Assembly (NCBI RefSeq): GCF_004342485.1
Contig: NZ_SMBU01000030.1
Coordinates: 1-64,000, forward strand
DNA: 64,000 nt
Reading direction: 5' to 3'
From: Roseateles saccharophilus
Lineage (GTDB): Bacteria > Pseudomonadota > Gammaproteobacteria > Burkholderiales > Burkholderiaceae_C
The position numbers and the translations under genes are program-made. The first letter of the stretch is position 1. Each line of letters begins with the position of its first letter. Below are positions 1-64,000 of this stretch, piece by piece. The notes beneath the pieces are model-generated. The model was not told the DNA's origin and did not search any database. It saw nothing but the letters and a program-made list of their open reading frames with translations.

Positions 1-2
1 CT

Positions 3-65
3 GCCCTCAAGCGCCGTGCCGCTGCCCTGGGCTACCAGATCAATCCGATGGAGGCAGTCGCATGA
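3..65 (+). pseudogene. 3' end of a probable transposase gene (cut by window edge)
   Basis: An open frame enters from the left edge and ends at a TGA at 63-65, giving a 20-residue tail containing KRRAAALGYQINP. Short tails of this style (RRAxxLGY) occur at the C-terminus of IS110-type and related transposases, but the piece is too short to assign a family. The antisense of this stretch supplies the last nine or so residues of the recombinase frame at 32-1285, which suggests that this segment replaced the natural 3' end of that gene. The identity is inference; it could be the tail of another mobile-element gene. Confidence 0.35.
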
Positions 66-1285
66 ACGACCGTCCTCAGTTCTGTTTCTTGTGAGGCCAC
101 AGAAGTCTTGAAAACCTTGAAAACGAGCCAGTGCCCCGACTGGTCTGTTTCCGTACAGCCCACCTTAAGCACCCCCACCTCTGAGCGACGCATTCCAGTT
201 GTCGCGAAGATGATAGTTATGCAAGAGTCCAGCAAACTTTGAACATACGCCGAAACCTGGGCATAGCTGATGTACTCACCACGGTCCTTTGGATGGCTTC
301 GCTCCAATACGCGCAGATTCCACCAAGGCTCACCGTTGATCAGCTTGGGCTGGTATGCCTTGAAAGCAGCCACACCTGCTGGTTCCCCTAGCGACAGGCC
401 GTCGGCGATTGACGGGGCACGATCGGGCTCCCGACCGATCAGCGTGGGGTAGTAGGTCCGGGCCAACCACAATAGGTCCTCAGCGTAGTCATTTACCATT
501 GACGCCGAATAGGCAAGAAGTTGTGCGTAGTCATCGAGAGGGATGGGCTCAAATGGGACAGCGAGATCATCCATTTCCTTTCGATATTTGTAGACCTCGT
601 CTGCCGTAACGAATTCACCGGAGATGCAATATATCGGCGGCAACATTCCCGATCGAGATAGATTTTGCCAATATTGCAAAGAAGAGGCGAAGTCCCAACG
701 TTGCGACAAAGAAGGTCTTTGGAGGATATATTTATGGACGGTTTCCTTGGATAGGTCATCGAGGATCCCCGTCGGCATTCCGTCATGAGTACCGCTGCAA
801 TAGAGCCCGAACTCTTGAAAGAACTTAATCAACGGCAAGAACTTGTTCCTGCTCGATGTGAGTCCATCTCCGTAGGCTCGATTTCTGCCCGAGAAGGAGT
901 ACTTTGGAATTCTGTACAGAACCAAGAACTTCATGATCCTCAGCCAATGCACGGACTCTTTGACAAGATTAAACCCGAAATGATTTGTGTAGTTAAAGTG
1001 GATTCGCGCCACTTTGACCGCCGACGGATAGCAAGAAAAATCCCAAGTATCCTCACGGAACAATGACAACGGGCTAACTCGAATCGAGCCCCAATCGTCT
1101 ATTGGGATGCTTGCCAATACCAGCCCATGGATCGCCATATCAGCACCAGAAGCGGTCTCAGAAAACTCGGCCATTTCATCAGCCAGCGAAATTTCGCTCT
1201 GAGACGCTGGCGCATCGTCCGCCTCCTCCTGAGCGTGTTTTAGCTCGTCGAGTCGAGCCTTGATTTCCTTAGCAGTGAATGTCAT
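32..1285 (-). pseudogene. Truncated tyrosine recombinase (second gene of a tandem pair)
   Basis: The start is ATG at 1285 (MTFTAKEIK). It overlaps the stop of the upstream recombinase by ATGA, so the two were translationally coupled. The C-terminal part shows the beginning of a phage-integrase catalytic domain, with the first catalytic arginine in TTGMRRSEVGVLK. The frame then turns into the antisense of another coding end at about 65-75 and stops at 32. The HxxR box and the tyrosine nucleophile are missing, so the product cannot be an active recombinase. Proteins of this type are normally several hundred residues longer. I read it as a gene cut by a later insertion or deletion. The family assignment rests on the single Arg-I motif plus its linkage to the neighbour. 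Confidence 0.7.
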
Positions 1286-3609
1286 TGGGCACCCCTCATG
1301 GTGAGCGGTAGCGAAAACTCCAATTTGAGGCACTGCCGTTGTGCATGTTGGACCGCGTCGCGATCATTCCAGTCATCGAGGATCGCCTGCCAAGCGTGCG
1401 CCTCTTGGCCGTAATTCCTCGTCCAATCGCCGATGGTTAGCTGCAGCTTCAGACGCTCAAGATCCATGACACGGCGCGCGACGAACGGCAGCGCTTCCTC
1501 GAAGATGACGGCCTTGTCACATAGACAACAACGGTTGAAGAAACTGCAGGATGCCCCTGGCGGCACAAACTGCTCCGCGTTTGGCCAAGACGGACTATTC
1601 CTATCCACACAGGCGGCGATGTATGTTTGACCTTTTGGAGATAGGAGATGCACGATCTCGCGATCCGCGAGGCCGGCTTCAGCTCCGGCCCCCGCTGCGG
1701 GCGTCACTCGCCTCGCGTCCGCTGCCAACTGGATGGCCGAGCGCAGCTCTTGAAGGGTGACGGAGGTCATCAGCCGCGCCCTGTAATCCCGAAAGTCGTC
1801 GACGAACTCTTCCTGCAAACCACGAATACGCTTGTTTTTCAGTTCGATTGCTGCACCGTCTGAGTCGTATGAGGCGTCGGTCGTGTCGATCTGAGCGTGG
1901 CCCATGAGCGTGCAAACCTCGTCGATGCTCAGACCAGATTCACGACGCCGTGTTTCGCAGGTCGTTCTGAGCCTCCGCGCGTCAACACGTTGCTGTTTCA
2001 CAAAGGAAGTGCCGAGCTCGATTGAATGACGCTTGATAAACGCCGCGCTTAGTGGCGCAGACATGCCGCTCCCGATCAAGCCTACGCAGCGGTCAAACTT
2101 CATCCAAAGGTTTTTTGACAACACATACTGCCATAGGTCATCAGAAAGCTTTTGGTTGGGGTCGTGCTGCCCCTCAAGCACCATCGACACAAACTTAAGG
2201 ATGTTATAGACACTAAATGGTGCAGTGCGGCTACTGCGGTGTGAGGCCGGTGCTCCAACCTTCCCCTTCCACCCCCAAATCAACACATACTCCGGATCAA
2301 TAATGTCCGTCTCAATATGTCTTTCAAGGTTCCGCGAAAGCGAGCCAACCACCTCTTCGTTCCAGCCTGTATTTAATTGAACGTAGAGATAAAATGGATA
2401 TAGCGTTGCTCCGGTGAAAAACGTCCGTGCGAAGAAGGCGTCTATGCCAACCTCAAACGGTCGATCGATCTCACCGTATCTCATGGACTGAAGCACTCTG
2501 TAATTCGAAATCTCAGCGCGACTGTTTCCTTCCCTCGTCCGATTGAATCGCTCTAGCGACATCATGAAGTCGGCGTCAGGCACGTCCACTCCCAACGGCC
2601 ACTCAGGATAAAACTCGGCCGTCGTGCGGGTCGAAATGTCCCAGGACTCTTGAAAACCAATTCCTGAGAAACATCTGTCGAGGTTGACCCGATAGGTTGG
2701 GAAGGGAACGCCGCTACGAGAAAGTTCCTCACCTGATGCCAGGTAAAGGTCAACGAACTGCTGAATGGTCAAATTCGAACGCGCAGCAACCCGCTGCACC
2801 ATGGCATTCTTGGCAATCCTATTTCTTCGAATTGAAAGGAACTCTGGCGACTTTCCGCGCTCGACGCGCGCCTCCTCAAGGTGTCGCAGCACTAGGCAAA
2901 CATCGGGAATCGATTGCTCCGGGAATGCCACTACCGGAATACTGTCCCAGCTTTTTTCCAGCCTGTTCCACTCGGCCATTACATAGCGAATATCTGCCAA
3001 TGAGGCACTAACTAGACTGTTAAATAGCTCGGCCCGATAGCTTTCAACAGGCCGGTCATTGTGCTTCGGCCCTGTTGGCCATTTGAAATCCGGCCCAACA
3101 TCGGGCAATGCTCCAAAGTCCTTCTTGAGCTTCGAAACAATTGACCGAATCTTGCCGTATCTTTTTCTATTTACAGTCCGCCCAGGGTATACAGAGAGAT
3201 ACCAGGCATCCAGATCCTTCGCAGTTTGAACACCGATGTCTGCGAACGAGCGAATCGACGTACTTGTATATCGACCCGAAAACGCGAATTCAATGAACTC
3301 GTCGATGCCGTAATAGAAATCCTGAACAACAGTAAACGAGGTGGCACGCCCTTTAAGGGCCAGTTCAGCGCCGGCAAGCAGTTGGCGAATGAGGAGATTG
3401 CGTTCCGGAGGATGGTGGCTGTAGTCCCGGCTCCAACTCCTGCCGCCAGCACTCACCACGAACGACATAGAAATACTATCTAGGTCAAGCGTGGCCCTTG
3501 CCAGCTTTCGAGCAGCCAGGCTTGCTCCATCTATCGGAAGCGCCGGGCCTGCTGCAAGTCCTGCTTTACTTTTTGATTTACGTGCTTTGCGTAGCGGGCC
3601 TTGAGCCAT
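1282..3609 (-). CDS. Large tyrosine recombinase / site-specific integrase
   Basis: A protein of about 775 residues, from ATG 3609 (MAQGPLRK); a TTG 20 codons upstream is possible, and neither has a clear ribosome site. The C-terminal third carries catalytic signatures of tyrosine recombinases: LRTTCETRR, LMGHAQIDTT and a nucleophile-like tyrosine in DASYDS. Behind it lies an unusual tail of about 150 residues with a Cys cluster (CSFFNRCCLCDKA) that may bind zinc. This large size with a Cys tail is typical of recombinases that work as tandem pairs or trios in mobile islands, for example Tn554-like or gamma-mobile-trio elements, and not of phage integrases. It overlaps the next recombinase by 4 bp. 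Codon use and GC are lower than in the chromosome further right, consistent with acquisition. The gene looks intact, but its partner is broken, so the element is probably immobile. Confidence 0.8.
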   Translation of the reverse strand: MAQGPLRKARKSKSKAGLAAGPALPIDGASLAARKLARATLDLDSISMSFVVSAGGRSWSRDYSHHPPERNLLIRQLLAGAELALKGRATSFTVVQDFYYGIDEFIEFAFSGRYTSTSIRSFADIGVQTAKDLDAWYLSVYPGRTVNRKRYGKIRSIVSKLKKDFGALPDVGPDFKWPTGPKHNDRPVESYRAELFNSLVSASLADIRYVMAEWNRLEKSWDSIPVVAFPEQSIPDVCLVLRHLEEARVERGKSPEFLSIRRNRIAKNAMVQRVAARSNLTIQQFVDLYLASGEELSRSGVPFPTYRVNLDRCFSGIGFQESWDISTRTTAEFYPEWPLGVDVPDADFMMSLERFNRTREGNSRAEISNYRVLQSMRYGEIDRPFEVGIDAFFARTFFTGATLYPFYLYVQLNTGWNEEVVGSLSRNLERHIETDIIDPEYVLIWGWKGKVGAPASHRSSRTAPFSVYNILKFVSMVLEGQHDPNQKLSDDLWQYVLSKNLWMKFDRCVGLIGSGMSAPLSAAFIKRHSIELGTSFVKQQRVDARRLRTTCETRRRESGLSIDEVCTLMGHAQIDTTDASYDSDGAAIELKNKRIRGLQEEFVDDFRDYRARLMTSVTLQELRSAIQLAADARRVTPAAGAGAEAGLADREIVHLLSPKGQTYIAACVDRNSPSWPNAEQFVPPGASCSFFNRCCLCDKAVIFEEALPFVARRVMDLERLKLQLTIGDWTRNYGQEAHAWQAILDDWNDRDAVQHAQRQCLKLEFSLPLTMRGAQ

Positions 3610-3691
3610 TTCAATCTTGACGGTGGTCTTTCGATGGCAGACATGTTGCCAAGACTTAGACACAGACAATCAAGACACACATGCTCCATCA

Positions 3692-3985
3692 CTAGATAAC
3701 GTGCTCGCAGCCCCGGTAGGGGTTGATGGAGTAATCGAAGGCGATGTCGGGCGACTGGTTGCTGGTGACGATCTTCTTCGCCTGCTCCTCGATGACCTGG
3801 GTGGCCGGCGCCAGCCTCTCCTCGGCGGCCTGCTGGTCCAGCGTGCCCCAGCCGTCGTCGTACTGCTCGCGCTGGTCCTGCGCGAAGCGGTGCGGCATCG
3901 CGCCCGCACTGCCGCGGCCCTTGATCGAGTCGAGCGGGACGAGGCTGGGCTGGGCGGGTGCGATGCGCGTGGGGGTGGGCGGCAT
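3692..3985 (-). pseudogene. 5' fragment of PA0069-family radical SAM gene, interrupted by the recombinase element
   Basis: ATG at 3985 starts a 97-residue frame. It ends [17 protein letters not shown], then TAG at 3692-3694. Members of this radical SAM family (SplB-like) carry a conserved [17 protein letters not shown] segment, where the Cys residues bind the 4Fe-4S cluster. The match is clear up to GCEH, and then the frame enters foreign sequence at about 3700. Only the first cluster cysteine remains, so the product is non-functional. The rest of the gene is expected beyond the other end of the element, outside this window. The break within the most conserved codons suggests targeted integration by the adjacent recombinases, which is inference. 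Confidence 0.82.
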
Positions 3986-3986
3986 G

Positions 3987-4002
3987 CTGTAAATATATAC
4001 AG
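3987..4002. promoter_or_regulatory. LexA (SOS) box
   Basis: CTGTAAATATATACAG matches the gammaproteobacterial/betaproteobacterial LexA consensus CTG-N10-CAG with an AT-rich core; the outer six bases on each side (GCTGTA/TACAGC) form a perfect palindrome. It lies directly upstream of ATG 3985 of the radical SAM fragment, so LexA bound here would block its transcription. From memory, the Pseudomonas aeruginosa homologue PA0069 is a LexA regulon member, which supports the reading. After the insertion the box would drive only the fragment and possibly read into the element in the direction of the recombinase genes. Confidence 0.8.
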
Positions 4003-4037
4003 CATTCGTCCACACCGCCAGACGACGGCCCGGCGAT

Positions 4038-4598
4038 TTACTGGGCGGGCTTGAGCATGGTCTTCAGCCGCGCCAGCAGGCGCTCGTCCACGCCGGCCAG
4101 CATCGAGGTGCGGGCGGCGACGCGGCCCTCGCCGTCGAGCAGGATCAGCTCGCCGCTGTGGTTGAAGTCGCCATTGGGCAGGGCCCGGTACTGGAACTTC
4201 AGCAGCGCGGCGATCTTGCGCACGCTGGCCGGGTCGGTGCGCGCCAGATGCCAGCGCGTACCGTCCACGCCGCGCTCGCGGGCTTTCGCGGCCAGCACGG
4301 CGACGCTGTCGCGCGCCGGGTCGAAGCTGACGAAGATCACGCGCAGCTCACGCCTCTCGGCCTCGCTGAGCGAGGCTTCGGTGGCGCGCGCGGCCTCGAC
4401 GAGCATCGGGCAGACGAACTCGCAGGATGTGTAGAACATGCTGACCAGCACCGGGTGGCCCTGGGCGGCGTCCAAGGCCAGCGACTGGCCCTGCTGGTCG
4501 GTCAGGATGGCCTTGAGCTGGTAGACCGAATCGCTCGGCCAGGCCCAGGCCAGGCTGCTGCACAGCAGCGCGGCCGCAAGGCAGAGTCTTCTCTTCAT
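4038..4598 (-). CDS. SCO1/SenC-family copper chaperone
   Basis: 186 residues with an N-terminal signal peptide ([19 protein letters not shown]). The thioredoxin-like fold carries the copper-binding CxxxC motif ([11 protein letters not shown], near residue 60) and the later conserved His (DFNHSGE). SCO proteins deliver copper, usually to the CuA site of cytochrome oxidase. Here the gene follows nirK and nirV and overlaps nirV by ATGA, so the likely job is copper supply to the copper nitrite reductase in the periplasm. It is the last gene of the nirK operon and is probably controlled from the box at 6800. The role in NirK maturation is inferred from position. Confidence 0.85.
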
Positions 4599-5302
4599 CG
4601 TGAAATCTCCTTGGCGCAGCGAAAGCCCAGGCTGGCCGTGCTGTCGGCCGCGCTCAGCGAGGCCAGCAGCGCGATGCGCATCAGCACGGCATAGTTCTGG
4701 CGGTCCTGCAGATCCAGCGCGCCAGCGCCGCAGAACTTGAGCCGGTCGGGGTCTTCGGCGCTGCGGCTATCGGAATTGACCAGCAGGCTGTTGAAGTCGT
4801 CCACCCATTCCCAGACCAGGCCGTGCAGGTCGCGCACGCCGTAGACATTGGGCGCGCCGCCGACGGCCGGCAGCGGGGTGTTGGCCGGGCGCGCATACCA
4901 GCCGAGGATGGTGGCCAGCCAGCGCGGGTCGCTGCGCGCGTCCGGGCGCGTCGCGTCGGCCGCGGCGGCGTACTCCCATTCCAGCCAGGTCGGCAGCCGC
5001 GCGCCCTCGCTCTCGCAATAGGCCTGGGCCGCGAACCAGCTGACCGCCGTCTGCGGCGCATCGGGGGCGCCCTCCGCCTGCAGATAGCCGGCCGACGCGA
5101 AGGCCTGCGGCGCGCGCTCGGCCTGCCATTCGGGATGCTCCTGCAGGAAGGCCGCGAACTCGGCCCGCGTGACCGGCCGCTCGCGCAGCGCGAAGGCGGC
5201 GACGCTGGCCGGCTCGCGGTCCGAGTCGCGCGCCAGCACGCTGGCGATGTGACCAGCAGGCAGGCTCACATAGGCCGCCAGTGCGAGTGCGGCCAGGCTC
5301 AT
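4595..5302 (-). CDS. nirV: NirV-like protein (formylglycine-generating-enzyme/SUMF1 fold)
   Basis: 235 residues with an N-terminal hydrophobic stretch ([17 protein letters not shown]) that could be a signal anchor. The body is an FGE-sulfatase/EgtB-type domain, seen in PVTRAEFAAFL, QTAVSWFAAQAYCESEGARL, PTWLEWEYAAA, and the C-terminal LGFRCAKE typical of the family. NirV is known as a companion of copper nitrite reductases; its exact function is unsettled. Its start overlaps the nirK stop (TGATG) and its end overlaps the SCO gene (ATGA), so the three are co-translated. Export to the periplasm fits its partners. Confidence 0.85.
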   Translation of the reverse strand: MSLAALALAAYVSLPAGHIASVLARDSDREPASVAAFALRERPVTRAEFAAFLQEHPEWQAERAPQAFASAGYLQAEGAPDAPQTAVSWFAAQAYCESEGARLPTWLEWEYAAAADATRPDARSDPRWLATILGWYARPANTPLPAVGGAPNVYGVRDLHGLVWEWVDDFNSLLVNSDSRSAEDPDRLKFCGAGALDLQDRQNYAVLMRIALLASLSAADSTASLGFRCAKEISR

Positions 5303-6744
5303 CAGTGAGCCGCCGCGGCAGCCGCCGGCTTGCTGGCGCGGGCCTTCTTGACCTCGTCGGCCGCGATGCTGCCACCGGCGTTGTCCCAGCTGTTCAGCAC
5401 ATAGGTCAGGATGTTGGCGACCTCGTCGTCATTGAGCTGATTCATCGGTGGCATCACCGAGTTGTAGTCCTTGCCGTTGACGGTGACCTTGCCCGACAGG
5501 CCGTTCAGCACCACGCCGACGGCGCGCTTGGGGTCGGCGCCCAGGAAGTCGGACTTGGCCAGCGGCGGGAAGACGCCCGGCAGGCCGGCGCCACCGGCTT
5601 GGTGGCAGACCGAGCAGGTGCCGGCGAACAGTTCCTTGCCGGCGGCGATCTGGTCCTGCAGCGTCAGCTTGCCGCTGGCGGCGGCCTGCGTGGCGGTGGC
5701 CACGGCCTTCAGGTTGGGCTGGGCGCGGTCGCCGAGGTAGACGGAGTCCAGTTCCTTGCCAGAGTAGATGCTCTTGTCCTCGGGGCCGTCGATCTTCAGG
5801 ATGGCCAGCGCGCCCTTGTTGAAGGCACGGAAGATGGAGTGGTCGACCAGCACATAGCTGCCCGGCACCTTGGCCTTGAAGTCGACGATGGCGGCGCCGC
5901 CGGCCGGGATCAGCGTCGTCTGCACGTTCTTCTGCGCCAGCGTGCCGCCCTCGAAGCGCACGTTGTCGAAGATGGCGCCGATGACGTGGAAGCTCGACAC
6001 CAGGTTGGGGCCGCCGTTGCCGACGAACATGCGCACCGTCTCACCGGTCTTGGCCTTCAGCGCGCGGTCGCCGGTCAGCGAACCCTCGGCGCCGTTGAAG
6101 ACAACATAGGTCGGGCGCTCGTCGATGGCCTTCTCCATGTCGAAGGGCTGCTGGCCCTTCTCGCGGTACTTGCCGGCCGTGTAGAAGTCGCCCTGCATAA
6201 CGTAGTACTCGTGATCCACCTTGGGCAGGCCCTGCGGCGGCTCGACGAGGATGAGGCCGTACATGCCGTTGGCCACGTGCATGCCCACTGGCGCCGTCGC
6301 GCAGTGGTACACATAGATGCCTTCGTTCAGCGCCTTGAACGTGAACTGCGATTCATGCCCCGGCGCCGTGAAGCTGGACGCCGCGCCGCCGCCCGGGCCG
6401 GTCACGCCGTGCAGGTCGATGTTGTGCGGCATCTTGCTGCTCGGGTGGTTCTTCAGGTGAAACTCGACGGTGTCGCCCTGGCGCACGCGGATGAAGCTGC
6501 CCGGCACCGTGCCGCCGAAGGTCCAGAAGGTGTAGCTGACGCCTTCCGAGAGGGACATCTCCTTCTCGACCACTTCCAGCTCGACGATGACCTTGGCCGG
6601 CGCCTTGCGACCGGTGGGCGGCGGCACCAGCGGCGGGCTGGTCAGCTCCGCCCTCACGACGGGCAGGGGCGTCTGGGCCTGCAACGGCTGCAACGCCAGC
6701 AGCGATGTGACCAGCACGGCCAAGCCCAACAGTCGGGTACGCAT
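5302..6744 (-). CDS. nirK: Copper-containing nitrite reductase with C-terminal cytochrome c domain
   Basis: 480 residues. A signal peptide ([24 protein letters not shown]) is followed by two cupredoxin domains with copper-ligand segments [27 protein letters not shown] and SSFHVIG. A further C-terminal domain of about 110 residues carries the heme motif CSVCH and a later methionine in NSVMPPM. NirK reduces nitrite to nitric oxide in the periplasm; the tethered cytochrome c, known from some betaproteobacterial NirKs, supplies electrons directly. A strong ribosome site (AAGGAG) precedes ATG 6744. The gene leads the nirK-nirV-sco operon and has an FNR/Dnr-type box at 6800-6813. The Lys/Ala-rich tail at the end is low complexity. 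No nor genes are in the window. Confidence 0.95.
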
Positions 6745-6799
6745 GTGGAAATCTCCTTGTTGTGTGCGGCCATGCTAGGGAGCCCGTGCGACAACGGGA

Positions 6800-6813
6800 T
6801 TGCGTTGGATCAA
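6800..6813. promoter_or_regulatory. FNR/Dnr-type box of the nirK promoter
   Basis: TTGCGTTGGATCAA fits TTG-N8-CAA with one perfect half (ATCAA). A -10-like TAGCAT lies at 6777-6772 on the minus strand, about 30 bp from the box centre, and would place transcription start near 6765, leaving a short leader with AAGGAG before nirK. This is class II activator geometry. It might also act on the dksA-like gene at 6926, but the spacing fits nirK better. Confidence 0.65.
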
Positions 6814-6925
6814 AGACGGCGCCGCGGCCACGCGGCGGGCGCCCGAGACGAGCGCCGCTTGCGCCGCGTCAAAGAGAAATCGCCGCAACCGGCCTAGCCT
6901 TGCCCGGCCAAAGCCAGGGGATTCC

Positions 6926-7303
6926 ATGCCAACGCTCTCCACACCTAACCCGGCCACCGATGGCCTCGACATCGAGGCCTTCGGCCTTGCGTTGCGCGCG
7001 CGGCGCGCGGTCCTGCACCAGGCCCTGCGGCCCGACGAGGCCGCCAGGGAGGCCGCGCACGATGTGACCGACCAGAAGGACTGCGCGGCCCGCAGCGAGG
7101 CCGACGACGTCGAGGACGAGCACCAGCGGCTCGAACTCGCCGAACTGCGCGACGTCGACGCCGCCCTGCAGCGGCTGGAGCGCGGCGAATACGGTCTGTG
7201 CGAGCGCTGCGACGAACCTATCCCGCCGGAGCGCCTGCGCGCCAACCCGTCGGCCCTGCGCTGCACGGCCTGCCAGGCCGCGCACGAAGCGCGCGAGCCC
7301 TGA
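6926..7303 (+). CDS. TraR/DksA-family zinc-finger protein
   Basis: 125 residues from ATG 6926, preceded by an AGGGG-type ribosome site; longer upstream starts would run across the nirK promoter region. The N-terminal part is acidic and helical (a coiled coil like DksA), and the C-terminal part has the C4 finger CERCDEPIPPERL...LRCTACQ. Proteins of this family enter the secondary channel of RNA polymerase or act as stress regulators. It is shorter than true DksA (about 150 residues), so a paralogue with a specialised role is likely. Followed 15 bp later by an alcohol dehydrogenase and then a UspA gene, which look co-transcribed. Confidence 0.85.
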   Translation: MPTLSTPNPATDGLDIEAFGLALRARRAVLHQALRPDEAAREAAHDVTDQKDCAARSEADDVEDEHQRLELAELRDVDAALQRLERGEYGLCERCDEPIPPERLRANPSALRCTACQAAHEAREP

Positions 7304-7318
7304 CCCCGGGGAGCCGCC

Positions 7319-8341
7319 ATGCCGATGATGAAAGCCGCTATCGTCCGCGCCTACCGCGAACCGCTCAGCCTGGAGGAAGTGCCGGTGCCCGAAGTGGCGC
7401 CGGGGCGGATCCTCGTCAAGGTGGCGGCCTGCGGCGTCTGCCACACCGACCTGCACGCCGCCGACGGCGACTGGCCCGTCAAGCCGCCCCTGCCCTTCAT
7501 TCCCGGCCACGAGGGCGTCGGCCATGTCGCGGCCGTGGGGGCTGGCGTGCGCGGCATCCGCGAGGGCGACCGCGTCGGCGTGCCCTGGCTGCACACCGCC
7601 TGCGGCCACTGCGAGCACTGCCTGACGGGCTGGGAGACGCTGTGCGACAGCCAGCAGATGACCGGCTACACGGTCAACGGCGGCTTTGCCGAATACGTGC
7701 TCGCAGACCCCGCCTATGTCGGCCACCTGCCCGCCGGCCTGTCCTTCGAGGCGCTCGCGCCCATCCTGTGCGCCGGCGTGACGGTCTACAAGGGCCTGAA
7801 GGTGCTGGACGCGCGACCCGGCCAGTGGGTCGCCGTCGTCGGCGTGGGCGGCCTCGGGCATCTGGCCGTGCAGTACGCGCGGGCCATGGGCTACCACGTC
7901 GCGGCGGTGGACATCGACAGCAGCCGGCTGCAGATGGCCGGGCGCCTGGGCGCCGAACTCTGCATCAACGCCGCCGAATGCGACCCGGCGGCCGCGCTTC
8001 AGCAGGAGCTGCGCGGCGTGCACGGCGCCCTCGTCACGGCGGTCTCGCGCGAGTCCTTCGGCCAATCGCTGGGCATGCTGCACAAGCGCGGCACGATGTC
8101 CATGGTGGGCCTGCCGCCCGGCGACTTCGCGCTGCCCATCTTCGACGTGGTGCTCAACGCCAAGACCGTGCGCGGCTCCATCGTCGGCAGCCGCCAGGAC
8201 CTGAACGAGGCGCTGCAGTTCGCCGCCGAGGGCAAGGTGCACGCCGCCACGACGACGCACCGGCTCGAGGACGTCAACCACATCCTCGAAGACCTGCGCG
8301 TCGGCCGCGTCGACGGGCGGGCCGTGCTGAGCATCACCTGA
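7319..8341 (+). CDS. Zinc-dependent alcohol dehydrogenase (AdhP type)
   Basis: 340 residues. Medium-chain dehydrogenase features are all present: catalytic zinc ligands in CGVCHTDLH and GHEGVG, the structural-zinc lobe CGHCEHCLTGWETLC, and the NAD-binding Rossmann motif GVGGLGHLAVQYA. The expected reaction is reversible oxidation of primary alcohols such as ethanol to the aldehyde with NAD. The length is normal for the family. It lies between a DksA-like gene and a universal stress protein on the same strand. In low-oxygen regulons such an enzyme commonly serves fermentation or redox balancing; that link is inference from the surrounding regulatory boxes. Confidence 0.93.
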   Translation: MPMMKAAIVRAYREPLSLEEVPVPEVAPGRILVKVAACGVCHTDLHAADGDWPVKPPLPFIPGHEGVGHVAAVGAGVRGIREGDRVGVPWLHTACGHCEHCLTGWETLCDSQQMTGYTVNGGFAEYVLADPAYVGHLPAGLSFEALAPILCAGVTVYKGLKVLDARPGQWVAVVGVGGLGHLAVQYARAMGYHVAAVDIDSSRLQMAGRLGAELCINAAECDPAAALQQELRGVHGALVTAVSRESFGQSLGMLHKRGTMSMVGLPPGDFALPIFDVVLNAKTVRGSIVGSRQDLNEALQFAAEGKVHAATTTHRLEDVNHILEDLRVGRVDGRAVLSIT

Positions 8342-8396
8342 CCCCGACCCCGCTCCGATCTCATCCCCATCCCATCCACCAGGAGGCATACACGCC

Positions 8397-9227
8397 ATGA
8401 CTTACCGCAGCATGCTGGTCGCCCTCGATGCACTGCCGGCCAACCCGGCCCGCATCAACATCGCCATTGCCCTGGCCAGGCAGTTCGAGGCCCACCTGAT
8501 CGGCCTCGCGCCGATCCCCACCCTCGACCTGCAGACCCTGCAGGCCGCCGCGATGGACGACTACGTCGCGCGCGCCAGCGCCACGATGCAGGCCCAGGCG
8601 CACGACATCGCCCAGCACTTCCACGCGCGCTGCGAAGCCGCCGCGCTGCCGTCCTTCGAGGCGCTGGTCGACAAGGCGCCGGTGGCCGAATCGCTGACGA
8701 GCCGCGCGCAGTGCACCGACCTGCTCGTCATGAGCCAGCCCGACCCCTCGCTGCCCGGCCACAAGCAGCAGCTCGCCGAGCTGGAAGAGGTGCTGCTGGA
8801 CTGCTCGCGGCCCGTCCTGCTCGTCCCCTATACCCACCTGGAGCCGCTGCGCCTGCGCCGCGTGCTGCTGGCCTGGGACGGTAGCCGCGAGTCGGTGCGC
8901 GCGATGACCGACGCGCTGCCGCTGCTGCGCCGCGCCGAGGCCGTCACGCTGATGCACTGGCGCGGTGAGGCCGACGACCAGCGCCCGCTGGAGCGCCTGG
9001 CCGGCCTGCGCCAATGGCTGGCCTTCCAGGGCGTCGATGCCGAGGTGCGTGACGAGGTGACGCCGCTGTCGGTCGGCGACGCGTTGCTGAACGCTGCCTC
9101 CGACCACGGCGCCGACCTGATCGTCATGGGCGCCTACGGCCATGCGCGCTGGACTGAACGGCTGTTCGGCGGCGTGTCGCGCACGCTGCTGCAGTCGATG
9201 ACTGTGCCGGTGTTGATGTCGCACTGA
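8397..9227 (+). CDS. Tandem-domain universal stress protein (UspA family)
   Basis: 276 residues forming two UspA folds, about residues 1-145 and 150-276. The second has the family signature IVMGAYGHARWTERLFGGVS followed by RTLL and a VPVLMSH ending, the usual ATP-binding G2xG9xG(S/T) pattern. The first domain is more divergent (LLVMSQPD). The ribosome site AGGAGG lies just ahead of the ATG. Tandem Usp proteins accompany anaerobic/stress clusters in proteobacteria; the biochemical target is unknown. Same direction as the preceding dehydrogenase, with a 55-bp gap. Confidence 0.9.
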   Translation: MTYRSMLVALDALPANPARINIAIALARQFEAHLIGLAPIPTLDLQTLQAAAMDDYVARASATMQAQAHDIAQHFHARCEAAALPSFEALVDKAPVAESLTSRAQCTDLLVMSQPDPSLPGHKQQLAELEEVLLDCSRPVLLVPYTHLEPLRLRRVLLAWDGSRESVRAMTDALPLLRRAEAVTLMHWRGEADDQRPLERLAGLRQWLAFQGVDAEVRDEVTPLSVGDALLNAASDHGADLIVMGAYGHARWTERLFGGVSRTLLQSMTVPVLMSH

Positions 9228-9332
9228 TGCCCCCGGCCCAGCGGGTACGCTGGGCTGCCTTGCAGGCCGCGCTGCGGCTATCGCCGAAGCGAATGCGGCA
9301 ACACCCCGGCCGCAGGGAACAGGATGGCGCCA

Positions 9333-9346
9333 TTGACCCGCATCAA
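9333..9346. promoter_or_regulatory. FNR/Dnr-type box ahead of the protease-cyclase operon
   Basis: TTGACCCGCATCAA is a near-palindrome of the TTGAY-N4-RTCAA class. Its centre is 41.5 bp from ATG 9381, and TAGGGT at 9369-9374 sits at -10 spacing. If it works in class II mode the transcript would start at or next to the ATG. Confidence 0.55.
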
Positions 9347-9380
9347 GGGCCATCCCGGCGCCGAGGTCTAGGGTGAAGCC

Positions 9381-10361
9381 ATGCCGAAACGCTGTCTCCC
9401 TGCCCTGCTTCTTGCCTGTGCGCTGGCCGCGCTGGCGCCCGTGGCGGCTGCCGCCACTGCGACCACGGGCCGCGTGCCCGCGAGCTTCGCTGCCGCCTAC
9501 CAGCGCGGCGCGGCTTGGGCCGTGGGCGTCTACATGTTCGTGCCGGGCGAGGACGAACCGCGCGTCGGCGCGGGCTTCTTCGTCGACGACAAGGGCTCCA
9601 TCGCCACCGCCGCCCATCTGCTGGGGCCGGCGCAGCAGATCCTCATCGCCCTGCCCGACAGGAAGCTGCTGGCCGCCGAGGTGCTGGGCCGCGACGAGGC
9701 CGCCGACATCGCGCTGCTGCGCATCAGCCCGGCGCCGCGCCTGCGGCCGGTGCTGGCCTGTACCGGCTGCCTGCGGGTGGGCGACTGGGTGATGGCCATC
9801 GGCGAGCCCTTCGGCCTGGAGCGTTCGGTGTCGGCAGGCATCGTCAGCGGCAAGGACAGGCACTTCAGCGACGACGACGCGCTGCTGTTCATCCAGAGCG
9901 ACGTGGGCCTGAATCCCGGCAATTCCGGCGGCCCGCTGCTGGACGCCAGCGGCGCCATCGTGGGCATGAACGCCCGCACCATCGTCGGGCCCGTCGGCAC
10001 GCCGGGCGCCAGCCTGGCCATCCCCATCGACATCGTCATGCAGGTCATCGGCGAGTTGCGCCCGGACGGCGGCGCGCCGCCACGGCCGCGCCTGGGCGCC
10101 GCGTTCGACGACGTGCCGCCGCTGGTGGCCTGGTCGGCCGGCCGGCACGAGACCCGTGGGGCGCTGATCCTGTCGGTCCCGCACGGCAGCCTGGCGGAGC
10201 AACTGCAGCTGCACGCCGGCGACATCGTGACGACGATGAACGGCCGGCCCATAGCCGGCAGCGCCGACCTCGTCAACGCGCTGCTCGCATGGCGCAGGCT
10301 GGCGGGCACCCGCCTCGTCGTGCGGCGCGCCGGCGAGGAGCTGATGCTGGGGCAGGAATGA
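9381..10361 (+). CDS. HtrA/DegP-like periplasmic serine protease with PDZ domain
   Basis: 326 residues with a signal peptide (PALLLACALAALAPVAAAA). The trypsin-like domain shows the full triad: His in IATAAHLL, Asp in EAADIALLRI, Ser in LNPGNSGGPLL. One PDZ domain follows (about residues 240-320), with ILSVPHGSLAEQLQLHAGDIV. Such proteases degrade or sense misfolded envelope proteins. It has one PDZ, like DegS-type proteins, but a cleavable signal peptide instead of an obvious anchor. The stop overlaps the start of the next gene by ATGA, so protease and cyclase are co-translated. Confidence 0.9.
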   Translation: MPKRCLPALLLACALAALAPVAAAATATTGRVPASFAAAYQRGAAWAVGVYMFVPGEDEPRVGAGFFVDDKGSIATAAHLLGPAQQILIALPDRKLLAAEVLGRDEAADIALLRISPAPRLRPVLACTGCLRVGDWVMAIGEPFGLERSVSAGIVSGKDRHFSDDDALLFIQSDVGLNPGNSGGPLLDASGAIVGMNARTIVGPVGTPGASLAIPIDIVMQVIGELRPDGGAPPRPRLGAAFDDVPPLVAWSAGRHETRGALILSVPHGSLAEQLQLHAGDIVTTMNGRPIAGSADLVNALLAWRRLAGTRLVVRRAGEELMLGQE

Positions 10362-11326
10362 GCGCCTGGACCGCCCCCGGACTCGTGGCGCTGGCGCTGC
10401 TCGCGGTAGCCTGCTGCGCCCGGGCCCGGCACCGGCTGGCCCGCAGCTGGACGACGTCGCTGGTGTTCGACCACACCGACCTGGGCATCATCGTCACCGA
10501 CACCCGCGCCAACATCGTGGCCGTCAACCCCGCCTACTGCCGCATGTCCGGCTATGCGGCCGAGGAGCTGATCGACCACAACCCGCGCATCCAGCAGAGC
10601 GGCCGGCACGACAAGGCCTTCTACCGCGAGCTGTGGCGCACGCTGCAGGCCAGCGGCCAGTGGCAGGGCGAGATCTGGAACCGGCGCAGGAACGGCGAGG
10701 CCTACCCGGTGTGGCAGAACATCAGCGCGGTGCGCGACTCGCGCGGCCGCGTCGTGCAATACCTGGCCGTGATGTCCGACATCACGCCCGTCAAGGCCGT
10801 GCAGGAGAGGCTGGACCACCTGGCCCACCACGACGCCCTCACCGGGCTGCCGAACCGGCTGCACTTCATGGCCGCGCTGGAGCGCTCGCTGGCACATGCC
10901 GACCGCGAGCGCACGAGCGTGGCCCTGCTGTTTGTCGACCTCGACCATTTCAAATCGATCAACGACTCCTTCGGCCACGCCGTCGGCGACCAGCTGCTGG
11001 CCGCCGTGGCCCGGCGGCTGCAGCGCACGGTCCGCTCGGAGGACATGGTGGCCCGGCTGGGCGGCGACGAGTTCGTCGTGACATTGGCGAACCTGCGCGA
11101 GCGCGACGAAGCGGTGCGCATCGCCCGCAAGCTGCTCGCCGAACTGCAGGAAGCGCTGGACATCGACGGGCAGCGCCTGGCGCCGGCCGCGAGCATCGGC
11201 ATCGCGCTCTACCCGGGCGACGGCGGCACGCCTGCGGAGTTGCTCGCGGCCGCCGACGAAGCCATGTACGAGGCCAAGCGCCGCGGCCGGCACACCTTTG
11301 CGTTCCGGCCGTCGCCGCCGTCATGA
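10358..11326 (+). CDS. PAS-GGDEF diguanylate cyclase
   Basis: 322 residues from ATG 10358, overlapping the protease stop. One N-terminal membrane segment (PGLVALALLAVACC) precedes a PAS domain (about 35-150, with GIIVTD and VNPAYCRMSGY) and a GGDEF domain with intact active site RLGGDEFVV. The inhibitory I-site RxxD is present as RSED, exactly five residues before GGDEF. The expected product is cyclic di-GMP, with PAS sensing a redox or ligand cue. Coupling to an envelope protease suggests that envelope state and c-di-GMP are controlled together; this is inference. Confidence 0.92.
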   Translation: MSAWTAPGLVALALLAVACCARARHRLARSWTTSLVFDHTDLGIIVTDTRANIVAVNPAYCRMSGYAAEELIDHNPRIQQSGRHDKAFYRELWRTLQASGQWQGEIWNRRRNGEAYPVWQNISAVRDSRGRVVQYLAVMSDITPVKAVQERLDHLAHHDALTGLPNRLHFMAALERSLAHADRERTSVALLFVDLDHFKSINDSFGHAVGDQLLAAVARRLQRTVRSEDMVARLGGDEFVVTLANLRERDEAVRIARKLLAELQEALDIDGQRLAPAASIGIALYPGDGGTPAELLAAADEAMYEAKRRGRHTFAFRPSPPS

Positions 11327-11357
11327 GCCGGCCATGCCCGCGCCACACGATAACGGC

Positions 11358-11371
11358 TTGATACAGCTCAA
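11358..11371. promoter_or_regulatory. FNR/Dnr-type box
   Basis: TTGATACAGCTCAA fits the FNR-family consensus (TTGAT perfect, CTCAA one change). A TAGAGT hexamer at 11393-11398 lies at -10 spacing, and the GGAG ribosome site at about 11412 precedes ATG 11424. The predicted start near 11406 fits class II activation well. Confidence 0.7.
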
Positions 11372-11423
11372 GCGCCGCAGCGCTTACTCGCCTAGAGTGG
11401 TCTTGAAATCCCGGAGAACCGTC

Positions 11424-11753
11424 ATGCCCGCGATCACCCCCGCCCCCTCGCCCGCCCACCCCTTCGTCGAGTTCGCCTCGCTGTTCGAGCAATGGGCCGC
11501 CGGCCCGCTGGCCTACAGCCGCTGGCTCACCCAACTGCTCGATGCGCAGACCAGCCTGTGGAAGGACATGGAGCGCCGCACGGCCAACCTGTGGCAGCCC
11601 CTGCTCGGCCCGGTGGCGGCGCCTTCTGCGCAGCCGCTGGTCGACGCGGCCCAGGGCCTGGGCCTGTTCGGGCCGGAGGCCTTGCAGCAGGCCTGGGCCA
11701 ACTGGGCTCAGGTCTGGGTGGACGCGCTCAGGCATGACGCCACCGAGGCCTGA
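11424..11753 (+). CDS. Uncharacterised 109-residue protein in the low-oxygen cluster
   Basis: I do not recognise a family with confidence. The protein is soluble, with no signal peptide or membrane segment, and rich in Trp and Leu (FEQWAAGPLAYSRWL, SLWKDMERRTANLWQPLL, WANWAQVWVDALR). This resembles the amphipathic helices of phasins and other polyhydroxyalkanoate granule-associated proteins. It is the first gene behind a well-placed FNR/Dnr-type box, with UspA 24 bp and the acyl-CoA ligase/GNAT gene further downstream. A phasin-like role would be plausible under oxygen limitation but is only a suggestion. Confidence 0.6.
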   Translation: MPAITPAPSPAHPFVEFASLFEQWAAGPLAYSRWLTQLLDAQTSLWKDMERRTANLWQPLLGPVAAPSAQPLVDAAQGLGLFGPEALQQAWANWAQVWVDALRHDATEA

Positions 11754-11777
11754 CCCCCGCTAACACCAGGAGAGGCC

Positions 11778-12623
11778 ATGGGCATCCGCAGCATCCTCGT
11801 CCCGCTGGACAACGGCAGGCACACGCACGCTCGGGTGGCCGTGGCGGCGGCGCTGGCGCTGCAGCACGACGCCCACCTTGTCGGCCTGGCCTCGAGCGGC
11901 TGGGTTGCCGTGCCGGCCGATGTCAGCGGCACGCTGGGCCTGGCGGCCTACCAGGAGGTCGCCACGCAGGAACTGCAGCAGCTGGCCCAGGCCTGCGTGA
12001 GCGACTTCCGCGCACAGGTCGGGCGGCTGGGCCTGAGATCCCATGAGGCGCGCATCGAGGTGGGCCATCCGGCGGACGTGATGCCGCGGGCGGCGCGCTA
12101 CTGCGACCTCACCGTGGTCACGCAGAACGACCCCGATGAAAGCCTCGCCCTCCAGGCCCCGCAGACCTCTCAGCAAGTGCTGCTGCAGTCCGGCCGCCCC
12201 GTGCTGGTGCTGCCCTATGCCGGCGATTGCGCCGTCGCGCCGGCCAAGCGGGTTCTGGCCGGCTGGGACGGCAGCCGCGAGGCGGCCCGCGCCCTGCACG
12301 ATGCGCTGCCCTGGCTGAGGCAGGCCGTGCACGTGGAGGTGGCCGTGTTCGTGCCGCCCGAGGACGCCGACCTCGCCCATGGCGACCTGCCCGGCGCCGA
12401 CATCGGGCTGTGGCTGGCCCGCCATGGCGTGCGGGTCGAGGCCAGGCATCTGCCGACGCAGGTGGCGGCCGGCGAGGCGCTGCTGTCCCACGCGGCCGAC
12501 ATGGGCGCCGACCTCATCGTCGCCGGCGGCTACGGCCACTCGCGCCTGCGCGAGGCCGTGCTGGGCGGCGTGACGCGCACGCTGATGAACAGCTCGCCGA
12601 CCCCGGTGCTGCTGTCGCACTGA
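11778..12623 (+). CDS. Tandem-domain universal stress protein (UspA family)
   Basis: 281 residues in two Usp folds. It opens with IRSILVPLDNGRHTHARVAVA and ends with LIVAGGYGHSRLREAVLGG followed by TRTLM and VLLSH, so the C-terminal domain has the G2xG9xG pattern while the first lacks it. It is clearly related to the protein at 8397-9227. The ribosome site AGGAGAGG precedes ATG 11778. It lies inside the operon started by the box at 11358, between the 109-residue protein and the ligase/acetyltransferase. Confidence 0.9.
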   Translation: MGIRSILVPLDNGRHTHARVAVAAALALQHDAHLVGLASSGWVAVPADVSGTLGLAAYQEVATQELQQLAQACVSDFRAQVGRLGLRSHEARIEVGHPADVMPRAARYCDLTVVTQNDPDESLALQAPQTSQQVLLQSGRPVLVLPYAGDCAVAPAKRVLAGWDGSREAARALHDALPWLRQAVHVEVAVFVPPEDADLAHGDLPGADIGLWLARHGVRVEARHLPTQVAAGEALLSHAADMGADLIVAGGYGHSRLREAVLGGVTRTLMNSSPTPVLLSH

Positions 12624-12648
12624 ACCTGGCGCCCCCCAACCCGGCGCC

Positions 12649-15315
12649 ATGACGCAACGCCACCTCGACCGCCTGCTGTCGCCCCGCTCCGTGGCCGTCT
12701 TCGGCGCCTCGGACAAGCCCGCCCGCGTGGGCACCACCGTCTGGCGCAACCTCGTGGAAGGCGGCTTCAAGGGCAGGCTCGCCCCGGTCAACCCGCGGCT
12801 GAGCGAGCTCGACGGCGCCCGCTGCCACCCTGACCTGGCCGCCCTGCCCTTCGTGCCCGATCTGGCCGTGCTGTGCACGCCGCCGGCCACCATCGCCCCC
12901 CTCGTCGCCGAGCTCGGCGAGCGCGGCACGCGCGCGGCCATCGTCGTCACCGCCGGGCTGACGCCGCAGCAGAAGCAGGCGGCGCTGGACGCCGCAAGGC
13001 CCTATGTGCTGCGCCTGCTGGGGCCCAACTGCATCGGCGTGCTCAGCCCCCACCTGGGCCTGAACGCCAGCTTCACCCAGGCCAGGGCCCGGCCCGGCGA
13101 GCTGGCCCTGGTGTCGCAGTCGGGCGCGCTGCTGACCGCGCTGCTGGACTGGGCCAACACCGAGCGCATCGGCTTCTCCCACCTGATCTCGCTGGGCGAG
13201 CACATGGACGTCGACTTCGGCGACCTGCTCGACCACCTCGCCACCGAGCGCCACACGCGTGCCATCCTGCTCTACATCGAGTCGATCACGTCGCCGCGCA
13301 AGTTCATGTCGGCGGCACGGGCCGCAGCGCGCGCCAAGCCCGTCATCGTCGTGAAGGCCGGCCGCGCGGCGGCCGGCATCCGGGCCGCCGCGTCGCACAC
13401 CGGCGCGCTGGCCGGCGAGGACATCGTCTTCGACGCCGCCATCCGCCGCGCCGGCATGCTGCGCGTGGACACGCTGAAGGAGCTCTTCATCGCGGCCGAG
13501 ACGCTGGCGCGCTTTCGCGACAACCGCAGCGCCGAGCTGATGGTGATGACCAACGGCGGCGGCGCCGGCGTGATGGTGGCGGATGCCGCCTCTGCACTGG
13601 GCGTGAAGCTGGCCCAGCCCAGCGAGGCGCTCCTGCGGCGGCTCGACGCGGTGCTGCCACCCAACTGGTCGCACGGCAACCCCATCGACATCATCGGCGA
13701 CGCACCGGCCCGGCGCTATGTCGACACGCTGGACGCGCTGCTCGACGCGCCCGAGGCGGGCGCCCTGCTCTTCGTGCACGCGCCGACCGCCATCGTCCCG
13801 AGCCGCGACATCGCCGAGGCCTGCGCCCCGCGCATCGCGGCGCAGCGCGGCCGGGTCATGAGCTGCTGGCTCGGTGGCGCCACCATCGCGCCGGCGCGGC
13901 GGCTGTTCGAGGAAGCCGGCATCGCCGACTACGAGACGCCCGAAGAGGCCGTGCGTGCCTTCGCGCTGATGCAGACCTACCGGCGGAACCAGGCGGTGCT
14001 GCGCCAGACGCCCGCCGCCAGCGCCGCGGCCGAGCCCGACCTGCCGCGCGCGCGCCGCCTCATCGACGCAGCGCTGGGCGCCGGCCGCCCGTGGCTGGAC
14101 GAGGTGGATGCCAAAGACCTGCTCGACGCCTATGGCATCCCCGTCATCGCCACGCGGCGTGTGCCGGCCACGCCCGAGGCCGCCGCCGCGGCAGCCCGCG
14201 AGATCGACGGCCCGGTCGCACTGAAGATCGTCTCGCCCGACATCCTGCACAAGTCCGACGCGGGCGGCGTGCGCCTGGACCTGCACGGCGACGAGGCCGT
14301 GCGCGGCGCCGCCGTCGACATGCTCGAACGCCTGCGCCGCGAGCGCCCCCAGGCACGCATCGACGGCTTCAGCGTGCAGGCCATGGCGCGGCGGCCGCAT
14401 GCGCAGGAGCTCATCGTCGGCACGCATGTGGACGCCATCTTCGGCCCGGTGCTGCTGTTCGGCCAGGGCGGCACCGCCGTCGAGGTGCTGGGCGACCGCG
14501 CGGTGGCCCTGCCGCCGCTGAACCGCGCGCTGGCACGCGAGCTGATCGACCGCACCCGCGTGGCCCGGCTGCTGGCCGGCTACCGCGACCGCCCGCCCGC
14601 GCAGCTGGACGCGCTGTGCGACGCGCTGATCGCCGTCGCGCGCATGCTGGCCGACCTGCCCGAGCTGGCCGAGCTGGACATCAACCCGCTGTGGGCCGAC
14701 GAGTGCGGCGTGCTGGCGCTGGACGCGCGCGTGCACCTGTCCGCCGCGCGGCCCGCGGGCGTCGCGAGCTTCGCGGTGCGCCCCTACCCGGGCGAGCTGG
14801 AGCGCCGGCTGGCCTGGCAGGGCCGCAGCGTCGTCATGCGGCCGATCCGCCCCGAGGACGAGGCCCTGCACCGCGAGTTCCTGGAGGCAGCGGACCCGGA
14901 GGACCTGCGCATGCGCTTCTTCGAGGCGCCGCACACCCTCAGCCACGACGAGCTGGCCCGCATGACGCAGATCGACTACGAGCGCGAGATGGCCTTCGTC
15001 GTCATCGACACCGAGGCCCCCGGCGGCCCGCGCACGCTGGGCGTCGCGCGCCTGGCCCGCGACCCCGACAACGTCGACGCCGAGTTCGCCGTCATGGTGC
15101 GCAGCGACCTCAAGGGCCGGGGCCTGGGCCGCCTGCTGATACAGGCCCTGCTGGACTACGCCGCCTCGCGCGGCACGCAGCGCATCGTGGGCTATGTGCT
15201 GCGCGAGAACCGCGCGATGCTGGCGCTGGTGAAGGCGCTGGGCTTCGAGTGCCGGGCCGACCTGAACGAACCGTCCGAGATCATGTTCGTCAGCCGCAGG
15301 CTGGCGCCCGCCTGA
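12649..15315 (+). CDS. ADP-forming acyl-CoA ligase fused to GNAT acetyltransferase (Pat-like)
   Basis: 888 residues. Domain order: CoA-binding Rossmann domain (VAVFGASDKPARVG, about 13-100), succinyl-CoA-ligase-like domains (to about 450), ATP-grasp (about 470-690, with PVALKIVSPDILHKSDAGGV), and a C-terminal GNAT domain (about 720-885) with acetyl-CoA motif LKGRGLGRLL. In proteobacteria this architecture includes the protein lysine acetyltransferase Pat, which inactivates acetyl-CoA synthetase. The ligase half keeps the His of the phospho-His segment (ASHTGALAGED), so it could still form acyl-CoA with ATP. Either protein acetylation or acetate activation/energy conservation fits a low-oxygen operon. 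Confidence 0.9.
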   Translation: MTQRHLDRLLSPRSVAVFGASDKPARVGTTVWRNLVEGGFKGRLAPVNPRLSELDGARCHPDLAALPFVPDLAVLCTPPATIAPLVAELGERGTRAAIVVTAGLTPQQKQAALDAARPYVLRLLGPNCIGVLSPHLGLNASFTQARARPGELALVSQSGALLTALLDWANTERIGFSHLISLGEHMDVDFGDLLDHLATERHTRAILLYIESITSPRKFMSAARAAARAKPVIVVKAGRAAAGIRAAASHTGALAGEDIVFDAAIRRAGMLRVDTLKELFIAAETLARFRDNRSAELMVMTNGGGAGVMVADAASALGVKLAQPSEALLRRLDAVLPPNWSHGNPIDIIGDAPARRYVDTLDALLDAPEAGALLFVHAPTAIVPSRDIAEACAPRIAAQRGRVMSCWLGGATIAPARRLFEEAGIADYETPEEAVRAFALMQTYRRNQAVLRQTPAASAAAEPDLPRARRLIDAALGAGRPWLDEVDAKDLLDAYGIPVIATRRVPATPEAAAAAAREIDGPVALKIVSPDILHKSDAGGVRLDLHGDEAVRGAAVDMLERLRRERPQARIDGFSVQAMARRPHAQELIVGTHVDAIFGPVLLFGQGGTAVEVLGDRAVALPPLNRALARELIDRTRVARLLAGYRDRPPAQLDALCDALIAVARMLADLPELAELDINPLWADECGVLALDARVHLSAARPAGVASFAVRPYPGELERRLAWQGRSVVMRPIRPEDEALHREFLEAADPEDLRMRFFEAPHTLSHDELARMTQIDYEREMAFVVIDTEAPGGPRTLGVARLARDPDNVDAEFAVMVRSDLKGRGLGRLLIQALLDYAASRGTQRIVGYVLRENRAMLALVKALGFECRADLNEPSEIMFVSRRLAPA

Positions 15316-15325
15316 GCGCTCGAGA

Positions 15326-16025
<700 letters not shown>

Positions 16026-16054
<29 letters not shown>

Positions 16055-17255
16055 GGCGCGCGGCGCGCAGGGCTGGCGCCACGGCGGCGAGCAGGCCGGT
16101 GACGGTGGCCAGCAGCAGTGCCGCCACGAAGAGCACGGCCTCCAGCGTCACCGGCACCAGCGGCAGCCCGTCGGGGCCGAGGGCGAGCCGCCGCCACAGC
16201 AACAGGGCCACGGCGCCGATGGACGAACCCACCGCCGAGCCCGCCAGGCCCAGCAGCCCGCCCTGCAGCAGGAACAGACGCAGCACGCGCCCGCGCGTGA
16301 CGCCCATCGCGCGCAGGATGCCGATCTCGCGTGACTTCTGCACCACCGACACGAAGAGCACGCTGGCGATGCCGAAGGCCACCGACAGGCCGACGAAGAA
16401 GCGGATGGCCGTGTTGGCCGTGATCTGCGCCTGCACCGCGCTGAAGAACTGCGCATTGGTCTTGATCCAGCTGTCGGCCTCCACGCCGGTACGCGCCGTG
16501 ATGCGCTGGGCGACATCCTCGGCGGCATAGATGTCGGCCACGGTCACGTCGAGGCTGGAGATGCCGCCCTGCAGACCGAGCAGGCTCTGCGCGCCGTGCA
16601 GGGCCATATAGGTGGTGCGCTGGTTGGCGCCCTTGTTGCCGAGGTCGAAGATGCCGCTCACGGTGAACACGCTGTCGGCCCCCGAGGCCGCGGTGACGCG
16701 CAGCTTGTCGCCCACCCCCAGGCCGAGGTCGCTGGCCAGGTCCACACCGATCAGGATGTCGCCGGCGTTCAGCCGCGTGCCGCCGCGCACCATCTTGTCG
16801 GGCAGCGTGACGATGCGGAAGTAGAGCTGCGGCTCGATGCCGACGACACTGGTCGCCCGGCTGGCCTCGCCCCGCACGACCAGGGCCGAGCCGGTCGCCG
16901 AGGGCGACACGACGAGCACCTCGGGCATGGCGCGGATCTGCGCGGCGATGGCCTGCCACTGGTCGATGGATTTGAGCCTCTGCAGCGGTGCCTGCACGAT
17001 GGCGTCCTCGACGAGGCCGGGCTGGCCGCCGCGCAGCGGCCGCGCGGTCTGCTGGGGCGGCAGCAGCTGGATGTGAGACTGGGCGGTCAGCACGCGGCGG
17101 ATGAAATTGGCCTGCAGCCCGGTGAGCAGCGCGGACATGAAGACGATGACCGCGACGCCGATGGCCACGCCGCCGATGATGAACACGGTCTGCCAGCGCC
17201 CTTCGCGCAGAAAGCGCGACGCGACGATCCACTCGAAGGGCTGCCAGTTCCTCAC
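16026..17255 (-). CDS. FtsX/MacB-fold ABC transporter permease (DevC type)
   Basis: 409 residues: one N-terminal membrane segment ([22 protein letters not shown]), a periplasmic domain of about 200 residues, then three C-terminal membrane segments ([20 protein letters not shown], a second around [12 protein letters not shown], and a third near [20 protein letters not shown]). [15 protein letters not shown] is the conserved coupling region of the family. The complex would be a mechanotransmission-type exporter or lipoprotein/efflux transporter together with the adaptor and ATPase. The start overlaps the end of the adaptor gene by ATGA. Substrate unknown. Confidence 0.9.
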
Positions 17256-18451
17256 GGCGTGCCGCCCGCGGCGCGCAGCCGGCCACCCTCGCTCACGCCC
17301 GCCGAGGCCGGCACGAGCTGGTCACCCGGCTTCAGGCCGTCCAGCACCTCGACGAGGCCGGTGCCGCGCAGCCCGAGCCGCACGGGCTGGCGCCGGGCGT
17401 GGCCGGCATCGACCTTGAGCACCCAGGGCTTGGCGGTCTCGGCGTCGTGCAGCAGGTCCACCGGCACGGCCAGCGCATGCGCGCGGCGCGCGACCTCGAC
17501 ATCGACCGAGACGGTCATGTCCTGGCGCAGATAGGCCGGCGGCGTGGGCACGCGCAGCTTGACCTCCACCGAGCCGCGCTGCACGTCCACGCCCGGGTTG
17601 ATGTAGGTCAGCTCGGCGGCAAAGCGCTGGTCGGCGAAGGCGTCGGCCGAGGCCAGCGCCTTCTGGCCCAGCGCCAGCAGGCCGAGGTTCTTCTCGTCGA
17701 ACTGCACGACGAGCTGGGTCTCGCCGGCCGGCGACAGCACCATCAGCGTCTTGCCCGGCTGCACGACGTCGCCACGCTCCACGTCGCGGCTGATCAGCAC
17801 GCCGTCCACCGGCGCGCTGACCGTGGCATAGCGCAGCCGCGCCTGCGCCATCTCGGCATTGGCCTGGGCCTGGGCCAGGGCCGCCGCGGCGATGGCCACA
17901 TCGCTGCCACCGGGCTGGGCCGACTCGAGCTGCTTGCGGGCCGCGCCGAGCTGGGCATCCGCGAGCTCCACGCTCTTGCGCGCATCGTCGAGCGCGGCCT
18001 GGCCCACATAGCCCTGGGCGAACAGCTCTTCCTGGCGGCGCTGCGTGGCGCGCGCGTTGTCCAGCGTGGCCTGGGCCTGGCGCAGCCCCTGCACGGCCAC
18101 CGGGCGCTGCACCTCCTGCAGCTGGCGCAGGCGCGCCCGTGCCTGCGCCACCGCCACGTCGGCCTCGCGGGCCGCGGCGCGCAGCTCGCCGTCGTCCAGC
18201 TCCACGAGAGGCTGGCCAGCCTTCACCGTCTGGCCCTCGTCGACCGGCACGCGCAGCACCGTGCCGACGATCTGCGCGCCAACATCCACCCGGTGCGGCG
18301 CCTCGACCCGGCCGGTGGCGACCACGGAGCGCACCAGGTCACGCGGCGCGACGCCGACCGTCTGCACCCTGGGCCCGAGCAGCAGGACGCTGCCCTGCCA
18401 GGCCAGCAGCGCGGCCACGGCCAGGCCCGCGCCCAGATAGACAGCCCGCAC
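17252..18451 (-). CDS. Periplasmic adaptor (membrane fusion protein, HlyD/DevB type)
   Basis: 399 residues. An N-terminal membrane anchor (VYLGAGLAVAALLAWQGSVLLL) is followed by a first lipoyl half (VGAQIVGTVLRVPVDEGQTV), a long alpha-hairpin coiled coil (about residues 95-200, rich in Ala/Gln/Arg), the second lipoyl half (ATVSAPVDGVLISRDVERGD), and beta-barrel domains. Such adaptors bridge an inner-membrane transporter to an outer-membrane channel; no TolC gene is nearby. First gene of the three-gene exporter operon. Only 3 bp separate its start from the end of the UspA gene at 18455, which reads the same way, so the UspA promoter may also drive the exporter. Confidence 0.9.
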   Translation of the reverse strand: MRAVYLGAGLAVAALLAWQGSVLLLGPRVQTVGVAPRDLVRSVVATGRVEAPHRVDVGAQIVGTVLRVPVDEGQTVKAGQPLVELDDGELRAAAREADVAVAQARARLRQLQEVQRPVAVQGLRQAQATLDNARATQRRQEELFAQGYVGQAALDDARKSVELADAQLGAARKQLESAQPGGSDVAIAAAALAQAQANAEMAQARLRYATVSAPVDGVLISRDVERGDVVQPGKTLMVLSPAGETQLVVQFDEKNLGLLALGQKALASADAFADQRFAAELTYINPGVDVQRGSVEVKLRVPTPPAYLRQDMTVSVDVEVARRAHALAVPVDLLHDAETAKPWVLKVDAGHARRQPVRLGLRGTGLVEVLDGLKPGDQLVPASAGVSEGGRLRAAGGTP

Positions 18452-18454
18452 GCG

Positions 18455-18901
18455 CTAGGCTCCGCGCACCAGCAGCACCGGCACGTTGGCGGTGCGTAGG
18501 ATCTGCTCAGCGTCGCTGCCCAGCAGCATGCGCTTCACGCCGCGCCGGCCATGGGTGCCGATGACGATGAGGTCGGCCTTCCAGCCGGTGGCCTCCTCCA
18601 GCACGATCTCGTGGACGCGCTCGGCCATCACCTCGCGCAGGCAGGTGTCGACCTGCACACCGGCCGCCGCGACACGCTGGCGCGCGCGGTCGAGCACGAT
18701 CTGCCCGCCCTCGCGCAGCAACGGCAGGATCTCCGCGGAATAGCCGGCGAAGGCGTCGGCATCGACGACGACGGGCATCGCATCCACGACATTCAGCAGG
18801 CGGATGTGGCCGCCGGTCAGCTTGGCCAGCGAGATGGCTTCGTCCAGGCCCTTCTCGGACGTGACACTGCCGTCGGTGGGAACGAGGATGCGTTGATACA
18901 T
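18455..18901 (-). CDS. Single-domain universal stress protein (UspA family)
   Basis: 148 residues, the usual length of a single Usp domain. It starts MYQRILVPTDGS and carries the ATP-binding signature VIGTHGRRGVKRMLLGSDAE followed by a PVLLVRG ending. The FNR/Dnr-type box at 18971-18984 stands at suitable distance upstream. Three bases separate its stop from the start of the adaptor gene, so the order uspA - adaptor - permease - ATPase may be one transcript. Confidence 0.92.
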   Translation of the reverse strand: MYQRILVPTDGSVTSEKGLDEAISLAKLTGGHIRLLNVVDAMPVVVDADAFAGYSAEILPLLREGGQIVLDRARQRVAAAGVQVDTCLREVMAERVHEIVLEEATGWKADLIVIGTHGRRGVKRMLLGSDAEQILRTANVPVLLVRGA

Positions 18902-18970
18902 GATTCAGCCTTCCTGGAAGTGCCGCGATCGGCACGAGCCCGACCTTAGGCCAACGCCCTCCGCCGCCTC

Positions 18971-18984
18971 TTGATCGCGGTCAA
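18971..18984. promoter_or_regulatory. FNR/Dnr-type box of the uspA-exporter operon
   Basis: TTGATCGCGGTCAA is a near-perfect TTGAT-N4-RTCAA palindrome. On the minus strand TAAGGT (18948-18943) lies at -10 spacing, and the predicted start near 18936 leaves a 35-base leader before ATG 18901. The box lies only 4 bp past the stop of the carbamoyltransferase-like gene. Confidence 0.72.
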
Positions 18985-18988
18985 GCGT

Positions 18989-19456
18989 TCAGGCCATGCT
19001 GACGATCAGCGCGGCCTGCAGGATGCGGCGGCGCTTGTCGGCCGGCGACGCGTCGCCATCGAGCTCGGCGGCGAGCGCCGTGGTCGGATGCGCCGCGGTG
19101 GCCAGGCCGGCGAACACCGGGATGCCGGCGCTGCGCGCGATGCGCTGCACCAGCGCGGCCGGCAGGTGCTGGCACTCGACCGCGTCGTAGAGCCGGCCCA
19201 GCATGCGCGCGGTGTCTTCGACCTGGCGCGCGCTGCTGCGCGCATCCAGGCCGGGCTGGACGAGGGAGACATGGGCCCCGAGCGCCGCGGCCGCCTGCAC
19301 GAACTCGCTGGCGCTCTGGTCATCCTTGCTGGGCGACAGCAGGGCCAGGTTCTTGCCGTTGAGCAGCTGCCGGGCGGCTTCGCCCGCACCGGCCAGGGCA
19401 CGCGCCTGGAGCACCAGGGCTGCGGCGTCCTGGGGGCCGGAGAAGTCGGCGGGCAT
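18989..19456 (-). CDS. Ornithine-carbamoyltransferase-like N-terminal domain protein (half-length)
   Basis: 155 residues from ATG 19456 (MPADFSGPQ); an ATG at 19483 would lie on the predicted transcription start. The segment VEDTARMLGRLYDAVECQ...IPVFAGLATAAHPTTALA aligns by eye with the carbamoyl-phosphate domain of ArgI-type ornithine carbamoyltransferase (DTARVLGRMYD...VPVWNGLTxxxHPTQ). The protein stops where the ornithine-binding domain should begin, and the carbamoyl-phosphate loop STRTR is replaced by SPSKDD. It cannot be a normal enzyme; a binding or regulatory role, or a relic kept by selection, is possible. It has its own FNR/Dnr-type box and is divergent from the CRP/FNR regulator. 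Confidence 0.75.
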   Translation of the reverse strand: MPADFSGPQDAAALVLQARALAGAGEAARQLLNGKNLALLSPSKDDQSASEFVQAAAALGAHVSLVQPGLDARSSARQVEDTARMLGRLYDAVECQHLPAALVQRIARSAGIPVFAGLATAAHPTTALAAELDGDASPADKRRRILQAALIVSMA

Positions 19457-19517
19457 GGCGCCTTGACGGGGTCTGGAGGGCATCGGCGCCAGCGTAGCGA
19501 AGCGATTCGCGCGCTCT

Positions 19518-19531
19518 TTGACGGCCGTCAA
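19518..19531. promoter_or_regulatory. FNR/Dnr-type box between the carbamoyltransferase-like gene and the regulator
   Basis: TTGACGGCCGTCAA is a perfect 14-bp palindrome. On the minus strand TACGCT (19496-19491) is at -10 spacing and the predicted start is near 19483, with an AAGG ribosome site before ATG 19456. It is about 150 bp from the regulator gene on the other strand and may also serve autoregulation. Confidence 0.72.
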
Positions 19532-19680
19532 CCCCCGGGGCCCTTGGCCTGCCTGTTGCCATCCATTCACCGTCGGCTCACGCAGCGTTACGCAGCGCTA
19601 CCGAACGATGCCGCGCATTGCCGCGGCATTGGCGGCCGCTGCCTAGCATCGATGCCATCGACGCAATATCGGACACCGCC

Positions 19681-20439
19681 ATGCAGCTCCAGCCCGCCTG
19701 TACCGCCAGCAACTTCACCGCTGCCCCCCGTCAGGCCGCCCCCGAGGCCGGCGCCTGCGGGCAGCGCATCGCCGACGCGTTGAAGCTGATCGCGACGCTG
19801 CTGGAACCCCAGCGCCGCGTGGTGCACGCGGGCGACGTGATCTACCGGGCCGGCGAGCCCTTCAGCAGGCTGCATATCCTGAACTCGGGCCTGTTCAAGC
19901 TGCTCAGCCTGTCGGCCGACGGCCGCGAGCAGGTCGTCGGGCTGCGCCTGCGCGGCGACTGGCTGGGCTTCAGCGCCATCGCCGGCGGCGTCTATGCCTG
20001 CGACGCCATCGCGATGGACACGGGCGAGGTCTGGACCGTGCCCTACGACGCGCTGCTGCGGGCCTGCAGCCGGCACCCCGAGCTGACGGCGATCGTCCAC
20101 GAGGCCATGAGCCACGAGATCGTGCGCGACCGCGACTCGCTGATCGCCCTGTGCACGCTGCCCGCCGATGCGCGGGTGGTGGCCTTCCTGCAGTTCTGGG
20201 CCGACTCGCTGGCCCGACGCGGCCTGCGGACCGACCAGATCAGCCTGCGCCTGACCCGCGCCGAGATCGGCAACTACCTGGGCCTGACGCTGGAGACCGT
20301 GAGCCGCGTGCTGTCCAAGCTGGCACGCGCCCGCCTCATCGCCTTCAACGAGAAGAACCGCCGCGACATCTGCATTCCCGACTTCCATGCCCTCGGCGCC
20401 TTCGTCCAGAGGCGCGAGGCCGGCGTGGGCCTGCACTGA
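19681..20439 (+). CDS. CRP/FNR-family transcription regulator lacking FNR cluster cysteines
   Basis: 252 residues from ATG 19681. The cyclic-nucleotide-type beta roll is seen in VVHAGDVIYRAGEPFSRLHIL and GDWLGFSAI, and the winged HTH in ISLRLTRAEIGNYLGLTLE. The recognition helix has ETVSRVL, the E-xx-SR pattern of FNR/Dnr/FixK proteins that read TTGAT half-sites. The N-terminal C-x2-C-x5-C cluster motif of oxygen-sensing FNR is absent (only isolated Cys at about 7 and 22), and the position of FNR Cys122 is Trp. So it is more likely a Dnr/Nnr- or FixK-like regulator. It is the natural candidate to bind the five boxes between 6800 and 19531. Confidence 0.88.
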   Translation: MQLQPACTASNFTAAPRQAAPEAGACGQRIADALKLIATLLEPQRRVVHAGDVIYRAGEPFSRLHILNSGLFKLLSLSADGREQVVGLRLRGDWLGFSAIAGGVYACDAIAMDTGEVWTVPYDALLRACSRHPELTAIVHEAMSHEIVRDRDSLIALCTLPADARVVAFLQFWADSLARRGLRTDQISLRLTRAEIGNYLGLTLETVSRVLSKLARARLIAFNEKNRRDICIPDFHALGAFVQRREAGVGLH

Positions 20440-20457
20440 AGACGCAGCGGCCTGGCG

Positions 20458-22554
20458 TCAGCTCCCGGCCGACAACGCGCGCGAGATGGCCTGTGCCAGT
20501 TCGCCGCGCGAATACGGCTTCTGCAGCAGCTCCCAGCCGGGCGGTGAATCGCGGTCGGCGTCGAGCAGCTCGGCCGAGAAGCCGGACATCAGCAGGATGG
20601 GCAGGCCGGGCAGGCGCGCCTGGGCCAGGCGGGCCAGCTCGGTGCCACGCATGCCGGAGCCCAGCGCGATGTCCGTCAGCAGCAGCTGGAAGCCGGCGCC
20701 GGGTACCAGCAGCAGCAGCGCCTGCTCGCCGCTGGCGCAGCTCGTGACCTCGCAACCCAGCATGCCCAGGAAATGCCAGGCAACCGAGCGCACCTCGGTG
20801 TCGTCCTCGACCATCAGCACCTTCAGGCCGGGCGGGATCGGGCCGGCGCTCCCGGCCGGCCCGCCGGCCGCGCCCTCGGGCAGCAGCGGCCGGGGCAGGT
20901 AGAGCGAGATCGTCGTGCCCGCGCCGGGCGCCGAGTCGATGGCCACGGCGCCGCGCGACTGCTTGACGAAGCCGTAGACGGTGCTGAGCCCCAGCCCCGT
21001 GCCACGCCCGGCCTGCTTGGTCGTGAAGAAGGGCTCGAAGGCCCGCTCCCTGACCTCCTCGGGCATGCCGGCACCGGTGTCGTAGATGGCGATGCGAAGG
21101 AAGCCGTCGTCCGCGGCGCCAGGGTCGTCGATCTCGCGCCTCACGTCCGCCGGCAGCGCGCTGGCGGGGCTCACGGCAAAGCGCAGCGCGCCGCCGTCGG
21201 GCATCGCGTCGCGCGCGTTGATGGCGATGTTCAGCAGCGCCGCCTCGAGCTGGCCGGGGTCGGCCTGCACCGTGCTGGCGGCGGGGTCGGCAAGGTCGAC
21301 GCTGATCTCGATGCGCTGGTCCAGCGTGCGGCGCAGCATGTCGGCCAGCGAATCCAGCATCGCGCCCACGTCGACCGTGCTCGGCTGCAGCACCTGGCGC
21401 CGCGAGAAGGCCAGCAGCTTGCCGGTCAGCTCGGCACCACGCCGGGCCGCACGCGTGGCGGCGCCGACGAGCTGCTGGCCGAACTTGTCCCGGGCCAGCG
21501 CCGGCAGTTCCTCGAGCACCTGCAGATTGCCCTGGATGACGGTCAACAGGTTGTTGAAGTCATGCGCGATGCCCCCCGTGAGCTGCCCGACGCTCTCCAG
21601 GCGCTGCGCATGGCTGAGGGCCTCCTCGCTCTGGGCCCGCTGCAGGCAGGTGGCCAGCAGGCTGGCGAGCGATTCGAGGAAGAGCGTGTCGTCGCTGCCG
21701 AAACGGCCGGCGCTGCGCGACTGCACGGACAGCACGCCGATGATGCGGCCCCGATCGGACAGCGGCACGGCCAGCAGGCTCGCCACGCCGGCTTCGACAT
21801 AGGCCTGCGGCAACTCGAAGCGAGCTTCCTGCGCCAGGTCGGCGACGACGACGGGGCCGCCCTGGGACAGCACATAGCCCGCCGCCGTGTCGGGCCGGTT
21901 GTCCATGCCGGAACCGACCGGCGCACCGGCCATCTCGCCACAGCAGCCGACGACGCGGAACGCCAGCCGGTCAGGGTCCAGCAGCAGCACGCTCGCGAAC
22001 TCCACCTCCAGGGCATCGGCTGCGACGGCCAGCGCCTGCATCAGCAATTGCTGCGGATCGCGCTCGTCCACGGCGCTGCGGCCGAGCTGCGCGAGGAGCT
22101 CGCTGTGGCGGGCACGCTGCAGCGCCTGCTTCACGCGCGGGTAGGCGCCGATGCCCCGGATGGCCGCCACGACGAAGGGCAGACCGTGGCTTTGCAGCGG
22201 GCTCAGCGCGATCTCGACCATGACCTCGCTGCCGTCGCGGCGCTTGGCCACCAGCTCCATCTGCGTGCCCATGGGCCGCGGCCTCGGCGCCTGGCCATAG
22301 GCCTGGCGGTAGGCCGCATGGCGCGGGCGGATGCTGTCCGGCACGAGTTCGTCCACGCCCAGGCCGATGAGCTCCTGCGCCGGATAGCCCAGCAGCGCGG
22401 CCGCCGCGGGATTGGCCAGCACGATCAGGCCCGCGGCGTCCACGAGCAGCAGGGCGTCCGGGTAGGCCGAAAACAGCGAGCGGTAGACCGTCAGGTCGTC
22501 CACGGCCTGCGCCGGCCCGGCCGCGGAGGGGGCAGGCGGCAGCAGTTCCATCAA
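20458..22554 (-). CDS. Hybrid sensor histidine kinase (PAS-GAF-HisKA-HATPase-REC)
   Basis: 698 residues, no membrane segments, so cytoplasmic. PAS domain at about 20-140 (FSAYPDALLLVDAAGLIVLA), GAF domain at about 155-310 (VASLLAVPLSDRGRIIGVLS), phospho-acceptor His in GGIAHDFNN near 330, ATPase boxes NIAINARDAMPDGG, YDTGAGMP and GRGTGLGLSTVYG, then a C-terminal receiver domain with MVEDD and acceptor Asp in LLLTDIALG. The HDFNN form marks the NtrB/HWE-like hybrid kinases. The start overlaps the stop of the OmpR-type regulator gene (ATGA). Signal unknown; a redox or small-ligand cue is plausible for PAS/GAF. Confidence 0.92.
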   Translation of the reverse strand: MMELLPPAPSAAGPAQAVDDLTVYRSLFSAYPDALLLVDAAGLIVLANPAAAALLGYPAQELIGLGVDELVPDSIRPRHAAYRQAYGQAPRPRPMGTQMELVAKRRDGSEVMVEIALSPLQSHGLPFVVAAIRGIGAYPRVKQALQRARHSELLAQLGRSAVDERDPQQLLMQALAVAADALEVEFASVLLLDPDRLAFRVVGCCGEMAGAPVGSGMDNRPDTAAGYVLSQGGPVVVADLAQEARFELPQAYVEAGVASLLAVPLSDRGRIIGVLSVQSRSAGRFGSDDTLFLESLASLLATCLQRAQSEEALSHAQRLESVGQLTGGIAHDFNNLLTVIQGNLQVLEELPALARDKFGQQLVGAATRAARRGAELTGKLLAFSRRQVLQPSTVDVGAMLDSLADMLRRTLDQRIEISVDLADPAASTVQADPGQLEAALLNIAINARDAMPDGGALRFAVSPASALPADVRREIDDPGAADDGFLRIAIYDTGAGMPEEVRERAFEPFFTTKQAGRGTGLGLSTVYGFVKQSRGAVAIDSAPGAGTTISLYLPRPLLPEGAAGGPAGSAGPIPPGLKVLMVEDDTEVRSVAWHFLGMLGCEVTSCASGEQALLLLVPGAGFQLLLTDIALGSGMRGTELARLAQARLPGLPILLMSGFSAELLDADRDSPPGWELLQKPYSRGELAQAISRALSAGS

Positions 22555-23294
22555 TGAACGGAAGCGACCGGCGGAATGAAGATGTAGCCGGCGCCGCGAA
22601 CCGACTTGATGATCTGCGGGTTGTCCGCGTCGGGCTCAAGCTTCCTGCGCAGGCGGCCGATCTGGACGTCGATGGTGCGGTCGAAGGGAGCCGCCTCGCG
22701 GCCACGCGTCTGCTCGAGCAGGAAATCGCGCGACAGCACGCGGCCCGGATGCTGCACCAGGGCCGCGAGCAGTTCGAACTCGCCCGTGGTCAGCCTCACT
22801 TCCGCGCCGCCCGGCGCATCCAGGCGGCGCGCGGCGAGATCCAGGCGCCAACCCAGGAAAGCCATGCAGCGGCGCGCCTCGGCAGCGCTCGCGGCAGGCA
22901 CCGCGGCGGGTGACGTGACCGGCGCCTGCGGCATCCGCCGCAGCACGGCCTTGATGCGCGCCACCAGCTCGCGCAGGTCGAAGGGCTTGGTGACGTAGTC
23001 GTCGGCCCCCACCTCCAGGCCCACGACCTTGTCGACCGCGTCGCCCCGCCCCGTGATGATGACCAGCCCGCATCGCCAGTGCTCGCGCAGCTGGCGTGCG
23101 ATGGCGAAGCCGTCCTCGCCCGGCAGGCCCAGGTCCAGCAGCACGAGGTCGGGCGGGTCGCTCGGCATCAGCGCCATCAGCGCGTGGCCGGAGTGCAGCT
23201 GCGTGGCGCGAAAGCCATGCTCCCCGAGGTAGTGGGCCAGCAACTCGGTGATGGCCGACTCGTCGTCGACTACGGCAATATGCTGATGCGTCAC
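22551..23294 (-). CDS. OmpR-family response regulator
   Basis: 247 residues from GTG 23294 (VTHQHIAVVDDESAITELL); there is no convincing start further upstream. Receiver domain with acidic pocket DDE, acceptor Asp in LVLLDLGLPGEDG and the Lys in DYVTKPFD; the C-terminal winged helix includes LTTGEFELLAAL and DRTIDVQIGRLRRKLE. It forms an operon with the hybrid kinase through a 4-bp overlap. The linker between domains (about 30 residues rich in Ala and Pro) is longer than usual. Target genes unknown. Confidence 0.92.
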   Translation of the reverse strand: MTHQHIAVVDDESAITELLAHYLGEHGFRATQLHSGHALMALMPSDPPDLVLLDLGLPGEDGFAIARQLREHWRCGLVIITGRGDAVDKVVGLEVGADDYVTKPFDLRELVARIKAVLRRMPQAPVTSPAAVPAASAAEARRCMAFLGWRLDLAARRLDAPGGAEVRLTTGEFELLAALVQHPGRVLSRDFLLEQTRGREAAPFDRTIDVQIGRLRRKLEPDADNPQIIKSVRGAGYIFIPPVASVH

Positions 23295-23582
23295 GGTGTC
23301 GCGCAGCTGCAGCGTTATGGTGCTGGCGATTCTTGCATCGATTGGGGTCCGGCGCTCAAGGGCATCCGGCGGCACACGCGAAGAAGTGCAGCGGAAAAAA
23401 CAAAACCCGCGCATGGCGGTTTTCGTGATGTTGAGCCAAATCGTTGATTCAGCTCGAAATTTTGGTGCCTGTTGCGCTGACCGTCTCTATGAAAAGTGAG
23501 GCTTTTCGCTACAAGTTACCCGCAAGCGCGATGGCTTTTAGCCGAAACCAGGTTCGATTCCTAGGCCGCCGTTCCGGCGGGC

Positions 23583-23771
23583 CTAGCTGCCTTCTCCCTG
23601 CTCATCTAGCCCAACGAACTTCGCTGGGTTCACCAAGTCATGCAGTGGCACTCCGATGGCGCGGGACAGGGCGTCTGCATTGTCCATCGAGATGTTGATG
23701 GTGCCACGCTCCACGCGGCTCAAATAGCCTCGGGGCACCCCGGCGTCGAGGGCGAGGCTCTCTTGGGTCAG
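23583..23771 (-). pseudogene. C-terminal fragment of an XRE-family HTH regulator
   Basis: A frame of 62 codons reads LTQESLALDAGVPRGYLSRVERG...LSRAIGVPLHDLVNP, the turn, recognition helix and final helices of an XRE/HipB-like DNA-binding domain. The first helix and start codon are missing: a TGA at 23774-23772 directly precedes the Leu of LTQES. The frame ends at TAG 23585-23583. It abuts the truncated GNAT frame, in the same frame but across that stop, so two broken genes meet here. The 290 bases between this fragment and the response regulator start (23295-23582) hold no gene that I can support. Confidence 0.7.
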
Positions 23772-24188
23772 TCAGTGTACGAACGCTGGCGCAGAAAGGT
23801 CAAACGATGCGCTACGCGTGTAGGCAACAAGGTGCCTACATCTTGCCCAGCCGCTGCGATCGCCTTGCCCTTGCAAATGGGAGGCCACAGCGAGTCGGCC
23901 CAACTTGACCGCGGGATACGCACTCAGCGGCACGTCGAGGCCGAGTTCCATTTGCTCTGATGACATCAACGGCAACGCATCGTTGGCAAGCGTGAAGTAC
24001 GCGACAACGCCGGCAACGTCTCGATGAAAAACCACCGTGGTGAGGCCGATGCGCTTCCTGTGCCAATCGACGGCCTGGTTCGTCAGGAACTCGTCAAGGT
24101 GGGCCCTGCCGCATTGGAACGCAGCAAGCGGCGCGTGCGCAACGTCAGCAACCGGCAATAAGCCGTAGTCATCCGCTGCGAGCGGCAT
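23772..24188 (-). pseudogene. Truncated GNAT acetyltransferase (TacT-like toxin fragment)
   Basis: 138 codons. The N-terminal part has the pattern of toxin-type GNAT proteins (FQCGRAHLDEFLTNQAVDWHRKR, VVAYFTLANDALPL, VKLGRLAVASHLQGQG). The similarity breaks immediately after the acetyl-CoA loop QGQG; the remaining 28 codons look like random read-through. Intact relatives are about 160-180 residues long and have another 60 or so residues of fold. The start ATG overlaps the stop of the upstream small gene at 24188, the usual antitoxin-toxin coupling. Probably inactive. Confidence 0.7.
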
Positions 24189-24415
24189 CAGACAACGATT
24201 CGGTACTGCTGCAGGAAATCCGCGGCCTTCGCGGCGCGCACGCTCTCTACAAGCTGGCTAGCTTTGAGACGCGTTTCTTCAGTGGGCTCCGTGGCCCGCA
24301 ATTGAGCCAAGAACTGCGCGCGTGCAGCCTTCCTTGCGACAACGCGCTTCACCGCAACCTTTTGCAGGCGCTGCTTCGCAAGCTGGAGCGTTGGAGAAAG
24401 AGCCTTCTTGGACAT
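24188..24415 (-). CDS. Small basic protein, probable partner (antitoxin-like) of the GNAT gene
   Basis: 75 residues, rich in Lys/Arg/Ala at the start (QRLQKVAVKRVVARKAARAQ) and helical throughout. No match to the usual DUF1778 antitoxin pattern that I can see. It is placed just before a GNAT toxin-like gene, with the start and stop codons overlapping by a base or so, and has a perfect 21-bp palindrome (24423-24443) immediately upstream of its ATG. Size, order and palindrome fit an autoregulated antitoxin. Since the GNAT partner is broken, it may now be a solitary antitoxin. Function is inference from arrangement. Confidence 0.6.
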   Translation of the reverse strand: MSKKALSPTLQLAKQRLQKVAVKRVVARKAARAQFLAQLRATEPTEETRLKASQLVESVRAAKAADFLQQYRIVV

Positions 24416-24422
24416 TCCAGAA

Positions 24423-24443
24423 GTTCTAGCAAACTGCTAGAAC
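24423..24443. promoter_or_regulatory. Perfect 21-bp palindromic operator
   Basis: GTTCTAGCA-AAC-TGCTAGAAC: two perfect 9-bp arms with a 3-base spacer, ending 7 bp before the start codon of the antitoxin-like gene. A dimeric DNA-binding protein bound here would cover the promoter and ribosome-binding region. Confidence 0.65.
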
Positions 24444-24500
24444 ACGACAAGGCCGACTATGCAGCAGGCCCGCTAAGCCACAAGAAAACGCACCGCACGC

Positions 24501-24567
24501 GGTGACCAGCGACTGCTACGCTCGGTCACGAGGATCTTTTCAGCGAGCGTAGCAGTCGCTGGTCACC
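24501..24567. repeat. 24-bp perfect inverted repeat with 19-base loop
   Basis: Arms at 24501-24524 (begins GGTGACCAGCGA) and 24544-24567 are exact reverse complements; the loop is 24525-24543. It is far stronger than a normal terminator and has no T-run after either arm. It lies in non-coding DNA between the antitoxin-like gene and the tRNA-Lys terminator. It could be a protein-binding site, a hairpin end of a mobile element, or a REP/BIME-type repeat. The rest of the 24444-24652 gap shows no gene. Confidence 0.75.
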
Positions 24568-24652
24568 ACCTGGCATGAAAGCCAACAGCGCGCAGAGGGA
24601 CTTTGCGAATGCCACTCCGCACATACACCAGCGCCTACAGACGCGCGGCAAT

Positions 24653-24689
24653 GAAAAAAGCACTTAGCCGCTCACGCCGCTAAGTGCTT
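24653..24689 (-). terminator. Rho-independent terminator of the tRNA-Lys unit
   Basis: On the minus strand a stem with 10-bp arms AGCACTTAGC/GCTAAGTGCT (24688-24679 with 24668-24659) and a short GC-rich loop is followed by six or more T residues (24658-24653). It begins about 20 bp beyond the 3' end of tRNA-Lys(CTT). Confidence 0.85.
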
Positions 24690-24707
24690 GATTCAAAACG
24701 AAAATTT

Positions 24708-24783
24708 TGGTGGGCCCTGAAGGATTCGAACCTTCGACCAACGGATTAAGAGTCCGCTGCTCTACCAACTGAGCTAAGAGCCC
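24708..24783 (-). tRNA. tRNA-Lys (anticodon CTT)
   Basis: Cloverleaf on the minus strand: acceptor GGGCTCT pairs with AGGGCCC (one G-T pair), D-arm AGCTCAGTTGGTAGAGC, anticodon loop ACTCTTAAT with anticodon CTT, T-loop GGTTCGAATCC, and encoded CCA (24710-24708). A -10-like TATAAT lies at 24824-24819 upstream. Confidence 0.97.
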
Positions 24784-24856
24784 TGATTCAGTTCGGCGTG
24801 CGCCTCGCTGAGCCAATGATTATAGCGTGATTCTTTCGAATCTCCGCCAGAAAGTC

Positions 24857-24932
24857 TGGTGGGATGTGCAGGATTCGAACCTGCGACCAACGGATTAAAA
24901 GTCCGCTGCTCTACCGACTGAGCTAACATCCC
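24857..24932 (-). tRNA. tRNA-Lys (anticodon TTT)
   Basis: Cloverleaf on the minus strand: acceptor GGGATGT pairs with ACATCCC, D-arm AGCTCAGTCGGTAGAGC, anticodon loop ACTTTTAAT with anticodon TTT, T-loop GGTTCGAATCC, encoded CCA (24859-24857). First of the two lysine tRNAs in transcription order; the pair reads AAA and AAG codons. Confidence 0.97.
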
Positions 24933-24951
24933 GCGTCAAGCAGAGCCTGCC

Positions 24952-24981
24952 ATTATAGGCAAGTTTTCGACGGCCCTGCAA
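24952..24981 (-). promoter_or_regulatory. Sigma-70 promoter of the tRNA-Lys pair
   Basis: On the minus strand TTGCAG (24981-24976), an 18-bp spacer and a consensus TATAAT (24957-24952) stand about 20 bp ahead of the tRNA-Lys(TTT) 5' end. The -35 overlaps the space just after the tcdA stop. Confidence 0.75.
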
Positions 24982-24987
24982 GAATTT

Positions 24988-25794
24988 TCATTGAATTGTG
25001 GCTCGACCCGGCTTGCGGGCCAGATACAGACGTTGCAGCTCGGCCGCGGCGCACAGGCCGAAGGTCGCCGTGACGGCGACGCTGGAGCCATAGCCATGGC
25101 AGTTCAGGCTGCCGTCGCCACTCGCGGCGACTTCGCAGGCCTCGCCCTCCCCTTGCTGCGGCAACTGCACGGGCTCGCGCGAGTAGACGCAGGCGATATC
25201 CATGCGACCGGAGCGCGGCGCGCCGTGATGTTTGCGCAGGCGCTGGCGCAGTGAAGCCAGCAGCGGGTCGTGCGTCGTGCCGGCCAGGTCGTCGATCTGC
25301 ACGCGGTGCGGCTCACGCTTGCCGCCAGCCGCGCCGACGGTGACGAAGGGCAGTTGCCGCTCACGCGCCCAGGCGGCGAGCGTGGCTTTGGCGCGGACCT
25401 GATCGCAGCAATCGATCAGGCCGTCGAACTCGGCGGCGCCGATCAGTGCGGGCCAGTTGCCGGGCTCGACGAACTCCTCGATGACACGCACCGCGCAGCC
25501 GGGATGAATGTCGGCGATGCGCAGGCGCAGCGCCTCGGCCTTGGCCATGCCGACGGTGGAGCCCAGGGCCTGGATCTGGCGGTTGATGTTGGATTCGGCG
25601 ACCTGGTCGAGATCGATCAGCGTCAACGCCGCCACGCCGCTGCGCGCCAGCGCCTCGACGGCCCAGGAGCCGACGCCGCCCAGGCCCACGACCGCAAAGC
25701 GCGCGGCACGCAGGTGCTGGTAGGCGGCATCGCCATGCAGACGGCGCAGCCCACCGAAACGGCGCTCCAGATCAGCCTCGTTGACATCGATCAT
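24988..25794 (-). CDS. tcdA: tRNA threonylcarbamoyladenosine dehydratase
   Basis: 268 residues of the ThiF/MoeB/E1-like family. ATP-binding motif VVGLGGVGSWAVEALARSG near residue 35, then the typical LIDLDQVAESNINRQIQAL, and DCCDQVRAK for the conserved Asp/Arg region. TcdA (CsdL, YgdL) converts t6A37 of tRNA into its cyclic form with ATP. Cys residues near the C-terminus are kept. It lies next to tRNA-Lys genes, whose products carry t6A; this may be coincidence. Confidence 0.9.
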   Translation of the reverse strand: MIDVNEADLERRFGGLRRLHGDAAYQHLRAARFAVVGLGGVGSWAVEALARSGVAALTLIDLDQVAESNINRQIQALGSTVGMAKAEALRLRIADIHPGCAVRVIEEFVEPGNWPALIGAAEFDGLIDCCDQVRAKATLAAWARERQLPFVTVGAAGGKREPHRVQIDDLAGTTHDPLLASLRQRLRKHHGAPRSGRMDIACVYSREPVQLPQQGEGEACEVAASGDGSLNCHGYGSSVAVTATFGLCAAAELQRLYLARKPGRATIQ

Positions 25795-25903
25795 GCGTTA
25801 AGCCCCCGAGCCCGACTTACGCGGCAACTGCCGCGGAACCGGCTTGGCCGGGCCGCTGGCAGCGGCCCCTTGAGGGGGCCGGCGCAGCCGATAGGGAATG
25901 GGC

Positions 25904-26686
25904 CTATTTGAGCGCGTGCAGGCGTTCCTTGCCGGCCTGCGCGGCCTCGGTGCCGGGGTAGGCCTTGATGAGGTCTTCGAGGCTGCGGCGGGCCGACTTG
26001 TTGTCCTTCAGCTCGATCTGGCAATTGGCCAGCGCGAGCAGGGCTTCGCCAGCGCGCGGATGGTCGGGGTTGCCGGCGATGAAGGCCTTGAAAGTCGCGA
26101 TCGCGTCCTTGTAGTCGCGCTTACCGTACTGCGCATTGCCCAGCCAGAAGCGCACCGAGTCGGTGTAGCCGCTGGCTGTGTAGCGCTTCAGGAACGCGTT
26201 CAGCGCGGCCACGGCCTCGGCGAAGTCGCCGCGCCGCACGAGGCCGATGGCGGCTTCGTACTGGCTGCGCTCGTCCGGGCTGACCTGGAACTCGCGGCCA
26301 TCGAGGCTGACCTTCTGCGGCTCGAGCGGCTTCAGGCGGGCATCGACGGACTGCGACTGGTCGGTCAGCTTGCGCTGGGTATCTGCCAGGTCGCGGGCCA
26401 GTTGCTCGTTGGTGCCGCGCAGCTTGGCGATCTCGGCGCGCAGCGCATCGATCTGGGCGTTCAGGTCCAGCACGCTGCGGCGCAGCGGCTGGATCTGGTC
26501 CTGGATCAGGGAGTTGAGCTGCTCGGCCCGCTTGTTGGCCAGGTCCTCGTTGGCCTGCACCTTGCCGCGCAGTTCGAGGATGGCCTTGCGGGCCTCGTCA
26601 TCCTCGAACAGGCCTGCCCGGGCCGGCTGGACAAAGGCCGCGCTGGCCGCAACGGCGATCAGCGCCAGACGCAGAACCCGCATCAC
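25904..26686 (-). CDS. cpoB: Cell division coordinator CpoB (YbgF), Tol-Pal system
   Basis: 260 residues. Signal peptide (LALIAVAASAAFVQPARA), an N-terminal coiled coil (about 35-110, IQDQIQPLRRSVLDLNAQI) that trimerises in E. coli, then TPR repeats (SVRFWLGNAQYGKRDYKDAI, and two more) to the end. CpoB links Tol-Pal action to septal peptidoglycan synthesis. The start overlaps the pal stop (ATGA). The 25795-25903 gap towards tcdA holds two overlapping GC hairpins (arms GGGCCGCT/AGCGGCCC at 25850-25868) that may end the tol transcript, without a T-run. Confidence 0.93.
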   Translation of the reverse strand: MMRVLRLALIAVAASAAFVQPARAGLFEDDEARKAILELRGKVQANEDLANKRAEQLNSLIQDQIQPLRRSVLDLNAQIDALRAEIAKLRGTNEQLARDLADTQRKLTDQSQSVDARLKPLEPQKVSLDGREFQVSPDERSQYEAAIGLVRRGDFAEAVAALNAFLKRYTASGYTDSVRFWLGNAQYGKRDYKDAIATFKAFIAGNPDHPRAGEALLALANCQIELKDNKSARRSLEDLIKAYPGTEAAQAGKERLHALK

Positions 26687-27219
26687 TTGTCCTTGAGCTC
26701 GACGCGACGGTTCTTGGCCCAGGCTTCCTCGGTGCTGCCCTGCACGGCCGGACGCTCCTTGCCGAAGCTGACGGCTTCAACCTGGTTGGCGGCAGTGCCC
26801 AGCAGCGTCAGCGACTTGGCGACCGACTCGGCACGGCGCTGGCCCAGGGCCAGGTTGTATTCGCGGCCACCGCGCTCGTCGGTGTGGCCTTCGAGCATCA
26901 GCGCGGCCTGCGGCTTGGCCTTCAGGCGGCGGGCATGCAGGTCCACGAGGCCGCGGTACTCCTCCTTGACGACGTCGCTGTCGAAGTCGAAGTAGATGAC
27001 GCGCTTGTCCTTGACCTGCTGGGAAAGCTCGCTGAACAGGTCGACCGTCGAGACGCGCGAATCGGCGAGCGGCTCGGTCTTGCCCTGAGACGTGTTGCCC
27101 GTGGGCGCGGTCGTGGAGATGTCCTTGACCGGCGCGGGTTCGTCCAGCTTGACGGTGGAGCCGCAACCGGCAAGGGCGGCGGCGGCAACCAGGGTGAGCG
27201 CGTAACGGGTCAGCTTCAT
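26683..27219 (-). CDS. pal: Peptidoglycan-associated lipoprotein Pal
   Basis: 178 residues. The lipobox LAGC follows a short signal (MKLTRYALTLVAAAA), so the mature protein is an outer-membrane lipoprotein. The OmpA-like domain (about 70-175) includes YFDFDSDVVKEEY, the peptidoglycan-binding EGHTDERGGREYNLALGQRR, and the final VELKDK. Pal anchors the outer membrane to the cell wall and interacts with TolB. It lies between tolB and cpoB, the standard order. Confidence 0.96.
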   Translation of the reverse strand: MKLTRYALTLVAAAALAGCGSTVKLDEPAPVKDISTTAPTGNTSQGKTEPLADSRVSTVDLFSELSQQVKDKRVIYFDFDSDVVKEEYRGLVDLHARRLKAKPQAALMLEGHTDERGGREYNLALGQRRAESVAKSLTLLGTAANQVEAVSFGKERPAVQGSTEEAWAKNRRVELKDK

Positions 27220-27318
27220 TCGAGTGTTCTCCAGAACGGACAGAGAGAGCGAGGGTTGGGGTACAGGGGCCGCGGCGGCGCGGGCCGGCCATTGTCCAAC
27301 ATGGTGCGAACTGTCAAG

Positions 27319-28605
27319 TTACTGACGTGTAAACGGTCCCCAGGTGGGCTCGCGCACCTCGGTCAGCGTGACGAGCAGGGGGGTCTTGATCTTGCCGTCC
27401 AGCGTCGTCGTCATCAGCACTTCCTTGCCGCCGGCGCGGGTCGCGTAGACGATGAGCTTGCCGTTGGGCGAGAAGTCGGGGCTCTCGTCGTCATTGGTCT
27501 CGCTGATCTGCTGCACCTGGCCGCTGGCCAGGTCCATCACGCACAGGCGGAAATTGCCGTTCACGCGCGTGATGTAGGCCAGCGTGCGGCCGTTGGGGCT
27601 GATGGCCGGGCTGATGTTGTAGTTGCCGCTGAAGGTGACACGCTCGGCCGCACCACCGCCGGCCGGCATGCGGTAGACCTGGGGGCCGCCGCCACGGTCG
27701 CTGACGAAATAAATCTTGCTGCCATCGGGCGCATAGCAGGCCTCGGTGTCGATGGCGCTGCTCTGCGTCAGGCGGCGCAGGCCGGAGCCGTCACGGTTGA
27801 TGACGAAAAGCTGGGTGCCGCCCTCGCGCGACAGGCTCAGCGTCAGCTGCGAGCCATCGGGCGACCAGGCGGGCGCGCTGTTGGTGCCCTTGAAGTCGGC
27901 CAGCACGCGGCGCTGGCCGGTCTGCACGTCCTGGATGCGCACGGTGGCCTTGCGGCTTTCGAACGATACATAGGCCAGCTCACGGCCATTGGGCGCCCAG
28001 GCCGGCGAGATGATGGGCTCGGGGCTGGTCAGCGCGATCTTGGCGCCCTCGCCGTCGGCGTCCGCGACGACGAGGCTGTAGCGCGAGCCGGCCTTGGTGA
28101 CATAGGCCATGCGCGTCGCGAACGCGCCCTTGTCGCCGGTGAGCTTCTCGTAGACCACGTCGGCGATGCGGTGGGCAGCAAGGCGGGCGTCGTCGGGCAG
28201 CACGGCCTGGGCCTGGCCGACGATCTCGGCGCCCTTGACGACGTCCCAGAGCTTGAAGCGGATGTCCAGCCGCCCGTCGGCCAGGCGGCTGACCGAGCCG
28301 GCCACCAACGCGTCGGCCTGGCGGGCGCGCCAGTCGGGCCAGACGGGGCTGCTGGTCTCGTTCAGGCCACCCGGTGCATCGACGCTGCGGAATTGGCCGC
28401 TGCGTTCGAGGTCGGCACGCACGATGGCGGCGATGGGCTGGGGCGACTTGGACTCGTCGCGGAAATCGACGATGGCCACCGGCACGCGCGAGCCGCCGAC
28501 GCCGGCGATGTCGATGCGCAGTTGGGCAAAGGCGGGCGAGGCGCCAAGAGCGGCCAGGGTCGCAAGGCCGCGGCGACGGGAGACGGGCGCGAAAGATGCA
28601 AGCAT
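27319..28605 (-). CDS. tolB: Tol-Pal system beta-propeller protein TolB
   Basis: 428 residues from ATG 28605; an upstream in-frame start lacks a signal sequence. The signal region SRRRGLATLAALGASPAFA has a twin-arginine look, unlike E. coli TolB. The N-terminal domain is followed by WD-like TolB repeats ending in xSPDG/xSPNG blocks (APAWSPDGSQL, AISPNGRTLAYI, PDFSPNGKLIVYA). TolB is a periplasmic protein exchanging between Pal and TolA. No tolQRA is in the window; those would normally be further upstream (right) and are not there, so the cluster appears split. Confidence 0.93.
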   Translation of the reverse strand: MLASFAPVSRRRGLATLAALGASPAFAQLRIDIAGVGGSRVPVAIVDFRDESKSPQPIAAIVRADLERSGQFRSVDAPGGLNETSSPVWPDWRARQADALVAGSVSRLADGRLDIRFKLWDVVKGAEIVGQAQAVLPDDARLAAHRIADVVYEKLTGDKGAFATRMAYVTKAGSRYSLVVADADGEGAKIALTSPEPIISPAWAPNGRELAYVSFESRKATVRIQDVQTGQRRVLADFKGTNSAPAWSPDGSQLTLSLSREGGTQLFVINRDGSGLRRLTQSSAIDTEACYAPDGSKIYFVSDRGGGPQVYRMPAGGGAAERVTFSGNYNISPAISPNGRTLAYITRVNGNFRLCVMDLASGQVQQISETNDDESPDFSPNGKLIVYATRAGGKEVLMTTTLDGKIKTPLLVTLTEVREPTWGPFTRQ

Positions 28606-28693
28606 GGCGCGGGATTCTGCCGCAGCCCGGCAAGTTGTAACGTCAGACAAGGCCGCGTCGGGCCGGAGAGCGGACGCTGCACCCGGCCCTGGT

Positions 28694-30178
28694 TCAGAGC
28701 AGCACGATGTCGTAGTGCTCGGTCTGGTTGGTCGGCTCGGCGGTCAGCGAGATGGGTCTGCCGATGAAGTCCGACAGCCCCGCCAGATGGGCGCTCTCCT
28801 CGTCGAGCAGCATCTCGACGACATTGGCCGCGGCGACGACGCGGAACTCCCGAGGCGAGAACTGGCGCGCCTCGCGCAGTATTTCTCGAAGGATGTCGTA
28901 GCAGACCGAGCGCGCCGTCTTGACCTGGCCGCGGCCCTCGCAGGTCGGACAGGGCTCGCAGAGCATGCGGGCCAGCGACTCGCGGGTGCGCTTGCGCGTC
29001 ATTTCGACGAGGCCGAGCTGGGTGAAGCCGCCGACGGTGACCTTGGTGCGGTCGCGGTTCAGCTGCTTCCTGAACTCGGCCAGCACGGCGGCCTTGTGCT
29101 CCTCGCGCGTCATGTCGATGAAGTCGACGATGATGATGCCGCCCAGGTTGCGCAGCCGCAGCTGGCGGGCTATTGATCCCGCCGCTTCGAGATTCGTCTT
29201 GAAGATGGTGTCGTCGAAGTTCTTGGCGCCGACGAAGCCGCCGGTGTTGACGTCGATGGTCGTCATCGCCTCGGTCTGGTCGAAGACGAGCGAACCGCCG
29301 GACTTCAGCTCCACCTTGCGCGCCAGCGCCCGCGCGATCTCGGCGTCGACATTGCACAGGTCGAAGATGGGGCGCTCGCCGCGGTAGTGCTCCAGCTTGG
29401 CGGTGGCCGCGGGCATGAAGGTCTCGCCGAACTGGCGCAGCACGTCGTACTGCATGCGCGAGTCGATGCGGATGGAGCCGGTGCGTTCGTTCGTCAGGTC
29501 GCGCAGCACGCGCTCGACGAGGCTGAGGTCCTGGTGCAGCAGGCTGGCCGGCGGCGTGGTGAGGGCGCCGGCGCGAATCTGCTGCCAAGTCTTGCGCAGG
29601 TAGGCGATGTCGGCGGCCAGCTCCTCGTCGGAGGCGTCCTCGGCATTCGTGCGCAGGATGAAGCCGCCACCGCCGCCCTGCTCCTTCGTGCCCACCAGCG
29701 CGAGCATGCGCGCGCGCAACGCCTCGCGCGCCTCGGGCGAGCCGATCTTCTGGCTGATGCCAATGTGGTCGTCCTGCGGCAGATAGACCAGCATGCGCCC
29801 GGCGATGCTGATCTGGCTGGACAGGCGCGCGCCCTTGGTGCCGATCGGGTCCTTGATGACCTGCACCGTCAACGGCTGCCCCTCGAAGACCAGGCGCTCG
29901 ATGGGCGTGGGCGGCGCATCCGTGTTCTGGTGCCGGCCATGGCCGAACTGCGAGGCGCTGTGCAGGTCGGCCACGTGCAGGAAGGCCGCGCGCTCCAGGC
30001 CGATGTCGATGAAGGCCGACTGCATGCCGGGCAGCACGCGCACCACCTTGCCGAGATAGACGTTGCCGACCAGGCCCCGCTCCAACGTGCGCTCGATGTG
30101 CAGCTCCTGCACGGCGCCGTTCTCGACCACGGCCACCCGCGTCTCCTGCGGGGACCAGTTGATCAGGATGTCTTCCAT
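28694..30178 (-). CDS. rng: Ribonuclease G
   Basis: 494 residues from ATG 30178 (MEDILINWSPQETRVAVVE). S1 domain at about 38-125 (VGNVYLGKVVRVLPGMQSAF), the RNase E/G catalytic core with metal-binding aspartates in TTIDVNTGGFVG and IIIVDFIDM, and the zinc-link motif CEPCPTCEGRG. The length of about 490 without the long RNase E tail identifies RNase G. Processes 16S rRNA and some mRNAs. It follows maf on the same strand. Confidence 0.95.
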   Translation of the reverse strand: MEDILINWSPQETRVAVVENGAVQELHIERTLERGLVGNVYLGKVVRVLPGMQSAFIDIGLERAAFLHVADLHSASQFGHGRHQNTDAPPTPIERLVFEGQPLTVQVIKDPIGTKGARLSSQISIAGRMLVYLPQDDHIGISQKIGSPEAREALRARMLALVGTKEQGGGGGFILRTNAEDASDEELAADIAYLRKTWQQIRAGALTTPPASLLHQDLSLVERVLRDLTNERTGSIRIDSRMQYDVLRQFGETFMPAATAKLEHYRGERPIFDLCNVDAEIARALARKVELKSGGSLVFDQTEAMTTIDVNTGGFVGAKNFDDTIFKTNLEAAGSIARQLRLRNLGGIIIVDFIDMTREEHKAAVLAEFRKQLNRDRTKVTVGGFTQLGLVEMTRKRTRESLARMLCEPCPTCEGRGQVKTARSVCYDILREILREARQFSPREFRVVAAANVVEMLLDEESAHLAGLSDFIGRPISLTAEPTNQTEHYDIVLL

Positions 30179-30226
30179 CGCGAACCCTTGAATGCTGATG
30201 CGTGCCGCCGGCCAGGGCGGCACGCA

Positions 30227-30829
30227 TCAAAACTCAAAGCCGAATTGTTCGAGCAGCGAGGCGGTCTCAAAGAGGGGCAACCCCATGATGCCCGAGTAGC
30301 TGCCGGCAATCTTCACGATCCAGGCCGCGGCCTGGCTCTGGATGGCATAGGCGCCGGCCTTGCCGAAGGGCTCGCGGCTGGCGATGTAGCGGGCTATCTG
30401 CGCGGCGGACAGCGGCGCGAACTCGACCTGCGAGATGTTCAGCGCGGCCGCGCGCCGCGTCGCATCGGCCACCGCGACGGCCGTGATGACGCGATGGCTG
30501 CGCCCAGACATCAGCCCCAGCATGCGCGCGGCATCGGCCGCGTCGGCGGGCTTGCCGAGGATGAGGTCGTCGACCGCCACCGTCGTGTCCGCGCAGAGGA
30601 TGGGCGCCGGCGGCAGGCCACGGGCCGCCAGGCGGGCGAGCGCGGCATCGAGCTTGGCGGCGGTCACGCGGGCACAGTAGCTCTGCGGCAGGTCGTTGGC
30701 ATGGACGACCTCCAGCGCCTCGGCGTCTTCGTCGGCGCCGGGCAGCAGCAGCTCGTGGTGCACGCCGATCTGCTCCAGCAGTTGGCGACGACGCGGGCTT
30801 TGCGAGGCCAGGTAGAGAAACTTATTCAC
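30227..30829 (-). CDS. maf: Maf-family nucleoside triphosphate pyrophosphatase
   Basis: 200 residues. The hallmark SxSPRRxxLL appears as [15 protein letters not shown] at the N-terminus; catalytic ILCADTTV is near residue 80, and the C-terminal IMGLPLFE is typical. Maf proteins hydrolyse dTTP/UTP or modified nucleotides to monophosphates, preventing incorporation of abnormal bases. Starts 8 bp inside the end of rlmH, so it is translationally coupled. Confidence 0.93.
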
Positions 30830-31289
30830 GGTGATAGGGATGGCCGGTGGTCACCGTCCAGGCGCGGTACAGACCCTCGGCCAGCAGCACGCGGGCGAAG
30901 GCATGCGGCAGCGTTAGGTCTGACAGGCGCAGCGTCTCGTCGGCCGTGGCCTTGAGGTCGGGATGCAGGCCGTCGGGGCCGCCGATGATCAGCGCCGCGT
31001 CGCGGCCCTCGCCCATCCACAGTTTGAGGCGCTCGGCCAGCTGCACCGAGGTGCGGCGCTCGCCGCGTTCGTCGAGGATGATGCGGCGCACGCCTTTCGG
31101 CAAAGCCGTCTCGATGCGCGCCGCTTCGGCCGCCATCAGCTGCTCGGCCGTCTTGCTGCCGCGCGTCTCGGCCTTGACGGCCTTCAGCTCCAGCCTGAGC
31201 TCGGGCGGAAAGCGCTTGGCGAAATCCTCGTAGGCCGTGTCGGCCCAGGCCGGCTGGCGCTGGCCCACGGCGACAAGCAGCAGCCGCAT
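30822..31289 (-). CDS. rlmH: 23S rRNA (pseudouridine1915-N3)-methyltransferase RlmH
   Basis: 155 residues, the family length. SPOUT fold motifs: [14 protein letters not shown] (knot and SAM site) and the C-terminal [21 protein letters not shown], the conserved YRA...HPYH end. Methylates pseudouridine 1915 in helix 69 of 23S rRNA. Start overlaps the rsfS stop by one base (TGATG); lies in the ribosome/NAD block rsfS-rlmH-maf. Confidence 0.96.
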
Positions 31290-31954
31290 CAGGCCTTCTT
31301 GGCCGCTGTCTTCTTGGCCGGCGCCTTCTTGGCGACGACCTTCTTCGCCGGTGCCGCCTTCTTCGCCGGCACAGACTTGGCCGCCGTCTTCTTGGCAGCC
31401 GGCTTGGCCACGCCGACCTTGACGGTCTTGGCCGCCGGCGTCTTCGCGCCGACGACGCGGCTGACGCCCTTCTTGGCCGGCACCGCCTTCTTCGCCGCAG
31501 GTGCGGCCTTCTTCGCGGCGGGCGCCTTCTTCGCGGGCGCGGTCTTCTTCGCCGGCGCCTTCTTCGCGACCGGCTCGGGCTCGGAGGCCTTCACCAGCTT
31601 GACCTCGGCGCTGCCGAGCTTGAGCTTGACCGGCTTGTCACCCCAGATTTCCTCGAGGTGGTAGTAGTCGCGGATGGCCGGCTGCATCACGTGCACGACG
31701 GCGGCGCCGCAGTCCACGATGATCCATTCGCCGTTGTCCTCGCCCTCGGTGCGCATCACCTGCATGCCGCGGCCCTTGACCGTTTCACGCACGCTGGAGG
31801 CCAGTGCCTTGGTCTGCCGGTTGCTGGTGCCGGAGGCAATGATGACGCGCTCGAACAATGGCGACAGGTGCTCGGTATTGAACACGACGATGTTCTGAGC
31901 CTTGACGTCTTCCAGACCATCGACGATGGCGCGTTGCAGCTTGCGAATATCCAT
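31289..31954 (-). CDS. rsfS: Ribosome silencing factor RsfS with a long Lys/Ala/Pro-rich tail
   Basis: 221 residues. The first 115 or so are a normal RsfS/Iojap domain ([43 protein letters not shown]), which binds L14 and prevents subunit joining in starvation. The rest, about residues 130-221, is built from PAKK/AAKK-like repeats and resembles histone H1-like bacterial proteins (AlgP/HctB style). RsfS usually ends at about 105-120 residues, so the tail is an extension of roughly 90 residues that could bind rRNA or DNA. TGA of nadD is directly followed by its ATG. Confidence 0.93.
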
Positions 31955-32542
31955 TCAGGGCTTCTTCCCGTAAAGACGGTGCGAGGCAATATAGCTCGCC
32001 ACGTCGGCGCCCACCAAGGGGCTGATGTCGTCGCCGCGCGCAATGGCGGTGCGCACGGCGGTGGATGAGATGGGTACGTCCGGCAGATCCAGCACCTGCA
32101 GGCGGTGCGGGGGCATGCCGGGCGGCGTGACGACGGCCACGCCCGAGCGCGGCACGACGACGAGAGTCGCCAGCTCGACGACGAGCTCGGCGCGGTACCA
32201 GGTCGGCAGCCTTTCGTACTGGTCCTGGCCGATCAGGAACATCAGCTCGGCGCCCGGATACTCGGCCGTGAACTCACGCAGCGTGTCGGCCGTGAAGCTG
32301 GGGCCGCGGCGGTGCAGCTCGCGCTCGTCGAGCTCGAAGCGCGACTCGGCACCGAACAGCAGGCGGACCATGGCCGCGCGATGCACTGCCGCCGCCATGA
32401 CCTGGTCGGGCTTCTGCCACTGCCGGCCGGCCGGCAGCCACAGCAGGCGGTCGGGCGCCAGCACATGCAGCGCGAAGCGCGCGAAGGCCAGGTGGCCGAG
32501 GTGGGGCGGGTCGAAACTGCCGCCGAAGAGTGCCAGTTTCAA
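31955..32542 (-). CDS. nadD: Nicotinate-nucleotide adenylyltransferase
   Basis: 195 residues from TTG 32542, which overlaps the hemF stop as TTGA; there is no ATG nearby and the conserved N-terminus [18 protein letters not shown] starts at the next codon. HxGH is present as HLGH, and the C-terminal [13 protein letters not shown] is the ISSTxIR motif of nucleotidyltransferases. Makes deamido-NAD from nicotinate mononucleotide and ATP. Directly followed by rsfS, the near-universal order. Confidence 0.93.
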
Positions 32543-33474
32543 AGCCAGAGCGCCGTCGGGGTTTCGTCGGCCCAGTCGCGCGGGCGCAGGAAGTCGCTGT
32601 AGAGCCGCGCCTCGGGCGTGCCCGGCTCGGGCGCCCAGTCGTAGCGCCACTTCACCTGCGGCGGCATGGACATCAGGATGGACTCGGTGCGCCCGCCGGA
32701 CTGCAGGCCGAACAGCGTGCCGCGGTCGAACACAAGGTTGAACTCGACGTAGCGGCCTCGCCGGTAGGCCTGGAAGTCGCGCTCGCGCTCGCCGTAGGCA
32801 TAGCCGTGACGGCGCTCGACGATGGGCAGGTAGGCCGCCAGGAAGGCGTCGCCCACCGAGCGGATCAGCGCGAAGCCGGCATCGAAGCCGCCCTCCGCGT
32901 AGTCGTCGAAGAAGATGCCGCCGATGCCGCGCGGCTCGTTGCGGTGCTTCAGGAAGAAGTAGTCGTCGCACCAGGCCTTGAACTTCGGATGCAGCTCGGC
33001 GCCATACGGCACGAGCGCGTCGCGGCAGACACGATGGAAGTGCTGGGCGTCGCGCTCGTAGCCATAGTAGGGCGTCAGGTCCATGCCGCCGCCGAACCAG
33101 GTGACAGCGGGCCCACCGGCCGGCAGGGCCGCAAACATGCGCACGTTCATGTGCACCGTCGGCACGAAGGGGTTGTGCGGATGCAGCACCAGCGACACGC
33201 CCATCGCCTCGAAGGGCGCACCGGCCAGCTCGGGGCGATGCTGCGTGGCGGAAGGCGGCAGCACGCGGCCCTTCACATGCGAGAAGTTGGCGCCGCCGCG
33301 CTCGAACACGGAGCCGCCTTCGATCAGGCGCGACAGGCCGTCGCCCTCCAGTCGGCCGCCGGGCTCGCGGCTCCAGCCGTCGCTGAGGAAGGCGTTGCCG
33401 TCGGCCGCCTCCAGCGCGCTGACGATGCGCTGCTGCAAGGCCAGCAGATAGTCACGGACGGCTTGCGAGTTCAT
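32539..33474 (-). CDS. hemF: Oxygen-dependent coproporphyrinogen III oxidase
   Basis: 311 residues from ATG 33474. The HemF family is recognised by [29 protein letters not shown], the [17 protein letters not shown] segment and [12 protein letters not shown]. It oxidatively decarboxylates coproporphyrinogen III to protoporphyrinogen IX in heme synthesis, using O2. The ATG overlaps the stop of the acyltransferase gene (ATGA) and its own stop overlaps nadD, so the block is a tight operon. An oxygen-independent HemN is not in the window. Confidence 0.96.
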
Positions 33475-34100
33475 GGGCGCGGCGGCTTGGGTTGGATGGG
33501 GCTGGCCAGCGCCGGGCGCTTGCCCACCCGCGGACCGAGGTAGTCGGCAAAGGCGGCGAAGTCGGCCTGGACATCGCCGGTCAGCATGATGAAGCGATTC
33601 AGCGACACGACGCGGCGCTGGAAGTCGAAGTAGCACAAGCCTACCGGCACGCCGGCCTGCACGGCGACCTGGTAGGCGCCGGTGCGCCAGCCGGCCGTCA
33701 GCGAGCGCGTGCCCTCGGGCGCGACGGCCAGCCAGAAGCGCTCGCCGCGCGCCGCCGCCGAGCGCATCTGCGCAACCGTGTCGGCCACGATGCCGTGCGG
33801 GCTGCCGCGGTCCACCGCCACGCCGCCGATCCAGCGCACCCAGCGACCGAGCAGCGGCACGCGGAACAGGCTGTCCTTGCCCCAGAAGCGCAGCTGCAGC
33901 CCGAGGGCCCACTTGGCCAGCACGCCGACGACGAAGTCCCAATTGGACGTGTGCGGATAGACCAGGATGACGCCCTGCTCTGTCGGCAGGCCCGGTGCGT
34001 CCACCGTCCAGCCGAACAGGCCGAGCACCCCCCTTGCCAGGCGGCTCTGACCGCCGTGAGGATGCAGCGGTCCGGTCAGGACGGCAGGGGTCGCGGTCAA
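33471..34100 (-). CDS. LPLAT-family acyltransferase (PlsC-like)
   Basis: 209 residues from TTG 34100, overlapping the purD stop as TTGA; no ATG fits. Contains the acyltransferase motif [10 protein letters not shown] (HxxxxD) near residue 45, [10 protein letters not shown], and VAPEGTRS, which are blocks I-III of glycerolipid acyltransferases. Likely acylates a lysophospholipid or related lipid at the inner membrane. A second member of this family is at 56360-56950. The role of this copy between purD and hemF is unknown. Confidence 0.85.
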
Positions 34101-35383
34101 CGCTTGATGGCCCTGTGGCCGATATCGCTGCGGTACTGGCGGCCGTCGAACTGGATGGCCGCGGCCAGATCGTAGGCGCGCTGCGCGGCCGTGCGGGCCG
34201 ATTCGCCCAGTGCCGTCACGCACAGCACGCGGCCACCGCTGGTGACGAGCTTGCCGTCCAGCTCGGCGGTGCCGGCATGGAAGACCATGGCCTCGTCCTC
34301 GTCGGCCGGCAGGTCCGTGATCGCGTCGCCCTTGCGGGGGCTGAGCGGATAGCCCTCGGCCGCGAGCACGACGCCCAGGGCCACGCGGCGGTCCCACTGC
34401 AGCTCGACCTGGTCCAGCGTGCCGTCCGTCGCGTGCATCAGCAGCTCGAACAGGTCGCTCTTGAGCCGCATCATGATGGGCTGGGTCTCGGGGTCGCCCA
34501 TGCGCGTGTTGAACTCGACGGTGCGCGGCTGGCCGTGCTCGTCGATCATCAGCCCGGCGTACAGGAAGCCGGTGAAGGGATGGCCATCCTTGGCCATGCC
34601 GGCGATGGTCGGCTGGATGATCTCGTGCATGACCTTGGCATGCACATTGGGCGTGACCACCGGCGCGGGCGAGTAGGCGCCCATGCCACCGGTGTTGGGG
34701 CCGGCGTCGCCGTCCAGCAGGCGCTTGTGGTCCTGGCTGGTGGCCAGGGACACGACATGCCTGCCGTCGCAGACGACGATGAAGCTGGCTTCCTCGCCGG
34801 CGAGGAAGTCCTCGATGACGACGCGGGCGCCGCCCTCGTTGTGCGTCACTCCGAGCTTGTTGTCCTCCAGGATCCAGGCGATCGCCTCGTGGGCCTCTTC
34901 CAGCGTCATCGCGACGACGACGCCCTTGCCCGCCGCCAGGCCGTCGGCCTTGATGACGATGGGGGCACCGCGGCCGTCCACATAGGCGTGCGCGGCGGCC
35001 GGGTCGGAGAAGGTCTCGTAGGCCGCGGTCGGGATGCCGTGGCGCTTCATGAAGTCCTTGGCGAAGGCCTTGGAGCTTTCCAGCTGGGCCGCGGCCTTGG
35101 TGGGGCCGAAGATGCGCAGCCCGCGGGCGCGGAACTCGTCGACGACGCCGGCGGCCAACGCCGCCTCGGGGCCGACGACCGTCAGCGAAATCTTCTGCTC
35201 GGCGGCGAAGTCGGCGAGCGCCTTGGCGTCGGTGGGCCCGATGGCGACGTTCTCCAGCCGCCCGTCGCGGGCCGTGCCGCCATTGCCGGGGGCCACATAG
35301 ACATGGCTGACCCGCTGGCCCTGGGCCAGCTTCCAGGCCAGGGCGTGTTCACGGCCGCCGTTGCCGATGACAAGAACCTTCAT
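34097..35383 (-). CDS. purD: Phosphoribosylamine-glycine ligase
   Basis: 428 residues. N-terminal [20 protein letters not shown]-grasp segments [18 protein letters not shown] and [20 protein letters not shown], and [13 protein letters not shown] are diagnostic of GARS. Catalyses the second step of purine synthesis. Start is 2 bp after the yebC stop; the purD stop overlaps the acyltransferase TTG. Confidence 0.97.
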
Positions 35384-35385
35384 GC

Positions 35386-36108
35386 TCAGCCCAGCTCGGC
35401 GTTGTGATAGACGGCCTGAACGTCGTCGAGATCCTCGATGACGTCCAGCAGTTTCTGCATGCGCTCGGCGTCCTCGCCGGCCAGCTCGATGGTGTTCTCG
35501 GGGCGCATCGTCACCTCGGCCAGCTCCGGCGCCAGGCCGGCTGCCTCCAGCGCGGCCTTGACGACCTCGTAGTCGGCGGGCGAGGTCAGCACCTCGATGG
35601 CGCCGTCGTCGCCGGTGACGACGTCCTCGGCGCCGGCATCCAGCGCCACTTCCATGATCCTGTCCTCGGACGAGCCGGGCGCAAAGATCAGCTGGCCGCA
35701 GTGCTTGAACTGGAAGGCCACCGAGCCGTCAGTGCCCATGTTGCCCCCGTACTTGCTGAAGGCGTGGCGCACCTCGGCCACGGTGCGGACGCGGTTGTCC
35801 GTCATCGTGTCGATCATGATGGCCGCGCCGGCGATGCCATAGCCCTCGTAGCGGATTTCCTCGTAGGTCAGGCCGTCGAGGTTGCCGCTGGCCTTGTCGA
35901 TGTTGTACTTGATGCGGTCGGCCGGCATGTTGGCGGCCTTGGCCTTGTCGACGGCCAGGCGCAGGCGCGGGTTGTCCTTGATGTCAGGGCCGCCCTGGCG
36001 CGCCGCGACCGTGATCTCACGGATGATGCGCGTCCAGATCTTGCCGCGCTTCTCGTCCTGGCGACCTTTTCGATGCTGGATATTGGCCCATTTGGAATGA
36101 CCGGCCAT
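35386..36108 (-). CDS. yebC: YebC/PmpR-family protein
   Basis: 240 residues from ATG 36108 ([20 protein letters not shown]), the invariant family start, with GGAGCC-type ribosome site. Conserved blocks [24 protein letters not shown] and [11 protein letters not shown]. Reported roles are transcription regulation and, in the TACO1 branch, helping translation of difficult stretches such as polyproline. Leads the minus-strand operon into purD. The 36109-36183 gap to the divergent HerA-like gene must hold both promoters. Confidence 0.95.
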
Positions 36109-36183
36109 AGGTTGGCTCCTGGAGGGCAGCCGTTGCAGCAGCCCGTTTATCGTTGAATAGCCCCTGATTTTAGAGGACGCCCC

Positions 36184-37737
36184 ATGACCGACCCGATCCT
36201 GCTGGCCCGACGCGAGCAGACCGAGTGCCTGCTGCTGCCCGCGCTGGCCAACCGCCACGGCCTGATCACCGGCGCAACCGGCACCGGCAAGACCATCAGC
36301 CTGCAGAAGCTGGCCGAGAGTTTCTCCAGGCTGGGTGTGCCCGTCTTCATGGCCGACGTGAAGGGCGACCTGACGGGCATCAGCCAGGCCGGCAGCCCCG
36401 CGCCTAAGCTGCTGGCCCTGCTGAAGGACCGCGGCCTGGAGGCGCCCGAGCCGCAAGCCTGCCCGACGACGCTGTGGGACGTCTTCGGCGAACAGGGCCA
36501 CCCGGTGCGCGCGACAGTGTCCGACATGGGCCCGCTGCTGCTGAGTCGCATGCTGGCGCTGAACGAGACCCAGGCCGGCGTGCTGCAGATGGTGTTCAAG
36601 ATCGCCGACGACCAGGGCATGCTGCTGCTGGACCTGAAGGACCTGCGTGCGATGCTGCAATACGTCGGTGACAACGCAGGCCAGTTCACGACCCGCTACG
36701 GCAATGTCTCGGCGGCCAGCGTCGGCGCCATCCAGCGCGGCCTGCTGCAGATCGAGGCCCAGGGCGGGACCAAGTTCTTCGGCGAGCCCATGCTCGACAT
36801 CGAGGACTTCATGCAGACCGACAACGGCCTGGGCGTTGTCAACATCCTGGCCGCCGACAAGCTGATGAACGCGCCGCGGCTGTACGCGACCTTCCTGCTG
36901 TGGATGCTGTCCGACCTGTTCGAAACCCTGCCCGAAGTGGGCGACCTGGAGAAACCCAAGCTGGTGTTCTTCTTCGACGAGGCCCATCTGCTGTTCAAGG
37001 ACGCGCCCGACGCGCTGATCGAGCGCATCGAGCTGGTCGTGCGCCTGGTGCGCTCCAAGGGCGTGGGCGTCTACTTCGTGACCCAGAATCCGCTGGACAT
37101 CCCCGACACCGTGCTGGGCCAGCTCGGCAACCGCGTGCAGCATGCGCTGCGAGCCTTCACGCCGCGCGACCAGAAGGCCGTCAAGAGCGCGGCCGACACG
37201 ATGCGCCCCAACCCGGGTCTCGACATCGCGGCGGCGATCACCGAGCTGGCCGTGGGCGAGGCGCTGGTCAGCCTGCTGGACGACCATGGCCGGCCCAGCG
37301 TGACCGAGCGCGTCTTCGTGCTGCCGCCGGGCAGCCAGATCGGCCCGATCACGACCGAGCAGCGCCAGGCGCTGATCGAGAACTCCACCGTCGCCGGCGT
37401 CTACGAGGAGCAGCTCGACCGCGAATCGGCCTACGAGAAGCTGACCGGCAAGGGCACGACGGCCGTCGAGGCACCTGCGGACGGCCGCGCCGCGCCGACC
37501 ACCAGCGCACCGCAGGGCGCTCCGGCCGCGCCGGCTCCCGCCGCAGGCGGCGGCCTGCTGGACGGACTCAAGGACATGCTCTTCGGCAGCACCGGCCCGC
37601 GCGGCGCCCATCACCCGGGCCTCGCGGAAACCGCGGCCCGCTCGGCCGTGCGCACCATGGGCTCGGCCGTCGGCCGCGAGATCATCCGCGGCGTGCTCGG
37701 CTCCATCCTGGGCGGCAGCAACAGCCGCCGCAGCTGA
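36184..37737 (+). CDS. HerA-like ATPase, DUF853 (YjgR family)
   Basis: 517 residues. Walker [17 protein letters not shown] near residue 30, Walker [12 protein letters not shown] near 260, and [20 protein letters not shown], the sensor region of HerA/FtsK-type ATPases. The C-terminal 90 residues are Ala/Pro-rich and end in a Gly/Arg segment. DUF853 proteins resemble DNA translocases, but their physiological function is not established. Monocistronic on the plus strand. Confidence 0.9.
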
Positions 37738-37778
37738 CCCGACCTGGCGACACCACGCACGCCCCACTGGCGCCAGGG

Positions 37779-37808
37779 CGATGAAAACCGTATAAACGGT
37801 TTTCATCG
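37779..37808. promoter_or_regulatory. 30-bp perfect palindrome overlapping a promoter
   Basis: Arms CGATGAAAACCGT (37779-37791) and ACGGTTTTCATCG (37796-37808) with central ATAA. It contains a -10-like TATAAA (37791-37796) and ends 3 bp before the ATG of the RHH-type gene. It looks like an operator for an autoregulatory dimer or tetramer; a start at about 37803 would give a nearly leaderless mRNA. It could also act as a terminator for the HerA-like gene, though no T-run follows. Confidence 0.7.
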
Positions 37809-37811
37809 TTT

Positions 37812-38066
37812 ATGAGCCACGATCGCAAGCCCCCGCCTCCCGAGCGCGCCAAGCTGGTGCGCGACGGCTTCACGATGCCCGAGGCCGACTACGCCCTGCT
37901 CAAGGAGCTCAAGCACCGGCTGCACGACGTGAAGCGCGAGGCCAGGAAGAGCGAACTGCTGCGTGCCGGCCTGCGGGCGCTGGCCGAGCTGGACGCCGAG
38001 GCCCTGGCGGCCGCGCTGGACCGGCTGACGCCGGTGAAGACGGGGCGCCCGCCGAAGTCGGGCTGA
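37812..38066 (+). CDS. Small ribbon-helix-helix-like DNA-binding protein
   Basis: 84 residues: a Lys/Arg/Pro-rich lead, then FTMPEADYALLKELKHRLHD and REARKSELLRAGLRALAELD, the strand-helix-helix layout of RHH regulators (the second helix with KSELLRAGL is characteristic). The perfect palindrome directly upstream is the expected binding site, so autorepression is likely. Ten bases later a membrane protein gene starts on the same strand and is probably co-transcribed. Function otherwise unknown. Confidence 0.75.
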   Translation: MSHDRKPPPPERAKLVRDGFTMPEADYALLKELKHRLHDVKREARKSELLRAGLRALAELDAEALAAALDRLTPVKTGRPPKSG

Positions 38067-38076
38067 GGAGACTCCC

Positions 38077-38883
38077 ATGGGTGACGCGACCTACTGGTGG
38101 CATCTGCTCTGCGGCATCGCCGGCCTCAACCTCGTCGCCTGGACGGTCTCGACCGCCTGGCTGCACCGCAGCCACCCGGATGGTTCGACCTGGCCCCATC
38201 AGCGCCTGCAGCTGCTGCTGTCGGCACTGTATGTGCTGGGCTGCGGCTACCGCTCCCTGCTGCCGGTCTTCGACGTGCCGCGCGTCGTCATGGTGGACTC
38301 CTGGGCCTCCAGCGTGCTGGTGGGCCGCACGGTGGCGACGCTGGCCGAGCTGAGCTTCGCCGCCCAGTGGGCGCTGCTGCTGCGCGGCGCGGCGCTGCTG
38401 ACGGGCGGCGGCCTGGGCCTGCTGGTGTCGCGCGCCGTGCTGCCGCTGATCGGCATCGCCGAGCTGAACTCGTGGTTCGCAGTGCTGACGACGCGCAACA
38501 TCGGCCATGTCGTCGAGGAGACGCTGTGGGGCACGGTCGCCCTGCTCAGCGTGGTGGCGCTGCTGGGCCAGTGGTCGCTGACCTCCGCCCGCGGCCGGCG
38601 CTGGCTGGCCCTGGCCATCGCAGCGGGCCTGGCCTACGCGGCCTATATGTTCGCGGTGGACGTGCCCATGTACTGGTCGCGCTGGCTGGCCGACGAGGCC
38701 GCCGGGCGGGCCTACCCCAGCCTCGCGGCCGGCGTGGCGGACGCGGCCTACCGCTGGCATGTGTCGCACGACTGGGCGCACTGGCGCAGCGAGGTGGTCT
38801 GGATGACGCTGTACTTCAGCGTGGCCGTGTGGATCAGCATAGCCCTCGCGCACGTGCGGCTGCCGCTGCGCGCGCATCCTTAG
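38077..38883 (+). CDS. Multi-spanning membrane protein of unknown function
   Basis: 268 residues with about seven hydrophobic segments (for example [58 protein letters not shown], and LYFSVAVWISIALAHV). Several His and Trp residues sit at segment borders (WRSEVVWM, YRWHVSHDWAHW). I do not recognise the family. The GGAG ribosome site is 10 bp after the RHH-type gene, so it may be a target or partner of that regulator. Confidence 0.7.
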   Translation: MGDATYWWHLLCGIAGLNLVAWTVSTAWLHRSHPDGSTWPHQRLQLLLSALYVLGCGYRSLLPVFDVPRVVMVDSWASSVLVGRTVATLAELSFAAQWALLLRGAALLTGGGLGLLVSRAVLPLIGIAELNSWFAVLTTRNIGHVVEETLWGTVALLSVVALLGQWSLTSARGRRWLALAIAAGLAYAAYMFAVDVPMYWSRWLADEAAGRAYPSLAAGVADAAYRWHVSHDWAHWRSEVVWMTLYFSVAVWISIALAHVRLPLRAHP

Positions 38884-38937
38884 AATCGACGGCATCGCGG
38901 GCCTGAGACACGGCCCGCTTCCATTTCAGAGCCGACG

Positions 38938-40704
38938 ATGAGCCACAACGCCCCCGCCGCCCCCGCGACGAACTTCCTGCGCCAGCGCATCGAGCACGAC
39001 CTCGAAAGCGGCGACCTCAACGGCCGCCATTTCGCCGGCACGCCCGGCGACGCTGCCCACCATGCGGCCGGCCCGCTGGACGAGGCACGCATCCGCACGC
39101 GCTTCCCGCCCGAGCCCAACGGCTATCTGCACATCGGCCATGCCAAAAGCATCTGCCTGAACTTCGGCCTGGCGCGCGACTTCGGCGGCGCCTGCCATCT
39201 GCGCTTCGACGACACCAACCCCGAGAAGGAGGAGCTGGAGTACGTCAACGCGATCAAGGAGATGGTGCAGTGGCTGGGCTGGAGCTGGGGCGGCAACCTC
39301 TTCGAGGCCAGCAGCTATTTCGACTTCATGTATGCCGCCGCCGAGGCGCTGATCGACGCCGGCCATGCTTATGTGGACGAGCAGAGCGCCGACGAGATGC
39401 GCGCCAACCGCGGCGACTTCGGCAAGCCGGGCGTCAACAGCCCCTTCCGCGATCGCACGCCGGCCGAGAACCTGGCGCGCTTCCGGGAGATGCGCGACGG
39501 CCGGCACGCCGACGGCGCGATGGTGCTGCGTGCCAGGATCGACATGGCCTCGCCCAACATCAACCTGCGCGACCCGACGCTCTACCGCATCAAGCATGCG
39601 GAACACCACGCGACCGGAGCGAAGTGGTGCATCTACCCGATGTACACCTATGCCCACCCGATCGAGGACGCGCTGGAGCGCATCACGCACAGCATCTGCA
39701 CGCTGGAGTTCGAGGACCAGCGGCCCTTCTACGACTGGCTGCTGGAGCACCTGGCCGACCTCGGCCTGCTGGCCCGGCCGCTGCCGCAGCAGATCGAGTT
39801 CGGCCGCCTGAACCTGAACTACGTCGTCACCAGCAAGCGCAAGCTGCGCCAGCTGGTCGAGGAGAAGCATGTCAGCGGCTGGGACGACCCGCGCATGCCC
39901 ACCCTCGTCGGCCTGCGCCGCCGTGGCTTCACGCCGGCCAGCATCCGCGCGATGGTCGAGGCCACCGGCGCCAGCAAGCAGAACGCCTGGATCGACGACA
40001 CCGTGCTCGACCAGGCGCTGCGTGCCGACCTCGAACCCCAGGCGCCGCGCGCGTTCGCCGTGCTGCAGCCGCTCAAGCTCAAGCTGGTGAACTACGCCGA
40101 AGTGTTCGGTTCCAGCGGCCACCGCGAGCCCTGCGAGACCGCCGCCCACCCGCACAAGCCCGAGCTGGGCCAGCGCAGGTTCTCGCTCGGCCCCGAGCTG
40201 TGGATCGAGGCCGAGGACTTCGTCGAAGTGCCGCCCAAGGGCTATTTCCGGCTCTTCCCCGGCAACAAGGTGCGCCTGAAGGCCGGCTATATCGTCGAGT
40301 GCACCGGCGCCGAGAAGGACGCCGACGGCAAGGTCACGGCCGTGCTCGCCAATGTCGTGCCCGACACCAAGAGCGGCACGCCGGGCGCCGACGCGGTCAA
40401 GGTCAAGGGCACCATCGGCTGGGTCGGCGCCCACGAGGCCCTGGCCGCCGAGGTGCGCCTGTACGAGCGCCTGTTCACCGAGCCCCAGCCGGATGCCGGT
40501 GGGCGCGACTTCCTGGAGTTCGTCAACCCGAACTCGCTGCGCGTCGTGCAGGGCTTCGTCGAGCCCTCGCTGGCCGACGCCGGCGCCGGCCAGCGCTGGC
40601 AGTTCGAGCGCCACGGCTACTTCGTTACCGACCGCGTCGACCACCACGCCGACCGCCCGGTGTTCAACAAGATCACCGGCCTGAAGGACAGCTTTGGCCG
40701 CTGA
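38938..40704 (+). CDS. glnS: Glutaminyl-tRNA synthetase
   Basis: 588 residues. Class I signatures FPPEPNGYLHIGHAKSICLNF (HIGH) and VTSKRKLRQLVEE (the MSKRK equivalent VTSKRK) are both present, with PMYTYAHPIEDALERITHS for the tRNA/ATP core and anticodon-binding beta-barrels to the end. Charges tRNA-Gln. The N-terminus has about 45 extra residues before the catalytic domain (ATNFLRQRIEHDLESGDLN), which is normal for betaproteobacterial GlnS. Confidence 0.97.
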   Translation: MSHNAPAAPATNFLRQRIEHDLESGDLNGRHFAGTPGDAAHHAAGPLDEARIRTRFPPEPNGYLHIGHAKSICLNFGLARDFGGACHLRFDDTNPEKEELEYVNAIKEMVQWLGWSWGGNLFEASSYFDFMYAAAEALIDAGHAYVDEQSADEMRANRGDFGKPGVNSPFRDRTPAENLARFREMRDGRHADGAMVLRARIDMASPNINLRDPTLYRIKHAEHHATGAKWCIYPMYTYAHPIEDALERITHSICTLEFEDQRPFYDWLLEHLADLGLLARPLPQQIEFGRLNLNYVVTSKRKLRQLVEEKHVSGWDDPRMPTLVGLRRRGFTPASIRAMVEATGASKQNAWIDDTVLDQALRADLEPQAPRAFAVLQPLKLKLVNYAEVFGSSGHREPCETAAHPHKPELGQRRFSLGPELWIEAEDFVEVPPKGYFRLFPGNKVRLKAGYIVECTGAEKDADGKVTAVLANVVPDTKSGTPGADAVKVKGTIGWVGAHEALAAEVRLYERLFTEPQPDAGGRDFLEFVNPNSLRVVQGFVEPSLADAGAGQRWQFERHGYFVTDRVDHHADRPVFNKITGLKDSFGR

Positions 40705-41505
40705 TCAGGCGGGCATGCGGTCGTCGCCGAACTCTTCCAGCGCGCGCTGGTAAAGCCGCGCGATGCTGCCATCGCGCTGCAAGGCTTCGACCGCCCGCCC
40801 CAGCCGCTCGATCAGCTCCGGCGTGCCTCTGTGCAGGGACAGGTGCAGCCAGAAGGCCTGGCGCTCCACGAGCAGCGGCCGCGCGAACTCCTGCATGCGC
40901 AGCCCCATGCCGCGCGCGGCACCGAACAGCCCCAGATTGCTGCCATAGGCGGCGTCCACGCGCCTGCCCATCAGCATCTGGACGGCGTGCTCGTTGTTGT
41001 TCACCGACTGCACGCGCAGCCCCGCCAGGTTCGCCAGGCTCTCGGGCATGGGGAAGCTGCGCGGCACAGCCAGCGACAGCCGGGACAGATCCTCCAGCCG
41101 CAGCACCGGAGCGTCGCGGCGGCTCACCACCACCGTCGGCAGGGTCAGCACGGGCGCCACCCGATAGGCCACCGCCTTGAGCTCATCGTTGGAGAAGCGC
41201 AGCACCATGTCCGAGACGCCGTTCTGCAGGCTCAACACCGTGCGGGCATAGGGCACGACATGGTTCTCGGCCACCAGGCCGGCCCGCTGGGCGATCAGGT
41301 TGCCGATCTCGTACATCAGCCCGCCCGGCCCCTGCGGGCCGATGCGCCCGAAGGGCTCGGACTGGATGGTCTCGATGCGCAGCACGTCGGGACCCGCCGC
41401 GCGGCCCCAAGCCGGCGCCAGGCAGGCCAGCCCGGCAGCCTGGCAAATCCTGCGCCGGCCGGCTGACCTCAGGCGGCTCTGCGCGCCTCCCGATTCAGGT
41501 CGCAT
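40705..41505 (-). CDS. Periplasmic solute-binding protein (family 3-like)
   Basis: 266 residues from ATG 41505. N-terminal signal with an Arg-rich start (RRRICQAAGLACLAPAWG, possibly Tat-like). The body shows a two-lobed SBP pattern: VLRIETIQSEPFGRIGPQG, a switch region GVSDMVLRFSND, VVVSRRDAPVLRLEDL, and the C-terminal LIERLGRAVEALQRDGSIARLYQRAL typical of family 3 proteins. No transporter genes are adjacent, so it may be an orphan binding protein or sensor. Convergent with glnS, meeting tail to tail. Confidence 0.75.
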   Translation of the reverse strand: MRPESGGAQSRLRSAGRRRICQAAGLACLAPAWGRAAGPDVLRIETIQSEPFGRIGPQGPGGLMYEIGNLIAQRAGLVAENHVVPYARTVLSLQNGVSDMVLRFSNDELKAVAYRVAPVLTLPTVVVSRRDAPVLRLEDLSRLSLAVPRSFPMPESLANLAGLRVQSVNNNEHAVQMLMGRRVDAAYGSNLGLFGAARGMGLRMQEFARPLLVERQAFWLHLSLHRGTPELIERLGRAVEALQRDGSIARLYQRALEEFGDDRMPA

Positions 41506-41580
41506 CCGGACATTGCACCACACGCGGGCGCCTCGACGCAGCGGGATCCGGCCTCCCGATGCGCCTTGCCATGACCGCCG

Positions 41581-41802
41581 TCAATCCCGTGCGCCGCCGC
41601 AGCGCAGCACGATAGGGCTGGCGAACTCGCGGCCAACCACCGCACGCGCGAACAGGTAGTTCTGCCGCGCCCGCTCGCTCAAGCCGTCAAGTCGCACGCC
41701 GCCCGTGGCATCACAGGGGAATGCGAGTGCACGGCCGGCCTGGAACAGGGATTCGAACCGCAGTTCGTAGTCGTCGCTCAAGGGCATGGGGCGTGAATTC
41801 AT
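41581..41802 (-). CDS. Conserved hypothetical protein, 73 residues
   Basis: A short acidic protein (LSDDYELRFESLFQAGRALAFPCDATGGVRLDGLSERARQ) without signal or membrane segment; GAGGTG ribosome site before ATG 41802. Proteins of this look recur in Burkholderiales, but I know no function. It stands alone between the solute-binding protein and dbpA. Codon use matches the surrounding chromosome. Confidence 0.65.
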   Translation of the reverse strand: MNSRPMPLSDDYELRFESLFQAGRALAFPCDATGGVRLDGLSERARQNYLFARAVVGREFASPIVLRCGGARD

Positions 41803-41928
41803 GGGACACCTCGTCTTGAGTCCAGACTAGGCGCCGCACCCCGGCATTGCGCGTGAAAAGGTCGCACCCGCGGGAGCGGACTCCCGCGAACGCGGCAGGG
41901 CGTGAAATACCGCTCAGCCCACCTCGGC

Positions 41929-43329
41929 TCACTCCAGGTCCGCCAGCCTTCTGACCTTGACCTTGCGGCCCTTGAGCTTGCCCGCGGACAGGCGCTTCAC
42001 CGCCTCCCGGGCGATGCCGCGCTCCACCGCCACATAGCTGTGGAAGTCGGTCACGTTGATCTTGCCGATCTGCGCCGCGGTGAAGCCGGCCTCGCCGGTC
42101 AGCGCGCCCAGGATGTCGCCCGGGCGGATCTTCTCCTTGCGCCCGCCCAGGATCTGCAGCGTGTCCATCGCCGGCAGCAAGGGGCCGCCGGGCGCGTCCT
42201 TCAGCTCGCCCAGCGCCTGCCACTTGAAGGGCTCGCCCTGCAGCTGCTCGATGCGGCCGATGCGGCCCATTTCGTCCAGGCTGGCCAGGCTCAGCGCCAG
42301 GCCCTCGGCGCCCGCGCGGCCGGTGCGGCCGATGCGGTGGACGTGCTGCTCGACATCGGCGCTGATGTCCACGTTGATGACGCAGGCCAGGTTGACGATG
42401 TCCAGGCCGCGCGCGGCCACGTCGGTGGCCACCAGCACCGAGGCGCTGCGGTTGGCGAACTGGATCAGCACCTGGTCGCGGTCGCGCTGCTCCAGGTCGC
42501 CGTGCAGGGCCAGTGCGACGAAGCCCTGGGCCGCGAGCACGGCCTCCAGGTCGCGGCACTGCTGCTTGGTGTTGCAGAAGGCGATGGCCGACTCGGGCCG
42601 GAAGGCGCGCAGCAGGCGCGGCACCGCGTCCAGGCGCTCGCCCTCGCCCACCTCGAAGGCGAGCTGGCGGATCGTCGACGCGGCGGCGCGCGTGGCGCCG
42701 GCCACCTTGACCGTCTGCGGCTCGCGCATGAACTTCGCGGCGATGTCCGTCACGCCATCGGGGAAGGTCGCCGAGAACAACAGCGTCAGCCGGTTGGCGG
42801 GCGCTCGCTTGGCAATCGCCTTGATGTCGTCCAGGAAGCCCATGTCCAGCATGCGGTCGGCCTCGTCCAGCACCAGCGTGTTCAGCGCGGCGAGGTCCAG
42901 CGTGTCGCGCTCCAGATGGTCGATGAGCCGCCCCGGCGTGCCGACGACGATGTGGGCGCCGTAGCCCAGGCTCTCGATCTGCGGCCGCATCGGCGAGCCG
43001 CCGCACAGGCTCAGCACCTTGATGTTGTCGGCCGCACGCGCCAGGCGGCGGATCTCCTGCGTGACCTGGTCGGCCAACTCGCGCGTGGGGCACAGCACCA
43101 GCGACTGCACGCGCGGCACGGCGGCATCCAGCCGGTGCAGCAGCGCGATGGCGAAGGCGGCGGTCTTGCCGGAGCCGGTCTGCGCCTCGCCGATGACGTC
43201 GCGGCCGGCCAGGGCCAGCGGCAGGCTGGTGGCCTGGATGGGCGTCATCTGCGCATAGCCGAGCTGGGCGAGGTTGGCCTGCATGGCGGGGCTGAGAGGC
43301 AGGCGGGAGAAAGCGGTGTCGGTCATCAC
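41929..43329 (-). CDS. dbpA: ATP-dependent RNA helicase DbpA
   Basis: 466 residues. DEAD-box motifs: Q-motif YAQMTPIQA, I AQTGSGKT, II VLDEADRM, III FSATFP, VI HRIGRTGRAG. The C-terminal domain of about 75 residues (RPGDILGALTGEAGFTAAQI, ending VKVRRLADLE) is the DbpA RNA-binding RRM that recognises 23S rRNA hairpin 92. Acts in 50S assembly. Two start codons (43329 and 43326) are adjacent. Confidence 0.95.
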   Translation of the reverse strand: MMTDTAFSRLPLSPAMQANLAQLGYAQMTPIQATSLPLALAGRDVIGEAQTGSGKTAAFAIALLHRLDAAVPRVQSLVLCPTRELADQVTQEIRRLARAADNIKVLSLCGGSPMRPQIESLGYGAHIVVGTPGRLIDHLERDTLDLAALNTLVLDEADRMLDMGFLDDIKAIAKRAPANRLTLLFSATFPDGVTDIAAKFMREPQTVKVAGATRAAASTIRQLAFEVGEGERLDAVPRLLRAFRPESAIAFCNTKQQCRDLEAVLAAQGFVALALHGDLEQRDRDQVLIQFANRSASVLVATDVAARGLDIVNLACVINVDISADVEQHVHRIGRTGRAGAEGLALSLASLDEMGRIGRIEQLQGEPFKWQALGELKDAPGGPLLPAMDTLQILGGRKEKIRPGDILGALTGEAGFTAAQIGKINVTDFHSYVAVERGIAREAVKRLSAGKLKGRKVKVRRLADLE

Positions 43330-43457
43330 GCGATTGTCCAGGCTGTGACTTCCTGCGCAGAAATCGCACCCACCCGGTGCGGGCTTGCATTTGCATACAC
43401 CTCGCCGCGGTCGCCTTCATAGCATGCCACTGGGCCCTGGTCGGCCCGGCAATCGCC

Positions 43458-43955
43458 ATGCCCAGTACCCCGAACTCCTCCACCGCCTCAACCGGCTCCG
43501 CCCAGCCTCGCCTGCTGAGCGGAGCCGGCGCCTCCCGCAGCACCGGCACGAAGACCGCCGAAGCCTCCACCTTCACGGCCACCGTGCCCTTCAAGCGGCC
43601 ACAGCCGCAGGCCAGGCCGGCCCAGCCGGCACCAGCCGGTCCGCTGCCGCGCTGGGCCAAGAACTTCGTCATCGGCGGCGTGCTGCTGGCGGTGGCCATG
43701 CCCGCCGCGGTGCTGATGTCGCGCTCCATGCTCGTGCAGCAGATCCTGACCGAGGAGAGCAGCTCCAAGGCCGCCATGGTCTGCACGGCCGGCGACGCCC
43801 ACGCGGCCGACAGCTCCAGCTTGCTCGGCTGGCTGTTCGGCGGCTCCTATTTCCAATGCGGCGAATGGGAGACCCGCGAGGCCCGCCAGCAGCGCGAACG
43901 CGACCAGGAGCAGGCCAACTACCTTGCCCGCGAAAGGGCGAAGCTGCAGCGCTGA
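43458..43955 (+). CDS. Uncharacterised membrane-anchored protein
   Basis: 165 residues from ATG 43458. The first 70 residues are Ser/Thr/Pro/Ala-rich and probably disordered; one membrane segment follows (FVIGGVLLAVAMPAAVLM, about residue 75). The C-terminal part has Cys residues (MVCTAGDAH and YFQCGEWETRE) and ends in a charged helix (REARQQRERDQEQANYLARE). No family recognised. It is divergent from dbpA and convergent with the yciH unit. Confidence 0.6.
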   Translation: MPSTPNSSTASTGSAQPRLLSGAGASRSTGTKTAEASTFTATVPFKRPQPQARPAQPAPAGPLPRWAKNFVIGGVLLAVAMPAAVLMSRSMLVQQILTEESSSKAAMVCTAGDAHAADSSSLLGWLFGGSYFQCGEWETREARQQRERDQEQANYLARERAKLQR

Positions 43956-43971
43956 GCCGTCGCGACTCCCG

Positions 43972-44316
43972 TCAACCGCCAGCCCGCCTCACCGTCCAGC
44001 CCTCGGGCCGGGCCTGCAGCCAGGCCACCACCTTGTCGAGGTGATCGCCCTGGATCTCGACGACGCCGTCCTTCACCGTGCCGCCGCTGCCGCAGGCGGC
44101 CTTGAGCTGCTTGGCCAGCGTGGTCAGCGCCGCGTCGTCCAGCGGCAGGCCCTGGATGGTGGTGACACCCTTGCCCTTGCGCCCCGCCGTCTCGCGGCGC
44201 ACGCGCACGATGCCGTCGCCGGCGGGCCTCGCCTTGGCCTTGCAAACGCATTGCGCGGCGGGCTTGCCGCAGCCCGGGCAGGCGCGGCCGAAGTCCGTGG
44301 AGTAGACGAGAGTCAT
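43972..44316 (-). CDS. yciH: SUI1/eIF1-like protein YciH
   Basis: 114 residues. SUI1 fold with KGVTTIQGLPLDDAAL, CGSGGTVKDGVVEIQGDH and a basic centre, plus an N-terminal Cys-rich lead (ACPGCGKPAAQCVCK). Homologues resemble eukaryotic initiation factor 1 and may influence start-codon fidelity in bacteria; the exact role is debated. ATG overlaps the stop of the peptidase gene (ATGA). Confidence 0.9.
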   Translation of the reverse strand: MTLVYSTDFGRACPGCGKPAAQCVCKAKARPAGDGIVRVRRETAGRKGKGVTTIQGLPLDDAALTTLAKQLKAACGSGGTVKDGVVEIQGDHLDKVVAWLQARPEGWTVRRAGG

Positions 44317-46538
44317 TGGCCGGGCTTGAGGTGCCGCTCGAAGAAGGCATCCATCGTGCGGTAAAGGTGCAGGCGCGCCGCGCGGCCGGCGATGCCGTGG
44401 GCCTTGCCGGGGTAGATCTGCAGGTCGAAGGTCTTGCCGGCGGTCTGCAGGGCCTCGACGAGGCGCAGCGTGTGCTCGAACAGCACGTTGTCGTCGGCGG
44501 TGCCGTGCATCAGCAGCAGCGGTCTGTTCAGCAGCGCCGCCCGCGCCGGCAGGTTGGCGCCGGCATAGGCCGCAGCCTTCCCATCCTCGGGCAGACCGAG
44601 ATAGCGCTCGGTGTAGGCCGTGTCGTAGAGCGTCCAGTCCGTGACCGGTGCGACGGCGACCGAGGCCGCGAAGGGCGTATCAGCATCCAGCACCGCGCGC
44701 GCAGCCAGGAAGCCGCCATAGCTCCAGCCGAAGAAGCCGATGCGCGCCGGGTCCACGCCCGGCACGCGGCCGGGCAGTTCGCGCACGGCGGCGAACAGGT
44801 CGGCCACCTCGTTCTTGCCGAAGGCATGGTGATGGGCGCGCGTGAACTCGCGGTCACGGTGCTCCATGCCGCGCGTGTCCAGCATCAGCACGCCATAGCC
44901 GCGCTGCTGCCAGTAGGCGATCAGCGGCATGTCGCGGCCCCAGGCCCAGTTCACGGTGGCTGCGCCGGGACCGCCGTAGGCCATCACGATGACCGGGTGC
45001 CGGCCCTCGCGGCGGTCCTGGGCGGCGAAGAAGAAGGCGTTCAGCGGCGTGTGACCGTCGGCGGCGGTCAGCGCCAGCGCCAGCGGCGTGTTGGTATAGG
45101 CCTTGAGGTCGGCCGAGGGCGGGTCGCCAGCCAGCGCAATGGCGCCTTCCTGCCCCAGGCTGCGCAGTTCCAGCCGCGGCGGCGCGCCCCAGGCCGAGCG
45201 GGTGACGAGCAGCCGCGTGCAGCCGCTGTCGGCCTTGGCGTCGCGCCACTGGCGGCCGTCCATGCCCGGCAGGGGCTGCGGCCTGCCGCCGGCCAAAGGC
45301 AGGCTGTAGAGCTCCTGCGCCTTGCCGACATCGCCGGCTGCAGCGAAGACGACCTGCCCGTCGTTGGCGCAGACGGCATGGGCCACGGGCTCGGGCATCC
45401 GGGTCAGCGGCGTGCGCCTGCCGCTGGCGCGGTCAATCAGCAGCAGCTGGCGCCGGCCCGAGGCCTCGCCGGACCAGAGCAGGCCCTTGGGCGTCTCGAT
45501 GAGGTCGTCATGCACCTCGACCCAGGCCGGGTCGGTCTCGACGGTGATGTCGCGCGGGGACGTGCCGGCCTTGAACTCGGTCAGCGTCAGCCGCGTCTGG
45601 TCGCGCGTGAACCACTGCAGCCAGGGCGTGCCGTCGGCAAACCAGCCGGCGCGGGCGATGTATTCGGCGCCGGCCGGCAGCAGCAGTTCGCGGCGCTGGC
45701 CGGTCGCGGCGTCGATGGCGAAGGCCGTGACCCTGGCATTGGCCGCTCCGGCCGCCGGGTAGCGCTGCTCGGTCATCGCCGTGCGGTCGGCAAAGATCTG
45801 CGCGCGGGTCTTGATGGCGACGCCGGACTCGTCGACGCGCAGCGCCAGCAGCGACCTGCCGTCTTTGCTCCACCAGTAGCCGCGCTGGCGCGACAGCTCT
45901 TCGGCGGCGATGAACTCGGCCAGGCCCCAGCTCACGGTGGCGCCGCCGTCGCTCGTCAGCCGGCGCGGCTTGCCGCCTTCGGCCAGCGGCAGCACGAAGA
46001 GGTTGCCGTCCTGCACATAGGCCAGGGCCTGGCCGTCGGGCGTGCAGCGCGGGTCCTGCTTGGGCGCGCCGGCTTCCAGCGCGAGCTTCTGGGCCTGCGG
46101 GCCACCGGCCGTGAGGCGCACGAGATAGAGATCGCCCGACAGCGGGAAGAGCAGCGCGCCGTCGCCGCCGCCGCACCACTGGTAGCCGGTGATACCGCTC
46201 TGGCTGATGCGCTGGCGCTCCAGCGCCATCTTCTCGGCCTCGCTGAGCTTCTGCACGGCGCCGCCCAGCAGATCGGCCGCGGCCACGAGCTTGCGCGGCT
46301 CGCCGCCCTGGCCCGCCGCGTCCACGGGCTGGGCCCACAGCTCCAGCACCTCGCTGTCCGCCTGCGAGGGCCGCAGGAAGCTGACCCAGTGCCCGCCCGG
46401 CGAGACCTCGGCCTGGCGCGGCAGGCGGCCGGCCAGCGGCGGGTCGATGCTGATGCGCTCAAGCGTCAGCGGGGATTCGGCATGCGCGCCGCCGGCCAGC
46501 AGCGCGGCGGCAAGAAAAAGGGCTACGGACAGTTTCAT
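44313..46538 (-). CDS. S9-family prolyl oligopeptidase (dipeptidyl-peptidase IV-like)
   Basis: 741 residues with a signal peptide (MKLSVALFLAAALLAGGAHA), so periplasmic or exported. The N-terminal beta-propeller (DPP-IV N domain, about 80-470) includes YQWCGGGDGALLFPLSGDLY and the EEL-like ELSRQRGYWWSKDG. The C-terminal alpha/beta-hydrolase domain has the nucleophile in GWSYGGFLAA, the Asp in HGTADDNVLF and the His in KAHGI. Cleaves X-Pro dipeptides from peptide N-termini. Head of a two-gene unit with yciH. Confidence 0.93.
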   Translation of the reverse strand: MKLSVALFLAAALLAGGAHAESPLTLERISIDPPLAGRLPRQAEVSPGGHWVSFLRPSQADSEVLELWAQPVDAAGQGGEPRKLVAAADLLGGAVQKLSEAEKMALERQRISQSGITGYQWCGGGDGALLFPLSGDLYLVRLTAGGPQAQKLALEAGAPKQDPRCTPDGQALAYVQDGNLFVLPLAEGGKPRRLTSDGGATVSWGLAEFIAAEELSRQRGYWWSKDGRSLLALRVDESGVAIKTRAQIFADRTAMTEQRYPAAGAANARVTAFAIDAATGQRRELLLPAGAEYIARAGWFADGTPWLQWFTRDQTRLTLTEFKAGTSPRDITVETDPAWVEVHDDLIETPKGLLWSGEASGRRQLLLIDRASGRRTPLTRMPEPVAHAVCANDGQVVFAAAGDVGKAQELYSLPLAGGRPQPLPGMDGRQWRDAKADSGCTRLLVTRSAWGAPPRLELRSLGQEGAIALAGDPPSADLKAYTNTPLALALTAADGHTPLNAFFFAAQDRREGRHPVIVMAYGGPGAATVNWAWGRDMPLIAYWQQRGYGVLMLDTRGMEHRDREFTRAHHHAFGKNEVADLFAAVRELPGRVPGVDPARIGFFGWSYGGFLAARAVLDADTPFAASVAVAPVTDWTLYDTAYTERYLGLPEDGKAAAYAGANLPARAALLNRPLLLMHGTADDNVLFEHTLRLVEALQTAGKTFDLQIYPGKAHGIAGRAARLHLYRTMDAFFERHLKPGQ

Positions 46539-46870
46539 GCGCGCATGCTAAGCGCGCGGCACGGGCGGCTCAGCCCGCCGTCAGCCCACCAACCAAGGCG
46601 GCGACGCCGAACCAGGCCCTGATGGCCAGCTCGCCCCGTTCACCCCATGCAGGGCAAACACGTCCTTGGCGGGATCCACGGTCCACGCACAGAATGGTCA
46701 TGCCCTCCGCTTCCGAAGGTCTCGATGAGAAACGGCGCTTTCCATCGGGGCACCGGGCCGCCGTTCGCCGCGTCGCGGCCGCAGCGGGGCGGGGAAGTTC
46801 CTCTCATCCGTCAAACAACGACGCGGCGACGGAAGCAGTACGAATGCCCTCACCCCGACAGGAGCCGACC
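46539..46870. other. Intergenic region without a supported gene
   Basis: The 330 bases between the divergent peptidase and hemerythrin genes show no coding frame that I can support and no TTG-N8-CAA box. The first part has a weak GC-rich inverted repeat (GGGCGGCTCAGCCCGCC near 46563). It must hold promoters for both flanking genes, but none is obvious. Confidence 0.5.
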
Positions 46871-47560
46871 ATGACCGAACCCGAAGTCTCAGTCCCGGCC
46901 ATCATGCGCAACTACCACGAGGTGCTACGCAACGATCTCGCCAAGGTGCTGGCGCCGCGCGCTGCAGGCGGCGACCTGGCCGGCTTCGCGGCGGCATGGA
47001 AGGACTATGTCCACGCCATCGCAGTACATGCGGCGATGGAGGACGGCGTGGCCGGCGCCGGCGGTGGCATCACGACGATGCTGGACCGCTACTTCGACGG
47101 CGCCGTCGACGCGGCGCTGTTCCGCGCCGAGCATGCCGACGAGCACGAACTGCAGGCCGCCGTCACCCGCGCCGCCTCCCGGGACGCCACCGCGCTGCGC
47201 GACGCCTGGGGCGCCTACCGCATCTGCGCCGAGGCGCATCTGCTGCACGAGGAGGACGTGATGATGCCCCTCGTCGCCAGGCTGCCCAAGGAGGGCAAGG
47301 CCGCGCTGTTCGCCGACTGGTGCGTGTCGGCCGGCGTCGCCCACGGTGGCTTCGAGGACTTCATCGCCCACGGCGTGGCCTCGCTGGCCGCCTACGGCAG
47401 CGCCAAGAACTCGCCGGCCGGCGCGACCCGCGTCTTCGTGCACTCGCTGAAGACGGTGAGCACGCCGGCCCAATGGGTGCGCTTCCAGCCCATCGTGTGC
47501 GCCGCGGCCGGCGCGGATGTCTGGGCGGCCGTCACCGCCGAAGTGCCGAGCCTGGCTTAG
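46871..47560 (+). CDS. Hemerythrin-like (HHE) domain protein
   Basis: 229 residues from ATG 46871, preceded by AGGAG. Helical bundle with candidate iron ligands: VHAIAVHAAMEDG, RAEHADEHELQ and AEAHLLHEEDVMMP, the H...HxxxE...H...HxxxE/D layout of the HHE family (DUF of hemerythrin type). The extra C-terminal 80 residues (SVSAGVAHGGFEDF, helices) form a second helical part. Such proteins bind O2 or NO or sense iron. NO detoxification would suit a nirK carrier, but the gene is 40 kb from nirK, so that is only a suggestion. Confidence 0.8.
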   Translation: MTEPEVSVPAIMRNYHEVLRNDLAKVLAPRAAGGDLAGFAAAWKDYVHAIAVHAAMEDGVAGAGGGITTMLDRYFDGAVDAALFRAEHADEHELQAAVTRAASRDATALRDAWGAYRICAEAHLLHEEDVMMPLVARLPKEGKAALFADWCVSAGVAHGGFEDFIAHGVASLAAYGSAKNSPAGATRVFVHSLKTVSTPAQWVRFQPIVCAAAGADVWAAVTAEVPSLA

Positions 47561-47641
47561 GCGCTTTTCAAGCAAGCGCATTCGCGACAGGCGCTCGCTT
47601 CCTTCCTATCATTCACCCCCCGCCCCCAAGGAGCCATCACC

Positions 47642-48301
47642 ATGTCCCTGCGCATCAACGACATCGCCCCCGATTTCACCGCCCAGACCACACAGGGCAC
47701 GATCAAGTTCCATGACTGGATCGGTGACAAGTGGGCCATCCTGTTCTCCCACCCCAAGGACTTCACGCCGGTGTGCACGACCGAGCTGGGCTATATGGCC
47801 AAGATCGAGCCCGAGTTCGCCAAGCGCAACGCCAAGCTGATCGGCCTCTCCGTGGATCCGGTGGACAACCACCACCGCTGGGCCGCCGACATCGAGGAGA
47901 CCCAGGGCCATCTGCCCAAGTACCCCATGATCGGCGACCACGACCTGCACGTGGCCAAGCTCTACAACATGCTGCCGGCCGACATCGAAGGCACGTCCGA
48001 GGGCCGCACGGCCGCCACCAATGCCACCGTGCGCTCGGTCTTCGTCGTCGGCCCGGACAAGCGCATCAAGCTGATGCTGACCTACCCCATGACGACGGGC
48101 CGCAACTTCGACGAGATCCTGCGCGTGTTGGACAGCATGCAGCTCACCGCCAAGCACAAGGTCGCCACGCCGGTGAACTGGAAGCCGGGCGAGGACGTCA
48201 TCATCGCCGGCTCGGTGTCGGACGAAGACGCCAAGGCGCTGTTCCCCGCCGGCTGGAAGGCACCCAAGCCCTATCTGCGCATCACCAAGCAGCCGGGCTG
48301 A
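47642..48301 (+). CDS. 1-Cys peroxiredoxin (Prx6/AhpC-TSA type)
   Basis: 219 residues with a single peroxidatic Cys in HPKDFTPVCTTELG (the PxxxTxxC box, near residue 48). The C-terminal domain with YPMTTGRNFDEILRVLDSMQ belongs to the Prx6 subfamily, and no resolving Cys is present. Reduces H2O2 and organic peroxides using an external thiol. Strong AAGGAG ribosome site. Monocistronic; convergent with the DUF4242 gene, separated by a GC hairpin. Confidence 0.95.
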   Translation: MSLRINDIAPDFTAQTTQGTIKFHDWIGDKWAILFSHPKDFTPVCTTELGYMAKIEPEFAKRNAKLIGLSVDPVDNHHRWAADIEETQGHLPKYPMIGDHDLHVAKLYNMLPADIEGTSEGRTAATNATVRSVFVVGPDKRIKLMLTYPMTTGRNFDEILRVLDSMQLTAKHKVATPVNWKPGEDVIIAGSVSDEDAKALFPAGWKAPKPYLRITKQPG

Positions 48302-48319
48302 AAGGCCTCGGCCAGCGAC

Positions 48320-48354
48320 GCGGCCGGGTGCGGGCGGGAGCCTGGCCCGGCCGC
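48320..48354. terminator. Possible bidirectional GC hairpin between convergent genes
   Basis: Arms GCGGCCGGG (48320-48328) and CCCGGCCGC (48346-48354) with a 17-base loop, between the stops of the peroxiredoxin and the DUF4242 gene. There is no T-run, so termination is uncertain. Confidence 0.35.
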
Positions 48355-48361
48355 TGCGCTT

Positions 48362-48637
48362 TCAGGCTTCCGCGGTGGTCGGGTCGATGATGCGGCGCAC
48401 CTGGGCCACCGAGTCCGCCGGGAAACCGCCGAGGCGGGCGTGCTCGCGCACCTTGGCCTCGTCCGGCGCGTTGTAGACGCAGTAGATCTTGTCGTCGGTC
48501 ACATAGCTGTGCACCCACTGGATGCTCGGCCCCAGCTCGCGCAGCACGCCGCAGGAGGTCGCGGAGATGGACTGCAGCTCGGCGGGCGTGAGGCGGCCGG
48601 CGCCGGGAATGTTTCTTTCGATGACGAACTTGGGCAT
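48362..48637 (-). CDS. DUF4242-type small protein
   Basis: 91 residues from ATG 48637 (MPKFVIERNIPGAGRLTPAE), an N-terminus characteristic of the DUF4242/SCO-like 'nickel-binding' small-protein family, with SYVTDDKIYCVYNAPDEAKVREHARL in the body. The family has a ferredoxin-like fold; function unknown. It is divergent from the wHTH/AAA regulator at 48749, which could control it. Confidence 0.8.
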   Translation of the reverse strand: MPKFVIERNIPGAGRLTPAELQSISATSCGVLRELGPSIQWVHSYVTDDKIYCVYNAPDEAKVREHARLGGFPADSVAQVRRIIDPTTAEA

Positions 48638-48748
48638 GGCTTGCTCCGTTGAAGCTGGCCGGCCGCGGATCGACCGGCCTGGCGGCATGCTCAGCCCCGG
48701 GGACGCAAGCGTCCTTTAGCCGGCCTGAAATCTGGATAAATTCAGCCC

Positions 48749-51196
48749 GTGCCCGCCTCCCAATACCGCTTCGGCGACTTCAAGCTGCTGCCGGCCGAAC
48801 GCCTGCTGTTCCGCCGCGGCGCCGAGGTGGCAATGACGGCGCGCGCCTTCGAGCTGCTGGTCGCCTTCGTCGAGCGCGCCGGCCAGCTGCTGGCCAAGGA
48901 CGAGCTGCTGCGGCGCGTCTGGGCCGGCGTCGTCGTCGAGGAGAACAACCTCGCCGTGCAGGTGGGCACATTGCGCCGGCTGCTGGGCGCCGAGGCCATC
49001 ACCACCATCCCGGGCTTCGGCTACCGCTTCGCGCTGCCGGTGCTGGAGGTGGCCGAAAGCCGCGAGCCCGCACCGCAGACCCACGGCCGCCTGCCCGTGC
49101 GCCTGCCAGCGCTGATCGGCCGCGAGGACGAGCTGCGCGCGCTGCAGGCGCTGCTGCGCCAGCACCCGGCCGTCACGCTCTGCGGCGGCCCCGGCATCGG
49201 CAAGACGCGGCTGGCCCAGGAGCTGGCCCGGCGCCTGGCGCACGACCACGCCGACGGCGCCTGGTGGGTGGACCTGACACTGCTGCACGAGGGCGAGCCC
49301 GTGGCCGCCGCCGTGGCCCGCGCGCTCGGCCTGCCGCCCGGCCCCGAGCCGCTCGCGACGCTGGCGGCGCGCCTGTCGTCGCTCGCGATGCTGCTGGTGC
49401 TGGACAACGCCGAGCACCGCGTCGAGGGCGTGGCCGAGGTCGTCGCCACGCTGGCGCGCGACACCGGCGGCGTGAGCCTGCTCATCACCAGCCAGCTGCC
49501 GCTGCAGATCCCGGGCGAACGCGTCTACCGCCTCGACGCGCTGCCGCTGGACGACGCGGTGCGCCTGCTTGCGGCGCGCGCCGGCGAGGCCGAGGCGGGC
49601 AATGGCGCCAAGGCCGCCGAAGTCTGCGCGGCGCTGGACTGCAACCCGCTGGCCATCGAGCTGGCCGCCTCGCGCCTGGACGCGCTGGGCCTGGACGGCC
49701 TGGCCGCCCGGCTGAATGAACGGCTGACGCTGCTGGCCCCCGCCGACGCTCGCAGCGCGTCGCGCCACAACGCGCTGGCCGAGGCGCTGCGCTGGTCGCA
49801 CGAGCTGCTGGCCGAGCGCGAGCGTCGCGTGCTGCGCCGGCTGGCCATCTTCCCCGGCAGCTTCTCGCTCGAAGGCGCGGCCCTGGTGCTGGCCAGCGAC
49901 GAACTGCCCGCCGCCGCGGCCGTCGCCTCGGTGCTCGGCCTCGTAGAGCGTTCGCTGATCAGCGTGGACCGCGGCTCGGCATCGCGGCGCTTCAGGCTGC
50001 TGGAGACGATGCGCCTGTTCGCGCGGGACAGGCTCGCGGCCGCCGGCGAGACCGCCCAGGCCCAGGCCCGGCTGTGCGCCGGCCTGCGCTGGCTGCTGGA
50101 CGACGCCTACGAGGAATCCTGGCGCCTGCCGCCCGCCGCCTGGCGGGCCCGTTACGAAGCCGAGCTGCCCGGCCTGTGGGCGGCGCTGACCTGGGCGGGC
50201 CGGCACGACCTGGCCAGCGCGGCGGCCCTCTTCGGTGCCAGCGCGCCGCTGTGGATGCCGCGCGCCACCCAGGCCCGACCGCACGCGCTGGCGCTGGCCG
50301 CCCGCCTGGCCGGCGATGGCGCCGGCATCCCGGCCGCGGTGCTGGCGCGCTTCTGGTGGGCCTGCGCGCGCTGTCACAGCGTCGTCCACCCCGGCCTGGC
50401 CCGCGAGGCCGCCGACCGCGCCGCGCGGCTCTACCGGGATCTGGGCGACGCGCGCGGCGAATACCTGGCCCTCGTCGAGCATGCCTTCAACTGGCGCGTC
50501 GACGGCCCCGAGGCCCGCGCGACGCTGGCCGCGGCGCGCCGGCTGGAGAACCCCGGCTGGCCCGCGGCCGTGCTGGAGCGCGGCCTGACGACCGAGGCCG
50601 TGCTGCACCTGACCTCGGGCCGGCACGACGAGGCGCGGCGCTGCTACCGGGCGGCGCTGGAGGTCTGCGAGCGCGACGGCTTCGATGCCGGCATCATCCG
50701 CGCCCGCCTCAACCTCGCCGACCAGGCCCGCGCTGCCGGCGAACTGGCGCTGGCCGTCGAGCTCGGCGAGGCCCTGCTCGCCGAGCAGCGCGATGCCGGC
50801 GACCTGACCGGCCTGGCCACGCTGATGGGCAACCTCGTCGGCGCCCTCGTCGCCCAGGGCCGGTTCGAGCGCGCCCGCGAGGTGGCGCAGGACTGCCCAC
50901 GACTCCTGGGTTGGCTGGGGCTGGACGAGCAGCTCTGGATGAGCCTGGACGCACTGGCCCTGATCCAGCTGCACGCCGGGCACGTCGCGCTGGCGGCACG
51001 GCTGGCCGGCGTGGCCGACCGCGAGTTCGAGGCCCACGGCCAGATGCAGCGCCAGCCCAACGAGGCCGAGGACCGCGCCGCGCTGGCCGCCGGCCTGGCC
51101 CGGCGCCTGGATGCCGACGAGATCGAGCGCCTGGCCCGGGAGGGCCGGCGCATGAGCCTGCCCGACGCGATGCGGGCCGCCCTCGCGCCGGGCTGA
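48749..51196 (+). CDS. wHTH/AAA+ transcriptional regulator (AfsR/CadC-like with NB-ARC-type ATPase)
   Basis: 815 residues from GTG 48749. OmpR-type winged helix at about 1-95 (EVAMTARAFELLVAFVERAG, ITTIPGFGYRFALP), then a STAND-type ATPase with Walker A LCGGPGIGKTRLAQ and Walker B-like LLVLDNAEHRVEG, followed by a helical TPR-like region to the end (LVEHAFNW, ARATLAAARRLENP). Such proteins act as signal-dependent transcription activators; the cue is unknown. Divergent from the DUF4242 gene, sharing a 111-bp promoter region. Confidence 0.88.
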   Translation: MPASQYRFGDFKLLPAERLLFRRGAEVAMTARAFELLVAFVERAGQLLAKDELLRRVWAGVVVEENNLAVQVGTLRRLLGAEAITTIPGFGYRFALPVLEVAESREPAPQTHGRLPVRLPALIGREDELRALQALLRQHPAVTLCGGPGIGKTRLAQELARRLAHDHADGAWWVDLTLLHEGEPVAAAVARALGLPPGPEPLATLAARLSSLAMLLVLDNAEHRVEGVAEVVATLARDTGGVSLLITSQLPLQIPGERVYRLDALPLDDAVRLLAARAGEAEAGNGAKAAEVCAALDCNPLAIELAASRLDALGLDGLAARLNERLTLLAPADARSASRHNALAEALRWSHELLAERERRVLRRLAIFPGSFSLEGAALVLASDELPAAAAVASVLGLVERSLISVDRGSASRRFRLLETMRLFARDRLAAAGETAQAQARLCAGLRWLLDDAYEESWRLPPAAWRARYEAELPGLWAALTWAGRHDLASAAALFGASAPLWMPRATQARPHALALAARLAGDGAGIPAAVLARFWWACARCHSVVHPGLAREAADRAARLYRDLGDARGEYLALVEHAFNWRVDGPEARATLAAARRLENPGWPAAVLERGLTTEAVLHLTSGRHDEARRCYRAALEVCERDGFDAGIIRARLNLADQARAAGELALAVELGEALLAEQRDAGDLTGLATLMGNLVGALVAQGRFERAREVAQDCPRLLGWLGLDEQLWMSLDALALIQLHAGHVALAARLAGVADREFEAHGQMQRQPNEAEDRAALAAGLARRLDADEIERLAREGRRMSLPDAMRAALAPG

Positions 51197-51340
51197 AGGC
51201 CCGCGCAGGAATTTCTATCAATTAGACAGCAGGTCCGGCGGCGCAGGACGTCATCGCTGCCGCATGGTCGCGGCGTCGCGTCTTACACAAGAAGCGCTAT
51301 TTTCATGGGAAAACATGAGAATTTTTGCACACCCGGAGCG

Positions 51341-51366
51341 TGCCAAAGGTGGCACATCAGTTGAAA
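51341..51366 (+). promoter_or_regulatory. Possible regulatory site in the AT-rich cheW leader
   Basis: GTGCC-N6-GGCAC (51341-51356) is a short palindrome, and TGGCACATCAGTTGAA (51351-51366) resembles a sigma-54 promoter (TGGCAC-N5-TTGC) except for A in place of the last C. The region 51250-51414 is clearly AT-richer than its surroundings and holds no gene. Either reading is uncertain. Confidence 0.3.
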
Positions 51367-51414
51367 AATCGGATTTATCAAATTTATCATTTTATCACTT
51401 CAGCAGAGGCCACC

Positions 51415-51891
51415 ATGACAGCACTTTCCATCCTCGAGAACCGCGCCGTCGCATCCGCCGCACCACCCGAGGTGCTCACCTCGACCCTGGGCGGACAGGA
51501 GTACGGCATCGACATCCTGGCCGTCCAGGAGATCCGCCGCTACGAGGCGCCGACCCGCATCGCCAATGCCGCCAGCCACCTGCTGGGCATCGTGAACCTG
51601 CGCGGCGTGATCGTGCCCATCGTGGACCTGCGCCGCAGCATGGGCCTGCCGGCCGAGCACGGCGCGAGCACGGTGACCGTCATCGTCAACGTCGGGGCCC
51701 GCACGGTGGGCCTGGTCGTGGACGAGGTGTCCGACGTGGTGACGCTGGACCCCGAGCAGATCCAGCCCCGCCCCAGCCTGGGCAACGGGGCGAGCGCCGA
51801 CTTCATCGTGGGCTTTGCCACGGTCGCTGGCGCGGAAGGCCCGCGCATGCTGCTGCTGCTGGACCTCGAAGCGCTGCTGCGCGACTTCTGA
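51415..51891 (+). CDS. CheW-like chemotaxis coupling protein
   Basis: 158 residues from ATG 51415. The CheW domain shows [34 protein letters not shown] and [14 protein letters not shown], all family landmarks. CheW links receptors to the CheA kinase. The gene lies 28 bp upstream of an MCP gene on the same strand, so the two are probably co-expressed; no cheA, cheY or flagellar genes are in the window. Confidence 0.93.
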
Positions 51892-51919
51892 AACCCAAGC
51901 CCTCAACCGGGAGACTCTC

Positions 51920-53644
51920 ATGATCGCAATGAAGAACCTGCGCATTGGCACCCGACTGGGTGTCGCCTTCGCCCTCGTGGTGCTGCTGATGACCGCCCTG
52001 GCCGTGGCCGCGAGGCTGGGCCTGGCCAATGCGCGCGCCGACATGGACACCGCCCTGCATGACCGCTACGCCAAGGTCAAGATCCTCACGGGCATCTCCG
52101 ACGACCTGAACCTGCATGCCCGCATCATGCGCAACCTCATCATCATGGACTCCCAGGCCCAGCGCGGGCAGGAGATCAAGAAACTGGAGGAGTCGCGCGA
52201 GCACGCCTCCAAGGCCTACGAAGACCTGCGCAGCCGCCTCAGCAGGCCCGAGGGCCGCGCGATGTTCGAGAAGGTCCAGCAGGAGCGCACCGGCTTCGTC
52301 GCGGAGGAGAACCAGTTCGTGAAGCTGGTGCAGGCCGGCGACGTCGCCGCCGCCAAGACCCTGCTGCTGGAAACACTGCGTCCCCGCCAGCTGAGCTACC
52401 AGAAGCGGCTGCGCGAGCTGGCCGACTACCAGGAGGGCCTGATGAATGACGCCGGTGAGGACACCATGGCCACCGTGGACCGGGTCACGACGCTGCTGAT
52501 CGGCGGCACGCTGCTGGGCCTGGCCCTGGCCATCGCGGCCGGCGTCATCGTCACCCGCTCCGTCACGCGGCCCGTCGCCGCCGTCGTCGCCGCGCTGAAG
52601 ACCGTCGCCAACGGCGACCTCACCGTCGACGTCGTCACCGACCGCGGCGACGAACTGGGCGAGTTGCAGCGCGCGCTGTCGAGCACGGTCACCGGGCTGC
52701 GCCGCGTGGTCAGCGATGTGCGCGCCGGGGTCGATTCGGTCTCCACCGCGTCCAACCAGATCGCAGCCGGCAACCAGGACCTGTCCAGCCGCACCGAGCA
52801 GCAGGCCTCCAGCCTGCAGGAGACGGCGAGCTCGATGGAACAGCTCACGGCCACCGTGCGCCAGAGCGCCGACACGGCCCGTGCCGCCAGCAATCTGGCC
52901 GCCAACGCCCGCGTGGCCGCCGGCCATGGCGGCGAGGTGGTCAGCCAGGTCGTGGGCACGATGGACGAGATCAGCGCCAGCAGCCGCAAGATCGTCGAGA
53001 TCATCGGCACCATCGACGGCATCGCCTTCCAGACCAATATCCTCGCGCTGAACGCAGCGGTGGAAGCCGCCCGCGCCGGCGAACAGGGCCGCGGCTTCGC
53101 GGTCGTGGCCAGCGAGGTGCGCGTGCTGGCCCAGCGCAGCGCCGAGGCGGCCAAGGAGATCAAGGCCCTGATCGGCAACAGCGCCGACAAGGTCGAGGCC
53201 GGCAGCCGCCAGGTTGCCGAGGCCGGCCAGGCGATGCAGGACATCGTCGCGCAGGTCGGCAAGGTCAACGACCTGATCGGCGAGATCGCCAGCACCGCCG
53301 ACGAACAGAGCCGCGGCATCGCCCAGGTCAACACCGCCGTGACGCAGATGGACCAGGTCACGCAGCAGAACGCGGCCCTGGTGGAGGAAAGCGCCGCGGC
53401 GGCCAGCAGCCTGGCCCAGCAGGCCCAGACCCTGGCCGAGGCCGTGGCCACCTTCCGCCTCGAAACGACGGTCAGCTCCGCCAAGCCTGCGGAGCCCGTC
53501 AAGCTGGCACCGGTGCCGACCGCGGTGAAGGCCGCACTGCCGCCCCCCGAACCGCGCGCAGCCTCGCCCCGCCCCGCCACGCCGGCGCCGGCCAGGCGCG
53601 CCGCGGCAGTGCGCGAGGACGAGCTGGCCTGGGAATCGTTCTGA
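51920..53644 (+). CDS. Methyl-accepting chemotaxis protein
   Basis: 574 residues. Membrane segment at about 10-30 ([20 protein letters not shown]), a four-helix-bundle ligand domain (about 35-185), a second membrane segment ([20 protein letters not shown]), HAMP, and a signalling domain with the hairpin [18 protein letters not shown]. The C-terminus ends AWESF, close to the NWETF pentapeptide that tethers CheR/CheB, after a Pro/Ala-rich linker. The ligand is unknown. Downstream lies a clear terminator. Confidence 0.95.
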
Positions 53645-53660
53645 GCCTGTGCGCCATGCA

Positions 53661-53685
53661 AGCCCGCCCTCGCGGCGGGCTTTTT
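53661..53685 (+). terminator. Rho-independent terminator after the MCP gene
   Basis: Arms AGCCCGCC (53661-53668) and GGCGGGCT (53674-53681), 5-base loop, then TTTT. It may also end the opposite-strand dusC transcript, which stops at 53690. Confidence 0.9.
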
Positions 53686-53689
53686 GCGC

Positions 53690-54613
53690 TCAGAACAGGC
53701 GCAGCGCCAGTTCGTCCGCGGCGTTGACCGTGCGCAGCGCCGCATAGGCCGCCTCGGCTTCGGGATAGGCCCGCTTCAGATAGTGCAGCCACTGCTTGAG
53801 CCGCCCGCCCTGGTGCCGCGGCGCGACCGTGGCGCGCACCTGGTCGAAGAACAGCCGCATCAGCGGCAGCAGCTCGCCCCAGGGCAGCGGCGTGGCACGC
53901 GCACCGGCCACGCGCAGCGCGAGGCCGGGGTCGGCCACCATGCCGCGGCCCAGCATCAGGTGCTCGCAGCCGCTGCGCTCGCGCGCGAGCTCGGCGTGCT
54001 CGACGGTCCAGATCTCGCCGTTGGCGATCAGGGTGATGGGCAGGGCCTCGCGCACGGCGGCGATGCGCTCCCAGTAGGCCGGCGGCTTGTAGCCATCGGC
54101 CTTGGTGCGGGCATGCACGACGATCTCGCTGGCGCCGGCCTCGTGGATGGCGCGGGCCACGTCCAGCGTCCTGCTGTCGTCCATAAAGCCCAGGCGCATC
54201 TTGGCCGACACCATCACGTCGGCCGGCACCGCGCGGCGCACGGCCGCGACGATAGCGTGGATGAGCTCGGGCTCGTCCAGCAGCACGGCGCCGCCGCGGT
54301 GGCGGTTCACGCACTTGGCCGGGCAGCCGAAGTTCAGGTCTATGCCCTCGGGCTTGAGCTCGGCCAGGCGCGCGGCGTTCTCGGCCATGCATTGCACGTC
54401 GGAGCCCAGCAGCTGCGGATGCACCGGCACGCCGGCGGCCGTGCGGCCGCCGGTCTTCAGCTCGGGCACGATGCGCGTGAACACGCGGCTGGGCAGCAGC
54501 TGGTCGGTGACGCGGATGAACTCGGACACGCAGCGGTCCACGCCGCCGACGCGGGTCAGCACGTCGCGCAGGATGTGGTCGAGCAGGCCTTCCATCGGCG
54601 CGAGGACGATCAC
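53690..54613 (-). CDS. dusC: tRNA-dihydrouridine synthase, DusC type
   Basis: 307 residues from GTG 54613, which overlaps the stop of the preceding peptidase gene as GTGA. FMN TIM-barrel motifs: LAPMEGLLDHILRD at the N-terminus, the catalytic Cys segment LNFGCPAKCVNRHRGGAVLL, HARTKADGYKPPAYWE and IANGEIW. The CPAK-NRHRGG form and length suit DusC, which reduces U16 of tRNA. FMN-dependent; the riboflavin gene ribH is two genes upstream. Confidence 0.93.
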   Translation of the reverse strand: MIVLAPMEGLLDHILRDVLTRVGGVDRCVSEFIRVTDQLLPSRVFTRIVPELKTGGRTAAGVPVHPQLLGSDVQCMAENAARLAELKPEGIDLNFGCPAKCVNRHRGGAVLLDEPELIHAIVAAVRRAVPADVMVSAKMRLGFMDDSRTLDVARAIHEAGASEIVVHARTKADGYKPPAYWERIAAVREALPITLIANGEIWTVEHAELARERSGCEHLMLGRGMVADPGLALRVAGARATPLPWGELLPLMRLFFDQVRATVAPRHQGGRLKQWLHYLKRAYPEAEAAYAALRTVNAADELALRLF

Positions 54614-55104
54614 TTCGCGTCCTCCTGGTGCATCAGGTAGAGCCGCAGGTCGAACTCGAGCTGGAAGTAGTCCGGCTCCATGTGCTGGCAGAGCGAATAG
54701 AAGGCCTTGTTGTGATCCAGCTCGCGCAGATGCGCCAGCTCGTGCACGACGATCATGTTCAGCAGCGCGGCCGGCGCTTCCTTGAACAGCGTGGCGACGC
54801 GGATCTCGCGGCGGGTCTTGAGCTTGGCACCCTGCACCTGGCTGCGGCGCGTGTGGGTGCCCAGCGCCTGCTGCAGCACACGCAGCTTGGCATCGAAACC
54901 CACGAAGTTCAGCGGGCCGGCATTGCGCATATGACGGTTCTTCAGCGCCTGCACATAGTCGAACAGGGCCGTGTCGCTGCGCACCTCGTGGCGCTCGGGC
55001 AGGCGGCGGGCCAGGTGGTCGGCAAGGCGGCCTTCCAGGCGCAGCCGTTCGGCCTGCTGGATGAGTTCGGGGGGATAGCCGGCGAGGTAGCGGGCAGCAA
55101 GCAT
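54610..55104 (-). CDS. YgjP-like (DUF45) zinc metallopeptidase
   Basis: 164 residues. Zinc motif HELAHLRELDHNKAFYSLC has HExxH followed by a third ligand His in the family manner. The rest (RRSQVQGAKLKTRREIRVAT) matches the DUF45/SprT-like fold. Natural substrate is not known. Stop overlaps dusC start; tail-to-head order peptidase then dusC. Confidence 0.83.
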   Translation of the reverse strand: MLAARYLAGYPPELIQQAERLRLEGRLADHLARRLPERHEVRSDTALFDYVQALKNRHMRNAGPLNFVGFDAKLRVLQQALGTHTRRSQVQGAKLKTRREIRVATLFKEAPAALLNMIVVHELAHLRELDHNKAFYSLCQHMEPDYFQLEFDLRLYLMHQEDAK

Positions 55105-55157
55105 GCGGTCGATTCAAGGGGCGCGGCACCGGGGGGGCGCCGCGCCGGGGAGCAGGG

Positions 55158-55640
55158 TCAGGCGACCAGCGCGTTCAGCTGGTCCAGGCTCGCTATTGTC
55201 GCGAGGCAGGCGCGCGCCACCTCGACACCCTTGGTCGAGAAGTGCTCGGCGAAGAAGCGCTTGTGCTCGCCATGCTCGTGGAAGTGGTGGGGCGTCAGCA
55301 CCGCGGAGAACACCGGCACGTCCGTCTCCAGCTGCACCTGCATCAGCGCATCGATGACGGCCTGGCCGACGAAATCGTGCCGGTAGATGCCGCCATCGAC
55401 GACGAGGCCGCAGGCGATGACGGCGTCGAAGCGGCCCGTGCGCGCGAGGCGCTGCGCATGCAGCGGGATCTCGAAGGCGCCGGGCACGTCGATGACGGTG
55501 ATCTGCTCGGCCGGGATCCGACATCGATCGAACTCATGGCGGATGGCCGACACGGCGACGCCGACGATGTCCTTGTGCCAGCTGGCGGCGACGATAGCCA
55601 CGCGCGGCGGTTTGGCGGGAGTGGGAAGGGGCTGATTCAT
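55158..55640 (-). CDS. ribH: 6,7-dimethyl-8-ribityllumazine synthase, type II (RibH2-like)
   Basis: 160 residues. Lumazine synthase landmarks: VPGAFEIPLHAQRLA, CGLVVDGGIYRHDFVGQAVIDAL and the catalytic His region TPHHFHEHGEHKRFF. The HH-HEHGEH form and IYRHDFV are those of the type II (decameric RibH2) branch known from Brucella and rhizobia, not the usual 60-mer type. Condenses the two riboflavin precursors. An FMN riboswitch is upstream (55733-55876), so it is shut off when FMN is abundant. No other rib gene is adjacent. Confidence 0.93.
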   Translation of the reverse strand: MNQPLPTPAKPPRVAIVAASWHKDIVGVAVSAIRHEFDRCRIPAEQITVIDVPGAFEIPLHAQRLARTGRFDAVIACGLVVDGGIYRHDFVGQAVIDALMQVQLETDVPVFSAVLTPHHFHEHGEHKRFFAEHFSTKGVEVARACLATIASLDQLNALVA

Positions 55641-55732
55641 GGTGTCCTCTTGAAAGACGGTTTTTCCAGAATCAGGGCAAGCGCACGCAGCAGCGGCGCC
55701 TCCTGCCGGACAGGAAGCGTCGACGCAACGCG

Positions 55733-55876
55733 ATCTCTTTCATCCGGACTGTGACCGTCGGCCCTGGCATCGCACCAGGTCTGCTGACCCTTCGCCGCGC
55801 AGCGGTGAAGGCGCTCGCGGGCTCGCGCTCACGGAGCGCATACCGCCGGTAGGGACTTCCACCCCGCCCTGAGAAC
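55733..55876 (-). promoter_or_regulatory. FMN riboswitch (RFN element)
   Basis: On the minus strand the conserved RFN blocks are present in order: TTCTCAGGGCGGGGTGGAAG, CCCTACCGGCGGTA, AGCCCGCGAGCG, GGTCAGCAGACCTGGTG, GATGCCAGGGCCGACGGTC and AGTCCGGATGAAAGAGA. It lies in the leader of ribH, whose ATG is at 55640; the 92 bases in between would hold the expression platform. Confidence 0.95.
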
Positions 55877-55935
55877 GCTGCCGGCCTTGCGGACCGGCGG
55901 CCGCACTCTAACGGCTCGGCGGCATGATGCCGGTC

Positions 55936-56217
55936 ATGTCCGAGACAGCAACATTCCACGTGACCCTCCGGCCCGGCGGCGAGGGCTTCGACTGCGCTGC
56001 CGACCAGCCGCTGATGCTGGCCGGGCTGGCGGCGGGCCTCGCCCTGCCCTGGTCCTGCCGCAACGGCAGCTGCCGCACCTGCATCGCGCGCCTCATCGAA
56101 GGCCGCATCGAGCACCGCATCGAATGGCCCGGCCTGTCGGCCGAGGAGAAGGCCGAGGGCTGGATCCTGCCCTGCGTGGCCGAGCCGCGCAGCGACGTGA
56201 CGCTGCAGTGGGTGTGA
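55936..56217 (+). CDS. Plant-type 2Fe-2S ferredoxin
   Basis: 93 residues from ATG 55936 (MSETATFHV); an ATG four codons upstream is possible. The cluster motif CRNGSCRTC with a fourth Cys in LPCVAEP is complete (C-x4-C-x2-C...C). A small electron carrier; partner unknown. Its promoter lies against the riboswitch on the opposite strand. The 56218-56359 stretch that follows has a TGTGGACAA (DnaA-box-like) at about 56235 and no gene. Confidence 0.9.
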   Translation: MSETATFHVTLRPGGEGFDCAADQPLMLAGLAAGLALPWSCRNGSCRTCIARLIEGRIEHRIEWPGLSAEEKAEGWILPCVAEPRSDVTLQWV

Positions 56218-56359
56218 GAGAGGCTGCGCGCCATCCACAGCCTCTGTGGACAAACCCGTGAACAGCCTGCGGGCGAAAGCGGCAAGTGCTTGGCACAACA
56301 GGGCTTTTCTTGCGTTGCCTCAGATTGAGGCAGGGTGGCATGACGGGACAATCGCGGGC

Positions 56360-56950
56360 ATGCATCGCACCATCTTCACGACACCCGGGGTCAGCACGCT
56401 GCTGCGCGGTTTCTCGCTGGCCTGGCTGCGCCTGGCCGGCTGGACCGTGCAGGGCCGGCTGCCGCCCGAGGCCCGCAAGAGCGTCTTCATCGCCGCCCCG
56501 CACACCAGCAACTGGGACCTGCCCTACACCCTCTTCGCCGCGTTCGCGCTGCGCCTCACGCCCTACTGGATGGGCAAGACCTCGATCTTCAAGTTCCCGT
56601 TCGGCGGGCTGATGCGCTGGCTGGGTGGCATCCCGGTGGACCGCAGCAAGTCCAACAACCTCGTGGCCGCCTCGGCCGAGGCCCTGCAGGTCGCCGACGG
56701 GCCGGTGCAGCTCATCGTGCCGCCCGAGGGCACGCGCAGCAGGACGATCTACTGGAAGACGGGCTTCTACTGGATCGCCGTCACGGCCAGGCTGCCCATC
56801 GTGCTGGCCTACATGGACTACCCGCGCAAGCTGGTGGGTCTGGGCCCGCTGTTCACGCCGACCGGCGACGTCGAGGCCGACATGGCCGGGATCAAGCGCT
56901 ACTACGCGCAGTTCAAGGGCAGGAACTCCAACCAGTTCACGCACGAATGA
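56360..56950 (+). CDS. LPLAT-family acyltransferase (PlsC-like)
   Basis: 196 residues from ATG 56360. Motifs [12 protein letters not shown] (HxxxxD), [10 protein letters not shown] and VPPEGTRSR match the 1-acylglycerol-3-phosphate acyltransferase family, and an N-terminal hydrophobic stretch could bind the membrane. It is similar in layout to the copy at 33471-34100 (HTSNWD, GG-VDR, EGTRS), so the two are paralogues. Ends by overlapping the VF530 gene (ATGA). Confidence 0.88.
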
Positions 56951-57183
56951 ACGGCTCCAACGATCCCCTGCATGGCCTCACCCTCGAAGCCATCGTGACC
57001 GCCCTGGTCGAGTATTTCGGCTGGGCCGAGCTGGGTCGACGCATCGAGATCAAATGCTTCCGCATCGATCCCAGCGTGGCATCCAGCCTGAAGTTCCTGC
57101 GCAAGACCCCCTGGGCGCGCGCCAAGGTGGAGAGCCTCTACCTCTTCATGCGGCGCGAGCAGGCGCGCGCCGCCAAGGCTTAG
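56947..57183 (+). CDS. VF530-family DNA-binding protein (DUF2132)
   Basis: 78 residues. [42 protein letters not shown] and [15 protein letters not shown] are the family signatures. VF530 proteins have a helical DNA-binding-like fold with unknown function. Convergent overlap of a few bases with minE. Co-translated with the acyltransferase. Confidence 0.93.
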
Positions 57184-57446
57184 CGACCTGCGGCCGCTTC
57201 GGGCAATTCGATCTTGACTTCCAAGACCTCAAGATCGCCCTGGCGCTCCATATGGACCTTGATGTCGTCGGGGTTGATCGACACGTATTTGCTGATGACC
57301 GCCACCAGTTCGCGCTGCAGTTGCGGCAGATAGTCGGGGCTGGCGCTGCGGCCGTTGCGCTCGTGCGCGAGGATGAGCTGCAGCCGCTCCTTGGCGACGC
57401 TGGCCGAGCTCTTCTTTTCGCCGAGGAAGAAGTTCAGGAATCCCAT
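57180..57446 (-). CDS. minE: Cell division topological specificity factor MinE
   Basis: 88 residues. Starts [20 protein letters not shown] (the amphipathic membrane and MinD-contact region) and has [20 protein letters not shown]-like centre ([12 protein letters not shown]). MinE forms the oscillating ring that displaces MinD and keeps division at midcell. Last gene of minCDE on the minus strand. Confidence 0.97.
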
Positions 57447-57459
57447 CGCGAGGCTCCCT

Positions 57460-58275
57460 TCACTTGGCGCCGAAGACGCGCTTGAACCAGCCCGGCTTCA
57501 CGGCCTCGGTGAAGCGCATCGGCTTGTCTTCGCCCAGAAAGCGCGCGACGACGTCCTTGTAGGCCTCGGCCACGTCGGTCCCCTGCAGATGGATGGCCGG
57601 CGTGCCCTGGTTGGAGGCCTGCAGCACGCTCTCGCTCTCGGGGATGACGCCGATCAGCGGCGTGCGCAGGATCTCGTGGATGTCGTCCAGGCTCAGCATC
57701 TGGCCGCCCTCGACGCGATTCGGGTTGTAGCGCGTGATGAGCAGATGCTCCTTCACGGCCTCCTTGCCGTCGATGGCGCGCTTGGTCTTGCTGCTGAGCA
57801 TGCCCAGGATGCGGTCGCTGTCGCGCACCGAGGAGACCTCGGGGTTGGTCACGACCAGGGCCTCGTCGGCATAGTGCATGGCCATCAGCGCGCCGGTCTC
57901 GATGCCGGCCGGCGAGTCGCAGACGATGTAGTCGAACTCCATCGCCTTGAGCTCGTCGAGCACGCGCTCGACGCCCTCCTGCTTCAGCGCGTCCTTGTCG
58001 CGCGTCTGCGAGGCGGCCAGGATGTAGAGCTTGTCGAGCTGCTTGTCCTTGATGAGGGCCTGGGTGAGCTTGATCTCGTCGTTGATGACGTTGATGAGGT
58101 CGTAGACCACGCGGCGCTCGACACCCATGATGAGGTCGAGGTTGCGCAGGCCGACGTCGAAGTCGATGACGCAGGTCTTGTGGCCGCGCATCGCGAGGCC
58201 GGTGGCGAAGCTCGCGCTGGTGGTGGTCTTGCCGACCCCGCCCTTGCCGGAGGTGACGACGACGATCTTGGTCAT
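57460..58275 (-). CDS. minD: Septum site-determining ATPase MinD
   Basis: 271 residues. Deviant Walker [18 protein letters not shown] at the N-terminus, [23 protein letters not shown], and a C-terminal amphipathic helix ([13 protein letters not shown]) for membrane binding. Recruits MinC to the poles and is driven to oscillate by MinE. Between minC and minE with short gaps. Confidence 0.98.
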
Positions 58276-58313
58276 CTGGGTGTTTCCTTGCGTTGAATTC
58301 GGTGGAGCGACGT

Positions 58314-59150
58314 TCAGGTCGGCAGCGGCTGCAGCAGCAGCTTCTCGCCCTGGAGGTAGACCTGGGCCGGCTTGCCCGCGACCTCGGCGGGCAGCGGGTT
58401 CTCGGCGGTGCGGTAGATGCCCGCGACGGCCAGCAGCTCGGCCTCCAGGCTCTGCGTGTAGATGCGCGCCGAGGTGTCGCCGCGCGCGCCGGCAATGGCC
58501 TTGCCGCGCAGCGGCGCGTAGATGTGGATGCTGCCGTCGGCGATGACCTCGGCACCGTGGCTGACGACGGCCAGCACGACCAGGTCGCCGCCCTTGGCAT
58601 AGACCTGCTGGCCGGAGCGCAGCGGCTTGTCGACGACCAGGGTCGGCGCGGGCGCCACGACGGTGACAGGCCTCTCGATGATCTTCTCGACGGTGATCTC
58701 GCGCACCACCTCGGCCGGTGCCGCCTGGACGGCGCGTTCGGTGGCCGGCTCGTCGGCCGCGTCAGCCAGGCCGAGCTCGTGGGCCAGGGCCAGCTCCTCG
58801 GCCGTCGCACCGGCCACGGCCACGGGCTGCAGCTGGCTGGCGCGCAGCAGGCCGACGATGGTCTTCAGGTCGACGGGTGCCGGGCCGTCCAGCGCCAGCG
58901 GCGCCTGGCCCTCGGCGGGCGCTGCTGCGGCGGCCGGCAGGCGCGGCACGCCGCTCAGGTCGATGACGACGGGCTCGTGCTCGAAGCCGCCCTGGCCGGC
59001 GCGTTCGGCCCAGTCCGCGGCGAGCTCGGCCATGTCGGCCGTGTGCAGCACCAGGCCCAGCAGGTTGAAACGGCGTGACTTCAATTCGAAAGTGCCGGCG
59101 CGCGCGGCGCTCTTGTTGCGCCCGCCGCTCTCCTTCGTCATCTCCGTCAT
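58314..59150 (-). CDS. minC: Septum formation inhibitor MinC
   Basis: 278 residues from ATG 59150 ([10 protein letters not shown]). N-terminal MinC_N domain ([17 protein letters not shown]), a variable linker of about 80 residues rich in Ala/Glu/Pro, and the C-terminal beta-helix ([58 protein letters not shown]). Inhibits FtsZ near the poles. The linker is long compared with E. coli MinC (231 residues). Confidence 0.96.
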
Positions 59151-59754
59151 CGCCCGCCGCCCGTTCAAAAGGCCGCGAGTTTAGCCGCCGCCCCCGGAAC
59201 AACTTCTTGGGGACTGCCCCCAAAGGCGCCAGCGCGCTCCGCCTCAAAAACGGGCAGACCACTGCGAGCGGCGGCCGATCAAGCACTTAGCGCCGCTGTC
59301 GGCAGCCGGCCCACAGACTTGTCCACAGTTGACGGGGACAAACGGCAGCATGCTGTCGTCCGGACACGTGACATCCGCACTCCGTGGCTTGACTTATCCC
59401 CATATCTGGCAGACGTCAAGCATTTCGGACCCTGAGTCGCGACGCCGCCCGCATGCGCCGGGGTGCAGCGCTAAGTGATTGATTCATATAGGTCACCTGC
59501 TGTTGCCCAAAAATTCAGCAACCTAAGCGAAGCCGCATCACACAAGGGCTTGGCCGCGATGGAGGGGGGTTCTCCACAAAGTTTTCCACAGACTCGGTGG
59601 ATAGCTTGCCGAAGTGTTACGAATCAGTGACTTAGCCCGCTTCCTTGAGGCGTTCTGTAGCTTTCGCTGCCAAGTGCGGGCGCATGTCGCCGGGATGGGC
59701 GGGTTACATTGGGCGCTTGCCCGCGGCCTTGCGGGTGCCCCAGGAGAACAGCCC
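59151..59754. other. 600-bp non-coding region with DnaA-box-like sequences and an inverted repeat
   Basis: No supported gene. It contains TTGTCCACA (59319), TTATCCCCA (59394), TTCTCCACA (59570) and TTTTCCACA (59582), each one base off the DnaA box TTATCCACA. A 16-bp imperfect inverted repeat (59278-59293 and 59468-59483, one mismatch) frames the first part. Part of it is less GC-rich than the neighbouring genes. It must hold the minC and metG-side promoters. The classical oriC markers dnaA/dnaN/gyrB are absent. Confidence 0.5.
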
Positions 59755-59943
59755 TTGGCAACGCCGAACTACAGCTACGAGAAACGCCAGCGCGAACTGG
59801 CCAAGAAACGCAAGGCCGAGGAAAAGCGCCAGCGCAAGCTCAGCGGCAAGCCGGCCGAAGAAGAAGGCAGCACGGCCGAGCCGCAGGCCGACGCCGAGCC
59901 CGCGGCCCACGACGCGGCGAACCCCGCCGAGCCGCAAACCTAA
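59755..59943 (+). CDS. Small Lys/Arg-rich conserved protein
   Basis: 62 residues from TTG 59755, with a CAGGAGA ribosome site 8-14 bp upstream; the open frame extends further left but lacks protein-like sequence. [20 protein letters not shown] then an acidic, Ala/Glu-rich tail. Short proteins with this [14 protein letters not shown] start are common in betaproteobacteria; function unknown, a nucleic-acid or ribosome contact is possible. metG follows 32 bp later. Confidence 0.72.
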
Positions 59944-59975
59944 AATCCGCCGTTTCTCCCCGTTACGCCGTCTCC

Positions 59976-62021
59976 ATGCCCCGCCAGCTCTTCGTCACCA
60001 CCGCACTGCCCTACGCGAACGCCGGTTTCCATATCGGCCACATCATGGAGTACACCCAGGCCGACATCTGGGTTCGCTACCAGCGCATGGCGGGATCGCA
60101 GGTGCACTTCGTCTGCGCGGACGACGCCCACGGGGCGCCGATCATGATCGCGGCCGAGAAGGCCGGGAAGACACCGCAGGACTTCGTCGCGGCAATAGCG
60201 GCCGGCCGCAAGCAATACCTCGACGGCTTCCACATCAGCTTCGACAACTGGCACTCCACCGACGGCGCGGAGAACCACGATCTGTCCAAGGCCGTCTACC
60301 TGTCGCTGCGGCATAACGAGCTGATCTCGACGAAGACCATCGAGCAGTTCTTCGACCCCGAGAAGTCGATGTTCCTGCCGGACCGCTTCATCAAGGGCGA
60401 GTGCCCCAAGTGCGGCGCCAAGGATCAGTACGGCGACTCCTGCGAGGTCTGTGGCGCCGTCTATGCGCCGACCGAGCTGAAGAACCCCTACTCGGTGCTG
60501 TCAGGCGCGACGCCGGTGCTGAAGACCAGCGAGCACTACTTCTTCAAGCTCAGCGACCCGCGCTGCGTCGACTTCCTGACCCAATGGACCCAGGAGACCG
60601 GCCGCCTGCAGCCCGAGGTGCTGAACAAGATCCGCGAGTGGTTCGAGCCCGACGAGGAAGGCAACAACCGCCTCAGCGACTGGGACATCAGCCGCGACGC
60701 GCCCTATTTCGGCATCGAGATCCCCGACGCGCCGGGCAAGTATTTCTATGTCTGGCTGGACGCGCCCATCGGCTACCTGGCCTCGCTGAAGAACTACTTC
60801 GGCAAGACGGGTCGCGACTTCGACGCCTTCATGGCCAACCCCGATGTCGAGCAGATCCACTTCATCGGCAAGGACATCACCTACTTCCACACGCTGTTCT
60901 GGCCGGCCATGCTGCACTTCAGTGGCCGCAAGACGCCCAACCACGTCTTCGTGCACGGCTTCATGACCGTCAACGGCGGCGAGAAGATGAGCAAGAGCCG
61001 CGGCACCGGCCTGGACCCGCTCAAGTACCTGAGCCTGGGCCTGAACGCCGAATGGCTGCGCTACTACATCGCCGCCAAACTGAACAACAAGGTCGAGGAC
61101 ATCGACTTCAACCCCGAGGACTTCGTCGCCCGCGTCAACAGCGACCTGGTCGGCAAGTTCATCAACATCGCGTCGCGCGCGGCCGGCTTCCTGGCCAAGC
61201 GCTTCGACGGCCGGCTCAGCGCCAGCCTCGGCGTCGAGGGCTCGGCCCTGCTGGAGACGCTGCGCGCGCAGAGCGGCGCCATCGCCGAGCTCTACGAGAC
61301 CCGCGAGTTCGGCAAGGCCCTGCGCGAGATCATGGCCCTGGCCGACAAGGTCAACGAGTTCGTCGACCAGCACAAGCCCTGGGAGCTGGCCAAACAGGAA
61401 GGCATGGATGCGGCGCTGCACGACGTCTGCAGCGTCTGCATCGAGGCCTTCCGCCTGCTGACGATCTACCTCAAGCCCGTGCTGCCGGCGCTGAGCGGCC
61501 AGGTCGAGGCCTTCCTGAAGGTCGAGCCGCTGCAGTGGAGCGACAGCGGCCGCGCGCTCGGCGCCCACCGGATCGGTGCCTACCAGCACCTGATGCAGCG
61601 CGTGGACCTGGCCAAGGTCGAGCAGCTGTTCGAGGCGCCGCCCGCCCCCAAGCTCGTGCCCGGCGGCGAGGAGATCGCCCCCGAGATCAAGATCGACGAC
61701 TTCGCCAAGGTCGACCTGCGCATCGCGAAGATCGTGAAGGCCGAACTCGTCGAAGGCTCGGACAAGCTGCTGCGCCTGACGCTGGATGCCGGCGAGGGGC
61801 GCACGCGCAACGTCTTCAGCGGCATCAGGAGCGCCTACAAGCCCGAGGACCTGGAAGGCCGGCTGACCGTGCTGGTCGCCAACCTCGCGCCGCGCAAGAT
61901 GAAGTTCGGCATCAGCGAGGGCATGGTGCTGGCCGCCGGCCATGCCGACGAGAAGGCCCACCCCGGCATCTTCGTGCTGGAACCCCACGCCGGCGCGCAG
62001 CCGGGCATGCGGGTACGCTGA
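59976..62021 (+). CDS. metG: Methionyl-tRNA synthetase
   Basis: 681 residues from ATG 59976. Class I signatures [13 protein letters not shown] and EKMSKSRG, zinc knuckles [18 protein letters not shown], anticodon-binding helices, and a C-terminal tRNA-binding domain ([20 protein letters not shown] to the end) that dimerises. Charges both initiator and elongator tRNA-Met. Full-length MetG1-type with two zinc-type knuckles. Confidence 0.97.
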
Positions 62022-62162
62022 GCCCCATGCGCCGAGCAACGCCCCGCCCGCTGCTCGGCCTTCAGGGCATGAGCCGGCGGCGGCGCTTCATCGCCCAGCG
62101 CCACCACTGTGGACCTCCGAACGCGACGCCGCCCGCGTCGCGAAACATGTTTCGGAGAACCC

Positions 62163-63809
62163 ATGCCCCTGCCCCGCCTGCATCCCTTCCGCCCCCGCAG
62201 CCTCGCGCTGCTTCAAGGCTATTCGCGCGGACACCTGATCGCTGACATCGGCGCCGGCCTGACGGTCGGCATCGTCGCGCTGCCGCTGGCGCTGGCCTTC
62301 GCCATCGCCTCCGGGCTGCGGCCTGAGCAGGGCCTGGCCACGGCCATCGTCGCCGGCCTGCTGATCTCGCTGCTGGGCGGCTCCAGCGTGCAGATCGGCG
62401 GCCCTGCGGGCGCCTTCATCGTCGTCGTCTACGGCATCCTGCAGCGCCACGGCCTGGCCAATCTGCTGCTGGCCACGATGGGCGCGGGCGTGCTGCTGTT
62501 CGTGATGGGCGCACTGCGCCTCGGCGTGCTGGTGCGCTATATCCCGGTGGCCATCGTCACCGGCTTCACCAACGGCATCGCCGTGCTGATCGCGCTGGCC
62601 CAGCTGAAGGACTTCCTCGGCCTGCGCATCGAGAAGATGCCGGCCGACTTCTTCGGCCAGATCGCCGCGCTGCACGAGCACATCGGCGGCCTCAACCCGA
62701 TTGCACCGGCGCTGGCCGCGGCCTGCATGGCCCTGGTGCTGTTCTGGCCCAAGAACATCATGCAGGACAAGCCGCTCTCCGGCATCCGCCGCTGGATGGC
62801 CCTGCTGCCCTCCACCGTCATCGCCCTGGTGGGCGCCACCACCGCGACTGCGCTGCTGGACCTGCCGCTGGAAACCATCGGCAGCCGCTTCGGCGGCATC
62901 CCGCAGACCTTGCCCGCGCCGGCCTGGCCGGAGATGAGCTGGGCCGGCATGCAGCAGCTCGTCATCCCGATGCTGACGCTGGCCCTGCTAGGCGCCATCG
63001 AATCCCTGCTCTGCGCCCGCGTCGCCGACAAGCTGACGCCCGAGCTGCCGCGCCACGACCCCAACCAGGAGTTGATGGCCCAGGGCATCGCCAATCTCGC
63101 GGCGCCGCTGTTCGGCGGCCTGCCCGCCACCGGCACCATCGCCCGCACCGTCACCAATGTCCGCGCCGGCGCGGCCAGCCCGGTCGCCGGTATCGTGCAC
63201 GCGCTGACGCTGCTCGGCATCCTGCTCGTGGCCGCGCCGCTGGCCGTGCATGTGCCGCTGGCGGCGCTGGCCGGCATCCTGCTGGTCGTCGCCTGGAACA
63301 TGGGCGAGTGGCACGAGTTCGCGCGGCTGCGGCGCTTCAACCTGACCTACCGCACGCTGCTCGTCGGCACCTTCGTGCTGACCGTCGTGACCGACCTGAC
63401 CGTCGCCGTCGAGGTCGGCCTCGTGACCTCCTGCGTCTTCTTCGTCTGGCGCATGGGCCAGCTGTTCACGCTGCAGCGCGTCGAGAACCAGCCCCTGCCC
63501 GAGGGCGTGGCCGCCTACGAGCTCTACGGCGCGCTGTTCTTCGGCGCCGTCGGCCGGCTCGAACCCCTGCCGGAGCAGCTGCCGCCGGGCACGCGGGCCG
63601 TCGTGCTGGAGATGCACCGCCTCGTCGTCATGGACACCTCGGGCATGGAGGCCCTGCGCGAACTGCACCGCGCCCTGCTCAAACGCGGCACCGCCCTCAT
63701 CCTCGCCAACGTGAACCCGCAGCCGCTGAGCCTGCTGCAGCGCTCGGGCCTGGCCGACGAGCTGGGCGAGACCGGCATCGTGCCCTCGCTGGGCGAACTA
63801 AAATCCTGA
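62163..63809 (+). CDS. SulP-family anion transporter with STAS domain
   Basis: 548 residues from ATG 62163 with a GGAGAA ribosome site. About 10-12 hydrophobic segments include GLTVGIVALPLALAFAIASGL, GGPAGAFIVVVYGIL and VAIVTGFTNGIAVLIAL, the SulP fold; the C-terminal STAS domain (YELYGALFFGAVG, VVLEMHRLVVMDTSGMEALREL) is typical. Such proteins carry sulfate, bicarbonate or dicarboxylates. No neighbouring carbonic anhydrase or cys gene to decide between them. Confidence 0.92.
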   Translation: MPLPRLHPFRPRSLALLQGYSRGHLIADIGAGLTVGIVALPLALAFAIASGLRPEQGLATAIVAGLLISLLGGSSVQIGGPAGAFIVVVYGILQRHGLANLLLATMGAGVLLFVMGALRLGVLVRYIPVAIVTGFTNGIAVLIALAQLKDFLGLRIEKMPADFFGQIAALHEHIGGLNPIAPALAAACMALVLFWPKNIMQDKPLSGIRRWMALLPSTVIALVGATTATALLDLPLETIGSRFGGIPQTLPAPAWPEMSWAGMQQLVIPMLTLALLGAIESLLCARVADKLTPELPRHDPNQELMAQGIANLAAPLFGGLPATGTIARTVTNVRAGAASPVAGIVHALTLLGILLVAAPLAVHVPLAALAGILLVVAWNMGEWHEFARLRRFNLTYRTLLVGTFVLTVVTDLTVAVEVGLVTSCVFFVWRMGQLFTLQRVENQPLPEGVAAYELYGALFFGAVGRLEPLPEQLPPGTRAVVLEMHRLVVMDTSGMEALRELHRALLKRGTALILANVNPQPLSLLQRSGLADELGETGIVPSLGELKS

Positions 63810-63829
63810 GTTCATTCGAAAGACCCGCC

Positions 63830-64000
63830 ATGCCGCTGTTCTGGAAGCCCTACAAGTCCGAAGTCACCCAATTCATCGACCAGCTCAAGGCCCAGCGCCC
63901 GACGCTGGAGGCCGAGCAGCGCGCCGGCCGCGCCCTGCTGTGGGACAAGGAGCAGGACCGCACCGCCCAGGCCGGTTTCGACCAGGCACGCGTGCCCCAG
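63830..64000 (+). CDS. DUF3460 family protein, 5' part (cut by window edge)
   Basis: At least 57 codons from ATG 63830: MPLFWKPYKSEVTQFIDQL then KAQRPTLEAEQRAGRALLWD. This is the start of DUF3460, a short protein of roughly 60-70 residues found in Burkholderiales, of unknown function. The 3' end lies past the window. Confidence 0.85.
   Translation, partial: MPLFWKPYKSEVTQFIDQLKAQRPTLEAEQRAGRALLWDKEQDRTAQAGFDQARVPQ

Follow-up and report, generated by a model that had tools for sequence, protein, structure and literature searches.

Pseudoenzymes are usually regarded as full-length dead copies, and an ornithine carbamoyltransferase (OTC) fold is known to act in protein–protein regulation in the yeast arginase–OTC regulatory complex, both partners of which are active enzymes. 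In the transcarbamylases, as their layout is described in PMC4581275, the domains are linked by helices 5 and 12, helix 1, which crosses helix 12, makes up the ridge on the convex face of the trimer, and trimers assemble through the carbamoyl phosphate (CP) domains, which meet at the threefold axis. Here we describe a bacterial gene in which such a two-domain metabolic enzyme has been reduced to one domain, with its closing helix rejoined. It encodes a single-domain pseudo-OTC of 164 amino acids at positions 18989..19483 (minus strand) of the window, i.e. of the whole 64,000-nucleotide stretch of Roseateles saccharophilus DNA that was analysed, and was delimited by its conserved start at 19483, Pfam, orthologue alignment, GC3 and AlphaFold2.

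That the frame ending at 18989 represents an OTC-like gene with a CP domain, as the original prediction had proposed, is borne out by a Pfam OTCace_N match (E 1e-11) that exceeds the curated cut-off; NCBIfam OTC models match the protein far under their whole-protein cut-offs. Its start, however, is not the ATG at 19456 chosen then but an ATG nine codons further upstream, at 19483, which together with a length of 164–165 amino acids is shared by the window gene and the 11 orthologues closest to it within the genus. Codon use is indeed good, with a GC3 of 0.92 at the level of normal genes (0.90–0.95 in three neighbours). The named near relatives belong to Roseateles and Pelomonas, with identities of 58–70%.

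When aligned with full-length OTC, the window protein follows the CP domain up to the position of the HPxQ motif and then jumps to the last helix, with a junction that reads '..RRRILQAALIVSMA' as against '..ENRLHTIKAVLVATLA' in the full-length enzyme. Its last approximately 18 residues match the C-terminal helix of OTC by sequence, and sequence alignment, AlphaFold2 and structure alignment all identify residues 147–164 (minus strand, 18992..19045) as the equivalent of OTC's last helix. AlphaFold2, which was given the window protein and eight relatives, i.e. an alignment of only 9 rows, produced five models with mean pLDDT values from 83 to 42, two of them being poor (55 and 42); the best one (83) shows a long final helix at residues 147–163. 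VIA-align placed this model onto Burkholderia xenovorans OTC with a Z of 18.5 and an rmsd of 2.7 over 153 residues, residues 7–164 of the model corresponding to 4–332 of the OTC chain; an alignment of this size has to take in the last helix. A simple C-terminal truncation of OTC is ruled out, because the last helix is still there in both the sequence and the structure alignment. Thus, the ornithine domain is wholly absent as had been stated, but the protein is not simply half of an OTC, since OTC's last helix is retained. Overall, the window protein has the transcarbamylase CP-domain fold (alpha–beta CP domain, helix 1 and C-terminal helix), and from the helix and trimer layout of the transcarbamylases together with the aligned segments we infer that pseudo-OTC keeps a complete CP half.

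Within the same genus, the gene was found in 16 of 19 other genomes (17 of 20 including the window's own), and two same-genus genomes carry a second, more OTC-like copy. Among 16 genomes from other genera of the family, a single-sequence search saw it in none; it took a profile search to detect it there. In 399 genomes of the family this profile search gave matches in 84 genomes. Ninety-four loci were extracted, i.e. 10 ArcB loci (332–336 amino acids) and 84 pseudo-OTC loci, with one match to a 55-amino-acid fragment (L183) being dropped. The 84 pseudo-OTC loci are spread over 77 genomes, 66 of which belong to the 399-genome family sample, and comprise 72 mini forms (132–182 amino acids where the start is known), 11 mid forms (234–271 amino acids) and one nearly full-length form of 311 amino acids. 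Conservation at similar length therefore reaches beyond close strains, with 72 minis among the 84 pseudo-OTC loci of the family, and many homologues are half-length rather than all being full-length; this breadth also agrees with the view, voiced in the original prediction, that the gene is no random relic. A sequencing artefact is ruled out because one and the same architecture is seen at 72 mini loci. In the order sample, 57 of 399 genomes had a match at 1e-16, and among the matches listed the sole short frame from outside the family was a mid form in genome G601 (L195). The class sample matched in 151 of 369 genomes and contained no pseudo-OTC among the frames examined; among the matches listed, frames had about 300 amino acids or more except in G862 (L232; 295 amino acids, STRTR present), G898 (161 amino acids, at a contig end) and G1006 (231 amino acids), the last two being judged by length alone. 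Full-length frames were checked by sequence at the 10 ArcB loci, the window genome's own ArgF-like locus (L002), L021–L023 and L232, and the rest were assigned by frame length.

The CP-binding site differs profoundly between pseudo-OTC and ArcB. Residues of the STRTR loop have been exchanged one for one, S55 T56 R57 T58 having become D D Q S in the window protein (codons for DDQSA on the minus strand at 19310..19324, from an in-place OTC alignment with hand-counted coordinates). The motif is gone, as the original prediction had noted, but the loop itself is not missing, an acidic one standing in its place. None of the 83 minis and mids has the phosphate-binding SxRT motif (the window protein reads DDQS, and the nearly full-length L155 STRE), and the mean net charge of the loop goes from +3.0 with STRTR to about −1.9 in minis. 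Instead of the carbamyl-binding HPxQ motif the window protein has HPTT; His133 is kept in 57 of 72 minis (lost in 15) and in nine of 11 mids, and Gln136 in only five of 72 minis. In the minis, the window protein included, the HxLP motif is missing along with the whole second-substrate domain, and the HCLP Cys column in mids is a gap in 10 of 11 and Val in one. The conserved CP-binding Arg (R106 of E. coli OTC) is Gln in the window protein and remains Arg in none of the 72 minis and in one of 11 mids. Two further replacements are nearly uniform, i.e. Tyr105 by Cys (67/72 minis, 11/11 mids) and the helix-12 Lys by Gln (69/72 minis, 11/11 mids), and Arg319 is kept in 48 of 72 minis (one unreadable; lost in 23 of 71 readable) and in seven of 11 mids. 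Nine CP contacts could be scored out of the list published in PMC4581275. All nine are kept in each of the 10 extracted ArcB sequences and two, His133 and Arg319, in the window protein; the minis (n = 72) keep two contacts in 48 cases, one in 17, none in four, three in two and four in one, and the mids (n = 11) one in three cases, two in seven and three in one. Because His133 and Arg319 are each lost in part of the minis, no single functional site outside the fold core is shared by the whole family.

With two of nine contacts left in 48 of 72 minis, fewer in another 21, and a loop whose charge has been inverted, CP binding as suggested in the original prediction is very unlikely on the evidence of these alignments, and so is catalysis. 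The OTCace_N match and the retention of His133 and Arg319 in many family members could still be taken to mean that pseudo-OTC binds CP as a buffer or sensor or retains residual transfer activity, but each of the motifs SxRT, HPxQ and HxLP (as given in PMC4581275) has been lost, degraded or deleted, Arg106 has given way to other residues and the loop has turned acidic, which makes this reading very unlikely. The same changes could also mean that the emptied CP pocket has been rebuilt as a small-molecule or redox sensor, with a ligand or a metal, that would signal a low-oxygen or nitrogen-oxide state. In favour of such a sensor, the pocket-side changes, with Cys for Tyr105, Gln or Glu for Arg106, an acidic loop and mostly kept His133 and Arg319, are coherent rather than random; however, Cys and His are not everywhere retained together, and a buried Cys may serve packing alone. 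A rebuilt ligand or redox pocket, doubtful as it seems to us, is the main rival to the role by protein contacts discussed below.

An important question is where this protein comes from. In a tree based on the CP domain and the last helix, whose bootstrap is not fully settled, the 83 mids and minis form one clade branching from ArcB (support 100/99), 68 minis form one clade within it (99/93), and four same-genus minis stand beside a mid (99/97). This suggests two excisions rather than a single origin of minis, although an AU test leaves one origin unrejected (p 0.122). Stages of the conversion are found in living genomes, i.e. an intact operon, a lone decaying arcB, the mid form and the mini form. 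In genome G161 (L294), an intact arcDABC operon lies divergent from the same kind of regulator that accompanies pseudo-OTC and behind the box TTGACGGGCATCAA. In genome G322, a lone arcB of 311 amino acids (L155), in which STRTR is altered to STRER, is located beside the regulator, and the box before it is identical to that of G161 in all 14 bases; this lone arcB apparently represents an early stage of the same conversion. The same genome has a second locus (L148) with an intact arcDABC behind the same box, the regulator gene being absent from the stretch examined there, and in G143 (L280), where the contig ends, arcA lies opposite the regulator and a similar box. Gene calling in the stretches examined around the 84 pseudo-OTCs gave no arcA, arcC or arcD, whereas these genes are present at 10 of 10 ArcB loci; these neighbourhood gene calls are home-made, and some antisense shadows remain among them. 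An arcDABC operon in the same slot and a decaying lone arcB behind the same box argue that pseudo-OTC is a repurposed arcB, and we are highly confident that it represents a catalytically dead, single-domain descendant of ArcB from a lost arginine deiminase operon.

Is this descendant still under selection? In 12 pairs of pseudo-OTC genes, dN/dS was 0.09–0.50, with a Fisher p of 0.006 or lower in all 12, so that the dN/dS check proposed earlier reveals purifying selection. Constraint is relaxed, since these values lie above those of ArcB (0–0.11 in three pairs) and, in seven of eight comparable pairs, above that of the neighbouring regulator. Relaxed dN/dS, an ornithine domain that was lost step by step and an evident origin in a lost arc operon would also fit a functionless arcB relic that is slowly decaying and stays open by chance behind a strong promoter. 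Such a relic, however, is very hard to reconcile with dN/dS below 1 in every pair, with the absence of internal stops from any listed match of the profile search, in which stops were read through, and with a C-terminal helix motif and a promoter geometry that recur across the family.

This promoter has a characteristic structure. Class-II FNR promoters carry their box at −41.5. A pattern scan confirmed the well-placed FNR/Dnr-type box of the original prediction as TTGAC-N4-GTCAA (TTGACGGCCGTCAA; minus strand, 19518..19531), centred 41.5 nt ahead of the start codon. A putative −10 element, TACGCT (minus strand, 19491..19496), follows 21 nt past the box and 7 nt before the ATG; the transcription start is deduced from this class-II geometry, and the 28 nt from box centre to −10 agree with class-II FNR spacing. 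In the 12-locus clade that includes the window, the box centre lies 41–42 nt before the ATG, while the distance is mostly longer elsewhere, and because of this short distance the pseudo-OTC mRNA of this clade is probably leaderless. Across the family, 63 of 84 pseudo-OTC loci have a TTGA-N6-TCA(A/G) box no more than 150 nt ahead of the start (0.155 expected in shuffles; the upstream stretch counted for L125 is not its promoter), and a box by this pattern is absent from 21. A TAnnnT sequence 20–22 nt after the box is present in 56 of the 61 loci that have a box and a defined start (0.59 expected), the shuffles being mononucleotide for both elements; six loci were left out of this spacing count, i.e. 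L125, which lies within a 1202-amino-acid frame, and L117, L136, L138, L166 and L172, whose starts are not defined by an ATG. None of the 10 ArcB loci has a box before arcB, which is an unfair control because arc operons start at arcD. In the window itself, strict TTGA-N6-TCAA boxes occur five times (3601, 9333, 11358, 18971 and 19518; 0.055 expected in mononucleotide shuffles). That found by the pattern scan at 18971..18984 (minus strand; TTGATCGCGGTCAA on the plus strand) is the universal stress protein gene's own FNR-type box, this gene (usp; minus strand, 18455..18901) lying downstream of pseudo-OTC; the box at 9333 ends 35 bp ahead of a trypsin-like protease frame, and that at 11358 is located about 400 bp ahead of a usp gene.

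Divergent from pseudo-OTC, the window encodes a CRP/FNR-type regulator (plus strand, 19681..20439; NCBIfam, tblastn). Iron–sulfur FNR proteins typically feature an N-terminal cysteine cluster, which this regulator does not have in its usual form; a CxxC..C-like pattern occurs in three of 69 regulators, and on the NCBIfam Fnr model the window regulator reaches 125 bits at a cut-off of 228. The recognition motif ETVSR or ESVSR is found in 68 instances over the 69 regulators, and a Cys at residue 128 (window frame as called) is near-invariant (67/69), with the clade possibly acting as a thiol or haem sensor. The window's genome encodes, at another place, a further member of the Fnr family that exceeds the curated Fnr cut-off, so either of the two FNR-type proteins may drive the gene.

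The CRP/FNR gene expected as a neighbour is indeed a constant one, divergent in 70 of 84 pseudo-OTC loci and within 450 bp in 65 (the 19 without it at this distance include some where the contig ends), but usp, equally expected, is less so (25/84). Other neighbours are a histidine kinase in 70 loci, a response regulator in 55 and an acyl-CoA-synthetase/GNAT gene in 14, the regulator, kinase and usp counts coming from tblastn with seven loci cut short by contig ends. In the window these conserved neighbours are a hybrid sensor histidine kinase (minus strand, 20458..22554; tblastn), whose orthologue in L108 has the domain order PAS-GAF-HisKA-HATPase-REC, and an OmpR-type response regulator (minus strand, 22551..23297). 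The acyl-CoA-synthetase/GNAT gene adjoins pseudo-OTC in several relatives; in the window, putative ABC transporter genes (ATPase, permease and membrane-fusion type by appearance; 15326–18451) lie between it and usp. Further away, at 5302–6744, there is a copper nitrite-reductase-like gene with multicopper oxidase domains and a C-terminal cytochrome c domain.

By genome, with the regulator scored at 1e-77, 65 of the 399 family genomes have both genes, one has pseudo-OTC alone, nine the regulator alone and 324 neither; this threshold was picked after the list had been seen, and the corresponding Fisher p of 1e-63 ignores shared ancestry. At 1e-65 the regulator is present in all 66 pseudo-OTC genomes and alone in 18 further ones. 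Co-occurrence of pseudo-OTC with one regulator clade thus appears near-obligate in these genomes, and the linkage may come merely from the shared promoter region. Another reading would be that conservation concerns the control region of the regulator itself, i.e. the box in the shared promoter, with the open reading frame being incidental. Box and divergent regulator are in fact conserved together, and three genomes with the regulator and without pseudo-OTC (L275, L276 and L279) have no box in the 9 kb examined; yet selection at the protein level, the retained fold and a −10 that, on the side of pseudo-OTC, keeps a set distance from the box render an incidental frame hardly credible. At L275–L277, a frame of about 455–460 amino acids, methyltransferase-like by eye, is located beside the regulator.

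With the active site and one domain lost and the remainder kept in many relatives, a new non-enzymatic job is probable. We propose that the divergent regulator, or a canonical FNR encoded elsewhere in the genome, would turn pseudo-OTC on at low oxygen, and that its product would be a small, possibly trimeric, non-enzymatic binding protein that feeds back by protein contacts on the low-oxygen cluster of regulator, histidine kinase and response regulator. Taken as a whole, this explanation, i.e. a dead ArcB descendant, low-oxygen induction and a non-enzymatic role via contacts, stands in our judgement at about an even chance, with the protein-contact role within the regulatory cluster itself being a tentative assignment that falls somewhat short of that. 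More speculatively, pseudo-OTC could serve an FNR-like regulator that has no iron–sulfur cluster as a dedicated protein input, such that an enzyme once under the control of this regulator would now control it or sense on its behalf, with arcB alone pared down to its CP domain, perhaps more than once, as Burkholderiales lost their arc operons; we regard this as quite unlikely.

Protein contacts could also involve an enzyme. Since transcarbamylase trimers form through their CP domains (PMC4581275) and an ArgF-like OTC is encoded in the window's genome, pseudo-OTC might act as a dominant-negative or scaffold subunit that joins, via its CP domain, the trimer of a genuine carbamoyltransferase, either ArgF or, in genomes that have it, ArcB, and modulates this enzyme. 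However, ArcB was not found in the window's genome, and 57 of the 66 pseudo-OTC genomes of the family sample have no full-length ArcB match (the 22 genomes with full-length ArcB having been assigned by E-value and frame length in the profile search); moreover, the genome's own ArgF-like protein is just 27% identical over the match, and an ArgF-like second match occurs in 20 of 20 genus genomes, including three without pseudo-OTC. Such a subunit is accordingly very improbable. A true catabolic OTC as partner, which would be one case of the true carbamoyltransferase suggested in the original prediction, is likewise unlikely, as the window's genome has no arcA match and the other full-length OTC found in it is ArgF-like. 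ArcB as a pathway partner is also disfavoured, with both ArcB and arcA unmatched in the window's genome.

If pseudo-OTC is turned on at low oxygen as proposed, a widespread and apparently unstudied gene joins the low-oxygen response of Burkholderiales. As intermediate stages are present in living relatives, both the excision of a domain and the change in function can here be put to a direct test. At a more practical level, annotation pipelines that rely on domain hits could take such proteins for ornithine carbamoyltransferases. We found no report in the open-licence literature of an OTC like this one, single-domain or non-catalytic, and one may exist elsewhere.

Among known systems, ArcB, the catabolic OTC of arcDABC, is the closest. 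Pseudo-OTC shares with it the CP-domain fold and the C-terminal helix, its best solved relatives are OTCs, it occupies the same genomic slot beside the regulator as arcDABC does in a relative, and it branches from ArcB in the tree. In contrast to ArcB, it has about 164 rather than 332 amino acids, its ornithine domain is excised, SxRT and Arg106 are lost and HPxQ is degraded, and no arcA, arcC or arcD is called nearby. The yeast arginase–OTC complex provides a precedent for regulation by an OTC fold, but with active enzymes. Divergent members of the same superfamily include YTCase (YgeW) and other transcarbamylases whose function is unknown or divergent, but YTCase, as described in PMC4581275, retains the CP-binding residues and both domains, and pseudo-OTC neither. 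Finally, the pseudo-dihydroorotases that PMC4581275 describes as partners in ATCase complexes and CAD-like proteins belong to another enzyme family and are complexed with or fused to ATCase, but like pseudo-OTC they represent dead relatives of a metabolic enzyme in a non-catalytic role.
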